In this document: positions 1 to 64,000 of the stretch, piece after piece
Numbering within the stretch: the first letter of the stretch is position 1
How the letters are laid out: every line of letters starts with the position of its first letter
Assembly (NCBI GenBank): GCA_010093705.1
Contig: MU006096.1
Coordinates: 801,908 to 865,907 of the forward strand
DNA from: Patellaria atrata CBS 101060
Taxonomy: Eukaryota; Ascomycota; Dothideomycetes; Patellariales; Patellariaceae
Length of the DNA: 64,000 nucleotides
Direction of reading: 5' to 3'
Notes under the pieces: generated by a model
Told to the model about the DNA's origin: nothing
Seen by the model: only the letters and a program-made list of their open reading frames with translations
Database searches by the model: none
Position numbers and translations under genes: made by a program

Positions 1-141
1 GCATGGTTTGCAAAGATGGATACTAATTTGAATGAACATATCTAATTGAGCATTAGCCCATTTCAATTGTTGCACCGGTGAAATAACCAGCGATTTTCTA
101 CCATTGGCCTAATCCTTAAGCTTGCCATCGTATGCCATACA

Positions 142-1146
142 CTACGAACTTTTACCTCCTAGATACTCACCCACCGTCTTGACTGCAGTCTCAAACTGAG
201 CTCCATCAATGAGAATAGCATGTCCAGTTGGCTTAATGCCTGCTTCCTGGAACGCTCTCTTCGAATCCGAGGCTCCCTCGTCCCCTTGTTTGCTGTAGTC
301 ATAGTTCCAGTAGGTTATTGCATGTTTGTGCAACACCTCATCTTCTGAGTGGAAGTAGAATGTCTCGGCTGTCGAATTGTTGTTTTTTTGCTTCTTTGAT
401 GGTCTACTCGAGCCTTCTTCTAATGAGGACTCTATCTCCTGGTATGTTTTTGATAGTATCAAGTAGTGTGAGAATTCGTAAGGCTCTTTATCTTCGATTG
501 CCCATTGCATCTCCTCGAGCAGCATTGTGTACATAGGCGGAACAATCTCCGCTGGCATGTTTATTACTCGCTCAGTCAATATGAGCCCGACTTGCGCATT
601 GGAGTTCGGTGATAGGAGGTCTGATAAAGTCGATGTGCCAGAATCCTGCGGTTCACTTTGAAGCACGTATGCAGTGAGGTCCTTAATCACTTGTTTCTCC
701 TACGTTGGGTTAACGTCGTTCGGACAACGGAGAACTTCATCCTAGGCATACCCTATGCTCGTGTAGATTCAACACTGTTAAGAACGCGTACGGATCCGAC
801 TCATTTCCCTCCGTCTTGACAGTAGATCCTAAGGTGGGCTGTGAAAGGATAAGATCCACGAGTTCAGAGAGATTAAAAAGTTGCGCATCCACATCGAATA
901 ATTGTCGAACGAGTGTTTTTAAGCCGTGAAAATCAACCTCAGGTTGCGGATCAAACCATTCGAAGTCAACGTCTAACATATCAACTTCCTGTTCTTATCA
1001 ATTTCGTCAGTGATGATTCAGAAACTCGTTTTCAAGTAAGCCGCATTGACCTCATCACTGCTCTCATCCTCCTCGTGCTGCCCATTCTTACGCGCAGGGG
1101 CATCCTGGAGCTCCTCGGGGTCTTTCAATTGCTTTCTCTTTCCCAT
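142..1146 (-). CDS. BCP1: BCP1/BCCIP-family nuclear export and ribosome-assembly chaperone
   Basis: Three exons: 1146-1051, 988-752 and 699-142, giving 296 aa. The introns are 62 and 52 nt; the first donor is the weak GTCAAT, but a CTGAC branch point lies about 18 nt before its AG. Recognisable family stretches are VDFEWFDPQPEVDFHGLKTL near the N-terminus, QLFDVDAQLFNLSELVDLIL, LILTERVINMPAEIVPPMY and the C-terminal TGHAILIDGAQFETAV. The first 30 residues are basic then acidic (MGKRKQLKDPEE), as in fungal Bcp1. In yeast Bcp1 is needed for nuclear export of Mss4 and acts as chaperone for ribosomal protein Rpl23. The gene is divergent from GUA1. Family assignment is strong; the exact first donor is the only soft point. 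Confidence 0.9.
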
Positions 1147-1425
1147 TGTTTCCAGATACGGTGAGCGCGACGACTAATCTAGGGATAGTTGAGAGCTGTT
1201 TGTGCCAGATGACGCTTTGCGCAAAATTGTATTACAATTTCAACGAGCAGGCTAGCAGCGCTTTGACCACATTGTGAAAAGCTTATATTGAAACTTTAAA
1301 TTTTCCTCAAAATTTTTGAGAGTTACAAAGTACAACTTTAGCGATCATCAGCCTGGCTAGAGAGATTATCTTTGGTTTCCTATAGCGGACTATAATTCTA
1401 CCTTTGGTACGTGCATATTTTCAGT
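1147..1425. promoter_or_regulatory. Shared bidirectional promoter of BCP1 and GUA1
   Basis: A 279-bp interval separates the two divergent start codons. It contains AT-rich stretches around 1290-1320 and no reading frame of its own. That both genes (nucleotide synthesis, ribosome and export factor) are driven from here is inferred from geometry only; no specific factor site was recognised. Confidence 0.5.
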
Positions 1426-3114
1426 ATGGCTACCAATGGAGAACTACCAATTGAACCCCATAAAACCTTCGACACTATCTTGGTGCTCGATTTCGGCTCG
1501 CAGTACACACATCTGATCACTCGACGCTTGCGAGAGCTCAATGTCTACTGTGAGATGCTTCCATGCACCCAGAAGGTAGCCGATCTTCCTTTCAAACCAA
1601 AGGGCGTCATCCTGTCTGGAGGTCCTTATTCCGTATATTGGGATGATGCCCCACACGTGGATCCTGCCGTATTCGACTTGAATGTGCCTTTACTGGGGAT
1701 TTGCTACGGCCTACAGGAGATTGCTTGGCACCATGGAAAGAACGTGCTTGCAGGCGAAAAGCGTGAGTACGGTCATGCTTACCTCAAGATCGAAAGGCAT
1801 ACTGGAAAGGAAGCACACATCGAGAGATTATTTCAGGATTTACAGGATGACATGGAAGTTTGGATGTCTCATGGGGACAAACTATCACATCTTCCAGACT
1901 CATTTGTCACCATTGCTACCACTAACAATGCACCATTCGCGGGAATTGCGCATACGAAGAAAGATTACTATGGCATTCAATTCCACCCAGAAGTTACCCA
2001 CACTAAGGGCGGTACAGTCCTACTCAAGAACTTCGCCGTGGACATTTGCAAGGCAAAACAAGACTGGACTATGGGCAAATTTGTTGATCAAGAAATCGCT
2101 CGAATTAGAGCGTTAGTTGGTGAGAAGGGCCAGGTGATAGGCGCTGTAAGTGGTGGGGTAGACTCTACGGTGGCAGCCAAATTGATGAAGGAAGCAATTG
2201 GCGATCGTTTCCACGCTGTCCTGGTCGATAACGGTGTCTTACGACTCAACGAAGCTGAAACCGTCAAGAAAACACTGGGCGAGCATCTGGGCATCAATTT
2301 GACTGTAGTAGATGCCAGTGAGCTGTTTCTGGGGCGCCTTAAAGGGGTAACGGATGATCCAGAAAAGAAACGTAAAATCATTGGCAATACTTTTATTGAA
2401 GTCTTCCAGGATGAAGCTAAAAAGATAGCAAAAGCTGCGGCGAATTCACCGATGGCCGGGGAGATTGAATGGTTGTTACAAGGAACGCTCTATCCCGACG
2501 TGATCGAGAGTATTTCTTTCAAAGGACCTAGCCAAACAATTAAGACTCACCATAACGTTGGAGGGCTCTTGAAAGGAATGCATCTGAAGCTTATTGAGCC
2601 TCTGAGAGAACTTTTCAAGGACGAAGTTCGAGCATTAGGTGCCAATCTTGGTATTCCAGAAAATCTTATCTGGCGTCACCCCTTTCCCGGCCCAGGGATA
2701 GCAATTCGTATTCTTGGTGAGGTGACACCAGAGCAAGTCCGAATCGCCAGAGAAGCGGACTACATCTTTATTGAAGAAATCCAAGCCGCGGGGCTTTACA
2801 GGAAGATATCTCAAGCTTTTGCTGCTTTGCTTCCAGTTAAAGCTGTCGGTGTTATGGGAGATAAGCGCGTACATGATCAGATAATCGCTCTCCGAGCAGT
2901 TGAGACAAGTGACTTTATGACCGCTGATTGGTATCCCTTTGACGGGGAATTCTTGAAGCGCGTGAGCAGAAGAATCGTAAATGAGGTCACTGGTGTCTGT
3001 CGTGTTGTTTACGATGGTGAGCCAAATCCCTCAACCCCTCAAACGTCTAATTTGAACGAAACTAATTATTTGCTAGTTACGAGCAAGCCACCAGGTACCA
3101 TCGAGATGGAGTAA
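1426..3114 (+). CDS. GUA1: GMP synthase (glutamine-hydrolysing)
   Basis: Single-exon gene of 562 aa converting XMP to GMP with glutamine and ATP, the last step of guanine nucleotide synthesis, in the cytosol. The N-terminal class-I glutamine amidotransferase shows GICYG with the nucleophile Cys93, and FHPEVTH with His187 and Glu189. The PP-loop of the ATP pyrophosphatase domain is SGGVDST at residues 242-248. The C-terminal dimerisation part has [12 protein letters not shown] and ends in the family-typical PPGTIEME. The start is the ATG at 1426 (MATNGELP); the in-frame GTG at 1411 is only an open extension. All catalytic residues are present. Confidence 0.97.
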
Positions 3115-3881
3115 GCTGAGAAACGTGAACTGAGAGATGGGATAGAGATTTCTCCTTATTTTCTGTATCCTCGCATTATGGTTGATACGGGATAGAACGG
3201 GACGTGAATATGAAAGTAGAGATGATACCCCAACTAGAATAATGATTCAATGATTCAATGAAGCAAAGGACATCGTTTGATGTTCTAGCATAAACAGAAA
3301 CTGTACGTACGGTACTTGTTACGTTGAAAAGGGGGTAAGATGGAATGAAACTGATCCCGCACGTACCTCCTCCCGACTTATCGATAAGGTTAAGGTACTG
3401 AGCCCCTCTATGAGCAGTTCCAGCTTCCATTTTATTGTTTCTTTCCACCCCGCTACAGATATGAAGAAAATGGAACCTTAATGGGGCTGAGCATGGACTG
3501 AAATCGTGTAAATGGTTACCGAATGGATTTTATTTTCTTTTTTTCTGGCTGTCTATATTGACAGTGCAAACTCGTAAGGTATCTCTATGCCAAGCTTTCA
3601 GAATTATTGAACATCTTGCAAGTTGCAACGGAGGGTTTATATTACCTACCGCACAGACCATACAAATCCAAAACTCCAGATCATCATATTCAGTGACTCT
3701 TCACTTTAGACCGGCAACTTTGGCGTCCATTTTTTGCATCTCCAAAATAAGTTTGTCTTGTAGCTAACCTCGATTCCAGTCGATCATCTGAGCTACTAAA
3801 CAACCATAATTCCTTGAGTCGAACTCCATCAAGGCACATCGCCAGTTCGAACTTGACCCGAAAAGTATTCAAGTGACAAAT
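3115..3881. other. Intergenic: GUA1 3' end and tryptophanyl-tRNA synthetase promoter
   Basis: No supported gene. A GTAC-rich palindromic patch lies near 3300-3315 (ACTGTACGTACGGTAC). T-rich runs occur near 3530-3545. The short frames here have no family resemblance. Confidence 0.6.
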
Positions 3882-5900
3882 ATGGAGAACCAAGACACCC
3901 CAGTACCCGTTCCAATTCCGGAAGATCAACCAAAGGCTGCGGAACAAGTCATCGATCCTTGGAATGTCTCTGGTGCAGTTGGAGAAGATGGAAAAATCAA
4001 GCCCATCGGTATGTGATTGTCTAAGTACTAGTTGTGCTATTTAACACTAGGACCGTCCCATGTTTATATACATAACTACCCAGCACGTCTCCTATTCGGA
4101 ATGTGTAAATGCTTGAAAATGCGATGTTTATTTTCAACGTATATATTATAATAACATAAGACAGACTATGTAAAGCTAGTCGAACAATTCGGCACGAAGC
4201 TCATTGATGACGCTTTGCTTGAGAGGTTCGAACGGGTTACAGGCCAGAAGCCCCACAGATTCCTGAGGAGGCAAATCGCATTCTCACATCGTGATCTGGA
4301 AGTCATTCTAGATAAGTATGAGAAGAAGGAGCCGTTCTTCATCTATACGGGCCGTGGACCAAGCAGCACTTCTATGCACATAGTCAGTACCACACGCAAG
4401 GACTCGTAAACTTATCTAACAGAACCAGGGACACATAGTTCCATTCGAGTTGACACGCTATTTGAGTGATGTATTCCAAGCGCCCCTTGTAATCATGCTG
4501 TTAGTAAACCTCCTCTTACGATAGTTGTACAAGTACAAATGCTAATCTTCCACCATCTAGGACTGATGGAAAGTATCCTCTCACTCGCAACGTAGGTTTT
4601 GACTAACTGTCTTCAGACGAAAAGTACCTCATTGGCAAGAACGATCTGGATGTGGAAGAGTATGAACAGTTTGCCCGAGAAAATGCAAAGGACATTATTG
4701 CATGTGGCTTCGATATAGATAGGACTTTTATCTTTTCGGACTATGGGTACATGGGTGGCGACCTCTACCGAAACATCACTCGGATATCGAAGAGAATCAC
4801 ACGAGCTACTGCAGATTCTTGCTTTGGTTTTACATCTAGCACCAACATAGGAAAGGTATACTCTACTCTAGAGAAATATTTTCCCACTATCTCAGTCCTC
4901 GCCAACTGTTTTTTGTTAGGTACACTTCGCCGCCATTCAAGCGGCCACTTCGTTCGGATCTTCTTTCCCTGAAATCTTCGGCACCAACAAGGCACAGACA
5001 GCGAAGATACCATGCCTGATCCCTTGCGCCATAGAGTAAGTAAAACTTGCTACATTATTCTTATTTAAGTCTCATATCTAATCTCACTCTTAGTCAGGAT
5101 CCATATTTCCGCTGTAAGTATGACGTTTGGAGTTATTCTTCCCATTCTGAAAATCTATAGTGACCCGTGATGTTGCTTCGCAACTGAATTACTCAAAACC
5201 GTCTCTTATTCACGCAAGGTTTTTGGATGCATTGCAGGGTCCAGGTTCAAAGATGTCTGCTTCGATTGATTCTAGCTCTATCAAGTTGACGGACACCCCG
5301 AAACAGATTCTGAAAAAAATCACTACCTATGCTTTTTCTGGGGGTAAGGAGACATTAGAAGAACATCGAGAGAAAGGGGGCAATCCAGACATTGATGTTC
5401 CTTACAACTATCTCAAGTTCTTCCTTGAGGTTCGTTCACTACGCCGTCAAGGAAGCCGTCGCTAATGTCCATTGCAGGATGACGATGAGTTAGCCCAGAT
5501 TTACACAGATTATAAGAAAGGAACGATGCTCACCAGCGAGATCAAAAAGAAGTGTGCAGACGTGGTCTCTACCTTTGTAACCGACTTCCAGGGTCGCCGC
5601 GCCAAGATAACCGACGAGATGCTGGACGAGTTCATGAAACCCAGAGCACTAAAGGTTCATGGGCAGCTTTCCAATACTATTCTACCTATTGTAGGTGGCA
5701 AGAGTACGGCAGGGAAAGTTCCTGTAGCGGATCCGAACTCGAAAGCGCAGGCAAAGAAGGCAGAGAAGTTGCGCCAGATTGAAGCAAAAAAGGCGCAAAA
5801 GGCAAAGGAAAAGGAAGAAAAGGAGAAAGCTGCGAAGGGACATATAGTAACTTCAACAGAGAGTGCTCCGATGCCGAATCCAGATAACAGCACGAGCTAG
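3882..5900 (+). CDS. WRS1: Tryptophanyl-tRNA synthetase, cytosolic (with unusual intron)
   Basis: Class-I synthetase charging tRNA-Trp, 496 aa. Exons: 3882-4008, 4165-4382, 4429-4499, 4561-4568 (8 nt), 4617-4855, 4920-5035, 5094-5113, 5161-5429 and 5478-5900. The HIGH-type motif is split by an intron (MHI|GHI, residues 113-118). The KMSKS-type loop is KMSAS at 297-301. Eukaryotic-type signatures include YTGRGPSS and SDYGYMGG. The lysine-rich tail ([20 protein letters not shown]) is typical of fungal cytosolic forms. Keeping the conserved MLTDDEKYL in frame requires an 8-nt exon followed by an intron with GA rather than GT at its 5' end (see findings). There is no mitochondrial presequence. 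Confidence 0.93.
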
Positions 5901-6437
5901 ACCATAGAGTAGAATAATGTTCAACCCCTATTTCCACCGAAAGTTATAACCTTAACGCTACCATTCCTGGCCTAGATGGAAGGCCAGCATAGCAAATACT
6001 CAGATTATTCAGCATCAAATACTTTCGATATCAGTCACTGACTCATTACATACCTCAACAGTTTATGCCAGCATGAACAGATTTTGATAAATCTTTGCCC
6101 CTGAAGTGGGAAAATAAGAATTTCAGTTTCAGATGCATGATAAGGCGCACCTTTGGACAAAAGGATGACGCTTGAAGATGTAATAAAGAATAAGCCGGTC
6201 CTTTAATCAATCTGTAAGGAGACGTTCGTGCTGACGGCGGGGCTGTGGGGGGTGCATTTAGCACTACGTCATCAGCCTCTCATTACCATCCAAACACTTT
6301 TTAAGCCGCAAAAACTCCTTTTAACAATTCACAACTTCAATTCTCACAATTGAAAATCAAAACAAATTTAACTTTAACCCTGATCCTTAAGTATATCAAT
6401 ACCACATTCATCAAAACTCTCATCTAAATCCATCAAA
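5901..6437. other. Intergenic: promoter of the LEA-like gene
   Basis: No supported gene. From about 6330 to 6437 the sequence is A/C-rich and G-poor, as in fungal 5' leaders. Nothing else was recognised. Confidence 0.6.
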
Positions 6438-6920
6438 ATGTCCGGAAACTCCAACGTCGGAAGCAGAGCCCTCTACGAGGCAGGCGATCAGGTACCTACC
6501 TTCTCATCTCTTACAGTATATGACTAGTGGACAACTAACTCGTTCTCCTCACACAGCGTAACTACGCCAACGACGAGATCAACAACGCCGAACGCTTCAA
6601 AGAAGGCAAGCCCAACAGCCACCTCGCCAACGACTCAAGTATATACCCTCCCATCCCCTCCTACACAACCTTCGTCATCCGACAACAGCTAATACATCAC
6701 AGAGGATTCCCGCACGATAGCCAACAAGCTCGCGCGCGAAGAGCAGCGCGAGGACGAGAGCGAGGAGAAGAGTCTAGAGCAGCAACAGCGCGAGAAGGAC
6801 GCGACGCTGCCGGCGAGAGCGCACGGGAACGAGCCATCCCGGGGTGCGGTTATCGATCAGGAGTTGAGGGAAGATGAGGAGGAGATGATGAAGAAGAAGG
6901 GGAGTTTTGGGCCGAAGTAG
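6438..6920 (+). CDS. Small, very hydrophilic LEA-like or stress-type protein
   Basis: Three exons, 6438-6491, 6557-6638 and 6703-6920, give 117 aa with canonical GT-AG introns. The protein is almost free of hydrophobic residues: it begins MSGNSNVGSRALYEAGDQRN, continues with INNAERFKEGKPNSHLANDS, then a charged part (KLAREEQREDESEEKSLEQQ) and ends MMKKKGSFGPK. Composition and length resemble small fungal hydrophilins/LEA-like proteins that accumulate in spores or under desiccation, which is inference. No catalytic motif is visible. The short-chain dehydrogenase gene converges from the right. Confidence 0.75.
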
Positions 6921-7108
6921 GGGAGTTTGATATTATACTCTTCGCAGGGGGAGTGCGTATAGATGCTTCGTGAGTAATACTCATGATTGGACATAAGTAT
7001 CCTGTCGTAGAATCTAGATCAAATGGAAGTGATTAGTTCTTCACTTTGGTGCTCTTGTTCATGATGCGTGTTTATGTAGTAACAGATCGTCTATATACAA
7101 TCTACATC

Positions 7109-8245
7109 TTACTGTATGGCCTTTCTGTACATGGCCCCTCCAGCACCTGCCTAGGCACTTATTAGTACGATACTCATGTATTTCTGTGCATCACGGTCGC
7201 GGCAGCCTTCACCAAGGTTAGCAGGCCGTCAGGTCCACAAAGAGGGGAAACCTACCTGATGGTTCGGGAAAACCAGTGTATCCGCAACGACCACATTCTC
7301 CCTCCTACCCGCCGCAAACACAACAACCTCCGCGATATCATCTGGCGTCAGGGGTTCACACCCCTCATAAACCTTATCCGCCTTGCTCTTATCCCCATAA
7401 AACCTCACGACGCTGAACTCCGTCTCGACCTGTCCCGGATCGATCTCAATGACCCTGATCCTCGTGGCGATGAGTTCGCGGCGGAGGGCGTCGGTGAAGG
7501 AGCGCACGGCGGCTTTGGTTGCGCAATAGATGGACCCGCTCTGGTAGGGTTCCCGGCCAGCGATGCTGCCGATGTTGATGATGTCGCCGGAATGGGGGGC
7601 TGGGCGGGATTTGAAGACGGAGAGGACGGCTTGCGTCATGTTTATTAGGCCGGTTACGTTGGTCGAGAACATGGTGTTGATGTCTTCGCGGGCGATGGAG
7701 GGGGCTTGGGCGACGCCTTTGACGAGACCACTGTTGAGGGAGAGACGGGTTAGCGTACTTGTATCTATTTGGTGCTTCTGGGCTTTGCGTGTTGGGGATA
7801 TGAGTTCCTACGCATTGTTCACGAGTATGTTGATGTCTTTGAAGTCTTCGGGTAGGTTTGGGATGAAGGCATCCACTTCCTCTGGGTTGCTGACGTCGAG
7901 TTTGACTGGGAGGACCTTAACGCCAACCCCGACCTCCTTGTTGATCTCCTCTACTATCTGCTTCAGTGTGTCGATGCGCCGTGCCGTAAGGATGAGTTTC
8001 AGGTTCTCAGGTGCTGTTCGTGCAAATTGGAAAGCGGTACTTTTGCCTATGCCAGATGAAGCACCAGTAATAACAATCGTCTTGCCCTCGAGCCGTTTCG
8101 ATATCGCTGTGCTCATTGTGCGGCTGATAGTGAAGTGTCTGAGGGGTTGTGAGTACGGAAGGAGTAAGGAGCTATGAGCTTGAGTTCGTCGGATAAGGGC
8201 GCTGATGGTTCGGGAAAAGATGTGGGTGCGGTGGAGGAAGGGCAT
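7109..8245 (-). CDS. NADP-dependent short-chain dehydrogenase (YMR226C/YdfG type), possible mitochondrial and cytosolic forms
   Basis: Exons 8245-7812, 7730-7256 and 7150-7109. From the upstream ATG at 8245 the product is 316 aa; from the ATG at 8116 (MSTAISKRL) it is 273 aa, matching the usual length of this family. Motifs: cofactor site TGASSGIG, NNAG-type turn (NNA|G across intron 1), catalytic Ser in NIGSIAG and YCATK with Tyr and Lys. The C-terminus VFPNHQ|AGAGGAMYRK is family-typical and confirms the small last exon. Yeast YMR226C oxidises 3-hydroxy acids such as L-allo-threonine or serine with NADP. The extra 43 residues are Arg/Ser/Leu-rich without acids and look like a mitochondrial presequence. 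Confidence 0.9.
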
Positions 8246-9638
8246 ACGAGGATTTATATTAACTATAACTTGTCTTTTATGTACAATTGGCGACGCAGTC
8301 GCGCTGTGCTGGTAGTGATGCTGGATGTCGTGATTTGAATGATGCGGCGATATGGGCGGGGCTTTGAATTGCCGTTTTGGTGGAACATCCACCCGATGGG
8401 CCGATTGGTCTAAACCGTGATGGGACGGAACCGGGGTATGCGAGGTTATTATCACCTCTTACGTCCATTTCCAGACGATATCCTCCTTTTCGCTTCGTAT
8501 AAATCACCTTTTCCATAGGTTCTCGTGTGTATGATTGCGCGAAACATTTGTAGATGAGTAATGGGCAGGGTTTGCTTCGCTTTGCTCAGTTACCGGTTGT
8601 GGATTCGACGAACAAGTGCGAGGATACCATAACTGTTATTGCATCGGGAGAACCCATCGTGGAAGTTGATGGAACAAGCAAAAGAGAGAAACGGGAGTAT
8701 TTTAAATCTTCTTATATACCATGTCATTCGCATACATTCATATAGTTGGTCGTTCTCTATCGAAGCAGGATGAAGACACTCCCATCAGATCTCCCATCAA
8801 GTAGTCAACGAAATGTTTACTATGGAACAATCATAACTTCTTTCTAAGATTTAATATTCTCGACTCCTTTATTCTTTGAAAGTCACTTTTTTCCTGTTAT
8901 ACAACTTAGAAAACACGTAGTATGGAAGGATTACTCGAAGACGCCTCATTCCTTAAGTCCTATCAACCGTTGGTCCGGTTTAAAGACGTCGGTGTAGGCC
9001 CCCGATGATAATATATGAACAGACTATAAATTCTGACTTTAAATTTATATATATATAACGAAGTTGTTGGCTATATGGGGCGTATTGATGTGAGAAATGT
9101 GTTCAGCGCAATAGGGCTGGCGATAAGGCACAGTTCAGGTTTTAACGGCTCCGTTCCTCATTCCAGATTCGCAGCAGAATGGTTCAAAATGGTAGTTAGT
9201 AGGACCCCCATGACTTGGTCAAAACTGGAATCAGCTAAACCGTTCTAGAGTAATGTGAATTGGAAGTAACTGCGGCTCCAGTCAGGTATACAGTAAGAGA
9301 ACGAAATGGTTGGCAAGCGCGTGAGCCCCGCTTGGTTTCAAAGGTTACGTCCCGGCCAGGTACAATGTAGTTGTTAAGAAAATCCACGTGCAAGCGCTTT
9401 GATGCGTTGGACCTTGTGAAGACATTGTGAAGACGCATTTGACGGATATTCGAAGCCTCCGAGAATAATACGGCGACTCCTGCACCCTCTCTTTTACTCG
9501 TCTTTCGCACCTGCTACGCACTTCTCTTTAACATTTTCGACATTGTTGACAGCTCGCAATCTCGAACATACCAACATAACTACTTCCATCATTCCCATAC
9601 TTTTGAATACCGCGGCGATATCGTTACCTGAAGCAACA
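8246..9638. other. Intergenic, no gene recognised
   Basis: About 1.4 kb between the divergent dehydrogenase and the acidic-protein gene. An AT-rich patch with a TATATATATA run lies near 9047-9057. The short frames at 8554-8745 and 9235-9510 have no family features. Presumed promoters of both neighbours. Confidence 0.5.
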
Positions 9639-11672
9639 ATGCATCAATCCAGGATCTCCTCTATTATGCCAGCTCATCCTGATCTTGCCGCATCTGATGA
9701 GAGTAGCCTGCCATCCGTGTCATATATTACTTCTGATGATGAGGGAAGCTACAACAATTTTTCTTCAAGCAACACCTCTTACGAAGACTTCGACGACGTC
9801 AAAAAAGACGATCTCACTCCTGCCGACTTTTATAAGATCATGGGCTATCTCTCTCTTGCCGGTTACGAGATCGTCCCGAAAGTTCATCTTCCTGTCGCAA
9901 TCGCGTCATTGGACCTCGCAATTCTTGACTACCTTGTCAGATATCAACATTCTGAGGCAACCGAATTTATTAACGAGCGCGACACTATTCCGATTGCATT
10001 TTCAGACGTTGTTCAATCACATAAAGGGAAGTCCGCAGATATAGCGACTCACGGTGTAACTCCAAAGCACGAGTTCCCTTCCACTATTGACGTCAGTTCT
10101 TCGAAAGATACCTCTCCCAAAATTTCATGGGCTGAAGTTGATGACCTTGATGATGATGAGTGGCTAACATATGCGCTTACCCCTCGCTGGGCCGAAGCTA
10201 ATTCTTCCGACAGAGCTGTTGTTAAAGACGAAGCAAACACTAATCAAGAAGGAGCCCCCAATGCAGATGCGACTGATGAGAACGGAGCAACTGATGAGAC
10301 AGAAGCAACTGACGAGGAAGAACTAACTGTTGAGGAGGAAACCATTGCTACGGTCCTACCCTGGGATTCTTTCTATAGGCCGCATACATTGAATCCATAC
10401 GAATTCTACGGAATCGACGAAGCAGAACGTCTAAACCTAAAGTATAATGCAGACGGTCAGCGTATGAGGTTATTTGCTATAGTCAGGAAGGGTAGAAGCG
10501 AGCGAGGATTTTTCTTTCAATCTCAGTCTACCCATCAATCGCTAGAAGCGGCTCGCACTACCTTAGCTGAGGCTAGAAAGGCGATCTGGGGCGATACATA
10601 TCGAGAGCGCGAGGGAAGAGAAGCCGAACAAGCTGGTTCTACTAGTGATAGTTTTAGTCAACAAGATGAATACCATCACCAGAGCGACGAATCGATGATC
10701 GAAAATATCTATCAGCCGAAGGAAGTCGACACATCTACTCAGTCCCCTACTACGAATGTACAATTGGAAGAAATATCCATTGATTCTTGCCCTAACAGTG
10801 GTATTCCCCAACTCACTCTCCCCTCCCAGAAAACAAACGTCGAATACCGCGTAGATGAACGGTGCACTGTCAACGTTGATGCCATGTTTTCTTCTCGGAT
10901 ACGAAAGAAAACACTAAATTTCACAGTGGAGGAAGAAGAAGAAGAAGAAGCTGAGGATGAAGACACTATGGGAGGAAATACGGAAGACACTGACGAAGGA
11001 AATGAGACTACCCTTACCGGAACCCTTCCTCCAGATACTCCATCTTCGCCGTCATTTTACCCACACTATTCTGCAACATCCCCAGAGACCTGTGCATGGA
11101 TACTTAGATCTGGCTATGGTGCAATTGACCTAGCTCCTGTTGTAAAGGACATTAGTACGCAGGATCCAAGCACTCCTGACGCTCCCCGACGGTATTCTTT
11201 GTTAACCGCCGCGTTTAATACCCTCTACGGATTCGAAGGGATCGAAGAATCTCCACTCCCATCCGGAGCCTATTGCAGGAAGTGGGCTACAGACCCATAT
11301 GCTCCCGGACAGAGCGGTGCAAAACGGGTATGGCAATATAGGAAAGGAGTTAAAGGTGTAAAAAGTGGTAGTAATTTACATCTTAACGATCTTGTTGCTC
11401 ATACCCACCATTCTAATATATCTGAGCCTCTTAACGCCTTTCAATTGCGAAGGAACGAGGATGCAAAGACCGGTGAGGAGTCCATCGCCGTACAAGAAAC
11501 CACTGAGGCGGAAATCCCTCATCGATTTGATACCTCGAATCAGATCAAGATACCAGGGTCCTTGTCTGACGAAGAACCGGAGCCGTGGGCATGGACCTTA
11601 GACGTACAGGCGCTGATAGCAGATATCAGGGCGGGGTTGTGGGAGATTTTCACGGGTGGGGAGGAATTTTGA
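9639..11672 (+). CDS. Acidic, largely disordered protein of unknown function
   Basis: Intronless frame of 677 aa from the ATG at 9639 (MHQSRISSIMPAHPD); the frame is open further upstream but only with non-ATG starts. It is rich in Asp, Glu, Ser and Thr, with a threonine/glutamate repeat (ATDENGATDETEATDEEELT), a run of seven glutamates near residue 430, and scattered Trp-containing patches such as KISWAEVDDLDDDEWLTYAL and PWAWTLDVQALIADIRAGLW close to the C-terminus. A possibly folded segment is PHTLNPYEFYGIDEAERLNL. No enzyme or DNA-binding motif was recognised. Length, codon use and an uninterrupted frame support a real gene. Confidence 0.75.
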   Translation: MHQSRISSIMPAHPDLAASDESSLPSVSYITSDDEGSYNNFSSSNTSYEDFDDVKKDDLTPADFYKIMGYLSLAGYEIVPKVHLPVAIASLDLAILDYLVRYQHSEATEFINERDTIPIAFSDVVQSHKGKSADIATHGVTPKHEFPSTIDVSSSKDTSPKISWAEVDDLDDDEWLTYALTPRWAEANSSDRAVVKDEANTNQEGAPNADATDENGATDETEATDEEELTVEEETIATVLPWDSFYRPHTLNPYEFYGIDEAERLNLKYNADGQRMRLFAIVRKGRSERGFFFQSQSTHQSLEAARTTLAEARKAIWGDTYREREGREAEQAGSTSDSFSQQDEYHHQSDESMIENIYQPKEVDTSTQSPTTNVQLEEISIDSCPNSGIPQLTLPSQKTNVEYRVDERCTVNVDAMFSSRIRKKTLNFTVEEEEEEEAEDEDTMGGNTEDTDEGNETTLTGTLPPDTPSSPSFYPHYSATSPETCAWILRSGYGAIDLAPVVKDISTQDPSTPDAPRRYSLLTAAFNTLYGFEGIEESPLPSGAYCRKWATDPYAPGQSGAKRVWQYRKGVKGVKSGSNLHLNDLVAHTHHSNISEPLNAFQLRRNEDAKTGEESIAVQETTEAEIPHRFDTSNQIKIPGSLSDEEPEPWAWTLDVQALIADIRAGLWEIFTGGEEF

Positions 11673-13117
11673 TTGGGGGTGGGCAATTTGGGTATGAGTG
11701 ATGATTGAGCGCAGATTTTGCGGAGATGTACATATTTTCAACAAGCTCATGAGAACCTTCCGGGCTGTTTGCGAGACCGAGGAAATAACTAGGGTGAGGT
11801 TCTTGACGATTTGGGGTGTATAACACAGACGGGAATCAGCGTTTGATTGATATCATAGTATACTTGAATCCATCCCTTTACCCAGAAATACTCTGAAGAT
11901 CGAATTCCCGATAGTTTGTTTCCGCGATTGGAAGCCAAGTTAGTGACTTACTACTGGCTACCCGCGGACCATTTGAGTTAGTTAGAGCCAAATATGTCTC
12001 TGACATCGTGATATTAGACTCTGTGTGAAGTGTTTAGTACGCTTGGGTTTACAATATGGTATCTTCGTTTATCTACTCATTTAAGTCCAGCTATCTTCAC
12101 AGACCCCAGTATAGAAAGAAGTAATCAATCAGTTACATAGAAGACGTCACTTTCTGGACGTGATATCGATCATTCGTAGCTCAAAACGTATTCTTAGCCG
12201 TTGTATCAGTGTAAGTCTTTAAATATATTAGGTCTTTGCTGTTTTGTAAGAGGGGAAGTTGAAAGGGTTAATGGTCATACAGTCGACTCGTATTCGAGGA
12301 TTGGGTGAACCTTGGGATTATATTCACTGGGGTTGTGGTCAATACGGTATTATTTCCGAGTATATGTTATTGGACGAGATAGAAGGATGAGCTGAAATGA
12401 GTGATTATTGGGTGTAGAAGTTAGGAGGAAACACCCTTTTCATGGGAGAAGTCGTAGGGTGGGACCGAACAGATGACTGGTCGCGTGCTTAGACGAAGCT
12501 TTATGCTAATAATGCGTGGCGTATCTAATAAGGCATATATTATAGACCCCATCAACTAGTTCGACATTGAATGGAGTTCTAATTGTTTAGCTTCGTGGTA
12601 GAGCTAACCGAATAGAACCATTCCGGTGAAGCTATCATCAGCCTTGTGTATTCCAGAACATGATAAGATACGATCATTCCTACTTCACTTGACAAGAAAT
12701 CAGTCTTTACCAAACCTTCGCACGAGGAACCTTACCTTATCTACGATAGCCGGGAACATAATTCTTAATTCTGGCTGATGGCTTAATTGGGACAACTTTT
12801 TAATCAATTTCTTTCAGTCAAATCAGTTCGATTCCTTTCACAGTCAAATTTCGTATTTCCTATTAATCTCTTGCCCCAACACACAAGCCCACAGAGAATA
12901 AAGGTGAATCCCTCGAGGGGTTTCCTTATCCCCTCAGCAGAGGGGGTTTCCTTTTACAATTTTTTTTTTTCTTTTTCACCCCCTTCCACCTTCTTTTTTC
13001 ATCTCGCAACTGTGCTCAAGCTCCATCAATTAGCTGACCGGAAAGAGATATCAATCAGCATATGTTCTCAACATTCCAATTTACGAGATCGATATCTTAG
13101 AAGAGATATTCAAAATT
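11673..13117. other. Intergenic, no gene recognised
   Basis: About 1.4 kb. A pyrimidine-rich tract (long T run then C/T) occupies 12955-13005, typical of strong fungal promoters, just upstream of the three-domain gene. A 133-aa frame at 12787-13188 overlaps the start of that gene and has no recognisable content, so it is not called. Confidence 0.5.
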
Positions 13118-15109
13118 ATGGCGGACATATTCTTTCCTCCTTATACAAGTGGGAACACAAAAATAAACCCAGAGTTCAGCCACGTTAGATCCAGGTCCTC
13201 AGTATCTCTCCGCCATTTCATACGGCATAAGTACCCCATTTGCGATTTCTTTGTGTCTCCTGGGCACACTTGGCTTGAAAGAAAGAAGATAGAACAAACC
13301 GCGCTCACCGTACAACCTATCCTCATCAATATCTCAGTTACGAGGTTGAAACATAAGCGATTCAAGTTACGTCGAGTAGAGATATGGGACGGGCATCATA
13401 GACTTCTTGCAGCATTGCAATCATGTGGACCCCACGCAACTCTTCATAACTGTGTATCTTGGCTTAGTGGCGAGCGAGATGTCGCAAAAAGAGGCAGCGT
13501 CGCAGTGATTCTAATAAACTGCCGGACAGTGACGAAAGAGTTGTATGAACAATGGGTGAAATTATCAGGACTCCTTTTGCACTATCCATTAGCAGAAGCT
13601 CTGGTTCCTGCTCCTGGGTTTATGCCTGAGCCATACACCGTAAAGTTAGATCAAAGAGTCTCTACCATAGGGGACGAGTCTCGTTTAGGAGAAACAAATT
13701 TTTTTAGCGGAGATTCTGATATTGCTCGACTTGGATTATTCTTTGGTTCATTCGATCCAATCCACAACGGACATCTTGATATAATGGACTATCTCCTGAA
13801 AGAAAACACTCTGGAGATTATTGTCCTTATTCCAAACATGGAGGCGGTCAACAAGTCTTTCCACACTTCTCGATTCCATCGGATTGCCCTTATGAAGTTA
13901 GCCCTTGGGTCTTTGACCCGGCAGTATCCGGGTAGAATTTTCATATTCCTTCGAAATACCAATTGGGTGGGTTCCATGGAAGTACGTGAAGCATTCATGG
14001 AAGGTATAGCTCAAGTGTTTGGAATTCCCCATAGATCTATTTACCACATTGAAGGCTTCGAAGCACAGAAGCCATTCTTAGGCCTCTTCCCCTCCATTGT
14101 TCTTCCCAGAGCGACCGATGCTCTCACAGAGCATGCGATAGCAGGTATTCATCCGCGTTCGAAAGTTGATCGATTCTTCCAGGACCGGTGGAATCTAAGT
14201 TCTTCAGCTATCCGCCGATGGCTTCAGCTTTACCGGATCCCACATCCAAGCATCCGCAGTCCTGCAGTCGAACCATTCGTTGCGGCAGCTCTCCCGGCCA
14301 CAGTAAAGCTATACATCGAGAGCAACCAGCTCTATCTGACGGAAATTCCCTTCTTCAATCTGAAGCCCAAGATACTTCCATCGGCGGATTTTGTCCCTCA
14401 ACATCATAACACAGATGTATCTGATGTATCACTCACTAGTTACCTCCTGACGACTGGCACAGCCGCTCGTATCACTGCTTTCCGCACCCAAGCGGCACAC
14501 CTCAATCTTGCGATCTCCGAGACCCTGCTTTTTCATGGAAACTCTATCAACGTTTGCCCCAACGGCCTCATCACCCATAACTCTGCGTATCTGACACCCT
14601 CACGCGGCTATCTAAACCCGACACATAGTCCTCATGCATCCTCTATCCGTCTCTCCCCTTCTCTCCCTTATCCCGTCACGAACTTTGAGCTTGCATGCTA
14701 TCTTTCGCACCATCAAATTTGGGCTGCTTCTTTCTGGTGCGGATCGCCACATGTCCTAATCGCCGAAGACCGAGCCGTCTTCACCTCTAACTTTGCAACG
14801 CGACTTAAAGCCGTACTGCCGGAGCTCGCTAAACTAGACTACTCACTGTGTTACCTGTACAGTCGGCCATCGGCACCGGCGCTGAGGAAAGCGGGAGATG
14901 GTGAGTTACTGCTAACAGCGTATGTGGTCAGTCGACTGGGTCTGCAGGTACTGCTAGGGAAAGCATTCCCGGTAAGGAGACCGGTAGATTGGTATGTGAA
15001 AGAGACTTTGAGTAAAGAGGGCAAGAACCCGGGGATATATGCGGCGTCTTTGGTTGAGAGAAATGAGGAGCTCGTTACTACGATTCCGAAGGTGTCGCAT
15101 AATTGGTGA
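13118..15109 (+). CDS. Three-domain protein: ParB-like + NMNAT-like nucleotidyltransferase + GT25-like glycosyltransferase
   Basis: Intronless, 663 aa. Residues about 65-110 contain a ParB/sulfiredoxin-like patch with WDGHHRLLAAL (DGHHRL at 91-96). Residues about 200-395 look like a nicotinamide/nicotinate-mononucleotide adenylyltransferase or cytidylyltransferase: LGLFFGSFDPIHNGHL with the HxGH signature (GSFDP at 210-214, HNGH at 216-219), and the ISSTxIR-type motif SSSAIRRWL starting at 361. Residues about 445-655 resemble glycosyltransferase family 25: LACYLSHHQIWAA, VLIAEDRAVF (Glu550-Asp551), TAYVVSRLGLQVLL and RPVDWYVKE from 622. The GT25 EDD-type motif reads EDR here, so metal binding may differ. 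Substrate unknown. The domain set and lack of introns suggest bacterial origin or fusion (inference). Domain calls are from motifs only. Confidence 0.8.
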   Translation: MADIFFPPYTSGNTKINPEFSHVRSRSSVSLRHFIRHKYPICDFFVSPGHTWLERKKIEQTALTVQPILINISVTRLKHKRFKLRRVEIWDGHHRLLAALQSCGPHATLHNCVSWLSGERDVAKRGSVAVILINCRTVTKELYEQWVKLSGLLLHYPLAEALVPAPGFMPEPYTVKLDQRVSTIGDESRLGETNFFSGDSDIARLGLFFGSFDPIHNGHLDIMDYLLKENTLEIIVLIPNMEAVNKSFHTSRFHRIALMKLALGSLTRQYPGRIFIFLRNTNWVGSMEVREAFMEGIAQVFGIPHRSIYHIEGFEAQKPFLGLFPSIVLPRATDALTEHAIAGIHPRSKVDRFFQDRWNLSSSAIRRWLQLYRIPHPSIRSPAVEPFVAAALPATVKLYIESNQLYLTEIPFFNLKPKILPSADFVPQHHNTDVSDVSLTSYLLTTGTAARITAFRTQAAHLNLAISETLLFHGNSINVCPNGLITHNSAYLTPSRGYLNPTHSPHASSIRLSPSLPYPVTNFELACYLSHHQIWAASFWCGSPHVLIAEDRAVFTSNFATRLKAVLPELAKLDYSLCYLYSRPSAPALRKAGDGELLLTAYVVSRLGLQVLLGKAFPVRRPVDWYVKETLSKEGKNPGIYAASLVERNEELVTTIPKVSHNW

Positions 15110-15930
15110 GAGGGGGATTATCTTGGTGATACGCAAATGGACAACTGAATAAGCTGAGCGTTATTCGTGGTGATATAATGGAAAACTTAAGGAAGAATAG
15201 GATCTAAATTGCTCTAGTAGTAGGCGAGGTGAAAATAAACCTCTCATATCGAAGGAGAAAATGTTCTACTTCATATAATAAGACAAATACTATGGTTCAA
15301 TTTATCAAGTGATAGAACACCACTTCAACGGCCAGTTGAGAACTTCGTCGACCGAGTCCCTATACTTACGGGTACATATTGAAAGACCACGTTAAAGCGA
15401 GCTTCATCGTAAGAAATAAATTTCGTTATCTGGCTGCTCTACTGTGCTAGGATACAGATCAAAAGCACTTCTGACTCACTGGGAGCAGAAGCCAAATTCG
15501 TGACCAGAAACAAATATCTACGGAAATCGAACAAATGGGAACATGAAGAATAGTTTCCGAATGTGTGCATGGCTAGTGGACAGAACCACTGAGAATTAAT
15601 TTAGGTTTGTCGTGGGAAAAGGAGGAGATGTCGTTAGATTTGGGAAGAGAAGGGATCTTCGCGCTACTTCCAAAAGAGGTCTAGTTCAACTCAGTGTTCT
15701 CTATCGAGTACCTCTTCTTCTCTATTTCTAATGATATGGCATCGAACGAGATTCTTGTGTTGCCGTGTCTTTCATCTCCACGAGACTTTACGGAGAGAAA
15801 TGCGAAGTATTGTTCCGTTTCAGATGAAATGGTTGTAGTCAACCTCCACGTGATCTAGGGGTTGAAACTTCAAAGTCGGAGAGATAAAACAGTCTCCTAA
15901 AACCTCAAAATTCTCTACCGGGCATCAAAA
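15110..15930. other. Intergenic: promoter of ALG3
   Basis: About 820 bp without a recognisable gene, AT-rich in its first half. No repeats seen. Confidence 0.55.
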
Positions 15931-17371
15931 ATGGCTGCAATGAATTTTATCAGAGATTTATTTGTGAACTCAAGGCATACGCGTTGGATATCGCCGCTCC
16001 TCCTTATTGCCGACGCGGCGCTTTGTGGACTCATCATATGGAAAATTCCATGTAAACACTCCCGAATATTTTGATATAACCATCAATATCATCTAAATGT
16101 CCATATTTCTGATATACCATAGATACCGAAATCGACTGGCGAGCATACATGGAGCAGGTCTCCCAATATCTAGCCGGTGAACGCGATTATTTCAAGATCA
16201 AAGGCGGTACTGGTCCATTAGTATATCCAGGATTACACGTGCAAATCTATCGAGCTCTTTACTCTATTACGGATGAAGGCAGAGATATTCGACTTGCGCA
16301 AGGCATCTTTGGACTACTCTATCTCGCCACTTTGGCGGCTGTGATGCTATGTTACCGACAAGCTAAGGTATGATAGTCTCTACTAAGAACTTGATATCAT
16401 AGTAATATGGAATGAGTTTCTGAGATTTATAGGCGCCACCATATGTTTTCCCACTTTTAGTATTATCGAAGCGTTTGCATAGCATCTACGTTCTAAGGTG
16501 TTTCAATGATTGCTTCGCCGTGTTCTTTCTGTGGACAGCCATTTACCTTTATCAAAAGCGTATGTATACTGCTGGCTCCATTCTCTATTCCTGCGGACTA
16601 GGTGTGAAAATGAGCGTCCTACTGGTACTACCCACGATGGGAATGATATTCCTACAGGTAATGGGAAGGGAAAGAGCAACGACTCAAGCTATGTTAATAG
16701 GCCAAATGCAGGTAAGGAACAACTGAATGCCACCCACAATGAAGAGATACTAACGTATAAAGGTACTCTTTGGACTTGAATTCTTAAAATCGAATACGAC
16801 AAGCTACATGTCACGTGCATTCGAGTTCACCCGACAATTCCTGTACAAATGGACAGTCAATTGGCGTTTCATTTCCGAAGATACATTTCTGTCTAAGCCT
16901 TTTGCGTATGGTCTACTGATAGCTCATCTTTGGCTACTCATACTTTTTGCGTCCACAAGGTGGAACAAACCATCGAAAAGATCTCTCCCAGACATATTCC
17001 GCATGATCATCAAGCAGCCCTCTGTGCCCGAGGAATGGGAAATCACCAAACGTGTGACACCTCAATTTATTTTGACGTCCTTGCTCACGGCCAACGCCAT
17101 TGGTATGCTATGTGCCAGATCTTTACATTATCAGTTCTACTCGTGGTTAGCGTGGGGCACGCCTTTTCTATTATGGAGGACAGGCTTCCATCCAATTGTA
17201 CAGTATGCATTATGGGGGGCGCAGGAGTGGGCATGGAATGTATATCCCAGCACGTCAGCAAGCTCGATGGTTGTGGTGGGTGTACTTGGAGTTACTGTTG
17301 GTGGTGTGTGGTGGGGAACCAGCGAGGACTTCGAGGACGCACCAAAAACCGAGCATCAGCATGTTGAATAA
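15931..17371 (+). CDS. ALG3: Dol-P-Man:Man5GlcNAc2-PP-Dol alpha-1,3-mannosyltransferase
   Basis: Exons 15931-16051, 16123-16367, 16433-16711 and 16763-17371 give 417 aa; yeast Alg3 is 458. The enzyme adds the first lumenal mannose to the N-glycan precursor in the ER membrane, using dolichyl-phosphate mannose. Family signatures: [13 protein letters not shown] with the lumenal acidic pair, [53 protein letters not shown] and [17 protein letters not shown]. Many hydrophobic spans fit a polytopic protein. The start ATG ([11 protein letters not shown]) follows a good context, CAAAA. It converges with the EIF1AD-like gene, leaving 41 bp between stop codons. Confidence 0.95.
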
Positions 17372-17412
17372 AGGAATGTTGATACAGGTTCCTTCCCCAA
17401 AATATATGCTGC

Positions 17413-17882
17413 TCATGTCTCAGCTTCCTCCTGAGGTGGAAGTTTGCCGACCGTTGAATCTTCATCCTCACTGTCGTCCGGATATGTGGATCGTTTTACG
17501 AAGTCCTTTGGCCTATGAAGTGTTAGATAATTAAGTAAATTATTCGCAAGATCTTAGATGGAATATCATACCAATATGCCATCTTCCTCCAATCCTTTTC
17601 TTCTCTTACCACGTTCACAATCTCCCCGTCAAGCTTATTTTCACGATCTGCTAAGGCCGCCGTATCTACGAGGACGTATCCGCCCCGCTTGATCCATATT
17701 TGTGACCGGAATCGGGAGGGTAACTCTACCAGAGCAGAGTCACCGGAGGGGAGTTCGACGGAATAGAGATTGTTACCCGTCGCTTTTACAACCCGAGCAA
17801 TTGTTTCGTGCTCGGACAGCTGATCGGGAGGAGAGCAAGTTTCGTCTGCTGTAGCGAGCAAGTTACGTTTTGAACGACCCAT
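17413..17882 (-). CDS. EIF1AD-like protein (eIF1A/S1-like OB-fold)
   Basis: Two exons, 17882-17572 and 17512-17413, encode 136 aa. The OB-fold region reads TIARVVKATGNNLYSVELPS then LVELPSRFRSQIWIKRGGYV, matching eIF1A-domain-containing protein EIF1AD, a relative of translation factor 1A found mostly in the nucleus of animals. The acidic tail (DDSEDEDSTVGKLPPQEEAE) is also typical. Intron 1 starts GTATGA within the codon for Trp. Role in fungi is not well established. Convergent with ALG3. Confidence 0.88.
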
Positions 17883-18656
17883 TGAAAGAGGATATCTAAT
17901 CAACTTGTCTTTGTAGGTGGGATGTCGAACTTTGACGAAGTGTGGAGAGATGTGCAAAAGAAGAAGAGTTGCCGACCAAGGGACCCTACAGGGCAACTTC
18001 TCCCGAACCCTGATCCTTATTCCTGCTTCTTCCTTTTCACCTCAATAAGTTTCAATTGCGATAATCTTTTCTCTCGTACTCTTTAGAAGTGAAAGTAACA
18101 CGCTGAAAGCCACTGACAAGGAATTGCAAATTCGACATCTCGACACGCTTTGACTTCATTAGTTTAGAGCCCCTTGGACTTAGAAGTCGTTACGAATCTT
18201 CATCATGAGTACCTTACCTTACGGAGAGTGTAAGGATGCTTATCAATCCCCTGCTGCGGTTGCATTTCCACTTCGAGTATTCATTCCACTCGTCAGTCTC
18301 CCAAGTCGTCATCTTTACTCTCTGATCATTGGTCTCTATGGATGAATGGGTGGGGAACCTAGGGATTTGTCATCTGCTGGCATGGTATGATCTAATTCCC
18401 TACAGTTCAACCATTCGTTATCCATACCTAAAGTCCCTACCGCTAAGTGATATCGTTCATGATGCGCGTTCAACCAGTAGGTATAAATCATATCCAATAC
18501 CTACCAACTAAGAGTTCTTCTTTTAACAGGGTCTTGTAAACCTGAAATATCAATTCTCATTTTGTTTTCGTAGCTCTCTAGTCTAAGTACTCCACAGTCA
18601 ATTCATAGCTTTCAATTCATAACTCAAGTTGTTTCCGCATTCATCCTTATCCCATC
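17883..18656. other. Intergenic, divergent promoters
   Basis: About 770 bp between the EIF1AD-like gene and the MFS transporter gene. No gene or repeat recognised. Confidence 0.55.
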
Positions 18657-20374
18657 ATGACGTCCCATACAATAGGCGCGTTCATTGAGGTACAACCATC
18701 GGAGTCAATTCAAAACCTCCCTCCGGTCCTTCAGAAGCCTACCAAGCAGAGTCCGACCCCAATTGAATTGGACGAACTCCAGTTTGGGCACGAATATCAT
18801 GGACCATCGCCGGCCCATGACGGATCTCATAGTACCGATACTGGTATTCAAACCCCCAAAACCCCTGGCAAACTTGAGATGAGCAGACCCGCTACTCCAG
18901 ACCAAGATGACGGCGTTGCAGTTGTTCAGAGCTGGTCTAGTTCTCCAATGAATAAATGGCGGATTCTCAGTACTTGCTGGAGCTTCCTCGGTGGTGGCTT
19001 GAATGATAGTGCTCCTGGTGCTTTGATACCTTACATAGAAACGTACTATGGTATTGGCTATGCCGTTGTATCCATCATCTTCGTCACTCTGGTATGTACA
19101 ATATAGGAGTCCAGTTGATTCTTTCCCCACGAAGTGTATATTAATATGTCGATACAGGCAATTGGGTTTATCACTTCTGCGTTTTTTACAGATGCAATCT
19201 TAGCCAAATTAGGGCGAGGTAAATCCATGATGGTCGCTGAAGCCTTGATGCTCGCCAGCTACGTGGTCATCGTCTTTACTCCCCCCTTTCCTGTCGTCTG
19301 TGCTGCGTAAGATCCCTCATAAATCGCCCCCATGGAAATGTCTAATCTCCGTCAGCTTCTTCTTATGTGGTCTGGGATATGGCTCAGTTCTAGCTATGAG
19401 CAATGTATTCATGGCCAACCTAGCGAATTCTACTCTTTTCCTTGGATTCGGCCATGGTACTTATGGAATCGGCGGTGAGTTCGTGTCTTCTGCTCATAAA
19501 ACTGTACTCAGCTGATGTGGGCAGGCGTTATCGGGCCAATTATAGCAACAACTATGGTATCTCGTGGTTTCTTATGGTCCCGATATTATTTCATAACCAT
19601 AGGGGTTAAGGCCTTCGCGATTGCTAGCGAGGGTTGGGCTTTCTGGAACTACGAGAAAGAGGAGCCTACTAGACTGCTAAATTCCCGTCAACAAGACACT
19701 GAACAGCGTAACTCATCAGATCTTAGCGAACCGAGCAAGATACAATTACTGAGAAAAGCTCTCAAAAATCGGATGACACTTATTGGGGCCTTGTTAATCT
19801 TCGCCTACCAGGGTGCAGAAGTCTCCATTTCTGGCTGGGTCATCTCCTTCCTGATCACATACCGTAACGGTGATCCATCTCGCGTAGGATACGTAACGGC
19901 GGGCTTTTGGGTAAGTAAATAGTTCTTTCATGATGTGAGGACTACGTTGAGTATAAGTAGGGTGGTATTACAGTTGGCCGCTTCGTCCTGACCCATTTTG
20001 CCTCTCGTATCGGCGAACGTAGATTCACCTATATCATGACATTAGGCACAATCGCACTTCAAATCTTTGTTTGGTTTGTACCGAATGTCATCGGTGATGC
20101 CGTTGCAGTCTCCATATTAGGTCTATTCCTAGGCCCGGTTTATCCGGCTGCTCAAACCATTTTCGCTCGTGTCCTCCCACGGGATATTCAAACAACTGCT
20201 ATCGGGTTTATCGGCAGCGCGGGCTCTTCCGGTGGTGCCGTCGCTCCATTCTTGACCGGTTTGCTTGCTCAAGCTATCGGTACATACGTCTTACATCCTA
20301 TTTGTATCGCGCTTTTCCTAGTTATGTTAGGTTGCTTTTATATGGCACCGAGACCTGTCAAGAGGAGGGAGTAA
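18657..20374 (+). CDS. MFS transporter, fucose-permease/Bsc6-like
   Basis: Exons 18657-19091, 19158-19306, 19356-19474, 19525-19910 and 19961-20374, all in phase, give 500 aa. About 100 N-terminal residues are hydrophilic and Pro/Ser-rich (cytosolic), then about 12 hydrophobic spans follow. Useful stretches are FLGGGLNDSAPGALIPYIE (substrate-side helix 1 of the FucP-like group), FCLC-type FFLCGLGYGSVLAMSN, AYQGAEVSISGWVISFL and the late GPVYPAAQTIFARVLPR. The nearest characterised name in this group is yeast 'bypass of stop codon protein 6' (BSC6). Substrate unknown. It is the last intact conserved gene before the accessory block. Confidence 0.88.
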
Positions 20375-21237
20375 TTGCTCTAGCCCTAGTTACTGTTTTA
20401 TACGTTAAGTGTTTATTCGATCCTTCTTCTCATGGGCTCGTATCCTCATGCATCCTTCAACGTCGAGGAAAGATGATTCAAGTCATGGACTGCATGATGA
20501 GGTTATAGTTGAGTAGGGAATTAGGCACTACCACGCGAGGTAGAATATCCGTACAGATTAGGGGAATATTACAACTACCATCGCTTGCAAAAAGCGCATA
20601 TTTACCGCACCTGGAGTTTACGGGATATCCGCATCAAGGTCAAAGGATCTTTCTGGGCCTCCAGATTTTGCATACAGCTGAGCTCGAGAAAGCGTCATAC
20701 ATGTGCATCCTTTAGAAGCTTCAGCTGTAACAAAGTGAATATTTGCGTTTGGATATGTTTTACCTTGATGGTGCAATACCTGCTCGGCACGCCGTCGCGC
20801 ATTAAAAAATTCCGTTGGCCGAATAGCCGAGAACTCCCCCAGACAGCCTGCCATCCCATGGTTTTGTCAGCGGCTCTAATTTATTTCCACTCATGATTTG
20901 CTAAAGGACCTGTATATGGATAACATTTACAAAGGTCTAGTCGAATCTTGTCAGTTCTATAGTCTTTTCGTTCTTTCCTTCGCCAGAAACGCTAATCGAA
21001 TTCATCAATCGCATCTGCCGAGGATAGCACCGAAAACATGTGTAGAAGCTTCAATTAAGCCTTCAATCAAGGAGAGAATACGGAGGAAGAGCTAGGTCGA
21101 GGAGATTATATAAGGCTGTGGATATGATATTATAGAAAAATAATCAGCATCTACACAGATTTCATATTCTCTACAAAAAATTCATTTTCTCTATTTCTAC
21201 AACACTCTATATCTCTACGAACAAACGCCTACACAAT
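20375..21237. other. Intergenic at the edge of the accessory block
   Basis: No gene recognised. Short frames at 20509-20896 carry no motif. The 5' leader of the broken aldo-keto reductase, A/C-rich with CTATTTCTACAACAC, lies just before 21238. Confidence 0.5.
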
Positions 21238-22558
21238 GGTTTTCTTTCTCACCCCAAAACCAAAGACATTCCTGGACTACCAAAGAATTCTTTCTCCGAC
21301 AGGCTGTCTCCCAGTCTCCCCTCTTGCTTAGGATCAAAGAACTTCGGTGAGTCTTGGTATGTTTGCATTGCATCTAGCCCCTCTGTTACCTGACAATGTC
21401 TTCAGGGAGGGCCGGGTGTGTAGATGCAGCAAAGATACCACCTTTGAGATCCTCGACAACTTCTGGAATGCAGGAGGGAACTTCATCGATACCTCCAACA
21501 ACTACCAATTCGAGGAGAGCGAAGAACGTATCGGCGAATAGATGAACCTTAGAGACAACCGCGAACAAATGGTCATAGCGACCAAATATACGAAATACTG
21601 GCTTGTTATGAAGAAAGATCCCCGTGTCCATTCGAGTTTCCAAGGGAATCACAGCAAAAGCTTGCGTGTGTCCGTCGAAGATAGCTTGAAGAAGTTACAG
21701 ACGAATTGCATTGACATCGTACGTTTTTCTTTTCGAACCCTTTGCTTATAAATCAATACGAGCATTTCTGTTATTGCAGCTCTACCTGCATTAGTAGGAT
21801 TACTCCACTTCAATCCCAGAAGTTATGCAGTCACTCAATCCGCTTGCTACTGCCGGTAAGGTTTTGTACCTTGGTGTCAGCGACACTCCGGCTTGGGTCG
21901 TCAGCAAGGCAAACCACTATGCCCGCGACCACGGTCTCGCCCAGTTCATGATCTACCAAGGCATGTGGAACGCAGCGAACTGCGACCTCGAGCGCGACAT
22001 CATTTCCATGTGCCGGGACGAAGGTATGGCTATAGCTCCATGGAGCGCCCTCGGTAGCGGGCAATTCAAGACCGTGGAACAGAGGAAACAACCCGGCGGA
22101 CGTGCGACTGGGCCAAACAGCGAGAAAGCTATCAAAATCTCCGAAGTGCTCGAAAAGATAGCGAAGGAGAAAATACTTTCATCACTAGTATTGTAAGTCG
22201 ACTAACCTCATAGTAAAGCGTTATGCAATACAGCGACTGATGTGGTATCTCTTAGGCCATGGCCTACGTTCTTCACAGAGCTCCAAATGTCTTCCTCGTC
22301 ATCGGCGGCCTCAACTCTGCCCACCTCCAAGGGCCCATCGATGCTCTTGGTATATCCCTCACAGAGGAGGAGTTGGAGGAAATAGATGATTCGTCTGAGT
22401 TCGATTCTTGGTTTCCACAGGCGTTCATGTTCTCTTTTTGGGGTGCCAAATACGATTCAAGGAAGAATACGAAGAACGTGATGCTGGTCCAAAATGCTTC
22501 TTGGCTCCATATACCGGAACAGGATGTTAATTATCAAGCGCCGAGGATGAACCAATAG
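21238..22558 (+). pseudogene. Broken aryl-alcohol dehydrogenase (aldo-keto reductase family)
   Basis: The reading, pieced from collinear segments, follows the norsolorinic-acid-reductase/AAD group: MVFFLTPKPKT at 21238, then FEILDNFWNAGGNFIDTSNN, QMVIATKYTK, SVEDSLKKLQTNCIDI, an intron at 21721-21779, GKVLYLGVSDTPAWVVSKAN, IYQGMWNAANCDLERDIISM and MAYVLHRAPNVFLVIGGLNS. It is not a working gene. The conserved Trp of GEWM is TAG at 21539-21541, the Trp pair of HWWD is TAG TAG at 21792-21797, and the segment around 21300-21400 is out of frame with the rest. The three stops are all TGG-to-TAG, equal to CpA-to-TpA on the other strand. These enzymes reduce aromatic aldehydes with NADPH. Confidence 0.85.
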
Positions 22559-23056
22559 AAGGAGTATAGGGCTGCGCCGTTTGAGGTTATTGGTGGGGAA
22601 GATTAGATTATTGATGAGAATTTAAACCGATGATTAGGATGTTTGCTAATTCGCAGGCCAACAGAAGTGTAATGCTATTATAAGTAGACCCACGTCCAAG
22701 AGAGTTACATGACACGACGGTATCTGGAGGCTGGATTTGCGGACCGCAAGTATGGGTGTATTTCTTTCGCTAAGGTTCTCACCTAGTAGTAGATGCGTAG
22801 TTAAAATGTAAGAAAAATCTTATTCTACTAATATAATGTCAAGAAATAGGGTTTACCAGAAAGTGACTTTGTATCGAAACAAATGTATGTCTACTAAAAA
22901 TCTCCTCCCTATAAATTCTCTTCGCTCCCGCTCTTCTGACTCTCGCTCAAACACTTTCAAACATCACTTGCTAAATACTAAACACGACAAACCACAAACG
23001 AATCATATCATTTCACAATTCATTCCTACCAACCTCTACCTCACACCTCAAACACA
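22559..23056. other. Intergenic: promoter of unknown gene A
   Basis: About 500 bp with no gene recognised. The leader before 23057 is rich in A and C and poor in G (ACCTCACACCTCAAACACA), as in expressed fungal genes. Confidence 0.55.
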
Positions 23057-23740
23057 ATGACAGACTACTTCTCAAAGGCCACCGAGTTCTGGAACAACCA
23101 GCCCAGCGTCCAGGCCTTCAAAGCAGACAGCTATCCTCTCGAAACAACAACAGGCCACCTGATCATCGAATGGGACACACTTCAAATAATCCCCTTCTTC
23201 CTAACCCCCTGCGTCGACGTCTGCATCTACATCTACCCTGACACCGACCCCGCCGCCTTCGCCGCCTTCATCGCGCAAGTAAACGCAACGAAGTCCCACT
23301 TCACGACCACTCTCCCCGCCTCCAACGTCGCCAAAATCGACTTCCCCAACCGCACCACCCCGCGCCATATCTACTTCTGGGCCTCGCGCGTGCTGGACGA
23401 GCGCTGGAGCTGGCGCGAGCTCCTAGAGCGCGAGCCCTGCGCCGAGATCCGGCGGGAGTTCGAGCAGGCCAACACGGCGTTGAGGTCGAGCTGGCGGGTG
23501 GATCTGGTGACGAAGAGGCTGAAGGAGATCCCGTGGGCGCCGGAGCATGTGGGTAGAGTGCTGTATTCGGCGCCGGCGTGGGCGGGGAGGACGTGGTGGC
23601 GGAACCCGCATGAGGAGCGGTTTTATTATCATGTTAGTCATGTGCTTGCGGGGAGTGAGCTTGTGTTTGTGAGGGGGAAGGTGAGGATGGAGCCGGAGGG
23701 GAAGGAGGTGCCTTTTAAGACGAGGTTTTTGGAAGACTGA
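23057..23740 (+). CDS. Unknown protein A, member of a local tandem family
   Basis: Intronless, 227 aa, starting MTDYFSKATEFWNNQPSVQ after a CACA context. Core stretch: GHLIIEWDTLQIIPFFLTP, then VDVCIYIYPDTDPAAFAAFI. Later it is Trp/Arg-rich (DERWSWRELLEREPC) and ends with HVLAGSELVFVRGKVRMEPE. The coding sequence is visibly C/G-rich at third positions compared with the two related genes downstream, so it appears to be the conserved, expressed member. The same core order (LI..W, IIP, P.V..fiY, then acidic) recurs in genes B and C. No known domain was recognised and no signal peptide or membrane span is evident. Confidence 0.75.
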   Translation: MTDYFSKATEFWNNQPSVQAFKADSYPLETTTGHLIIEWDTLQIIPFFLTPCVDVCIYIYPDTDPAAFAAFIAQVNATKSHFTTTLPASNVAKIDFPNRTTPRHIYFWASRVLDERWSWRELLEREPCAEIRREFEQANTALRSSWRVDLVTKRLKEIPWAPEHVGRVLYSAPAWAGRTWWRNPHEERFYYHVSHVLAGSELVFVRGKVRMEPEGKEVPFKTRFLED

Positions 23741-24939
23741 GCGCGTGGTATCTGTGGTAGGGTAAGCCGTTGGGGGTTGTTCTTTCGCTGTGTGGGATAT
23801 TGCTGTTAGTCTATTGGGTGGATATTTCTCTTTCAGTCTTTCGGCTATTGGTCTTACTCTAGTAGTATTGGTATGGTAGCCATTAATTGAAAATTGCAAA
23901 CATTTAATGTGTGCCAGATTGTATTTGAAACTTATGTGTACTTCAAGACCAAAATGAGCGTGGATGATATGATGAACGAGGAGTAATATAAGTCGGTAGA
24001 ATGCTCAGTGATGCAGAAATGACAAGTTTCCTTATGGTCGATATCTCTTGTTCAGCTCCCAAATAGTCCTAGAGAAGCTATCCCCTTATTTCGAATCCTT
24101 CAGCCATGTTGTACTAGCTTTAGATATCTCCTCAATGTGTAAGTGTGAGCTGTACAACGCAGCTCGGACTATCATCAAACAACCATTTTGCGCATTTCTA
24201 CTCTTCATCCATCGCGGGACATCCGTACCTGCCACTCGTCCAAGGTTCGGAACCTGTGTGTATCCGCAGAGAGCCGCCATTGCTGCGAAAATACGAGAGC
24301 CCCGATGAGTCGGGAAGTTGTGACCCGGAAAGTATGGAGAAGGAGCGCGACTGTGGCGGTATTCAGACTAATGGGGAAGGTTTGTGCGGAAGACTTGTAA
24401 TCACAGCTCTCTGAAATTGAAATCATATGTAATACCCTTCCTGAGGTATATCTGGTTGAATACTCTCACATTAACCTCTTTGAGTCCATATAGATGAGAT
24501 ATTTCGTCTGCAAGCACCTGTGTACTCTACAGTACAGCGGATTGAAAGGCATGAGGAAGGGACGAACATACGCAGGACTAAACTATAGAGGATATGGAGA
24601 ACGGCTAATAATGAAAATTAACAATGCCTGGAAAGTGTGTAGTGGTGGGTAAACGCACAGATGCCCATAAATCTCAAATGCTCCGGGAGAGTGAATAACG
24701 CGATACACCTCCGGTATCATCTTCATCAATGTGCGTGCTCAACTAATACCATCGTATCGGTGAATAGTGACAGTCTCCCGTGAAATTTTGCAACGAGCAG
24801 CTATATAAAGGGTCTCAATTTCGACAAAGAACCACAGAACTAACTTCCTAAAATCTCAATACACACGACAACACGCTCCTCTCCATAGAATTACGAGTCT
24901 TTGATCGTCGGCTTGCTTGTCGTTCCTTAACCCTTCGAC
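23741..24939. other. Intergenic, no gene recognised
   Basis: About 1.2 kb. Several overlapping short frames at 24048-24426 lack motifs and are judged random. Possibly decayed sequence belonging to the tandem family, but no similarity could be read. Confidence 0.45.
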
Positions 24940-25458
24940 ATGACGGAACATACCAAGCACTTTGAAATGATTGTACACAAGTCGTAGTGAAAACCTAACA
25001 CGAATGAGACTCCTCCATTATTGCACTTTCATCGCTACAATGCTAATTACCTTATTGATCAGAAAGATCTTATCATGGTCCGGCGGTTTAACGGCGAGAG
25101 ATATATTCTAGATCCCATGGCATTTCCGAATATCAAGTTGTTCATCTACACGCGCAGTGATGGGACTGCCGAGTCCGTTGAAGACTTCTCCCAGCTACTC
25201 AAAGTGTCGAAATATTACGGCGATGACTGGGAAAGCAGCTTGGTCGGTGAAGGCTGCTTCCTCTTTTCCAGAAATATTAATGGGAAACCAAACCGGCTCC
25301 TCTTTGTTGAGGGCACGGCAAGAAGCTCTGTGATGTGTATCGTAAATACTATTTGGGACAAGAAGTGGTTCGGTTATACCTCCCAAGACCATGTTATCTC
25401 TGGGTACTCGATTCTCAAGCAGAGTAGCGGGTATTTATTGATGACACATTCATTTTAA
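24940..25458 (+). pseudogene. Unknown protein B, broken member of the tandem family
   Basis: A frame from the ATG at 24940 (MTEHTKHFEMIVHKS) runs to 25458 in one phase but is interrupted by TAG TGA at 24985-24990. Past these stops it reads KDLIMVRRFNGERYILDPMA, then FPNIKLFIYTRSDGTAESVE, which matches the order of the core of gene A (LII.W, then P.V..YIYPDTDPAA). A short intron hiding the stops is possible but no good donor and branch pair was seen. Two adjacent stops of the TGG-to-TAG/TGA type fit the decay seen in neighbouring genes. Function unknown. Confidence 0.55.
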
Positions 25459-26393
25459 AGTTCATGAACTGTTTTGCCGACTCGTTGAGGGCCTTTATGA
25501 TCGGTCCACCGAGCATTTTCGAATGATGGATTTGAGGTCAAAAGAAGAGATTCCAGGTCTCGAACTTTGGAATCCTGGGACTAGATGATCACAACACACA
25601 CTCTTCGGTCTCTGTACGTGTACAAAATACCTACTCTGAATAGTGTACCTCTAATTCTCCAGTGTTGACTATCCTCACCTCCTTCAGCGGTCAGCTGCGA
25701 GGTACAATTGGGCATTATTTAGACCTTTATCACTTCCAGTACAGACGTATCGGATTCCAGCTTGACGGGAGAAACAGCGGGGGAGAATATACGGTGTGTG
25801 TCGGTGTATTAAGTTCCTTCCTTTATTCCTTAATCAATCCTTCTTTCTTCGTTCTCTCCCTTGGGTGGTTTCTTTGTTCTTGGAGCACTGGTGTGGTACA
25901 ATAGCAGGGTCTGGCCAATAATCACCAATAATCATATCAATATTTCGTGTCCTGAAATCGGTTTGTAAAGCGCGCTTCGCTGTGTGAACTTTCACTAATA
26001 AGCATCACTCTAGTCACTTCCCGGCGAATGGAGTGACTGTAGTTGAAGCGCTATCCTGTCTCTGAACGTGGCATCATCAGTTTGAAACGTGTTTGCTCTG
26101 TTGAAGTGTCAATGAATTTTCTAAAGATTGTGATTATTTCTAGAAACTCGGTGTGCTTCCGTCCAGGACTCAGCAGTTGGAATGTAGTAGTTATCGGTAA
26201 AGGCTGAATCCGTGCGGGTGACAGTGATATGGATCAGACTTAGTGGAAATACGCTGTTGCTACTTCTGCGCCTCAATATGTGGGCTGTTCTAAGGAAATG
26301 TTGCCTTGCGAGGAGTCATCGCTAATATAAAAGAACACCTCCCTTTAGTGCTGGTGCGGTAGAAAATTATGGATCCTCATCACTCTCAAAACC
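25459..26393. other. Intergenic, no gene recognised
   Basis: About 930 bp between genes B and C. The frame at 25662-25904 has no recognisable content. The stretch is likely decayed sequence. Confidence 0.45.
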
Positions 26394-26465
26394 TCTAGTC
26401 ATATTCAAGATGTCTAGTCATATTCAAGATGTCTAGTCATATTCAAGATGTCCAGTCATATTCAT
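26394..26465. repeat. 19-bp tandem repeat, about 3.7 copies
   Basis: The unit TCTAGTCATATTCAAGATG occurs three times without change (26394-26412, 26413-26431, 26432-26450), followed by a partial, changed copy. It lies about 150 bp upstream of gene C. Perfect identity points to recent expansion. Confidence 0.95.
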
Positions 26466-26615
26466 TCTCGTCCAAAGTTACTGACAACATCGGAAATTTT
26501 CCTGTATCGCCTGAAAGATGAGGGTGACAGAGAATCTCCTCGCTTCGCTACAGCAATTCTGAGGGGAGCTAAGTCCTTATTAACCCTTAGTCATATGGGT
26601 TGAAATCTCTATTTT

Positions 26616-27131
26616 ATGGAAGATGCCATACCATATTACGAAAATTTGGAAGGTACTCTCATCATCGTTTGGGATGGTAGTGACATCATTCCACTCCACC
26701 ATTTCCCAAAGGTTAAACAGTTCTTATATCTCTGCATGGAAGGGGACGATACCACATATGAGGAATTTAAAGCGTCGGTCGATCGGTCGCATCGTTGGGA
26801 TGACACCCCTGCGCAACGAGACAGGTACGCCGAAAAGCAGTCAAAAGATTTGCATATCTTCGAGACGGTGTTGTCAGATGGACGGAAAATCCGCATGAGC
26901 TACTACAATAATAAAGATAAGTCGCAGAAATGGACCGAGGACTCGCTTCCAGGGTTCCTGGCGGAAAATGAGGAATTGACCCATTATCACAATGACGCGA
27001 ATGGAATCATCTCCGCAAGTCCACTTGAGCCAGACAGAAATAATATCTATATTCCTTATAGGACTGGTGCTCTGGTCATCTTTATGGTTCTTCGATCAGA
27101 ACTCGAATTGTGTCTTCTACCCCCAGAATAG
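26616..27131 (+). CDS. Unknown protein C, third member of the tandem family
   Basis: Intact 171-aa frame starting MEDAIPYYENLEG. Its core GTLIIVWDGSDIIPLHHFPK followed by VKQFLYLCMEGDDTTYEEFK lines up with gene A (GHLIIEWDTLQIIPFFLTP, then IYIYPDTDPAAFAAFI), and its end VLRSELELCLL with gene A VLAGSELVFV. Compared with A it lacks about 20 N-terminal residues and the basic C-terminal tail; a TGA lies four codons upstream of the ATG, so the N-terminus may have been lost by decay. Function unknown. Whether it is expressed cannot be told. Confidence 0.55.
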   Translation: MEDAIPYYENLEGTLIIVWDGSDIIPLHHFPKVKQFLYLCMEGDDTTYEEFKASVDRSHRWDDTPAQRDRYAEKQSKDLHIFETVLSDGRKIRMSYYNNKDKSQKWTEDSLPGFLAENEELTHYHNDANGIISASPLEPDRNNIYIPYRTGALVIFMVLRSELELCLLPPE

Positions 27132-27954
27132 AAGCGAGGGGGGAGTTAACACGAAGATTCCTTATTATGCACGTATCATTTGGACGACCCGTGTTTCAAA
27201 TGTCCCCATAGCTTTAGATGACTACCCTTTAGAAATCAGTTCACAAGAGATGTAAGTCTGATCTACTTTCCACTCTGGAGCAGGGAGAAAGATTGGTCTA
27301 GATAGTAATTCCTGGGTTGAAGGGAAAGAAGCGACAGCGAACCCGGAGAAGATTAATTGAATAATGTGGAGCTGAGGGCGGTTCAGAAAGCCGTGCTCCT
27401 CAACACCAATTATTTTAATTCATCAGATTCCTTTCTTTCTTAACTCTTTTAATTGCTCAAAGTAACGAAGGTATCCCCTTATCATTATAAGCGGGCCGGA
27501 AGGAATCGAAGGATCGTTTACCGTAATTCACGTCCATTCCTTTACATGGCTGGATATCGATAATGTAGACTTATTCCGTTAATACCAGAAACTCAGGTTC
27601 GCACTATTAGGAGCTCGTTTAAGTGATGGCTGTGACCTTGAATTCAGTCAAGTAAAGACTTCGAATGAGCTCGGTTGACCGTCCCGAAATCTACTGGCAG
27701 AGTGGATAAGCAGCGATATGATTCAAATCCACGAGGTAATTTTCCGTACTTGATACAGTCTCCTGTTCCTAACTCCCAAACTACCTAAGAGATCCAGTAT
27801 ACAGCGCCCAGATCCGCGACCTCAGGCTATTTATACCTCTAAGGGGCACCGGAGATTCATTCCGAAAATCCTCAAGACGGTACTAAATTGGGTCGCCTTC
27901 CGCATTCCACAACTTTCCCTTAAGGGCTCTATCTCTCATCCACTCCTGACAAGT
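27132..27954. other. Intergenic, no gene recognised
   Basis: About 820 bp. At 27694-27730 an A-box-like TGGCAGAGTGG and a B-box-like GATTCAAATCC occur, but spaced too closely for a tRNA (see rejected). Nothing else recognised. Confidence 0.5.
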
Positions 27955-28862
27955 CTAGATAATGTCCGTATCGCCGTAATATGCCTGGGGCACATTGACC
28001 CATTGCACGGCTACTCCCCTTCGCCTCGCAACAGCATGCCACTCGGCTTTCAGAGACGGATGCTGAAACTCAGCGTTTGGTGGCATGATGTTCAGATCCA
28101 TGTCCTCGACCCCATCCGGCCGTGTCATGATGATAGTCTCCACAGGTACTCGAGCCAAGGCGTGCCACCAGGTGTGCTCGTCGAGGGCCAGTTGTACAGC
28201 ACGAGTTTCTTCAGCTTCTTCCAGTGGACCCAAGCTGGATGTAGGAAATCTTCTTCTCGTTCCTCCGGTATCGCTGGTAGATACAGCTCGTCCCTGATGG
28301 AGATGAATTCCTCGACAGATTTTAAAGAGTTGAAAGCATAGCAAAACGTTCTGTGCATATCGTAATGATGATCGTCTAACTCCTAGTAGTTACGAAGTGG
28401 GATGTCAATTACGAGACGACGCAGAGAAGTGCGAAGGCACAGCAAAAGCTCAGGAATTCTGAGAAGGCACGGCTCATCATCGACCTTGGAAGTGTTGGAG
28501 CCTAGATATAGGGAGGTGAGAACGTTGACTGGGTTGGGGATTGTGGCAATGCCGATTTGAGGGAGCCAATCGGTAGGAGTGCTATTGTATGCGTGCCTTA
28601 GAGTGCGATTGTATGCGTGCCTTAGAGCGCGGACAAACAACTTAAGATGAAGAGCAGGATCTATGTATAGACAGTGGCTGTAAAGATGGCGCGTTGCTAT
28701 TGGATTGAGAGAGTGAGATACTAAAGTAAAAGAATGAAGGGTTTTAGTAACAACATGGGAAGGAGGTAGAGCAATTGCTTTCTTGTCCTTAGGAGAGATG
28801 TCCAGTATCAGGTCTAGAATATCGAGAAAGCGCTCTATAGGGAGTGTCTTTGTGTGTGCCAT
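27955..28862 (-). pseudogene. Broken F-box-like protein gene
   Basis: From the ATG at 28862 the frame reads MAHTKTLPIERFLDILDLIL, an F-box-like start, then LVSHSLNPIATRHLYSHCLY and LRTSLRRLVIDIPLRNY, typical of the large ascomycete F-box/LRR-like family. A TAG at 28385-28383 interrupts it. Reading continues in phase (FNSLKSVEEFISIRDELYLP, WKKLKKLVLYNW), shifts frame near 28190, and resumes as WWHALARVPVETIIMTRPDG down to the stop at 27955. So there is one stop and one frameshift. A 24-bp direct repeat (28584-28607 and 28608-28631) duplicates eight codons (LRHAYNRT/LRHAYNST). F-box proteins usually select targets for ubiquitination. Confidence 0.7.
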
Positions 28863-29434
28863 TCCTTTTGAAATAGAAGTCGATGAAAGTGTGGATCTTC
28901 TTGAGCTGAGGCTCTAGGGATGTCATAACGTAAGATGACATCGATGCGTTTGGTGGGTTAACTTAACTGTGTCGCATTATGTAAGAATTTGAGAAACTAT
29001 CACTGGTGTATGTCTAATTAAGCTTTTGAACTAACCGCATTGGGTAGTACCTCTAATAGGATTGGAGAGCAAAAGGAGCACTCTCTGCTCGCTTTTGAAT
29101 TTAGAATAATTGTCCAAATTGCGAAGACGTAATTGAATTGCAATTGAAATGAATTCCACAGATTGATGCGGTGTAATAAGTAGTTTGGCTTCCCCCTTAA
29201 ACTTAAATTTGCACCCCATTGCCCGTAGCTCTTACAGAAGAGCAATTCTGTGAGCTTGCTAGTTAATAGAGTTCTCCCCGATTCCAGGAATTCAATAGTA
29301 TCTTCCCCTGTTAGTTAATCCCATATTACTGCACGGTTGGTCTCGCAATTACCCCTGGCTTTGCTGTAGGTGATGAGCCAGACCGTACTCTGTATTGCAG
29401 AAATTTCTGAACGCTGTACGAACCCCTAAACCGT
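28863..29434. other. AT-rich decayed stretch
   Basis: No gene recognised. Frames at 29018-29245 are short and AT-rich and may be transposon remains, but no domain could be named. Confidence 0.4.
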
Positions 29435-29603
29435 ACAGCATCCTATTGCATACTGTGGATAACTCTCCTTTGCGCTGTTTACCACGCAAGCCTCTTTGAG
29501 TCAATAAATATCCTTTATTGTATCGAAGAATACCTGATGAAGTAAGACGTGTGTTTACGGGAAGAATCACTTTATCCACCACCCGTATGCAATAGGACGC
29601 TTT
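29435..29603 (+). mobile_element. MITE-like palindromic repeat, copy 1
   Basis: About 169 bp. The ends are imperfect inverted repeats: ACAGCATCCTATTGCATACT at the left and CCGTATGCAATAGGACGCTT at the right. The core contains TATCGAAGAATACCTGATGA, followed by AGTAAGACGT. The same ends and core occur inverted at 40442-40603, and the core alone near 38958-39045. No coding capacity, so it would need a transposase supplied elsewhere. Confidence 0.75.
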
Positions 29604-32600
29604 ACATACCTTGGAACAGCTTTCAAGTATTAGCTTGGAGTATCCGATGATATCTGTGGAACAAACTAACAGCCGCCGAGGAGTGCTAACCATGACGGAG
29701 GAAGAGATAAAAGAGCGATGTTTAAGTTTGTCTGTAAAATGCTTTTCAAAACTGCCGAAGTATTAACAACTACAGAATTTTGAGCCCGCTGCCGTGAATA
29801 TTGTTTTCAGATTTGATGATAATCCTCATGCAAATTCGATTCGGTACGCCCAAACCTTATCTGTGCCGAGTTAGCATTGAATTACCTAACAGAGACCGAT
29901 CGCTGGCCCGCGTTTGCATTCCTCGAAATCGATGTTTCGGCGCCTCGGGATCTGCTATGCGGACGCGAATTGCATTTCTGGGGCTCCTGGAACCATGCGT
30001 GAGCGGTTCGGCCGCCCTGTGGAAGGAACGGTGAGAATGCCGATCACCCAGCACCCCGGTTATCGTCACGCTTCTTACGCTGTGATAGTATTCGGATTTG
30101 GTAGCTTTTCTGTTGATCAAGATCTGCTGAAACGTGAAGCTGAAGTTAGCAGGCGGGACGGAACGGGAAGCCCCATACGGTAGGTCGTCTCCAGCTTGGA
30201 TCGGCCTCACCGGCAGTTTTGCGAAAGTTGCAACAAAGTGATCCTCAGACTCTGGAATTATCACTACTGGGCGCGGAGACCGAGAATCTGACATCGAGGG
30301 ATTCGGGAAAAGAGCATACTGTACTGTAGCTCAAGAGCCGCGTTTTATTTCCGGGCTGAAGGGAGAATTATACCGGCGTGACCGGGCGGTAATCTGTGTT
30401 GGCAATCTTACTCATAGGCGCGTTTAGGCGTTCTTCAGGGAGACGTGTTGGTTATATCCTGGCTTGAAGGTATGAGCTTGCCAGTTCTTCTATTGAAGCT
30501 TGGGACTATACGGTCTTTCCCGTTACTTCAAGAAAAGAGTATTGATAAACATTGAGGACAAGAAATCGAATGGTGAATTGTACAGTACAGTACAATACCA
30601 TAAACGCGACGTTTCTGAGAAAACCCGGTTTCGCCGAAACCTCCCTGCGTAGATCCAGATAATCTTAAAGCGAGAAAGGTAGCGGCGCGCTCAGTTCAAT
30701 TCTGGTAGATCTCCCGTTTTACGTTATCGAACTGTAACATCTGTCTCAGGAGGTGAAGCGACTCCAAGCGAGGCCAGGGGGAACTGTCAGCCACAGGAGA
30801 ACATCGAAAGTTTCTTGTTATTGCGGCGCACAATAGTGGGAAAATTGTTCATCATGATAGTAATCTTCTGTACAACGAAGATGCTTCTTTGGTAGTTATG
30901 CTATAGGTGTTAAAGATCCCAATTCTCGGTATGTGAAACGACACGATGGTTCCAAGTTGAGCTCTGGTGATTTAGTAGAGAGAAATATTTGGCGTACGTA
31001 AAAAAACTATAAAAGTTCGCTTTTCGAGGACGGTTATTGGATAAAATTTCAAAATTGCCATGGATTTCCAGGTGGACGGGAACATGGGCCATGGAATGGG
31101 AAGGCCTCGTCCCTGTGCGTAAGCAGACCGTCTCTTTGCTAACGCAAAGTAATATAATAGAAATCTAATCGGTTGCAACTTTGCAAGTAATAATATATAG
31201 TGAGCCCTATAGCTATACCTTTTTATCTGAGTCCAGTTCTGCGCACGTGAAACTAATCTAGTTCAGGATGAATTCTCAGTCCGTCCCTTCGTGCCGACGG
31301 AGCCCGACGATCAGGTTAAAGAGAGATGGCAGATGTATGGACGTTGACGCATAGTGACAAGTGACACCGCATATTAAAATCATGTCATGGTTGAATCAAT
31401 GTCTCACACGAGACAATCATAGGCAGAGTGGAATTTCCACGTCGGATGACCGTAGTCTTTTGCTCAGGAGACATATTTTTCGGTGTACGAAAATATGCAG
31501 TACAAGTAGTACCAATAGTGAGGAGCTAGAAAATTTGGTCAAACCATTTCACATACCTAGCGGAGAATAGTTATGTGAGCGTCCAGCATATTCCTCGTCG
31601 ATGGGCAGCCACAGTGGTCTTCCAGACTTCGATGATATCCCACGCTGCATCCTTCTCAGGTGTTGTTCAGGACTACCCGAGCGTCTAGAGTCCTCAATGA
31701 TATCCCTCCCGCGGAAAACTGGTGCTGTAAAAGCGCCAGTGCTAGCAAATGAATACTGAGCAGATTCAACAGAGATTTAAGTTCAGCGACTATGACAATG
31801 TATGTTCCTGAAAATCGAAACTGACTGGCACTGCTAAAGCTGTCCTCAACTCTTCTTATTGAAACTCCAATCCCGTCTGAGAGATAGGCCAAATAGTCGA
31901 CTCTGGATAGTAGTAAGTACGCTAACCCCGCGAAGAGGGAGTGTCCCCGGTAGTTTTAGGGATGACTATTGGAGGATCCTATTACCGGTAATCGTCGAGT
32001 ACCCGCGCATAACGGCTTGCATGAGCATCACGGGAATCGACCGTAGAAAGGCTACTTTTGAAGGTCTCGCCATTGCCACAGATATTGACCAGATTTGTGG
32101 CTGAAGGAAGCACACATATCGAAAACGAGAGCTTCAAAAACCGCTGATAATAGTAATGGTCATTCCTGAAGGCTCCAAACTTTGGAGGAAGTCGGGCTGT
32201 TTCGCGAGGACGGCTTAAGAAACCCAGATGCCAAAAATTCCAGTAAGGCGGTGCAGCCGCTTTTTCGGTGCCCTTTTGCCTTGGTTTACTATCCAAATAA
32301 TGACAAGGACGAGCCTCCACGGACGGACGAGGAGAATCTGTCAAGAAGTAATTGCCCGACAATCACGCAAGAGGACTTAAAATCATAATACAAAGTAATA
32401 ATATGTCGTGTATCATTCCACTGAACAAGTTGCTGTAAAATTTAGGGTATACATACATGCCGTAGAAGTTTCCCGGCGTTCAGAGATCACACAAACCAGG
32501 TTCTTCTGGAATGGCTCTGCGATCTTTGGCTCGATCGTAGGGCCTCCAGTGGCCTTGCAGCGTGTTTGGTAGCGGGTACTGCGACAAAAAGCTCTTTTCA

Positions 32601-32759
32601 AGACTTTGATCAGCTTCAAGAATCAAATGGTAGAATCAGGCGCACCTTTCGTTAAGGAGGATCATGCCTGCAAACGCAATGATAATAGAAGAATCGAGCA
32701 GATCAAATAGCCGCTGTCTTGTGTGCCTGTGAATCGTTGTCTCTTAATAAGAATTAAGA
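29604..32759. other. Gene desert, no supported gene
   Basis: About 3.2 kb. The longest frame is 29857-30294 (minus, 145 aa, MSDSRSPRPVVIIPESEDHF...), with no family features and a shadow frame opposite, so it is left uncalled. GTAC-rich stretches such as GTACAGTACAGTACAATACC occur near 30580. An 18-mer at 32424-32441 (GAACAAGTTGCTGTAAAA) recurs at 42668-42685. Confidence 0.5.
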
Positions 32760-32815
32760 GACGGTGGTGCAAATGGTGCAGATGGTGCAGATGGTGCAGG
32801 TGGTGCGGATGGGTT
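32760..32815. repeat. 9-bp minisatellite (TGGTGCAGA type)
   Basis: About five or six imperfect copies of TGGTGCAGA/TGGTGCAAA/TGGTGCGGA run in tandem. They lie in non-coding sequence about 770 bp upstream of the zinc-ribbon gene. Confidence 0.85.
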
Positions 32816-33585
32816 TCTGAGGTGCTGCTTGCTAAAGCGTGTACTGCTAAGCGTCTTTTTTTTTTTACTTCTTATTCCCAACAGACTGGTCTCCGACACC
32901 GAATGCTGTGCGGGCGCTGGTGGGCCTGCACAAAGACGCGCCGCTAGAACGTTCAAGGGCCCGCAGGCCTTACTGTGCTCACTCCCACTTCCCAGCAAAA
33001 GAATCCATATTAGCCTAGTGACCCGCTGTTCGCTGTTGCTGCTTCCATCTCTTTCCTCTTCCCAATCTATCACTCCCCTCGTACCCTTCCCCCCTCCTCC
33101 GCCTTCTTTGCATTTCAGGAGGCGAAAAGTCTTTTCCCTGGTTAATTACCTGGGAAATCGGGCCATTTTGTTTTATCTTTACTGTCGAGTGCGAGCCCAG
33201 TATAGATTCTTGGCTCTCTGTACGTTCCCTCTTTGGCCTTGGGGAGTTTGCGAGATAAGCCCGAGTTTTGGCTTCATCAACACCCCAGTTGCACGTTTTG
33301 CGGGAGTCGATCAGGATTTCGTCTTTTGCTGCTTTATGGTTCCCCACATACCTATAATACAGCAGTTGATCATCCATTATTATAACGCCCATAGCTAGGG
33401 AGTGCTGGCCCAGCATTGATTATCGTTCATTTATACACCTTACCTCGCCGGACACCTCAACTTGCCACCACTCCGTATATAGCAAAACCGAAGTACTCAT
33501 GAAGGACGTCTGAATTTTCGAATCAATTCTCCAAAGCTTAAAGAGAACTGAATTTTTTTTTTTTGAATTTTTTTTTTCCAGTACG
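32816..33585. promoter_or_regulatory. Probable promoter and leader of the zinc-ribbon gene
   Basis: Pyrimidine-rich stretches (32850-32870, 33050-33110) and two T runs just before the start codon (33553-33580) resemble fungal core promoters and 5' leaders. The 189-aa frame at 32829-33398 spans these low-complexity tracts and is not considered a gene. Confidence 0.45.
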
Positions 33586-34886
33586 ATGTCTTCACCAGCA
33601 CCTGAGGAAGTTGGTGCTACGGATGAGAGAACGCAGAGAAGGCAGAGCATTGGAAGATATGTCAAAAGATTGAGGACGGTACTGCGTAGAGGAAGCTCGG
33701 CCAGAGGAGTACCAGCTGCCAGCTCGACCCAACCAGAACCCATCGTGGAACCACAAGCTGCTGAAGCAACACCAGATGCTCCAGCTACTCCAGCTCCTGC
33801 ACCTGCACCTGCACCTGTTCAATCTGAGGAGGTTCCTTCGAGCAATATCATCGTCCCTGATCCTGAGTACACGTCGTAAGTTGCTTAACTGACCCTTGTG
33901 CTACAGCTATATACTAATTCTCGTGCAGACTTCCTATAACTCAGCTTCCACCAGTAACCTCTACTCTTGGTGCTAATTCCTATGTACGAACTGCTGCTCA
34001 ACAAGAGCGGGCCAGAGCTCTCTTTGCTAAATACGGTCTCACTCTGGACTCTCATGAGTGGCTTACCACAAATACCACTACCAACATTCAACGTGTCGAG
34101 AAACCAATCCGAATGCGTGTCCGTCGAGCGTGCCATCGTTGCCAGACTACCTTTGGAACTGACCGTATATGTACCAATTGTGAGCACAAACGTTGCAAGA
34201 AGTGCCCACGTTTCCCTGAGAAGAATACGGAGAAGAAGAGCAAGGACACCATGAAGGAAGGTTATGTTGGGGAGATGGGAGAATACATGAAGATTAGAGC
34301 AAAGCCCAACAAGGCTCTTTTAACGGAACCCATCCGGCCGAGTCAACAAGATCCAATCTACAGGCCCATCAAGCAGAGAGTCCGTCGCGTGTGCCACCGT
34401 TGCAACACTACCTTCCTGTCTCCTTTAGCCAAGACATGTGAAAACTGCTCTCACGTCCGCTGTACCAAGTGTCCGCGCGAACCTGCCAAGTATCAGAAAT
34501 GGCCTCAAGGTTATCCTGGTGACGAAGCATATAACAGTTCAGACGAAGAAGGGTTCAACAAAGTTGAACAGTGGAAACCTCCCAGAAGGACGTATAGGAA
34601 ACCTCGTCAAAGGGTGAGGTGGAATTGTCAAAATTGTGACACACTGTTCGTGAGTAGGGAGAGAAATTGTGCAAAATGTGGTCACGAACGCTGCGAGAAC
34701 TGTAAACGAAGCCCGTAAGTTAACGTAACCCCTCACTACAAGATATTTAATACTAATTCCTATTTCAGTTCTAAAAAAATCAAACAAGAACCAGTATATG
34801 ATCCGGAAGTCGTCAGATCTCTGGAGGCCAAGCTTGCGCATCTCGCCCTTCGTGGGCCTCAACATATGAGCGCTACTGCTGCTTGA
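33586..34886 (+). CDS. Triple zinc-ribbon-like protein of unknown function
   Basis: Exons 33586-33875, 33929-34714 and 34769-34886 encode 397 aa. After a disordered, Ala/Pro-rich N-terminus (PDAPATPAPAPAPAPVQSEE) come three copies of a module with three CxxC-like pairs: CHRCQTTF...CTNCEHKRCKKC (about 165-191), CHRCNTTF...CENCSHVRCTKC (about 252-280) and CQNCDTLF...CAKCGHERCENC (about 330-356). Each is preceded by basic residues (MRVRRA, QRVRRV, QRVRWN). Six cysteines per module could bind metal. Similar 'RxxCHxC...CxxCxHxRC' proteins are common but uncharacterised in Leotiomycetes (recollection). DNA, RNA or protein binding is possible; no enzymatic motif is seen. It is the only intact multi-exon gene in the middle block. 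Confidence 0.85.
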
Positions 34887-37800
34887 CGAAAGTTTTCGAA
34901 ATTTTCTTCCATATAGACACGACGGTGGATGATTTGTAGGATGTTCATTTCACGATAATTCGATCTGTTTTGCTTCAATAACGTGCGCGGCTAGTGCAGA
35001 GGCAACGACCAGGGCACATGCAACCAGCAAGAGACGGACAGCACACGGCTCTAAGGATTATTCACTATGTACGGTATCTCCAAGCAAGGAGCCTAGGACC
35101 ATGTCGTCTCCCAAGCGCAATTTCTTCTATATAAATTCAAACATTACGCAAGGCGAAAACGCTTCATACTTTGCACTCTGTCCCTCTTGCAGTATCTCGA
35201 TCACTTTGTTGATATATTCCCTCGCGCCCCCAAACCAACCCCTCAGACGTTAGAAGTTTCCATCGCACAATTACAAACGTCTGTACGACCATCAAACCCA
35301 GGCTAAAAGCTCCGGGTATCACACAAAAGATGGGAAGTGGGGAATAAGCTCACGCTCAGCACCCAAGCATGCGGTCTGTGGGAAAAAGCTCACTCCACCC
35401 CCCAGAAACATCCGCCTTCGGAACTGTCGCTGTGTTTTTGTGCGACCAACCATCATACGATTCCAGGTGAAGAGATTATTGACAGCCGCCCCCTCTGAGA
35501 GCATTACACGATAACGGCTGTGTGTGTGGGTTGTCTTGGCGGATTGCTACGAGGGGGTTGAAGAGGGTCGTTCGGCTTTTTGTGGGTTGCGGGTTGCCGA
35601 TTTTGAAAGTTTGGCAGAAAGACATGCTAGCAATTCTAGTTCTATACCCCAGCCCTGCTCATACAATCGAAAGCAAAGTTCTCTATCACAGCTCTCTCTC
35701 CCTGTCATACAGTAGCAGAACAATTCACTAACTCTCACTCACCCAATCTCACCCTCGGTAAACTCCAAAAACCCCGAAAGAAAAAGAAAAGAGAGCAAAA
35801 TCTCACACCCACCTTCCACGCCACCAATAAATTCCTCTCACTCGCATCCAGCGACAAAGAGAAAACCCTAATGCAGAGAGAAACGGGAATAGTCGGTTCT
35901 CCCGGCGGCGCCATCAGGATCAATAACCTTTCGTCTTCCCAATCTCCTGACTGGCCCGTCGCCCCGTCTCCCAAGGAACGGTTGGGTGCGAATGTGCAAG
36001 GAAAAGGGGGGTTGGGTGTAAGCGCGTTTAAAGTGCTGGAATGTGGGTCTGCAGGCGCGCGTTGTGGTGTCACGGGAGGGGAGGGGAGGGGAGGGGAAGG
36101 GGGGGGGTTTCGGTGATTTTTCTGAATGTGAGCGGAATCGAGGGCCCTAATACTCATTTCTATATTGCAGTAATGTTGATATCGATATGAAAAAGACGAG
36201 AAAGGAATCTCTAAGCACGCTCTCCTCCAACTCTAAGAGTTCGTCAATGCACCGACCACGCCCCAGACTGGTGGGAAAAAGTCGAGTCAGAACTCTACAT
36301 GCAGCACTTTTCTCACCACTCCTGCGAAAATTCATCGATCCTGTACTCTAATACTCTTACTGTGCTCCTCCCGTCTATACCTTGCCCCTTGGGACTCTCC
36401 TACACACCTGCTACTGTATGGAACTGCTTCCGTCATGCATGCTGGGAACTGTAGAGGTGACTGATGAGTTGTTCGGTTCACCGTCATTCGGTGCGAGGCG
36501 CGTCTCGGGAGCGGGAAGAGCATTTGGTCCGCGGGTAAGTATGCGAGAGTGGGGTCTGGGATAGCCGTTGGGGGTTTGTTCTTGGTGGAGGGATATATCG
36601 TTGGTACAGTACAGGTTACTTTTTGGGTACATGATGCGATTGCAACTATACGGGTACTCGTATGGGTGCTGACCATTTCTATTGTTGCCCGTACTACATC
36701 ATCCGGTACAGTAGAGTACACCTTCAACACAACAGCAAGTACGCGCTCTATCATCGTACACCGTACCTCCAAAACCACAATATCTCACAACAGAACCTCA
36801 CCTCCTCCCATCCCAAAAACGCCTAAAGCGACAAACCCAAAAACTTTCCGACCCAACCCACCCAATCACCAAACCCGTTTGCACACCAAGGAGCTAAAAT
36901 TGGTCCCATCCCCGTTTTCCCCACACCAGCCAAGGTCGGCGAGGTCGAAAAGCGGGTCGCAGGGTGGTTGTCCGATCTCGCGCCCCGGGTACAGATCAAG
37001 CTGCTAAACTGCTAACGGGAAGACTGGGGGTTGTGATGGTTTGGGCGAGGTGCAGGTGAGGGGCTAGGGTTAGGTAGGGGTTCTGCAGGTGGGTATGGGT
37101 ATGATGTATGGGGGGTTGTATGAGTGACATTTTGTAGTGTGTACATCTCTTTAATACCATGCAGTTTGCTGCTGCGTGAGGTACTTCTATGGAGTACGAT
37201 TACTATTTGGAAGTTCCAAATCGTTGTTCTTGAGATTCTTTCCAAAAGTCAGCGAGATCTTTCATCCTTTCGGCGGAAAAGGATGCGGACGCGCCCGTTT
37301 CTTAGGGCTTGGTTCAGTTCGTGTTCCTCTTTTGCCATCCGTCATCGTCATCATTTTTCGTTCATCCTGCCCATGATGCCAAATTACCATGGAAAATTCG
37401 AATTATGTATATAGGTAGATCTTAACATTGGCCTCCTGTGATAGTCCTGCAGTTATGATCCCAAAAGCCCCCAATCCCGCGGGATCAACGGGAAGTGGGT
37501 CCCGCCTCGCTCCTACCCGTCCGGTACCGTCTCCCGGCCTGTTAAAACGCAAGCCATCCTGTACTCTACACTCCCTCAAGTCAACGGGTTATCGTTCGAT
37601 TAATATTACACTCCCACAGCAGTTTGTTGGAACTCTTCACTCTCGCATACCGTACGGGTAGTATCACGGCCAACGCGCGCCTGTCTCACTGCTGTCTGTG
37701 TTGTTGCAGTACTACCCCTAATTCCGGAGCTCTTTCTCGAAAATCTGATCTGGGGCGAGGGGTTGTCGGAGAATATGGCGATTGGGGGAAAGATGCGCGG

Positions 37801-38749
37801 TAGGGATGGCAAAGATTGGAGGAGGGGCTGAGATGTTGGAAGAAAGAAGGCCCGACTTTCTGTTTCCAAATTGCACGTCTGGAGTGGAATTCGTGGGATG
37901 CGGGGAGGCGATGTGGGTGGATCGGTGAGTTGCGGTGCAGCGGTCTTTCACTATTGACCGATGAACGGCACATATGTACGGTGTTTACGACAGAGTGCGC
38001 CGAGGCAGAATCACGCACCGAAGAGGCACAGTTTGCGTCTCGTTCTCACGTTCTTGGGTACCGGCTGGATAGGGGTCCCATTCGGTCCATTCCTTTGCCC
38101 CGGCGTCTCCGGTTCGACGTTATGTCTTTGAGATAAGAGATGTGATTGGGTTTAAGGAAAGGCGCTTAGACGGATCGGACCAGTTTATAGTACTGGCATG
38201 AGGAGAAATGATAGGGATGGTTGTATACTACTATAGGGTCATCCCGAACGGACAAAAGACGATAGGATAACAGCATGCAGGCCCAGGAATTTGAAACCGT
38301 AGGTAATATATAGACACACATGTGATTATACGTCTTAAAGTTCAAAAGTCTTCTGCAAGAGCTTGGAATTCATATGGAAATAACAAGGGTTCATGTGTGG
38401 CAATGCTTGGAGTGTTTTTGACATTCATTTTCATTTGAGTATGCTTGCCGCCATGGTATATAACATGAAGATTCACTCTGTTCATCTCTATTCTGAATAA
38501 CAATGCTCGGTCTCTATATAGTACATGTACGTTTGCTAGACATCTACCGGGGGGCCGTCAAGTCTAGAATTTTATAAGTTCTGTAACGTCCACATGGTCG
38601 GGCTATGGCAACGCAGTTTGGAATCCTCACCCTAATCACATTTAACGATGTGTAGTAGCCGATTCTTTCCGTCACATTGGGGTATGTTTCAAATTGGCCA
38701 TTATTCGTGCGGCTCTGAAGCCCCATATATATCTCCTCGTGTCTCTGGT
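34887..38749. other. Long intergenic region, no supported gene
   Basis: About 3.9 kb. All frames are short and overlap on both strands. It contains a G-run tract at 36074-36107, many GTAC-containing words around 36600-36770 and C/T-rich tracts near 35740-35870. The compositional unevenness suggests regulatory or transcribed non-coding sequence, or decayed sequence; no decision is possible from sequence alone. Confidence 0.45.
36074..36107 (+). other. G-run tract able to form a G-quadruplex
   Basis: Five runs of four G (or three) separated by single A, then a run of nine G. Five or more G-runs with one-base loops meet the usual G-quadruplex pattern. Confidence 0.8.
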
Positions 38750-38923
38750 TGTCATGGCTTAACCTCAGATGGAAGCTGAAAGGTATATTACTATATATAC
38801 ATGAAGCTTAAACTTTAAGGAAAGAAAGTGTTGGGATAGCCTATGCTGTTCTACTAAAGTACAGTATGACTAAGCCGCTGGATCATACAAGGCACTTATA
38901 CCTATCGGGTCCAACCCGTAACA
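38750..38923 (-). repeat. Left arm of a long inverted repeat (LTR-like or foldback end)
   Basis: Read on the minus strand it begins TGTTACGGGTTGGACCCGAT and continues collinearly with the right arm for about 170 bp, with scattered differences. Terminal TGT is LTR-like, but the two copies point away from each other, so a foldback transposon end is equally possible. Confidence 0.75.
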
Positions 38924-39051
38924 CCTTACCGCTGATAGCGTTCCCTCGCATTGTATTGTTAACTAATCCCTTTTAAGTATCTTGAATCCCTTTATCGTAT
39001 TGAAGAATTCCCGGAAAGTAAGACATATAGCTACGGGAATGATCTAGCTAT
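38924..39051 (+). repeat. Spacer carrying the MITE core, third copy
   Basis: Between the inverted arms, about 38958-39045 matches the core of the two MITE copies (AACTAATCCCTTTTAAGT, then GTATTGAAGAATTCC, AGTAAGACATATAG) at clearly lower identity. The short terminal repeats of the MITE are not recognisable here. Confidence 0.65.
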
Positions 39052-39213
39052 TGTCACGGGTTAGACCCGATAGGTATAAGTGTCTTGGATGATCCAGCGG
39101 CTTAACTTTAGCAGAACAGCATATGCTGTCTCAATACTTTCTTTCCTTAAGTTTAAGCTTCATGTACATATAGCAATATACCTTTCAGCTTCCATCTGAG
39201 GTTGAGCCATAAC
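39052..39213 (+). repeat. Right arm of the long inverted repeat
   Basis: Begins TGTCACGGGTTAGACCCGAT and mirrors the left arm through the segment complementary to AACCTCAGATGGAAGCTGAA. Weaker similarity seems to go on to about 39260. Differences between arms indicate an old element. Confidence 0.75.
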
Positions 39214-39864
39214 AGCTATTAGCGGTATATAGTCGAGAGCTGTATATATTCCTCGTCTCCAGGCCAGCCTCCGCAACATTAACTGCCGATTAAGAATCGG
39301 TTTTCTTATGAGGTAGTATTCGATGAATTGACCTGAATGTTGTCGCCGCATACCCCGCCTGTATTTGTCTCCGCCATGTTCATCTCATCCTGAGCTGTCG
39401 ATTCCAACCGCCTTGAATGTTATATGGGCTGATAATTCTTCGCATGCGAGTTTGTACAGGAATAGAAAAACTCATCCTCAGCTGTTTGATTGATTAGTTC
39501 TTTTCTATTGTCTGATGCGGTCACTTTATGAGGGAGCATGTGGACGGGCCTATATTAAGAAAAAAAAAAAAACCTACCATCTAGTCGGAGGAAACCCTAT
39601 GTTCACCCCACGTAGCTTGGGGCCCTCAGTAGTTCTATTAAATAGTATATATACTGCCCAAATGAGTGTGTGTTCTGAATACATGCTTTATGCTTCCAGA
39701 ACAACCCAATTTATTAGATATACAACATTTCAATAGCCACGGCCTTCTATCAGAACCCGTACTAGTTTGTTGACAAATAATATCATTGTGAATACTTCTC
39801 TAACGTTGGCTCGACATACTCATGTACCCACTACTAATCATGCGCAGGCCTTAGTCTTTCGACA
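39214..39864. other. Intergenic, no gene recognised
   Basis: About 650 bp, AT-rich, with an A run at 39558-39572. No coding feature seen. Confidence 0.5.
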
Positions 39865-40215
39865 ATGTCTCCTATCTCGAAATCCATTTTCAAGAAGTTC
39901 CTCAACTTAATGCCTAAGTCCACAGTAATTCAAAAGGCAGTCAATACTGAGTGTGGCAGGTGTCTTTGGCCTTCCCAAACCTCCAAGAATGACCAAAAGT
40001 ACAACTTCCGGGCAGATAAAGGCTCCGATCTACCAGGTGGCAAGGTCGAGTTGATCATTCAAGCCAACAAGAATGCGGAAAATAAGGGCGTCCGAGAGAA
40101 TGTACAGCAGGATAGTCACAGAATCGTTGCGAAGGTTGTTGTTGATCCAACTAATGACCCTTCGGGAAGCTCTGTGGAGGACGATGCGCTGAACTCGTTT
40201 GAAAAGAAGAACTGA
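39865..40215 (+). CDS. Small basic protein of unknown function
   Basis: Uninterrupted 116-aa frame starting MSPISKSIFKKFLNLMPKST after an ACA context. It contains a lone CGRC (TECGRCLWPSQTS) and charged stretches ending ALNSFEKKN. No family recognised. It sits between the inverted repeat and MITE copy 2, so chance or a decayed gene remain possible. Confidence 0.4.
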   Translation: MSPISKSIFKKFLNLMPKSTVIQKAVNTECGRCLWPSQTSKNDQKYNFRADKGSDLPGGKVELIIQANKNAENKGVRENVQQDSHRIVAKVVVDPTNDPSGSSVEDDALNSFEKKN

Positions 40216-40441
40216 GCTATAGAATATTATACGGCTGTCAGTATAAGCGATCTGAGGAAATAATAGGCGGAACTTCGGGCGTATGGGTCTTGGCAAGGAA
40301 CGACGGATATCTTGTCAGAGAGCGTTCTTCTCTCTTCATCAATTTGTTCTTCGTCAATGAGTACTGTTTGTTATGTGATGCTCGTGCCTCTGGAGATACT
40401 GGCCTTGGCATCATTACTTATATATTAGTTAATACTCTACA

Positions 40442-40603
40442 ACGTCCTGTTATATACGGTAGAGAGCGTGATCCTTCCCACAACTATACGTCTTGCTTCA
40501 TCAGGTATTCTTCGATATAATAAAGAAAATTTAATCACTTAAAGAGGATTAGTTAATAAATAATGTGAAGGAATGCTATTCACCGTATGCAACAGGATGC
40601 TGT
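40442..40603 (-). mobile_element. MITE-like palindromic repeat, copy 2
   Basis: About 162 bp in opposite orientation to copy 1. On the minus strand it starts ACAGCATCCTGTTGCATACG, has the core TATCGAAGAATACCTGATGA followed by AGCAAGACGT, and ends ACCGTATATAACAGGACGT. The terminal sequences are near mirror images. It lies in the intergenic stretch before the broken kinase gene. Confidence 0.75.
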
Positions 40604-40792
40604 GCGAGCTCCAGCTGTGACCTGAGCCAGAATTACCCTCAATTTCACTAGTTCAACGCACAATCGTCTTTCGAGCTCCTTTGTCATCTCCTTGTTAATC
40701 TCTTTTTGAATATGATACTCACTTGATGCTTTTACAAGAATATCCCTAAGTCTCGTTACATTTCTCGCTGGTCTTTTTGTTACAACCGCGTA

Positions 40793-42509
40793 ATGTCATC
40801 ATCTCGTAAACTTACCGAGGATTACCGGCTTTTTAATTACACTAATGGTCGTTGGCTCTGGAATGAAAGGCAACAACTCGATGCTCGATACCAGCGCTTC
40901 AATGTTGAGAAACTTGGAAAAGTTGCGAGTGAGGCAATAGGTTCGACTGGATGCATTCTCGTTGGAAAAGATTGGTGAGGGCAATTACAACAAAGCATTT
41001 CGGCTTATCATGCAAGATGGTCAGAAAGTCATAGCAAAGATCCCCAATCCGAATGCTGGCCCTGCCGGATATACAACTGCATCAGAAGTAGTTAGTTTGG
41101 ACTTTGTCAAAACCATCTTGACCCTACCTGCGCCAAAGGTACTGGCTTGGAGTACGACGAAGAGGAATCCCGTCGAGTCTGAATACATCATCATGGAGGA
41201 GGCAAAAGGGAGCCAGCTTCACAAACTCTGGCAAAAATTAGAACTGAGAGCAAAACGTGACATCGTTCGCGAGATTGTCGAGGTTGAGAAGAAAGTGCTC
41301 TCCGTATCGTTTGATAAGTACGTCACCTACCTGCATCTACACAATGTAGGATGTAATTCCATCGTGGTGCTAACATTTCTTAATAGAATTGGATCGCTAT
41401 AATTCAAGGATAGTGGATTTGCAGACTTCGGAAGCGCTAAAGCTACAGCAACATCCCCAGAATTGGAAGAAATCATCGAATCACGCTTCTCCATCGGGCC
41501 GATTGTCCGAAGAGAGTTCTGGGCAAAAGAACGAAGTGATATGAGTCAATACCACGGTCCATGTATATTTTCATATCGTCTTGAGCATGCTGTTTGAGCT
41601 GATGGATTTGTGTAGGGAGATCAACAGATCAATACTTCGAGTCGATCGCCCGACGAGAGATTGATTGGATAAAGACGTACGCAGACCCTCAGAAAGTGAT
41701 AACAAATCCATGGTTGTACACATCAGACAAACAAAACTGCCCGGATGCCCACATATCGTCGCTTCGCAAGTTTATATCCGCCATTCCTAATATTGTCTCG
41801 AAGGATCACGATCTAGTTTCTCCCCGGCTCTGGCACCTAGATTTCCATCCTGGGAACATATACGTCGATGAGAATGGCCAAATATCAAGCATCATTGACT
41901 GGTAAGGAGCATGGACGTCTCCCTTATTCATTGGAGCTAACCCACCAATGGTTCTAGATTACTCCGTCGAGATGATGATGAAGCTACCAGATAACTTCAA
42001 ACAACTTGATGAGACCGTAAAAGACCAGTTGCGATATCAAGTCGCCCAGTCAATCTTGATATGCTCATATGAGACGCGTACTGCGAATGAGAACCCTTTA
42101 ATGCACAAAATGATGAGGTATCCACAAGGGAAAACGTTGAAGGAGCTTGAAGCTTTCGCTAATGCTACTTGGGATAACTGTTTGTTTCCCTTTCGAGAAT
42201 GCTTAATTCGCATAGAAAGGCAAGTTCAAAACAACTAATTTTGTTTAAAGCGGGTACGCTAACACTTTTCGAAGAGAATGGGATGACTTTTGCTCAGACA
42301 GGCCATGTCCGTATCAATTTTCTATCGAGGAGCTCGGACAACATCAAGGAGAAAGTATAGCGTTCAACGAGAGCCAAGAGTTTTGGGCCTCAGTAGGTAA
42401 AATCGTAAGCGACGAAGGATACGTTTCCGAAGAGGATTTTAGAAAAGGCATTGAGATATTCCAAAGCTTGCGAGAAAGTGGTCTGAATACTCTGTCCGAT
42501 AAAGACTGA
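40793..42509 (+). pseudogene. Broken Aim9/APH-type phosphotransferase gene
   Basis: The segments together follow the fungal 'altered inheritance of mitochondria protein 9'/aminoglycoside-phosphotransferase-like kinase family: FNYTNGRWLWNERQQLDARY, the Gly-rich loop GEGNYNKAF, IIMEEAKGSQL, the Brenner-type HLDFHPGNIYVD with catalytic Asp and Asn, and SIIDW. It is broken by a frameshift between 40950 and 40970 (before LEKIGEGNY), a TAA at 41400-41402 where the family has Tyr, and a TAA at 41903-41905 where IIDWQG is expected (CAA to TAA). The last intron (42220-42274) has a GC donor (GCAAGT) with a CTAAC branch point. Such kinases phosphorylate small molecules; the fungal substrate is unknown. 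Confidence 0.8.
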
Positions 42510-43245
42510 GAGGATTTTGAGAAGCAAACACGTTGGGTTTTGAATATTGGGACATGACGCGCTCGGTATGAAGTTACTGCACTTGTTGGCGAGAGGTGGA
42601 ACTCAAAATCCGACATCAAGTGTACCCTTATGTAAGATACATGTACTCGAAGCCGGCATCTCAGGGCGAACAAGTTGCTGTAAAACGCTCATCCACGGTG
42701 CCATGCGAGAGGTGTAGACAATTACTGCCGACTGTGATGACTTTACAACAGTAAAGTAAAATGTATACATTTATTTTCACCATTCCTCCTTTGAATTGAC
42801 TATTGGAATACGAACTGTGTGTATAAGTTCTTTGTACCTTCTCTTTCACCAACATTCCCATGGTGAACCATTAAAAGGTACAAGGCCCGGGACGCTGTGT
42901 AATCTCCCCGTCCTCTCGGATTATGATGGGATCGTCTATAAATAAGAAAGAACTGGCATTATGAAACTAAACACCAGAGTGCGTGATCGATTTACCTTCA
43001 CTTCCATTGCCATTCCCATCTTGTGGTGGTGTACCAGGAGGACGAATAAGGTCTCGTCCATTTCGGAATGCCGCAACGGGGTAGGAGATACCCTCAAAAA
43101 AGCAAAAGCCATAATGAATCGAAAAAGACCATCCCAAGTCCAGAAGTTTTTGGATAGCTCTAGCGATATTTAAAAAAAAATTTGTGCCTACAGCAACTTC
43201 TCTCTCAGACCAGATTTAAAACTAGAGAGAAAATGAGAGCATAGT
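42510..43245. other. Intergenic, no gene recognised
   Basis: About 740 bp. Contains the second copy of the 18-mer GAACAAGTTGCTGTAAAA (42668-42685). No coding feature seen. Confidence 0.5.
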
Positions 43246-45250
43246 TTATGTAATACGCTGCAGCTTTTCCTCCCAGCCATTCATTGCTTCCCCGTCCATG
43301 ATACCATGAACATAGCAATCTGCAATATCTTATCAATACTATGTTCTAAGCGCGATAGGGAAGATTGTCCAGTCCTGAGGGAATATTACTCACTTTCAAT
43401 AAGCTGATAGCATCCAGCATGTTCCGATTCCTCAGAATATGGTCCCAGAATAAAGGGAACCTGACTTCCGAGGAGAATGAACATGTGGTCTCCCGGTTCT
43501 GGTGTCTGTTTGATGGTGAAAGTAACCCAGACCAAAATAACCTCGTTGAGTTATGAAGAAATTATAACCCTCCCTGCTCGAGTAGGAGCGCATTAGGAAG
43601 CCTTCATCGTAAGGTAACTTTGTGAACACCGGATCTTGACCTAGTCGTTTAACTGGAGGACTAAGTTTCATATCCCAATGGGGGGTCCATGAAAAAACAT
43701 CAAGAATATCTCCGTATATATTCGCGGGTAAAGCCGTAAGATCAAAACCCTGCCACGGAATCGCTATCCTCAAATTACCGCTACCGTCATACTTCAGGGG
43801 GTCGTATATGGATATTATACGATCAAAATATACTCCGCTCGTAGTGAGACGAAATCTATGATATTCAATCTGGGGCATCGCAAGATTGAGAGAACAAGAG
43901 TAAAACTCTCACTCTAAAACACGGCGAAACCTCATGTTAAACGCTACTGACTTGGTATCATTTGTAAAAGTCTCTGGTTCTTCTTCCAATGACCAGTTGA
44001 AGTTAGGGACCCAGGATGGTAGTGATTAATCCGAAAATCGCGCCCCGATGAGAATTCTGAGGTTTCTCTCCTGAATTATTTCTGCCACAGCCGCAGATGC
44101 CCATACATCCTGTCTGTCCAAAAAGTAGTCCGGCTCAATCCTTTGCGGTCCAGATTTAAGCCTAGAAAGACCTAATAAAGTATATACCTTATCACGCTGA
44201 TCTGACGCTTTCCTAGTCGAATATTCTTGTATCAGATCGGACAGACGCATGCTATTACCAAGATGTAGATATATTTCAAGCAGGAGTTCCAAGCTAAGAC
44301 CGAGTTTCAAGTGGTGGAGAGATTCAGTGCTGGTCTCTAGTTCTGGAACTTTTTCATTATAACACTTCTCAAATTCTATTTGTAACGAGCCGGGAGGAAT
44401 TGCGAAAGGGTCTAATACGAAGAGGATATCCTTAGAGAGTGCGAAATCCTGTACTGTCCATATACGTTGGAACTGCAGACAGAATGCTTTTAGTTCGGTT
44501 GTTATTCGAGTGTAATCGAAAGAAATCTGCATACCTACCCACTCAGCATGTTGGAATTGATCGACAAACCTTTGCAGAGATTGAATCCCCAGCTTGGTAA
44601 CCACATGCTTCCGTATGAATCGATGGTATGTGCTGCTTTTGAATACAGCACGATCCAAGATATTACGAAAGTGACCAAAAGTGATGAATAGGACGAGCAA
44701 CGCGGAAAAGAGCGGGCCCTGCGCGGCTCTACACAGATACTTTGTACGGGACCACAATAGTTGTAGGAGGACCATCCGGCTACTAGACTGGTTAAACCAA
44801 GTTAACAAACGGGCTATGTCTCGAACTGTCCTCTTGTCCGAATCCTCGGTGCATATATCACCAATCCAGACGAAAGTAGCAATGGCGTTAGAATATATTT
44901 CCCCCATGAGAGCGACTTGGTAAGATCTCTCTTTATCGTCGGTTTGACGGATACAGATAGCATCGATCCACACCACCAAGGCAAGGTCAGGGCACCTTAT
45001 GCGTTTCAAGACGGTGAAAAAATTGATAGGGACTTTCCATGGTACATTATCGATGAAAATCTCGGTGATATTTGGGTCGCCCCAAACGTAAGACAAGGTG
45101 GTATATTTGGGTTTATTATCTAACGAAACGACAAACAGAGAACAGGATATCGGATCATCCCACTTCCCAGAAGCAGCGTTAGAAGTCTGATCTGCCTTCC
45201 CGTGAGTTCTTCGTTCATATTTGAGCCCAAAAGGAGAGTCGAGGGTTGAA
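43246..45250 (-). pseudogene. Broken HET-domain (heterokaryon incompatibility) gene, fossil
   Basis: The N-terminal half carries the HET signature: TTLSYVWGDPNITEIFIDN, VVWIDAICIRQTDDKERSYQ and VALMGEIYSNAIATFVWIGD. The C-terminal part has the usual LPSWVP, FRLTTSGVYFDRI, RGYFGLG and a last exon reading CYVHGIMDGEAMNGWEEKL. HET proteins trigger cell death when incompatible hyphae fuse. The gene is a relic with about three breaks, and its beginning is not resolved. It marks the right edge of the accessory block. Confidence 0.85.
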
Positions 45251-45737
45251 ACAGAGAAGATCGTGGACGGTGATCATAGGAGCTCTGATTCGGTGGTTAA
45301 ATTATTAGGGTAACTCTGGCATCTATTTCGCAAGAAGCATAAGGAGACAAGTTAAGTTGACTCTTGGGAGCCTGGTCGAACCTTTATAGATTCCAACGCA
45401 GCAAAGCAGAGAAAACCGTTGCAGGTACCTTTTCGCTTGCTCCACCAACCTATCAACAGTCTACAATTGTGGTGGTGTAAACCCGTGAGATCGGGTGTGA
45501 CCACATAAGTCTCACCTGACGATCTAGGTATTTCAGACATCTTTGCGAGAATTAGCGGATCAAGGAGAAATAATAGACCAATACTGACCGACCCTCAGTA
45601 CGGGGTTGGAGTTTCACGAGGAGAAAGATTTGCTCAACAGAATAAGATCGTCTAGTATATCATTACAGATGCTTGTAGGTTGTTTCTAGCGCCTATTAAA
45701 TGCTCGTAACAAAACCTTACACACTGCAAGTGAGGTA
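45251..45737. other. Intergenic
   Basis: About 490 bp. A 62-aa frame at 45352-45540 (minus) has no recognisable content. Boundary between the accessory block and the right housekeeping block. Confidence 0.5.
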
Positions 45738-47752
45738 CTAAAAGTAACCGGGATTTTGAGACCCATACTGCTGACCGAATCCCGGTAAGGGATCATGTTC
45801 CATACCGTCTAAGTTCATAAATTCACCCAAATCCGGCAGAATAGCTTCTTGATGTTGCGGCTCCGGTTGGGGTGGCGTAGGTTCTGATATGACCTCCGTA
45901 GTAGAAGCTGGGGGCTGTAAACCGTCCAATATCCGCGTGCTAGGTGGGACCGCTCTGCTTAGAGCTTCTCTCCGATCAGCCTTGCGGATACCGACTGGTT
46001 TGGAAGTATCCGAGTCAGGGCCACCACGACCGTTGATCCAGAAATGAGCGTCGTTGATATCACCACAGCGAACGTTCTCGCTGAATGTTTTTGTATCCAG
46101 TAGGATCGGGAAAATAAGAGAGGTTTCGTACCATCTCCCTTTTATATCGCTGAGTTCGATACGGCTAAGGGAAGAGGAGAGTTTCCAGAATATGGCAGTC
46201 TGCTTTGTTGGAATGGTCACGCTATTGCGCCACTGCAGGTCCTTTTGCATTCTAAGTGGAAGATATGACGGTTCCGGAAGTTGTTGATTTACTGGAACGG
46301 TAAAACAGGTGTAAATGTCGCCGATCAATACTACCGATGACTTTGACTTGGCACCGGAAAAGTCGCTCTGAACCCTTTCAAGAATTTCGTTTATCACCAT
46401 TACGTTAGGGTAGTTTGTTCCAGTACGGAGTCTGATGGGCTCTCCTACCCAAATCTTTTCACTACCCAAGTAGAGTCCATTCCACCATCGCTCGTCGAGA
46501 CCTGGATTAGGACTTACTCTCTTGACAAGGTCAAAGAGAGTGTATGTAGAGTCTATGTGCTTAGCGGCAAGGATACTTCCATCCACTTCTGAGTCTCCAA
46601 ATCCGAAATCACCTTTCGCAATACGCTGCCAGTCAGCAGTCTCGAATGTTACATTCATCTCATTTAACGCCGCGCACGTTAGCGCAGGTGCACTCCAAGC
46701 GAGCCACGGCCTCAACATATGCCCCTGAGGTACGGTGACTTCAGCTGGATATGCTCCCGGAGGTGACAGAGGTTGGACAATGTAAATTCGTTCATCGCCC
46801 TGGGGTGCCGCCTTGTTCCAGTATCTTCGTGATATCACGCTCAGTCCCCAACGTGGCCCTCTATTGAACCAAACTATCTCGCCTGGCCTGTACATAAATT
46901 TGTCGTACTGAGCATCAATTTGTTGATCGGAATTTCTTGGTTGTGGTAGTGGTGTAGGTATTAGTCGCTGCGGAGTAGGTTGAGGTAAAGGGGAATGAGC
47001 TGGAGGAGGGGGGCCTGATGATTTCGATAATGTGTTAATAGGAGTTTGTATAGACATTGGGCGCCGCGGAATTTCGACAACGGGGCTTCTCAAAGTGATG
47101 TGTGGTTGTCCCTGTGGCTCTTCTTTCTTGATTGTAGATGGGCCATTCATATCTTTTGTTACAGCGCCCTTTTCTGGTTCGAATTCTTCTGGTGAGCAGA
47201 GTTTGCAAGAGCAATTGCCAGGATCTCCTTTCTCGTCCGTAACTAGCCATAATAGATGCGGAAAGAAATCGGCAGGACTTCTGAATCGCTTTCTTCGCCC
47301 TAGCGGATGCCCATATAAATACGCATCTTGTCGGTCATGACCTCCACCAGCATGATTCTTCGCTTTCGAAGGATTTTCTTTATCCGTAGCCTTGGATTTG
47401 ATATGCTCGTAAAGGCGATAGTTTTCGGGGAGCGCATCGAGGATACAACATTTGTCTAGGAGAGACGTTGATTAGTACTAGACATATTAAAATATCGCAG
47501 TGGCAAGTTACCGCTGTGTTCTGCACCTCCAAGTTCGCGTACCAACATGCCAGCCAACTTTCGCCTCCAGTCCAGATGCTTCAATTCATCGGGGCCTATC
47601 TCTCGGTAGTAATCGCTGACCCCTTTCGCATCAGGAGTACGGTCCAGCTGGTCATCTGTAGGCTGATTTTTATCTTTCTTGCCCTTCGAGCCAGCCGGTA
47701 TTTCGAGCTTGCCGTCAGAACGACGAACGTATAAAGGGTAAAAACGCGTCAT
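45738..47752 (-). CDS. CLR2: Clr2-like transcriptional silencing protein
   Basis: Two exons, 47752-47512 and 47455-45738, give 652 aa. The start is the ATG of MTRFYPLYVRRSDG; the frame is open further up only from a TTG. The N-terminal Clr2 domain shows YLYGHPLGRRKRFRSPADFF (127-145), then FPHLLWL and a CSCKLC knuckle (162-167). The second domain includes RPGEIVWFNRGPRWGLSVIS and WRNSVTIPTK. In fission yeast Clr2 belongs to the SHREC complex with Clr1, Clr3 and Mit1, which deacetylates histones at heterochromatin. The Pro-rich linker (SSGPPPPAHSPLPQPTPQ) and Gln/Pro-rich tail are presumably disordered. Confidence 0.92.
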
Positions 47753-48791
47753 AACATGGATGATCAAGACGCGAAGCTTGATTCTATCTGACGCTTTCTA
47801 GTTGCGAAAAACCTTTAGCTCTTCTATTCCGTCTGTATGGGTACATGCTGCTAGTTCACATCATCATTAAGTTCGAAACTTCCCAGCAGTATGATCCTTA
47901 AGCAAAGCAGCAGTTAAGATTGAATATTCTTCCCGTCGGTTCGGCGTTTTACTAGAGTATGCGCCACATAATGAGGCTGGTGCTCTGAGGTTGATATCTT
48001 AGACTAACCCAAGAGGGTGAGACCAGGTAACCACCTCCAGTCTACTCCCGTAAACAAAATAAGGACTAACTTATAACCTAAAGTTTCCCAAGATTGTTCC
48101 AAGACGGTGACAAAATGCAATTTATAAATAAGAGGTCACAAAGAAATAGTAAGGAATCATTATTGGTCAGAAAGTTCAGTTAAACACAGTAGCTCACTCA
48201 GTCCATGATTATCTGTAGATATCATCGATAAGTACCGTACACCATACACATCCAAACCGAACCGCAATCCTGGAAAACGCATTTTTGCTTCCACATGCCG
48301 TTGATAGACCCTTAATATCACCCAATCACCCACTACAATTGGCCCTCACCAGCCTCGATACGCTCGCTGAATCACACCCGGTAACCTATCGCACATAACT
48401 TATGTGCTGTCCCCCGGCACTGTACGGTGAAGTCGTACGTACGGTTAGACATCCGGTACGATTCTGCTTTCACCGTACTGTACAGTTTGAAATCTCTTTG
48501 GCGAGTGAGCGTACAGTACGATAGGCAATCCATGGCCCGACAGAGAACTAACAAGTACGTGGATGGATTTTTGCAACTCAAAGGCGCCGAAAGGCGAGTG
48601 ATCTGATATCTTAATTTTCAAGACGTACGGGGAGTGGAGGTAGGTCAAAGCATCGGACAAAGTACCGGATGAAAATACCGTCTATATATTCCCAGTTGCA
48701 GCTCGAGACCCACAAAATGTCCAATCTAACACCACTCATTCCGTCATATCCGCAAGAAAACCCCTTAACCCTCCTGCCTTACCTCGACCAG
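47753..48791. other. Intergenic with GTAC-rich palindromic cluster
   Basis: About 1 kb upstream of CLR2 and downstream of GMF. 48415-48530 is dense in GTAC words, including an inverted pair (ACTGTACGGTGA near 48419 and TCACCGTACTGTACAGT near 48469). No gene recognised. Confidence 0.55.
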
Positions 48792-49386
48792 CTATCCCGC
48801 TGCAAGCTTCTCGCCCACCTCCTCCACCTCCTCCGCATCCGTGACCTCGATCACCTTCCCGACCCCACTTGCCTCCCTTACCAGCTCCTTCGCGCCCGCA
48901 TACAACATCCTCTGCTGTGCCGTCGTTGTCGAGGGCATGTAGTATAGCATCACATACGGTACAGACAGTCTACCACTCGGCAGCGTTACGGGGTAGGAGA
49001 GCAGGATGAAGCGCGGGGTGTGGTCGGGGAGGTCGGCGGCGATGTCGGGGAGGGAGGTGTAGGTTTCGGGGTTTTCCTCTTGGGAGATTTCGAGGGTGTC
49101 TTTTTTGATCTGGTCTTGAGAGGGAGTGGGGTTAGAGTTGAGTGTAGAGAGGAGTTCTGTAAGGGGTGGAGGGATGGGTAAGAGAGAGGTATGGGGTGTG
49201 CGGAATGACGTACAGATCACCGCTTGCGGATCTTTAGCTCTGCTGGTCCCGAGGCGGAATTTGCGGAGCGCGGTGTGGGTTTCGGGGGAGATGGTGTAGA
49301 GACGAGCTTCGGAGGTCTGGTTGCGGGCGGAGGAGTGTTAGTAGGATGGTACCGTATGGGAGTCGCAGTCTCGAGGGATCTACCAT
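48792..49386 (-). CDS. GMF1: Glia maturation factor-like (ADF-H) protein, Arp2/3 debranching factor
   Basis: Exons 49386-49384 (the start codon alone), 49316-49214 and 49114-48792 give 142 aa, the standard GMF length. Diagnostic sequence: TSEARLYTISPETHTALRKF, RLGTSRAKDPQAVI, DLPDHTPRFILLSYP, LPSGRLSVPYVMLYYMPSTT and LYAGAKELVREASGVGKVIE. GMF binds the Arp2/3 complex and promotes debranching of actin networks; yeast calls it Gmf1/Aim7. Intron 1 has donor GTAGAT and a CTAAC branch point and directly follows ATG. Divergent from the MoaB/Mog-like gene. Confidence 0.93.
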
Positions 49387-49692
49387 GATGAGTTTGTCTC
49401 CCGACCGCTCCGGAGCGGTTCGGAATAAGGTAAACTGAGGTGGCCCGGGGAATATCAACTGGTAAGGTAGCGATGTGGAGGTTTCCAACCTATTCGTTGA
49501 CTATCGATGGGAGGGGCAGTTCTATCGCGCCAAGAATCAACAGCCCCTCATGCGCGCGGCTCCATAGCTCTTCCCCTGAAGCGCTACCCACCATCTCGAT
49601 GATCTCGTCCCCTCGCACCTCCTCTATACGAAACTGCAGGTTCTCTCAATCGGTGCCCTCACTCGCGCCTACCCTAATTCACCGCCTTTCAT
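49387..49692. promoter_or_regulatory. Shared promoter of GMF and the MoaB/Mog-like gene
   Basis: 306 bp between divergent start codons. No specific motif recognised. The palindrome CCGCTCCGGAGCGG at 49408-49421 is a striking local feature and a candidate binding site (inference). Confidence 0.5.
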
Positions 49693-50832
49693 ATGTTCAG
49701 TCGACTCAACCAACTGGCACGACACCTTTCGCGCCCAATACCAAACTATACGTACCGCTCTGCAGCGGCGGTGGCGCCTCGGCCCGGGTTCACGAGCGGT
49801 TCTGGTGCGGCGTCTTCAACGTCACTGGGGCCCATCATGGAGGGGAAGAGACCGATACATACGGCGGGGTGCATCATCATTGGGGACGAGGTACTGGGAG
49901 GGAAGGTGAGAGAGACATCCTTTGCGCGCGCCTGGATGATGTGGGAATACATTGAAATGGGAAGCTGATGATGCGGTGCAGACCGTAGACACGAATTCTG
50001 CCTACTTTGCAAAGTTCTGCTTCTCGCTGGGAATCAATTTGAAGAGGATAGAAGTCATAGCCGATGATGAAGAAGAGATTGTGGAGACGGCACAGAGGAT
50101 GAGTAGAAATTATGACTTTGTGGTTACATCAGGCGGTATAGGGCCAACGTGCGTGGCCATTGGTATTACGGTGAACCAGAATCGCTGACATGGATGTGCT
50201 GCAGACACGATGATATAACATATCAATCGATAGCGAAAGCGTTTAACCTACCCTTAATATTACATGGAGAAGCATTTTCGCGGATGAAAAGATTATCAAA
50301 ACCACATCCTTCACAGCCAAACTTCGATTGGAAGAAAAACTCTCCATCACTGGAAGCAAAGAAAAGGATGATAAGATTACCTTTGGATGAATCAAAGAAT
50401 ATGGATGACCAGGTTATTTTCGTGAGCGACAAGCTGTGGGTACCTATCTGCGTCGTCAATGAAAATATTCATATCCTACCTGGTGTCCCGAGACTATTCG
50501 AGCAAATGCTTGACGGCTTGAAGCCGAGATTACTACCCCGATTGAACGATCCGGAAGGTAAAGGCGTTTATCGGATCCTATTCTCAACGCCGATGGCAGA
50601 GAGTGCAGTAGCAGGCTATTTGACAGAGCTCGCGGCAAAAGTAGAAGCCAAAGGTGTAAAAGTAGGCAGTTATCCAAGGTGGGGGAAATCTCATAATACG
50701 GTGACACTCGTCGGCCGCGATAAGGAGTTCATGGACAACTTGATACCAGAAGTCGAGCAGGCCGTTGGAGGTCGCCGGGTTCTCGCTGAGGGGGAGGACG
50801 ATACAGACATAGAGTCCGACAAAGATAGCTAG
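49693..50832 (+). CDS. MoaB/Mog (molybdopterin-binding fold) domain protein, probably mitochondrial
   Basis: Exons 49693-49905, 49982-50148 and 50205-50832 give 335 aa. An N-terminal stretch rich in Arg and Ser (MFSRLNQLARHLSRPIPNYT) resembles a mitochondrial presequence. The MoaB/Mog/CinA-type fold shows AGCIIIGDEVLGGK, TVDTNSAYFAKFCFSLGI, FVVTSGGIGPTHDDITYQ, NIHILPGVPRLFEQML and FSTPMAESAVAGYL. Related fungal proteins form part of FAD-synthase-like or pyrophosphatase families, so a role in FAD or nucleotide hydrolysis is as likely as molybdenum cofactor chemistry. The acidic C-terminus is LAEGEDDTDIESDKDS. Confidence 0.87.
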
Positions 50833-53115
50833 CGAATACCTCTAGCAATAATTGCCTCAAGATTGAGTGCTTGTACAATACAAGTACTCGTACAAGATGC
50901 AATCGCCAGGATGGTGTTTTCTCGTTGATAAGATTTTCGAATTTTTGACAAACACTTTTGTGACTCGCTGAACTGGGGGGTAATTTTCAGCGTAGGGCTG
51001 GAATTGGAGTGCGGGCGCCGATTCTTTAGGCTAAGCTTAGCGGTGCAGCTCGCAATAACCGCCTCTCAGACGTTTGGATGGGCAATCGGGCATCCTCGCG
51101 GGAAAGGAGAGAGGGGACGTGAGGGGAGTACTAATTCTTGAACACTACTACTGTTGTCCGAGGGTTTAGTTTTACTTCGTCTCTTTTTCTCTTCGGACGG
51201 GAACAGCTGATGTTAGGTTGTCGCGCCAGCACAGTAGTACAGTAGTTATCGTGTGGGTACCTTATCCTCCACCTGCAATACTGTACCTTTAGCATTCGTT
51301 TCGCGCTCCCCGCTTTAAGGCCCTGGAGCCGCTCGAGAATTGTCGCAAGTTCGCAACACGACAGCGTGGGTGGACAGGGTTGGGCCGGGATGGGAGGCTC
51401 GATCAAAGTTGCAGCTTCGCTTGCATGCATGCTCCGTCGATAACATGACTTTGGCACTTGCAACCTCACGCGAAGACTAGAAAGAGATAGACGAAGAAAA
51501 AGGAACGTCGTCGAGACGCGTACCGTTCAGTATATCAAGAGACATCACGTCTCTTCCTCGCCGGATGCCGATATCAAATAGAACGGTGACTTTTCCCTCT
51601 GGAAATATACCATTTTGCCCCTCAACTCATAACGCAGGACACCATTTCTCCCGCAACCACTCAGATTGTGTCTTTGATACCTTGTAATCGCCAATCAAAA
51701 CCCTCTTTGCCGACCTTCCGCTACTGGCTCTCATCATGCCAGTCTGCGAGGGACTCAGGAGAGGAGATGGGATTTCATGCAGCAGCAGGGCGGGCCGGGT
51801 CACTGCGTCCGCAAATCAGCACCAGTGACTACCTTACTACAGTACTGGTGATGGCGGGCGGGAGTGTGGTGACTTCTCTTTGGTGCAGACCTCTTTTTGT
51901 GATGCTCACCGAGGCGCCCGTGTTCACCACAACTCGTCTTTCCGAGCTCGTAGTGGGGAAGAGACACTTCATGTTCATCTTCTGACTGGATTGACCATGA
52001 GCAATCGATGCGGATGAGGAGACAACTGCTCAGGCCATCACATTGCAGTTGTAATCGCGCTATCCTTCTCTTTGCCATGCACGTTGCTCCAATACCGTAG
52101 CTACTAAACATAGGGCTATCTGGGGATATGGCATATCCATACATATCTTCGGCGGCATAAGTTCTCTCACCGTAGCAGCAAAGATAGAAGTATGGTATGA
52201 GGGGGGGAGCCAGGGGTCATTCCTTGGATTTATGGAATGACAGACGACATAACAGCTAGTGTTTACAAAGTCATACCGGTATCTGGTAGTAGGTGAGTGT
52301 ATTGTATGATGTATGATGTACTATACTTTTTGACAGAAAGTTAACTTGGTGATGCAAAGTTAAAAGGGTCCGTGGGGAGTTCAGCCGTGTTGGATGGCCA
52401 GTTCATAGGCTTTCCGTAGTAACAAAAAGCAAGGCTGTCACTAGAAGATGGTGCACCTTTCCTGCTACAGTACAACTAAACCCCCAGAGAGCTGAGGACC
52501 CCCCAGCGGTACCCCCCTCTCCCCCTTCAAGGCCCGCCAGTAGGTACTAGTAGACTGAAGAGTACCTACCCAGGCCTGAAAGACAGGAGCCCCCCCCTCC
52601 CCCAGCCATAGCGGCCACAGCGGCCACAGCGGCCAACCCCCCCCATTCGCACCCACTACTGCCGCCAAGTCGAGCTTGAACTAACCCCAAAGAGCACTCT
52701 GGAAGCATAGCGCTCATAGCGGGTGCACCACTCAAGGAAACAATTGAACGAACGGAGCGATTCGTGAAAAAGCACAAGCTTCGTCTACATTCATGGGCTC
52801 ATGGCCACCAACCTAACTGTTCCTCTCATTCTTTGACTCTTCTTCTACCTCCCTACATCAACAAAGTTTCCGTACGGGTATTCTCTCATACTTCTGAAAA
52901 CCTTCATTATTGCCTAATTCACTTGCCCTCCGATCACTTCCTCAATTGATCAAAGCCCGTTCGTTGATCCTGCACTGTTCCGTTCCATCGTTCCATCTGA
53001 AAGACCCCGTTGCTGCGGTTGAAGCTCCTCCTCTCGGAACCTTAGCGAGCAAGCAATCGACCTTTGGATTCTTTTCCACCCTTTTCTTCTCTTTCGCTCA
53101 TAACTGTAGACGAAG
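50833..53115. other. Long intergenic region: RAS1 promoter, C-runs and short repeats
   Basis: About 2.3 kb without a supported gene. 52490-52640 is rich in C runs (CCCCCCCTCCCCC) and has three to four tandem copies of AGCGGCCAC at 52608-52636. The leader before RAS1 (52900-53115) is pyrimidine-rich. A long 5' untranslated region is plausible for a Ras gene. Confidence 0.5.
52608..52636. repeat. 9-bp tandem repeat AGCGGCCAC
   Basis: Three copies of the unit AGCGGCCAC/AGCGGCCAA in a row, flanked by C runs, in the upstream region of RAS1. Confidence 0.85.
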
Positions 53116-53987
53116 ATGGCATCAAAGGTATGTCATTCATTTACACTGTAGGCTTAGCCTGTCACTGATTTCAACTCCCCCAACAGTTCTTACGAGAGTA
53201 TAAGCTTGTGGTTGTCGGAGGAGGTGGTGTTGGGAAATCCTGTTTGACAATTCAACTCATCCAGAGCCACTTCGTTGATGAATATGATCCTACGATCGAA
53301 GGTATGCCTGGACTTCCCGAGTGTGCAGGATTCAGCTGACCAGTCGCCTACCAACAGACTCATATCGCAAGCAATGTGTGATCGACGACGAGGTCGCATT
53401 GCTCGACGTACTAGATACAGCAGGTCAAGAGGAATATTCTGCGATGCGAGAACAGTACATGAGGACAGGTGAAGGGTTTCTACTCGTCTACTCGATCACA
53501 TCCAGGCAGTCATTTGAGGAAATCATGACCTTCCAACAACAGATTCTTAGGGTCAAGGACAAGGACTATTTCCCGATTATAGTGGTTGGAAACAAGTGCG
53601 ATCTGGAATCCGAGAGACAGGTATCGACTCAAGGTGCGTTATCTTTTTTTCCGCCACTGCATCCATCATGGTGTTCCTGCATTATCTTCACTTTGCTTTT
53701 TCACCATTGCCAGTCCGAACACCAAAAGTCACTAACTTTATTTCCGCTTTTTAGAGGGTAAACGACTAGCTGAGAGTTTCGGATGCAAGTTCATCGAAAC
53801 GTCCGCTAAATCCCGTATCAACGTCGATAACGCTTTCTTTGATATCGTCCGCGAAATCAGACGGTATAACAAGGAGATGTCCGCTTATCAACCCGGAGCT
53901 GCCAATCACGGTCAAAGACCTCAGGAAAAGATCGATATGGAAGGTTCAGATAAGAAGAGGGGATGCTGCGGTTGCGTAGTGATGTAG
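53116..53987 (+). CDS. RAS1: Ras1-type small GTPase
   Basis: Exons 53116-53127, 53187-53301, 53358-53633 and 53755-53987 give 211 aa. P-loop GGGGVGKS (15-22), effector loop YDPTIED (37-43; split by an intron), [15 protein letters not shown] (62-76), NKCD (121-124) and ETSAK are all intact. The C-terminus CCGCVVM is a CAAX box (Cys208) with nearby Cys residues for palmitoylation, so it is a farnesylated plasma membrane switch. The sequence corresponds to Neurospora ras-1/Aspergillus RasA, controlling polarised growth, cAMP and MAPK signalling. The first exon is only four codons (MASK). The conserved human G12 and G13 positions are wild-type glycines. Confidence 0.97.
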
Positions 53988-56136
53988 TTGCGGTTGCCTG
54001 AAGTAGTTACATATCTGAAAGGAGCAATGGTCATAATCGTTGGGCAGGAAAATCACTCAAAATCACAACACCTGGAAGGTGGTAAAAGTCCGGGATCACA
54101 TTCAAAGGAAGAATTGGGAGGAAGAAGCTCGCCATATGGTATTTATGGCTCTTTAAAGCACGCGTGGAGGAAGCGCTCATGCTACAGGTCAAACCTCTGA
54201 TCTCTGCTCGTCAGAATTGGGGATTTATACGCACACTCTGGCTTCTATCTCGTGCGCATTTCCTTTTTTTTCAGTCCATTCTGTCTTGTTCACTGGTTTC
54301 AAGATTGGAGAAATGGTGTTCAGTCATGGTAGTCGTCGTGGGTTTGCTTTGTTGATGCTCATACTACTGGTATTGCAATCTATTTACTCTCTTCAAAATT
54401 CACTCCTCTATCAAGGATTCGTCTCCTGCTCTGTCGTTCTATCATCTCCTATCCTACTTTGGATCCATTAAACAGTGCGCAGTAGTCAATCCCTTTTCAC
54501 CGGTCGATCTCTCTTGCTTCCCTCGAACCGGATCTTCAACACCTCCCTCTTTCGTCTTCCAACAATTTAGACCCCGGAACCTTGCCGCACATTATTTTCG
54601 ACCCGGCCTGCCGCGAACTTTTACTGTAACACTTTTCCGCCTCCGCACCATGAAACACCCCAAAACGCAAAAGGTTCGTTAAGCGAGGCGATCGAAACAA
54701 GCCCTATCTGGTAGTTTTTGAATTTACCCCAGGTTTCGAAACGCTGGAACCCGGCTGTTTCAGCATTTGCTCCTTTTGGGATTCAACTTTACTGCTTTGC
54801 AATAATAAAGAAGTTATACATTATTATTGCTGCGGTAGCATTAGAAAGGACCAGGATGTCATGAGTGCCGGCACTAGAGAGAACACCGAGATGGTATAGT
54901 ATCTTCTAGAGCTGACTTCCGCTAACACAGGTACCATACCTCGACAACCTCCTCTCTCACATAATGCACAACACAACCACAACAGAAAGAAAAAAAACCC
55001 ACAATTGAAAAGAAATGTATCCGCTGCACCCGCACCTGCGCGCGGCGAGGCACACGACACCGAAACCGAAACTCAAGCGAGCCGGCCAAGGGGAATCGCA
55101 GATATCAGCCCTACGGTTGGTTCGAATGACGTCGTGGCTCTTTGCTTACCTTTTCCAGTCGTTTCAGGACGTGTTTGCCGAGGTGTGGTGTGGTAAGAGG
55201 GGCGATGCAGGTGAGACGGGTGAGACGGGTTGGCCCGTTCGGTCCGGTTGCGGAGTGGAACCTAGGTTTAGTACTACGGTGCGGCTGCGGCGCGGGGAAT
55301 TGAGATGGATGTGTATGGGGGATTATGGGGGGGTTCTGGGGGGTTGGGTTCGTCTTTGGTAGTTGGGGACGTGGTTGGTGAGGGTTTTTGGCGAGGGGGT
55401 TTATTCCGCAGTGGAAGTCGATACGTACAGATACTGTTGTAGACCATTATATACGTAGGTTCTTCGAGTTCTTAGTTAGAGAAACTCCATATCTTCCCTT
55501 GCTGCTTCATTCATATTCATGTCTATGTAGTTTTATTACCCTTACCGCACCGGGCACCACTATCAAGATGTATGCTAAGTGGAGTAACTGACTATATCTC
55601 CTTTTCATCCGACGATTTTTAAACCTGAGTAAGGTAATCGAATGTCTGTCTAAGGTATAATGACACGGTAAACCTACCTACCTACACACATAAGATACCA
55701 CGACTCTCAGCCACGCGGTCGTAACTTCCATATCAAGGGGTAGAAGGGATATTGTAAATCGAAAAGAATAACAAAACCTCTCCCCTCCCCAAAACAAAAG
55801 GAAGACGTTGAAGAAAAGAGTAGAAAATAAAAGAGGGGGCTAAATAGTCCCCATGCTCCCCAAGAAGGCGTGGTACATCTGTGGATTTTGATGTGAATGG
55901 GGAAGCGCCAGGAAGGTACAAGGGCGTGTGGTGTGCTATAAGGAGTGAGGTGAGTAATTTACAGTACAGGCAGTCAGGACAACATCGATGTGTACTGAAA
56001 GGGACGGAGAGAAAGGACAGATGGGCTGTGATATGTGATACTTTCGATATGTGCGGTCATTAGACATTGCATGTATTAGTATATTCTGGGCTTCAGTCTT
56101 CGAACCTATCGAGTCCACATGCGACAGATGCCTCAT
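53988..56136. other. Intergenic, no supported gene
   Basis: About 2.1 kb between convergent RAS1 and CHM7. Short frames on both strands (for example 55015-55362) show G-rich or C-rich composition without motifs. Long 3' untranslated regions may account for part. Confidence 0.5.
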
Positions 56137-57737
56137 TCAAGTGGCTAACACCTGTTCTTTGCTCGCATTATCTCCATCTCTGCGCTCGGATTCCTCACCG
56201 GGCATTACCTCATCCAAGCTCATTCTCCCCATCCCCTCAATACTCTCCTCAATAGCAGGCTCCTCCCTCTCGCTCATCTTCTCCCTCAACTCTGCTTGCA
56301 ATCTCTCCCTCTCCGCGCCCTCTCTGACCTCCCGCTCCTTCCTCTCCAACTCCTCCAACCTTACCCTCGTCCTCTCCGCTTCTAGCCTCTCCCTCCTTTC
56401 TCTCTCCGCTCTCTCTCTCCTCTCCACCCTCTCCCTCTCCTCGCGCTCCAAAGCCTCAAACTCCTCTTCCACCTCCCCTTCATCCACCACACCCGCCGTC
56501 GCCCCCTCGCCAACAACCGCACTAACCTCCTCGACCGTCTCCATCTGCTCCCTCAACTTCTCAGCCACGTCCTCCGCACCCTCGACACCCCCGACCTTGC
56601 GATTCAGCTCAGCGAGGACCTTCGTCGAGGCCTCCATTGCTGAAACGACTTCGACGTTCGATGCTGCGGCTTCGATGCGGGCGAAGACTTCTTCGAGCTG
56701 GTGCAGAGTCGCGATACGCTGGGACAGGGTGGCGTCGACGAGTTTTTTGCTCCGTAGCGCTGCGCGGGCGGTCGTGGTATCCCTTCTCACGACGGCTTCA
56801 CGGGCGGTGCGGTCGTGCTTTTCCACCGTGGAGATTAGGCGGGGGATTTGTGCTGAGAGGTCCTGGATGAGTGCGCGGAGGTTTGCGATCGAGGTGTCGG
56901 ATTCGGTGATCGGGGTGGGTGGGTCGTCGCTATGGGGCGAGGCGAATTTAATAGTGTGCTTATTATGAGAGACGAGATGACGGTCGCGGGAGAGGTATGT
57001 GAGGAGGATGGAGAGGTCGGTTTGGGAGAGCGGATGGGCGAAGATGTGGGAGAATTCGGAAGCGAAGGTGCGAGGGGTGAAGAGAAGATCTGGGTATGAG
57101 GTTTTGGCGAACACGGTTGTGATTATCTCCCTGGTTACTTCTTCCAAGTTTGCGACGACAACCAAGGTCCCGGCGGCGAGTTTGTTATTGGTATTGCTTG
57201 CGTCACCTAGTACACCCAGTTGACGCAACGACCACACTATTACAGAGAAGGGGGATATGCTCCAGCCATCGTGGTAGATGCTCGTTTTCGTAGAGAGAAA
57301 GTCGTTCAAGGGGATCATCTCCTTTTTGGCTACTGCATCTTGCTATACAACATCAGCCTCCAGTGGGAGAGCTGCAACGTGAGAATGACGTACTATCACA
57401 GCTCCAAGGGCCAAAGGTCGACCCAGATTTGTAGTCTCCAATGCTCTCGCTAGTTCTTCTCCTGTTCCAATCACGAAGAGATCATTCATAACTCCGCCTT
57501 TCGAAGGTATCAGCCCGGCGCTCGAAGCTTTTGTGATAGCTCTCTTCCAGGCTGAAATGTTCGCCTGGTAGCCATCGGGATTAGTGGTGCGGTAAACGCT
57601 GAAGTCAGAGTAGAGAGAGTCGAGGCGATATTTACTACACTTGAAGTTAGCAGCTGATGTATGGCGATAAGAAGCGATGTGCGGTACCTTCTGAAGGCCT
57701 CTTCGTTGTCGTAAATGAAGTTAAGGAGCTCTCTCAT
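56137..57737 (-). CDS. CHM7: Chm7/CHMP7-like ESCRT-III protein
   Basis: Exons 57737-57688, 57634-57394 and 57342-56137 give 498 aa. The start is ATG at 57737 (MRELLNFIYDNEEAFR); an upstream open extension has only a TTG. The winged-helix part includes RLDSLYSDFSVY, NPDGYQANISAWKRAI and MIPLNDFLSTKTSIYHDGWS. The Snf7-like part is residues about 240-400 (SIANLRALIQDLSAQIPRLI, KLVDATLSQRIATLHQLEEV), followed by a long, highly charged coiled coil (REERERVERRERAERERRER). Chm7 recruits ESCRT-III to the inner nuclear membrane for sealing and nuclear pore quality control. The coiled coil is longer than in yeast. Confidence 0.9.
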
Positions 57738-58158
57738 GATGGTCGAAGCTGCATAGAGAGACTGCAACGTGTATGAAGGGAAAGAAAGTAGGAGAATTTG
57801 TGCAGAAGTTCAGTACAGTAGTCGGCTTCACAAGGTTTGATGTTTAGAGGTGAGGTCAGTGATGCCAATGGCGAGTCATGTCACATCACAACAAGGCTGA
57901 AACGACAACAATTTTCATGTGAAAATAAGCAAACACTTATACAAACATCTTCAAAAGTTTCGTATATTGGTATCAATATAAACAAAAAGTCATTATTGTG
58001 TCTCTAGCATCAAAGATGTCACGCTAGACAGAACGCCTGTCTTACACCCGTTAGAGTCATTATTTCTTCTACCATGCACGCCATCGTCAAGTGGTTGGAT
58101 TAGATCAAGTGAATATCTTTCTTCTTGCGTTTCCATGGCCATTTGTCCCTTGACCCTT
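57738..58158. other. Intergenic between CHM7 and TRS85
   Basis: About 420 bp, AT-rich, no gene recognised. It holds the CHM7 promoter and the TRS85 3' end. Confidence 0.55.
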
Positions 58159-60557
58159 TCATTCAAAATTCTCATCCTTGAAGTTTTCATCTTTGAAAGC
58201 CGGCTCATCGTCATTAGTCCGCATGGGTGATAAGGCATTATTGTCCATCCCACCGAAAGGGGCCTGCCCACCTCCCAGTAAGCTCTTCCCGCGACGGCGA
58301 ATGTTCATATTATCCCCAACTTCCTCAACAACTTCCTCCTCCTCTTCTTCCTCGACATCCTCCTCAGCTTCATCGTAACCTACTGCAGCACGCCTGCTTG
58401 CTGTGACGACTTCCCGGATGTCTTCTAGGAAAGCCTGGATCGCATCAAATGCTTTGACTCCGGAATCCGTAGCCTCAAGAGAGTTGTACTGCGCTGTTGC
58501 CTCGTTCAAGCAACGTTCTGCTTGCAAACTTTTGCCGAGCCGCAACCACTGGTCTGTAGCCATGACGTTCCAAAAAGCAGCCTTGCGTCGTCGGGAACCC
58601 CAACCCATACTCCCTACGCCGGGACGGGATGAGTAGCAAGAACTCACGCGTTCCGTATATATCGGGAAGCCGATAGGGCCAACTAATCTGTTCTCGATTA
58701 TGCGAGTATTCCACTTTGCCGCTTGATCTGCGTTAGATGATCCTCTTATCCTGAGAAGCTCTGCTCCCAGGGTTAGCGCCCTAAGCGCGCTATAAGAGTC
58801 GCTACATCGTGTGGCATAAGAATAGTTCGCAGTTTCTAGCTGCTGATCTACATTTTCCACTTTACCTTTGGAAGAAGCGGACGGAGGAAGTAACAACGAG
58901 CTTAAGGCCGTCATCTCATTCGCTCCAGCATAATGTTTCCATGCTTTATCGTTATTGAAATCAGTCCGTAACACGTCGTAAGTGCTTTGTGCTAGCTTGA
59001 AGTCTCGAAGCATGAACGCAAAGTCTCCTAGTCTTCTCATTATGGCCTCTGGAGTATCTGGGCGATAAAATCCATGTAAGGAATCATAGTTATTCCCCGT
59101 TGAACTTTGGCCTCCAACTGGGCTTGAAGAGTTTCTACTGCTAGATCCAAAAGGAGTCCATCGTTTAGAAAGAGACATGAATCGGCCGCTAATTCCCCGC
59201 CTCCTGGACGCAACCTGTTCATTCCATTGCGCGGATAAACGTTCCATCGTTGGTACGACTGACTGGACGACCAGCTCTCGTACAAAAGTCCTAATAGCTG
59301 TCATATCTGAGTCAATGAGACAAGGAGTGGGGTCTTCATCGTCTTCTGAATTTTCTATGTTCAGATCGACTTAGTACGTATCATTCAATTACCACAAGAA
59401 CACTTACCGCGCTTTTGGATTTCCATTAACTCTTCGCCAGCAGATATCCACCCACACAACGGTAACTTTATACTATCATCATCAGTTGGCAAACAGCGAG
59501 TACTTTTTATTCGTAACAGATGACAATGGAGACCAAAGTGTCTTTTCATCTGTTCATAGAGTGTCTGCGACTGCGCAACGTCATCGTGATCCTCGTCGTG
59601 GACAAGAAGATAGTACCGTAGAAAGTCATTGCTAACCCACGGCGGCAACCTGAACTCACTATTCGTAGCTGTATATAATCGTCGAAGTTCCTCTAAAGCG
59701 TTTGGATTCCGCGAACTTATGGAAATCACACATGCGACAGGGTGAGAAAAGGTCTCATGAGGTGTAAGGGGTATACCGGAGAGAAGGCGTTTAACATAAT
59801 GGGTGAAGTAGGGTGATGCTGAGGATGACGGCTCTGGATCGGTTTGTTTACTGTTCAGGTAGTCTTCGGAGAAGGTTTGCGATTGGGATTCCGCATAGCT
59901 AAGGTGGCGATCCACAACTTCTTCAACGTGACTTATGTCCCCACCCAATCGCGATAACGGGGATAAAACTTTCTGCGGCGGTTCCACAATACCATTGACA
60001 GTTGAAGGTCTTCGTTCAGTGCTTCGCCTGGGCGGCGATTTTAATATATTCAAGCTATCCCTTAGCCCTATGAACCGTACGCCATAATCATCAAAGCTCT
60101 TGCTTGCTCCTATACTATCCCTGATTGTAACTTTCCCGTGTATATTGTCCCCAAATGGTCTTAGTAGCTCTGCTAATCCGCCTTGAATACCCTTCTCTTG
60201 CATCAATTCCTCGGTATCACTTGAGGGAAGGACGTAGATAGTCGGGACAAGTGCACGCTGTACAAGGTTCCGGGGATCATCTGGGCTAGTGGAAGCTGGC
60301 GGACCTGGCGAGGCAGTTCTTCTAATACTGCCAGGTGGAAATATGGAAGAGGCTGTAAGTGTAGAGGTTGATGAATCTGAAGCAGGCCTTGGAAGAGTTG
60401 TGGAAGCGTACAGAGTGTCCAGCGATGGACTTGACCCTCGACGTCCAAGATTGATAGTAGAGCTTATAAGATCTTGCTTTCTTTTCGGCAGTATTATCGA
60501 CGAATCTGGATCTGAATAAGTTGGTGATTTAAGAGACGAAGCATCTTGAGAAGTCAT
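58159..60557 (-). CDS. TRS85: Trs85/TRAPPC8 subunit of the TRAPPIII complex
   Basis: Two exons, 60557-59408 and 59369-58159, give 786 aa with a short 38-nt intron (GTAAGT donor, TACTAAG end). Family stretches: LVQRALVPTIYVLPSSDTEE, LSYAESQSQTFSEDYLNS, ESF-type THYVKRLLSGIPLTPHETFS, HPVACVISISSRNPNALEEL, FVRELVVQSVVPTMERLSAQ, WNEQVASRRRGISGRF and RRLGDFAFMLRDFKLAQSTY. TRAPPIII is the exchange factor for Ypt1/Rab1 in autophagy and Golgi traffic; Trs85 is its defining subunit. The N-terminal 90 residues are Ser/Thr/Pro-rich and the C-terminus has a run of glutamates then a repeated FKDEN. Confidence 0.93.
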
Positions 60558-60883
60558 CAGGGCCTCCTCCGGCCGCAGCTCGGGTGCTGTAGGGTATGCG
60601 CCGCCTCCTCGAATATCATGGATCGCCGGATAGATTGGTGAGGTATCCTTACACTCAATATTATCCAGAATGTGGGTCAGATGCGTGGTGTTATGCGATT
60701 GAGAATGTAGAGATATACGTAGTTTTTTGTTTGCGGCTTGCCCTCACATCGCAGGCCAAGGGGAGCCGCGGCGATGATCTGGTTCCGCATCCGAACTTTT
60801 TGATATTTACAAACAAATCTACAAAAGTACAATCAGTATCATCGAGCAAAGGATAAAAGAGCAGCTTCTCATCAAACAGTTGA
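60558..60883. promoter_or_regulatory. Shared promoter of TRS85 and CCA1
   Basis: 326 bp between divergent start codons. No specific site recognised. Confidence 0.5.
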
Positions 60884-63088
60884 ATGACTCTAAATCATCG
60901 AACTTTGTTGCAGAGAAGTTCATACAGGCTTTTCCTTCGCCCTGTCACTGTACCTGCTCCTTGGTCACCAAAAGCCTCGTCCGTTGACATTCTCATTCGC
61001 CCTATCGAACGTCTAACCCTTCACCAAAGTCGGAACATTTCCAAAGCAAATGCGTCCTTCTCTTCAAAACTTGTGTTATCGTCTAATGGATCTTCGATAA
61101 GACTGTGCCTCCGCTGTATGAATTCTGAACCTAAGGAACCAAGCCCCAAGAGGCGACGATTGCACACAGAGGCATTGACTGAAGAGCCTCATCAGTCACT
61201 GGACGAAGATACAATGTCTCCAGTACCTAGAGAAATCAAGCTAACTGCTACCGAGGAGAGGTTAAAACGTCTACTACTTGATGTTGCCGCTTACATCGAT
61301 GCTAATCCTACCTCAGCTTCTGTCGATGCACAGCTCCAGATCCCCAGCGAGCTCAACAGCTCGAAAGTAGAGCTACGATTTGCTGGGGGATGGGTGCGAG
61401 ACAAATTACTGGGGGTGGGAAGCGTCGACATTGATGTTGCGATCAACAACATGACTGGCGAGCAATTCGCCTTGAGGATGAAAGAGTATATGGACATCCC
61501 AGGTAACGCTGAGAAGTATAATCTTGAAGGTATCGGCACCTCTGATGACGCTGGCATGACCCAACAGAGTAAGTTTGTTGGTGGTCTTCATAAGATCAAA
61601 GTGAACCCAGAGAAATCAAAGAATCTGGAAACTATCACGACAAAGATCTTTGGACTCGATATAGACCTTGTTAATCTCCGTAAGGAAACATATACTGAAG
61701 AGAGTCGTAATCCCCAAATGGAATTTGGAACGCCGGAAGAAGATGCATTACGACGCGATGCAACCATCAATGCCTTATTTTATAACCTGAACATCTCCAC
61801 TGTCGAGGACTTTACTGAGCATGGCTTAAAAGATATGGAGCTAAAGATTATTCGGACGCCATTGGAACCCTATCAGACGTTCAAGGACGACCCACTACGT
61901 GTGCTTAGACTTATACGATTCTCAAGTCGACTAGGTTATACGATTGACCCTCAGACCGAAGAAGCTATGGCCAATGAGGATATCAAGACTGCTTTGAAGT
62001 TGAAGATTACCCGAGAAAGGGTTGGCGTAGAACTTGAGAAGATGCTTCGTGGCCCTGATCCGTATGGGGCGTTGTCTCTCATTGATCGACTTGGGCTTTA
62101 CGAAGTCATTTTTACGGACCCTACTCCCGAAGAAATTACTATCTCCCCAGAGACGACACGCTTCTCTGAAGCATATGCTGTGGCACAGGGACTGAACCGA
62201 CCCAGAGAGCCCTCTGGCCCACCTAAGGGGTTTGGGCCTCTTACCACCATCTCCTCAATCTTAGTCCGCGATAAAGAGGACTCTTACCTTACCTGGGTTC
62301 TGTCTGCTCTAGTTCCCTGGGCCGACGCTCCCAGACAAAATTTGAAACCAGGCAAATTAGCACCCCCGTTCGCTGTAGTGGCTGCACGAGAGGGATTCAA
62401 AGCGCCTAATAAGGTTTGCGATGTCATTAGCTCTGCGATTAATAATCTTGAGGAAATCAGAGATTTAAAAGATAGGACATCAAAGATCGAGTTAACCTAC
62501 GGTAACGAATATGATCAGGAGAGAGTCGGTAGGGATGTCCTTGGTATGGCAGTCAGAAGATGGGGACCAACATGGCGTAATCAAGTCACTTTCGCCCTGA
62601 TCTATGAACTTACCACTCCTGCGGATTTGGTAACCGAAGGCTTCGAAGAACGTATGTGTTTTCCTGCTTTCTGCACTATGGTTAAGCTAATACCAAATAG
62701 GCACCTACAAGGGATATGCGTCTTTCCTCGCTCGTATTAAGGACCTTGATCTTTTAGAAGCATACAATTTCAAACATCTAGTCGATGGCAAACAGCTCGC
62801 ATCTGCTCTCGGCATCCCCCCTGGCCCTTGGATGAAAAAGACTCTCGATCTGGTCATGTCATGGCAGTTGGCGCATCCCGAAGTCACTGATCCGGCCGCC
62901 GTCTTAGAGGAAATGAAAGCTCAACGTGACAGCGGTTCGCTGAATCTAAACGTGCCCCCGACTAAGGAGAAGAAAGATGGTCAAAAGGAGAAGGGTGCGA
63001 AGAAGGGTGAGCTAGCCCCTTATCTTGCCCTAAAGCTCCTCCACCTAACCGTCCGTCCCGCATTCCAGAAAAGCGGCCTCAGATCTGA
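60884..63088 (+). CDS. CCA1: tRNA CCA-adding nucleotidyltransferase (spliced form)
   Basis: Exons 60884-62651, 62701-63006 and 63069-63088 give 697 aa if the intron at 63007-63068 is removed; the end then reads KKEKRPQI. Class-II nucleotidyltransferase features: RFAGGWVRDKLLGVGSVDID with the catalytic DxD, the RRDA motif in EEDALRRDATINALFYN, DDPLRVLRLIRFSSRLGY and the ERVGVELEKML template-helix region. It adds CCA to tRNA 3' ends. The first 75 residues are rich in Arg, Ser and Leu and look like a mitochondrial presequence; the next ATG (61118, MNSEPKEPSPKRRRL) is followed by a basic NLS-like cluster. Yeast Cca1 likewise uses alternative starts for its different compartments. If the 62-nt segment is kept, the frame runs on into Tti2 sequence. 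Confidence 0.92.
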
Positions 63089-64000
63089 GATCACCAAGCA
63101 CGGTCGTCTAGACAAGCGCAGAAAACCGGGGATAAGGAAATATGAAGGGATAATGGAAGACGAAACTGAGAAAAAGCCATGGAAATCAACCGAGAATAGA
63201 TATATCCTCTCTATCTTGGACTGGTCCCTTCATGTGCTCTCCCCCGCCGAACTCGATGAAGCATGGCCCCTTCTCGTACCCCCAATCCTCAACATCCTCG
63301 ATGACCACGATCCCGTGTATAAAGCTCGTGGCGCCGTCTTCCTTAATCTGCTCCTTAACATGACACCCCCATCCCTCCTCACCCGCACCGGTCTCGGCGA
63401 GGTCTTTGCAGACGCCCTTATCCCCCTATTCACATACCTTCCCTCCCTAACCCCCGAATCCCAATCCATCGAAGTCCTCAACGCCGCCTTCCCGGCCCTC
63501 CTCACCCTTTCTCGTCTCCGCTACCCCCGCACCATAGCCAAATTCCTCGACACTACGAACAAAGACCGCGAAAAGTTTCTCCATGTCATCATGCGCCGCG
63601 GTATCCTTTCCCCGCACGCTCATTGCAGGGATAATGTCAGGATCGCAGAAACGCTCCTTGACAATCTCCCTCCCTTGTTGCAGGAAATGGGCATCCTCAG
63701 CGTCAAACACCTCAAATCCACTCTGCCCATCTTGAGTACCACCCTCGCTGATCCGCTGGGGCCGGCGTATCCGCCCCTTCTTATCTCGGCCGCTAGAGCA
63801 CTCAAATCTGTGATTATGAACGCGTGGCCGAGGATCCCGCAGTATAAAACTCCAGTGTTGAAGGGGCCTGTGCTGTGCTGGCTTAGGTGTCAGGAGGAGA
63901 GGAACGAGGGAAAGGTGTTGGAGGACGTGGAAAGAGAGTTGAAGGAGGTGATGGAGGTGTTTGGGGAAGCCATGAGGAAGGATAAGAAGTTTCCTGCTGA
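63007..64000 (+). CDS. TTI2: Tti2-like (TTT complex) sequence in frame with CCA1, cut by the window end
   Basis: Without splicing, the CCA1 frame stays open from 63007 to the window edge and encodes at least 331 residues with Tti2-family (DUF2454-type) features: LKLLHLTVRPAFQKSG, PWKSTENRYILSILDWSL, LVPPILNILDDHDPVYKARG, LLTRTGLGEVFADALIPLF, TYLPSLTPESQ and NAAFPALLTLSRLRYP. Tti2 joins Tel2 and Tti1 in the TTT chaperone that matures PI3K-like kinases (Tor, Tel1, Mec1). The usual N-terminal 100-150 residues of Tti2 are missing here; CCA1 occupies that place. Either a true fusion, a gene starting inside the CCA1 3' end (in-frame ATGs at 62912 and 63157), or an assembly artefact. Confidence 0.7.

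Follow-up and report, generated by a model that had tools for sequence, protein, structure and literature searches.

A fungal protein joining NadD-type nucleotidyltransferase and GT25 domains to a probable ParB/sulfiredoxin-like module, with arginine at a metal-linked acidic site of both catalytic domains

HldE, NadR, COASY and FAD synthetase are bifunctional kinase-nucleotidyltransferases, and C2GnT-L is a GT-A enzyme with an arginine or a lysine in place of the metal. To our knowledge, no fusion of a ParB/sulfiredoxin fold with a Rossmann nucleotidyltransferase has been described before. The ParB/sulfiredoxin fold counts Srx and SerK (PMC5120207, accessible part) among its members. According to the accessible part of PMC12704722, ParB-type folds are found in numerous enzyme fusions, a GxxR ‘P motif’ is defined for them, and binding of ATP, CTP or GTP is possible, with 11 of 28 purified proteins binding an NTP and the other 17 not. 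A DGHHR motif has been reported in ParB domains of polymorphic toxins (PMC3482391, accessible part). Regarding NadD, Asp-109 of the E. coli enzyme has been proposed to position Mg2+, and its change to alanine leaves 0.038% of the activity (PMC1249556).

Here we describe a gene of the fungus Patellaria atrata CBS 101060 that lies in the window, i.e. the whole 64,000-nucleotide stretch of contig MU006096.1 that was analyzed, and whose features are collected in Table 1. The encoded fusion protein is real and unusual, with two of its parts certain and one probable. An earlier note on this DNA had claimed an uninterrupted frame of 663 residues. This was borne out, since the frame begins with an ATG and lies in a stop-to-stop span of 691 codons, while in 40 simulated windows of matched dinucleotide make-up no open frame exceeded 288 codons. 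The motifs were likewise where they had been placed: DGHHR at residues 91–95, FDPIHNGH from 212, SSSAIRR from 361, CYLSH from 527, AEDR from 549 and RPVDW from 621. A search of the whole genome (28.3 Mb, 46 contigs) found the gene in a single copy. Codon usage could not separate frames or domains (0.013 in frame versus -0.012 and 0.018 out of frame). The highest 19-residue hydropathy is 1.36, no membrane segment is predicted, and the protein is probably soluble and cytosolic.

Table 1. Features of the fusion gene (positions are those of the window)
Feature	Position	Strand	Basis
Complete single-exon ORF, 663 aa + stop	13118..15109	+	First ATG downstream of the in-frame stop at 13031
ParB/sulfiredoxin-like module, probable, aa 52-133	13271..13516	+	AF2 topology, low confidence; without sequence-profile support
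DGHHR box, aa 91-95	13388..13402	+	Consistent with GxxR, the ‘P motif’ defined for ParB-type folds
NadD-type nucleotidyltransferase domain, aa 203-407	13724..14338	+	Pfam, NCBIfam, PDB-sequence, Foldseek, profile alignment
GSFDPIHNGH = GxFxPxHxGH nucleotide-binding motif, aa 210-219	13745..13774	+	Both His in 30/30 other A6 rows
P304-H305-R306 at the NadD GxD site	14027..14035	+	Arg306 at the E. coli Asp-109 position; Asp in 86/86 rows, not all independent
SSSAIRR = (I)SSTxIR motif, aa 361-367	14198..14218	+	Motif match
GT25 glycosyltransferase (GT-A) domain, aa 439-663	14432..15106	+	Pfam, predicted-fold match
E550-D551-R552 at the EDD site	14765..14773	+	EDD in 10/10 other A7 rows, 4/4 A3 rows and L003
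Asp624 in RPVD, late conserved GT25 Asp	14987..14989	+	10/10 other A7 rows

The nucleotidyltransferase fold claimed for the central part is confirmed, and this domain is clearly bacterial in type. It matches PF01467 (CTP_transf_like) with an E-value of 7.6e-8 and 33.1 bits, exceeding the gathering threshold of 21, and the top matches in the NCBIfam and PDB-sequence searches are NadD proteins, i.e. nicotinate-nucleotide adenylyltransferases. The NadD equivalog TIGR00482 gave 39.5 bits and did not reach its cut-off of 112.45. When compared to an alignment of 86 NadD rows, the domain aligned over 186 columns with an E-value of 2.8e-20 (a single comparison). The best Foldseek match of a model of residues 1–404 was B. 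subtilis NadD (1kaq, E 1.8e-9), a match that is not independent because the model was built with NadD rows as input. The mean pLDDT of this model was 59.9; within the nucleotidyltransferase, seven of the eight ten-residue blocks of residues 201–280 scored 83 to 94, those of residues 281–360 scored 49 to 78, and those beyond residue 360 scored 67 to 95. For residue-level comparisons we also used alignment A6, composed of 27 of the best 80 relatives of the nucleotidyltransferase in prokaryote contigs and 3/3 loci of another search.

The domain retains both histidines of HxGH (H216 and H219) as well as S361 and R366 of SSxxIR. The position of E. coli Arg-46 is occupied by Lys246, with lysine or arginine in 6/7 other rows of alignment A8 and 21/30 of A6. 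At the GxD aspartate the protein carries Arg306, and Phe314 stands at a position with tryptophan in 85/86 NadD rows; the aspartate is present in 86/86 of these rows, a count that overstates independence, as the rows (150 to 240 residues long) come nearly all from Bacteroidota and include near-duplicates. The assignment of Arg306 to this site falls in a weakly similar region (block pLDDT 59 to 65) and relies on the agreement between MAFFT and hhalign. We considered Glu315 as a replacement for the GxD aspartate and rejected it, since both alignments place Arg306 there. Besides, the SYT acceptor stretch of NadD, which has a role in NaMN binding, is missing, and about 13 residues are inserted after SSxxIR.

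The C-terminal region had been read as GT25-like, and here too the reading held. PF01755 matched with an E-value of 2e-6 (28.3 bits, gathering threshold 24) when the full-length protein was searched, and of 3.2e-7 with this segment by itself. A model built from 11 rows (mean pLDDT 72.7, pTM 0.75) matched COLGALT1 (1.6e-10) and Mimivirus R655 (1.5e-7) in Foldseek, the COLGALT1 match resting on an input that included ten other GT25 rows. By sequence search, human COLGALT1 was the best match among solved structures (E 0.0027). Residues C527, S530, H531, E550, D551 and D624 are common to the ten other rows of alignment A7, which holds 10/18 loci of one search. The earlier note had reported an arginine at the second acidic residue of the EDD motif; the arginine is there, but it occupies the last of the three positions, where the second aspartate would stand (codon 552). 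All 15 comparison rows, several of them mutually close relatives, have an intact EDD. That this domain, too, is of bacterial type is no more than a suggestion: a bacterial GT25 shares 28% identity with it over 117 residues (E 5e-13, pairwise). The same genome has a second, more conventional GT25 gene with an intact EDD (L003, 1468-2400; contig C8, ~1165760), preceded by a frame that by eye resembles a type II membrane anchor. BLASTP of the fusion GT25 against the exon frame of this second gene gave nothing meaningful.

In both catalytic domains, then, a metal-linked acid aligns with an arginine, Arg306 in the nucleotidyltransferase and Arg552 in GT25; the former is new relative to the earlier note, which saw only the GT25 change. 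Because both aspartates are replaced, metal-dependent chemistry of the ordinary kind is not expected, and the proposal that the nucleotidyltransferase makes a donor for the glycosyltransferase becomes less comfortable, the acids being constant in the NadD (86/86) and GT25 (15/15) rows compared above. That the binding motifs are kept suggests that selection may act on nucleotide binding. Most likely the protein either binds nucleotides and has a changed, perhaps metal-independent chemistry, or serves to sense them. The best explanation we can offer, tentatively and short of an even chance, is that three nucleotide-handling modules share one chain in which arginine stands in for the metal in both transfer steps. 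The N-terminal module, probably an NTP-binding or phosphotransfer unit of the ParB/sulfiredoxin type, would bind or prepare a phosphorylated small molecule; the nucleotidyltransferase, with ATP bound through HxGH and SSxxIR, would nucleotidylate an acceptor other than NaMN; and the GT25 part would transfer a sugar. With arginine instead of the divalent metal, both steps would be slow or would proceed without metal, and the intermediates would stay on a single chain, much as in the bifunctional kinase-nucleotidyltransferases but extended by a glycosyl transfer. Against this explanation, no substrate, partner gene or cluster pointing to a pathway was found among the identified neighbours. A one-chain assembly line, in which the ParB/Srx module would phosphorylate or present a compound for the NadD part to nucleotidylate and the GT25 part to glycosylate, again with arginine for metal, is a doubtful proposal.

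The same two substitutions can be read as a loss of catalysis. Since the alanine mutant of E. coli Asp-109 is nearly inactive, Arg306 may mean that the nucleotidyltransferase does not catalyze at all, and Arg552 may abolish metal binding in GT25 with nothing replacing it. The protein would then be a pseudoenzyme or sensor, whose nucleotidyltransferase and GT25 parts bind ATP and a nucleotide sugar while the N-terminal module signals nucleotide or sugar state to a partner. The disappearance of a constant acid from both catalytic domains alongside retained binding motifs, together with the severe fall in NadD activity upon changing the equivalent aspartate, speak for such a role. On the other hand, pure binders would not need the ED of GT25, Asp624 and the two HxGH histidines, all of which are kept, and no partner is known. 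We regard the sensor as less likely than not, though nearly as probable as altered chemistry.

With regard to the N-terminal part, the likeness of its DGHHR box to ParB domains is a resemblance between motifs, and no function is claimed from it. The first ~200 residues gave no Pfam, NCBIfam, PHROGs or PDB-sequence match at E ≤ 10, a negative limited by the HMMER filters, which discard most matches above about 0.1. PF02195 (ParB_N) matched neither the fusion protein nor anything else in the genome; among other genomes, G012, that of locus L063, has 12 PF02195 matches (9 on contig C67), and each of 19 others has 0 to 2. With two ParB HMMs, in a run that used 29/30 ParB loci (the incomplete L148 was left out), the protein ranked 56th and 50th among 3675 sequences, which include the query twice, cut and whole. 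We then implanted DGHHR into decoys, and 170/626 natural and 400/2000 shuffled ones matched or beat the ParB score of the query; this motif-controlled comparison used 37 distinct domains out of 45/50 frames, omitting five frames judged spurious. As this many decoys score as well once they carry the motif, the flanks of the box add no sequence support. Regarding structure, the model of residues 1–404 was built from A6, whose rows barely reach the N-terminal part (a few stray residues). Around the box it shows a helix (52–61), two strands (68–77 and 81–91), two helices (93–103 and 109–117) and a strand (128–133), so that the GxxR-type box sits at a predicted strand-helix junction in a ParB/Srx-like topology, at a block pLDDT of only about 37 to 65. 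In Foldseek, the best 50 of 984 matches of this model were all NadD or NMNAT enzymes, and among the best 50 of 803 matches in BFVD, nucleotidyltransferases came on top and none was named ParB.

These data leave room for another view, namely that the N-terminal ~200 residues are an unrelated, lineage-specific region with a DGHHR that arose by chance, the protein being a fusion of nucleotidyltransferase and GT25. The missing family matches, the low HMM ranks and the decoy scores all fit it. It has to face, nevertheless, a chance expectation for DGHHR of 0.00014 occurrences in a protein of equal length and composition (calculated post hoc), an essentially homologue-free model with the order helix-strand-strand-box-helix-strand, and the presence of DGHHRLxAA frames in at least 50 viral loci (80 listed), 45/50 of which look ParB-like by eye. 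We consider a chance motif unlikely and an N-terminal ParB/sulfiredoxin-type module, on the strength of the model and the box, probable. The ParB-like fold claimed in the earlier note is plausible, the motif being present and the predicted topology, though of low confidence, agreeing with it.

As to where the protein came from, a bacterial origin had been proposed from the lack of introns among intron-rich neighbours. This argument is weak, and the description of the neighbours was overstated: nine other frames in the window run for 400 codons or more from stop to stop, and a GMP synthase without interruption is among them. A Pfam scan of ten neighbouring frames identified this GMP synthase, the end of ALG3 and an eIF1A-domain protein, gave no family for the remaining seven and revealed no gene cluster around the fusion gene. 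An unbroken 750-codon frame with many acidic stretches lies at 9420-11669 of the window and has no Pfam match at E ≤ 0.01.

We found no bacterial donor in viral or prokaryote contigs, phages, plasmids or Bacteroidota genomes. The whole protein had no relative in viral or prokaryotic contigs, and in phages or plasmids no site matched 80% of its length, in scans that reach close relatives only. The nucleotidyltransferase alone had no relative in viral contigs, and in prokaryote contigs the matches of the best 80 of its 398 relatives all fell within residues 162–454, which leaves the DGHHR box and the GT25 motifs outside every one of these 80. The N-terminus gave nothing at E ≤ 10 in phages, nothing in plasmids beyond a short match to six records from Ensifer (best E 0.6), and in 395 Bacteroidota genomes a best E-value of 0.004, in a frame interrupted by a stop. 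In these same genomes the GT25 part had no match at E ≤ 0.001, in a search run without a positive control. A PADLOC search gave no match. No frame combined a [DG]G[HCT]HR box with a GxFxPxHxGH-type box in 285/290 loci, the scan leaving out the four loci that hold the fusion gene, plus L003. The order of nucleotidyltransferase and GT25 is supported by both confirmed domains. We found no second protein with this domain order among the viral, prokaryotic, phage and plasmid DNA searched, and none of the papers screened by title and abstract, mostly outside subscription journals, describes the architecture; public databases may already contain it unnoticed.

One could argue that a single part is active, e.g. 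a ParB/Srx-like phosphotransferase, and that the other two are relics of an enzyme pair that was captured and fused. The nucleotidyltransferase does resemble NadD rather than eukaryotic NMNAT, the GT25 part resembles a bacterial protein and not its counterpart in the same genome, and each of the two carries a damaging-looking change. But the 663 codons are intact and the catalytic motifs are exact outside both changed sites, and we find such relics quite improbable.

Other candidate nucleotidyltransferases are encoded in the genome. Two further PF01467 matches read, by eye, as choline- and ethanolamine-phosphate cytidylyltransferases, and frames on contig C11 (~794122) show eukaryotic NMNAT motifs by eye, with a sub-threshold match of 21.8 bits. 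Given these NMNAT-like frames and the different acceptor residues of the fusion protein, an ordinary NAD role is unlikely, and we rejected housekeeping NAD synthesis, as a separate NMNAT-like gene is present. That the protein is an ordinary bacterial-type NadD making NaAD and only incidentally fused is very improbable: its best family matches are indeed nicotinate-nucleotide adenylyltransferases, but it scores far below the TIGR00482 cut-off, has lost the GxD and SYT acceptor motif and has phenylalanine for tryptophan, with NMNAT-like frames elsewhere in the genome.

Several other fusions were seen in passing. In two viral contigs (L282, 4001-5353, and L289, 3884-5341) a NadD frame continues into an NAD synthetase-like SGGKDS domain, by eye a NadD-NadE style arrangement. 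A Bacteroidales NadD lies in a 1274-residue frame (L074, 3986-7807) with peptidase-MA-like and beta-propeller-like matches below the Pfam cut-offs, and a viral-contig protein of 636 residues (L025, 2121-4028) combines GT25 with a PLOD-type glycosyltransferase domain. The best viral structural matches of the nucleotidyltransferase, in BFVD, were the giant-virus proteins A0A5K0UAF4 and A0A3G4ZMD6 (477 and 451 residues), which have at least ~200 residues beyond this domain that could hold others.

An active fusion protein would unite three folds that use nucleotides and show, as a natural test, whether arginine can take over from the catalytic metal in a Rossmann nucleotidyltransferase as well as in a GT-A transferase; the assembly line, if true, would be a new way for a eukaryote to make a metabolite that is nucleotide-activated or glycosylated. 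An inactive one becomes a candidate sensor of nucleotides or nucleotide sugars. In both cases, a class of fusion partner missed by surveys that apply the PF02195 threshold would be added to the ParB/Srx fold.

With the ParB/sulfiredoxin (ParB-CTPase) fold, including SerK and Srx, the fusion protein shares a DGHHR that fits GxxR and, at low confidence, a predicted strand-strand-helix-strand core; it differs in having no significant sequence match, and neither an HTH nor a dimerisation domain was found. Rossmann nucleotidyltransferases and GT25 are not among the ParB fusions named in the accessible part of PMC12704722, whose survey is described there as using PF02195 at the gathering cut-off; a survey of that type would miss the fusion protein, which does not reach this cut-off. 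With NadD (TIGR00482; B. subtilis 1kaq/1kam) it has in common the whole Rossmann domain, GxFxPxHxGH, (I)SSTxIR, a basic residue at the Arg-46 position and a C-terminal YIxxxxLY helix. It departs from NadD in the GxD, tryptophan and SYT positions, in the insertion after SSxxIR and in being fused at both sides. With GT25 proteins (PF01755; COLGALT1, bacterial GT25, Mimivirus R655) it shares the GT-A fold, CYLSH, ED, the late aspartate and their order, and it differs in the last acid of EDD, in having no predicted membrane anchor and in the nucleotidyltransferase joined to it. Finally, the bifunctional kinase-nucleotidyltransferases likewise combine a phosphate-transfer module with a Rossmann nucleotidyltransferase, although their kinase folds are different and their chain has no glycosyltransferase.
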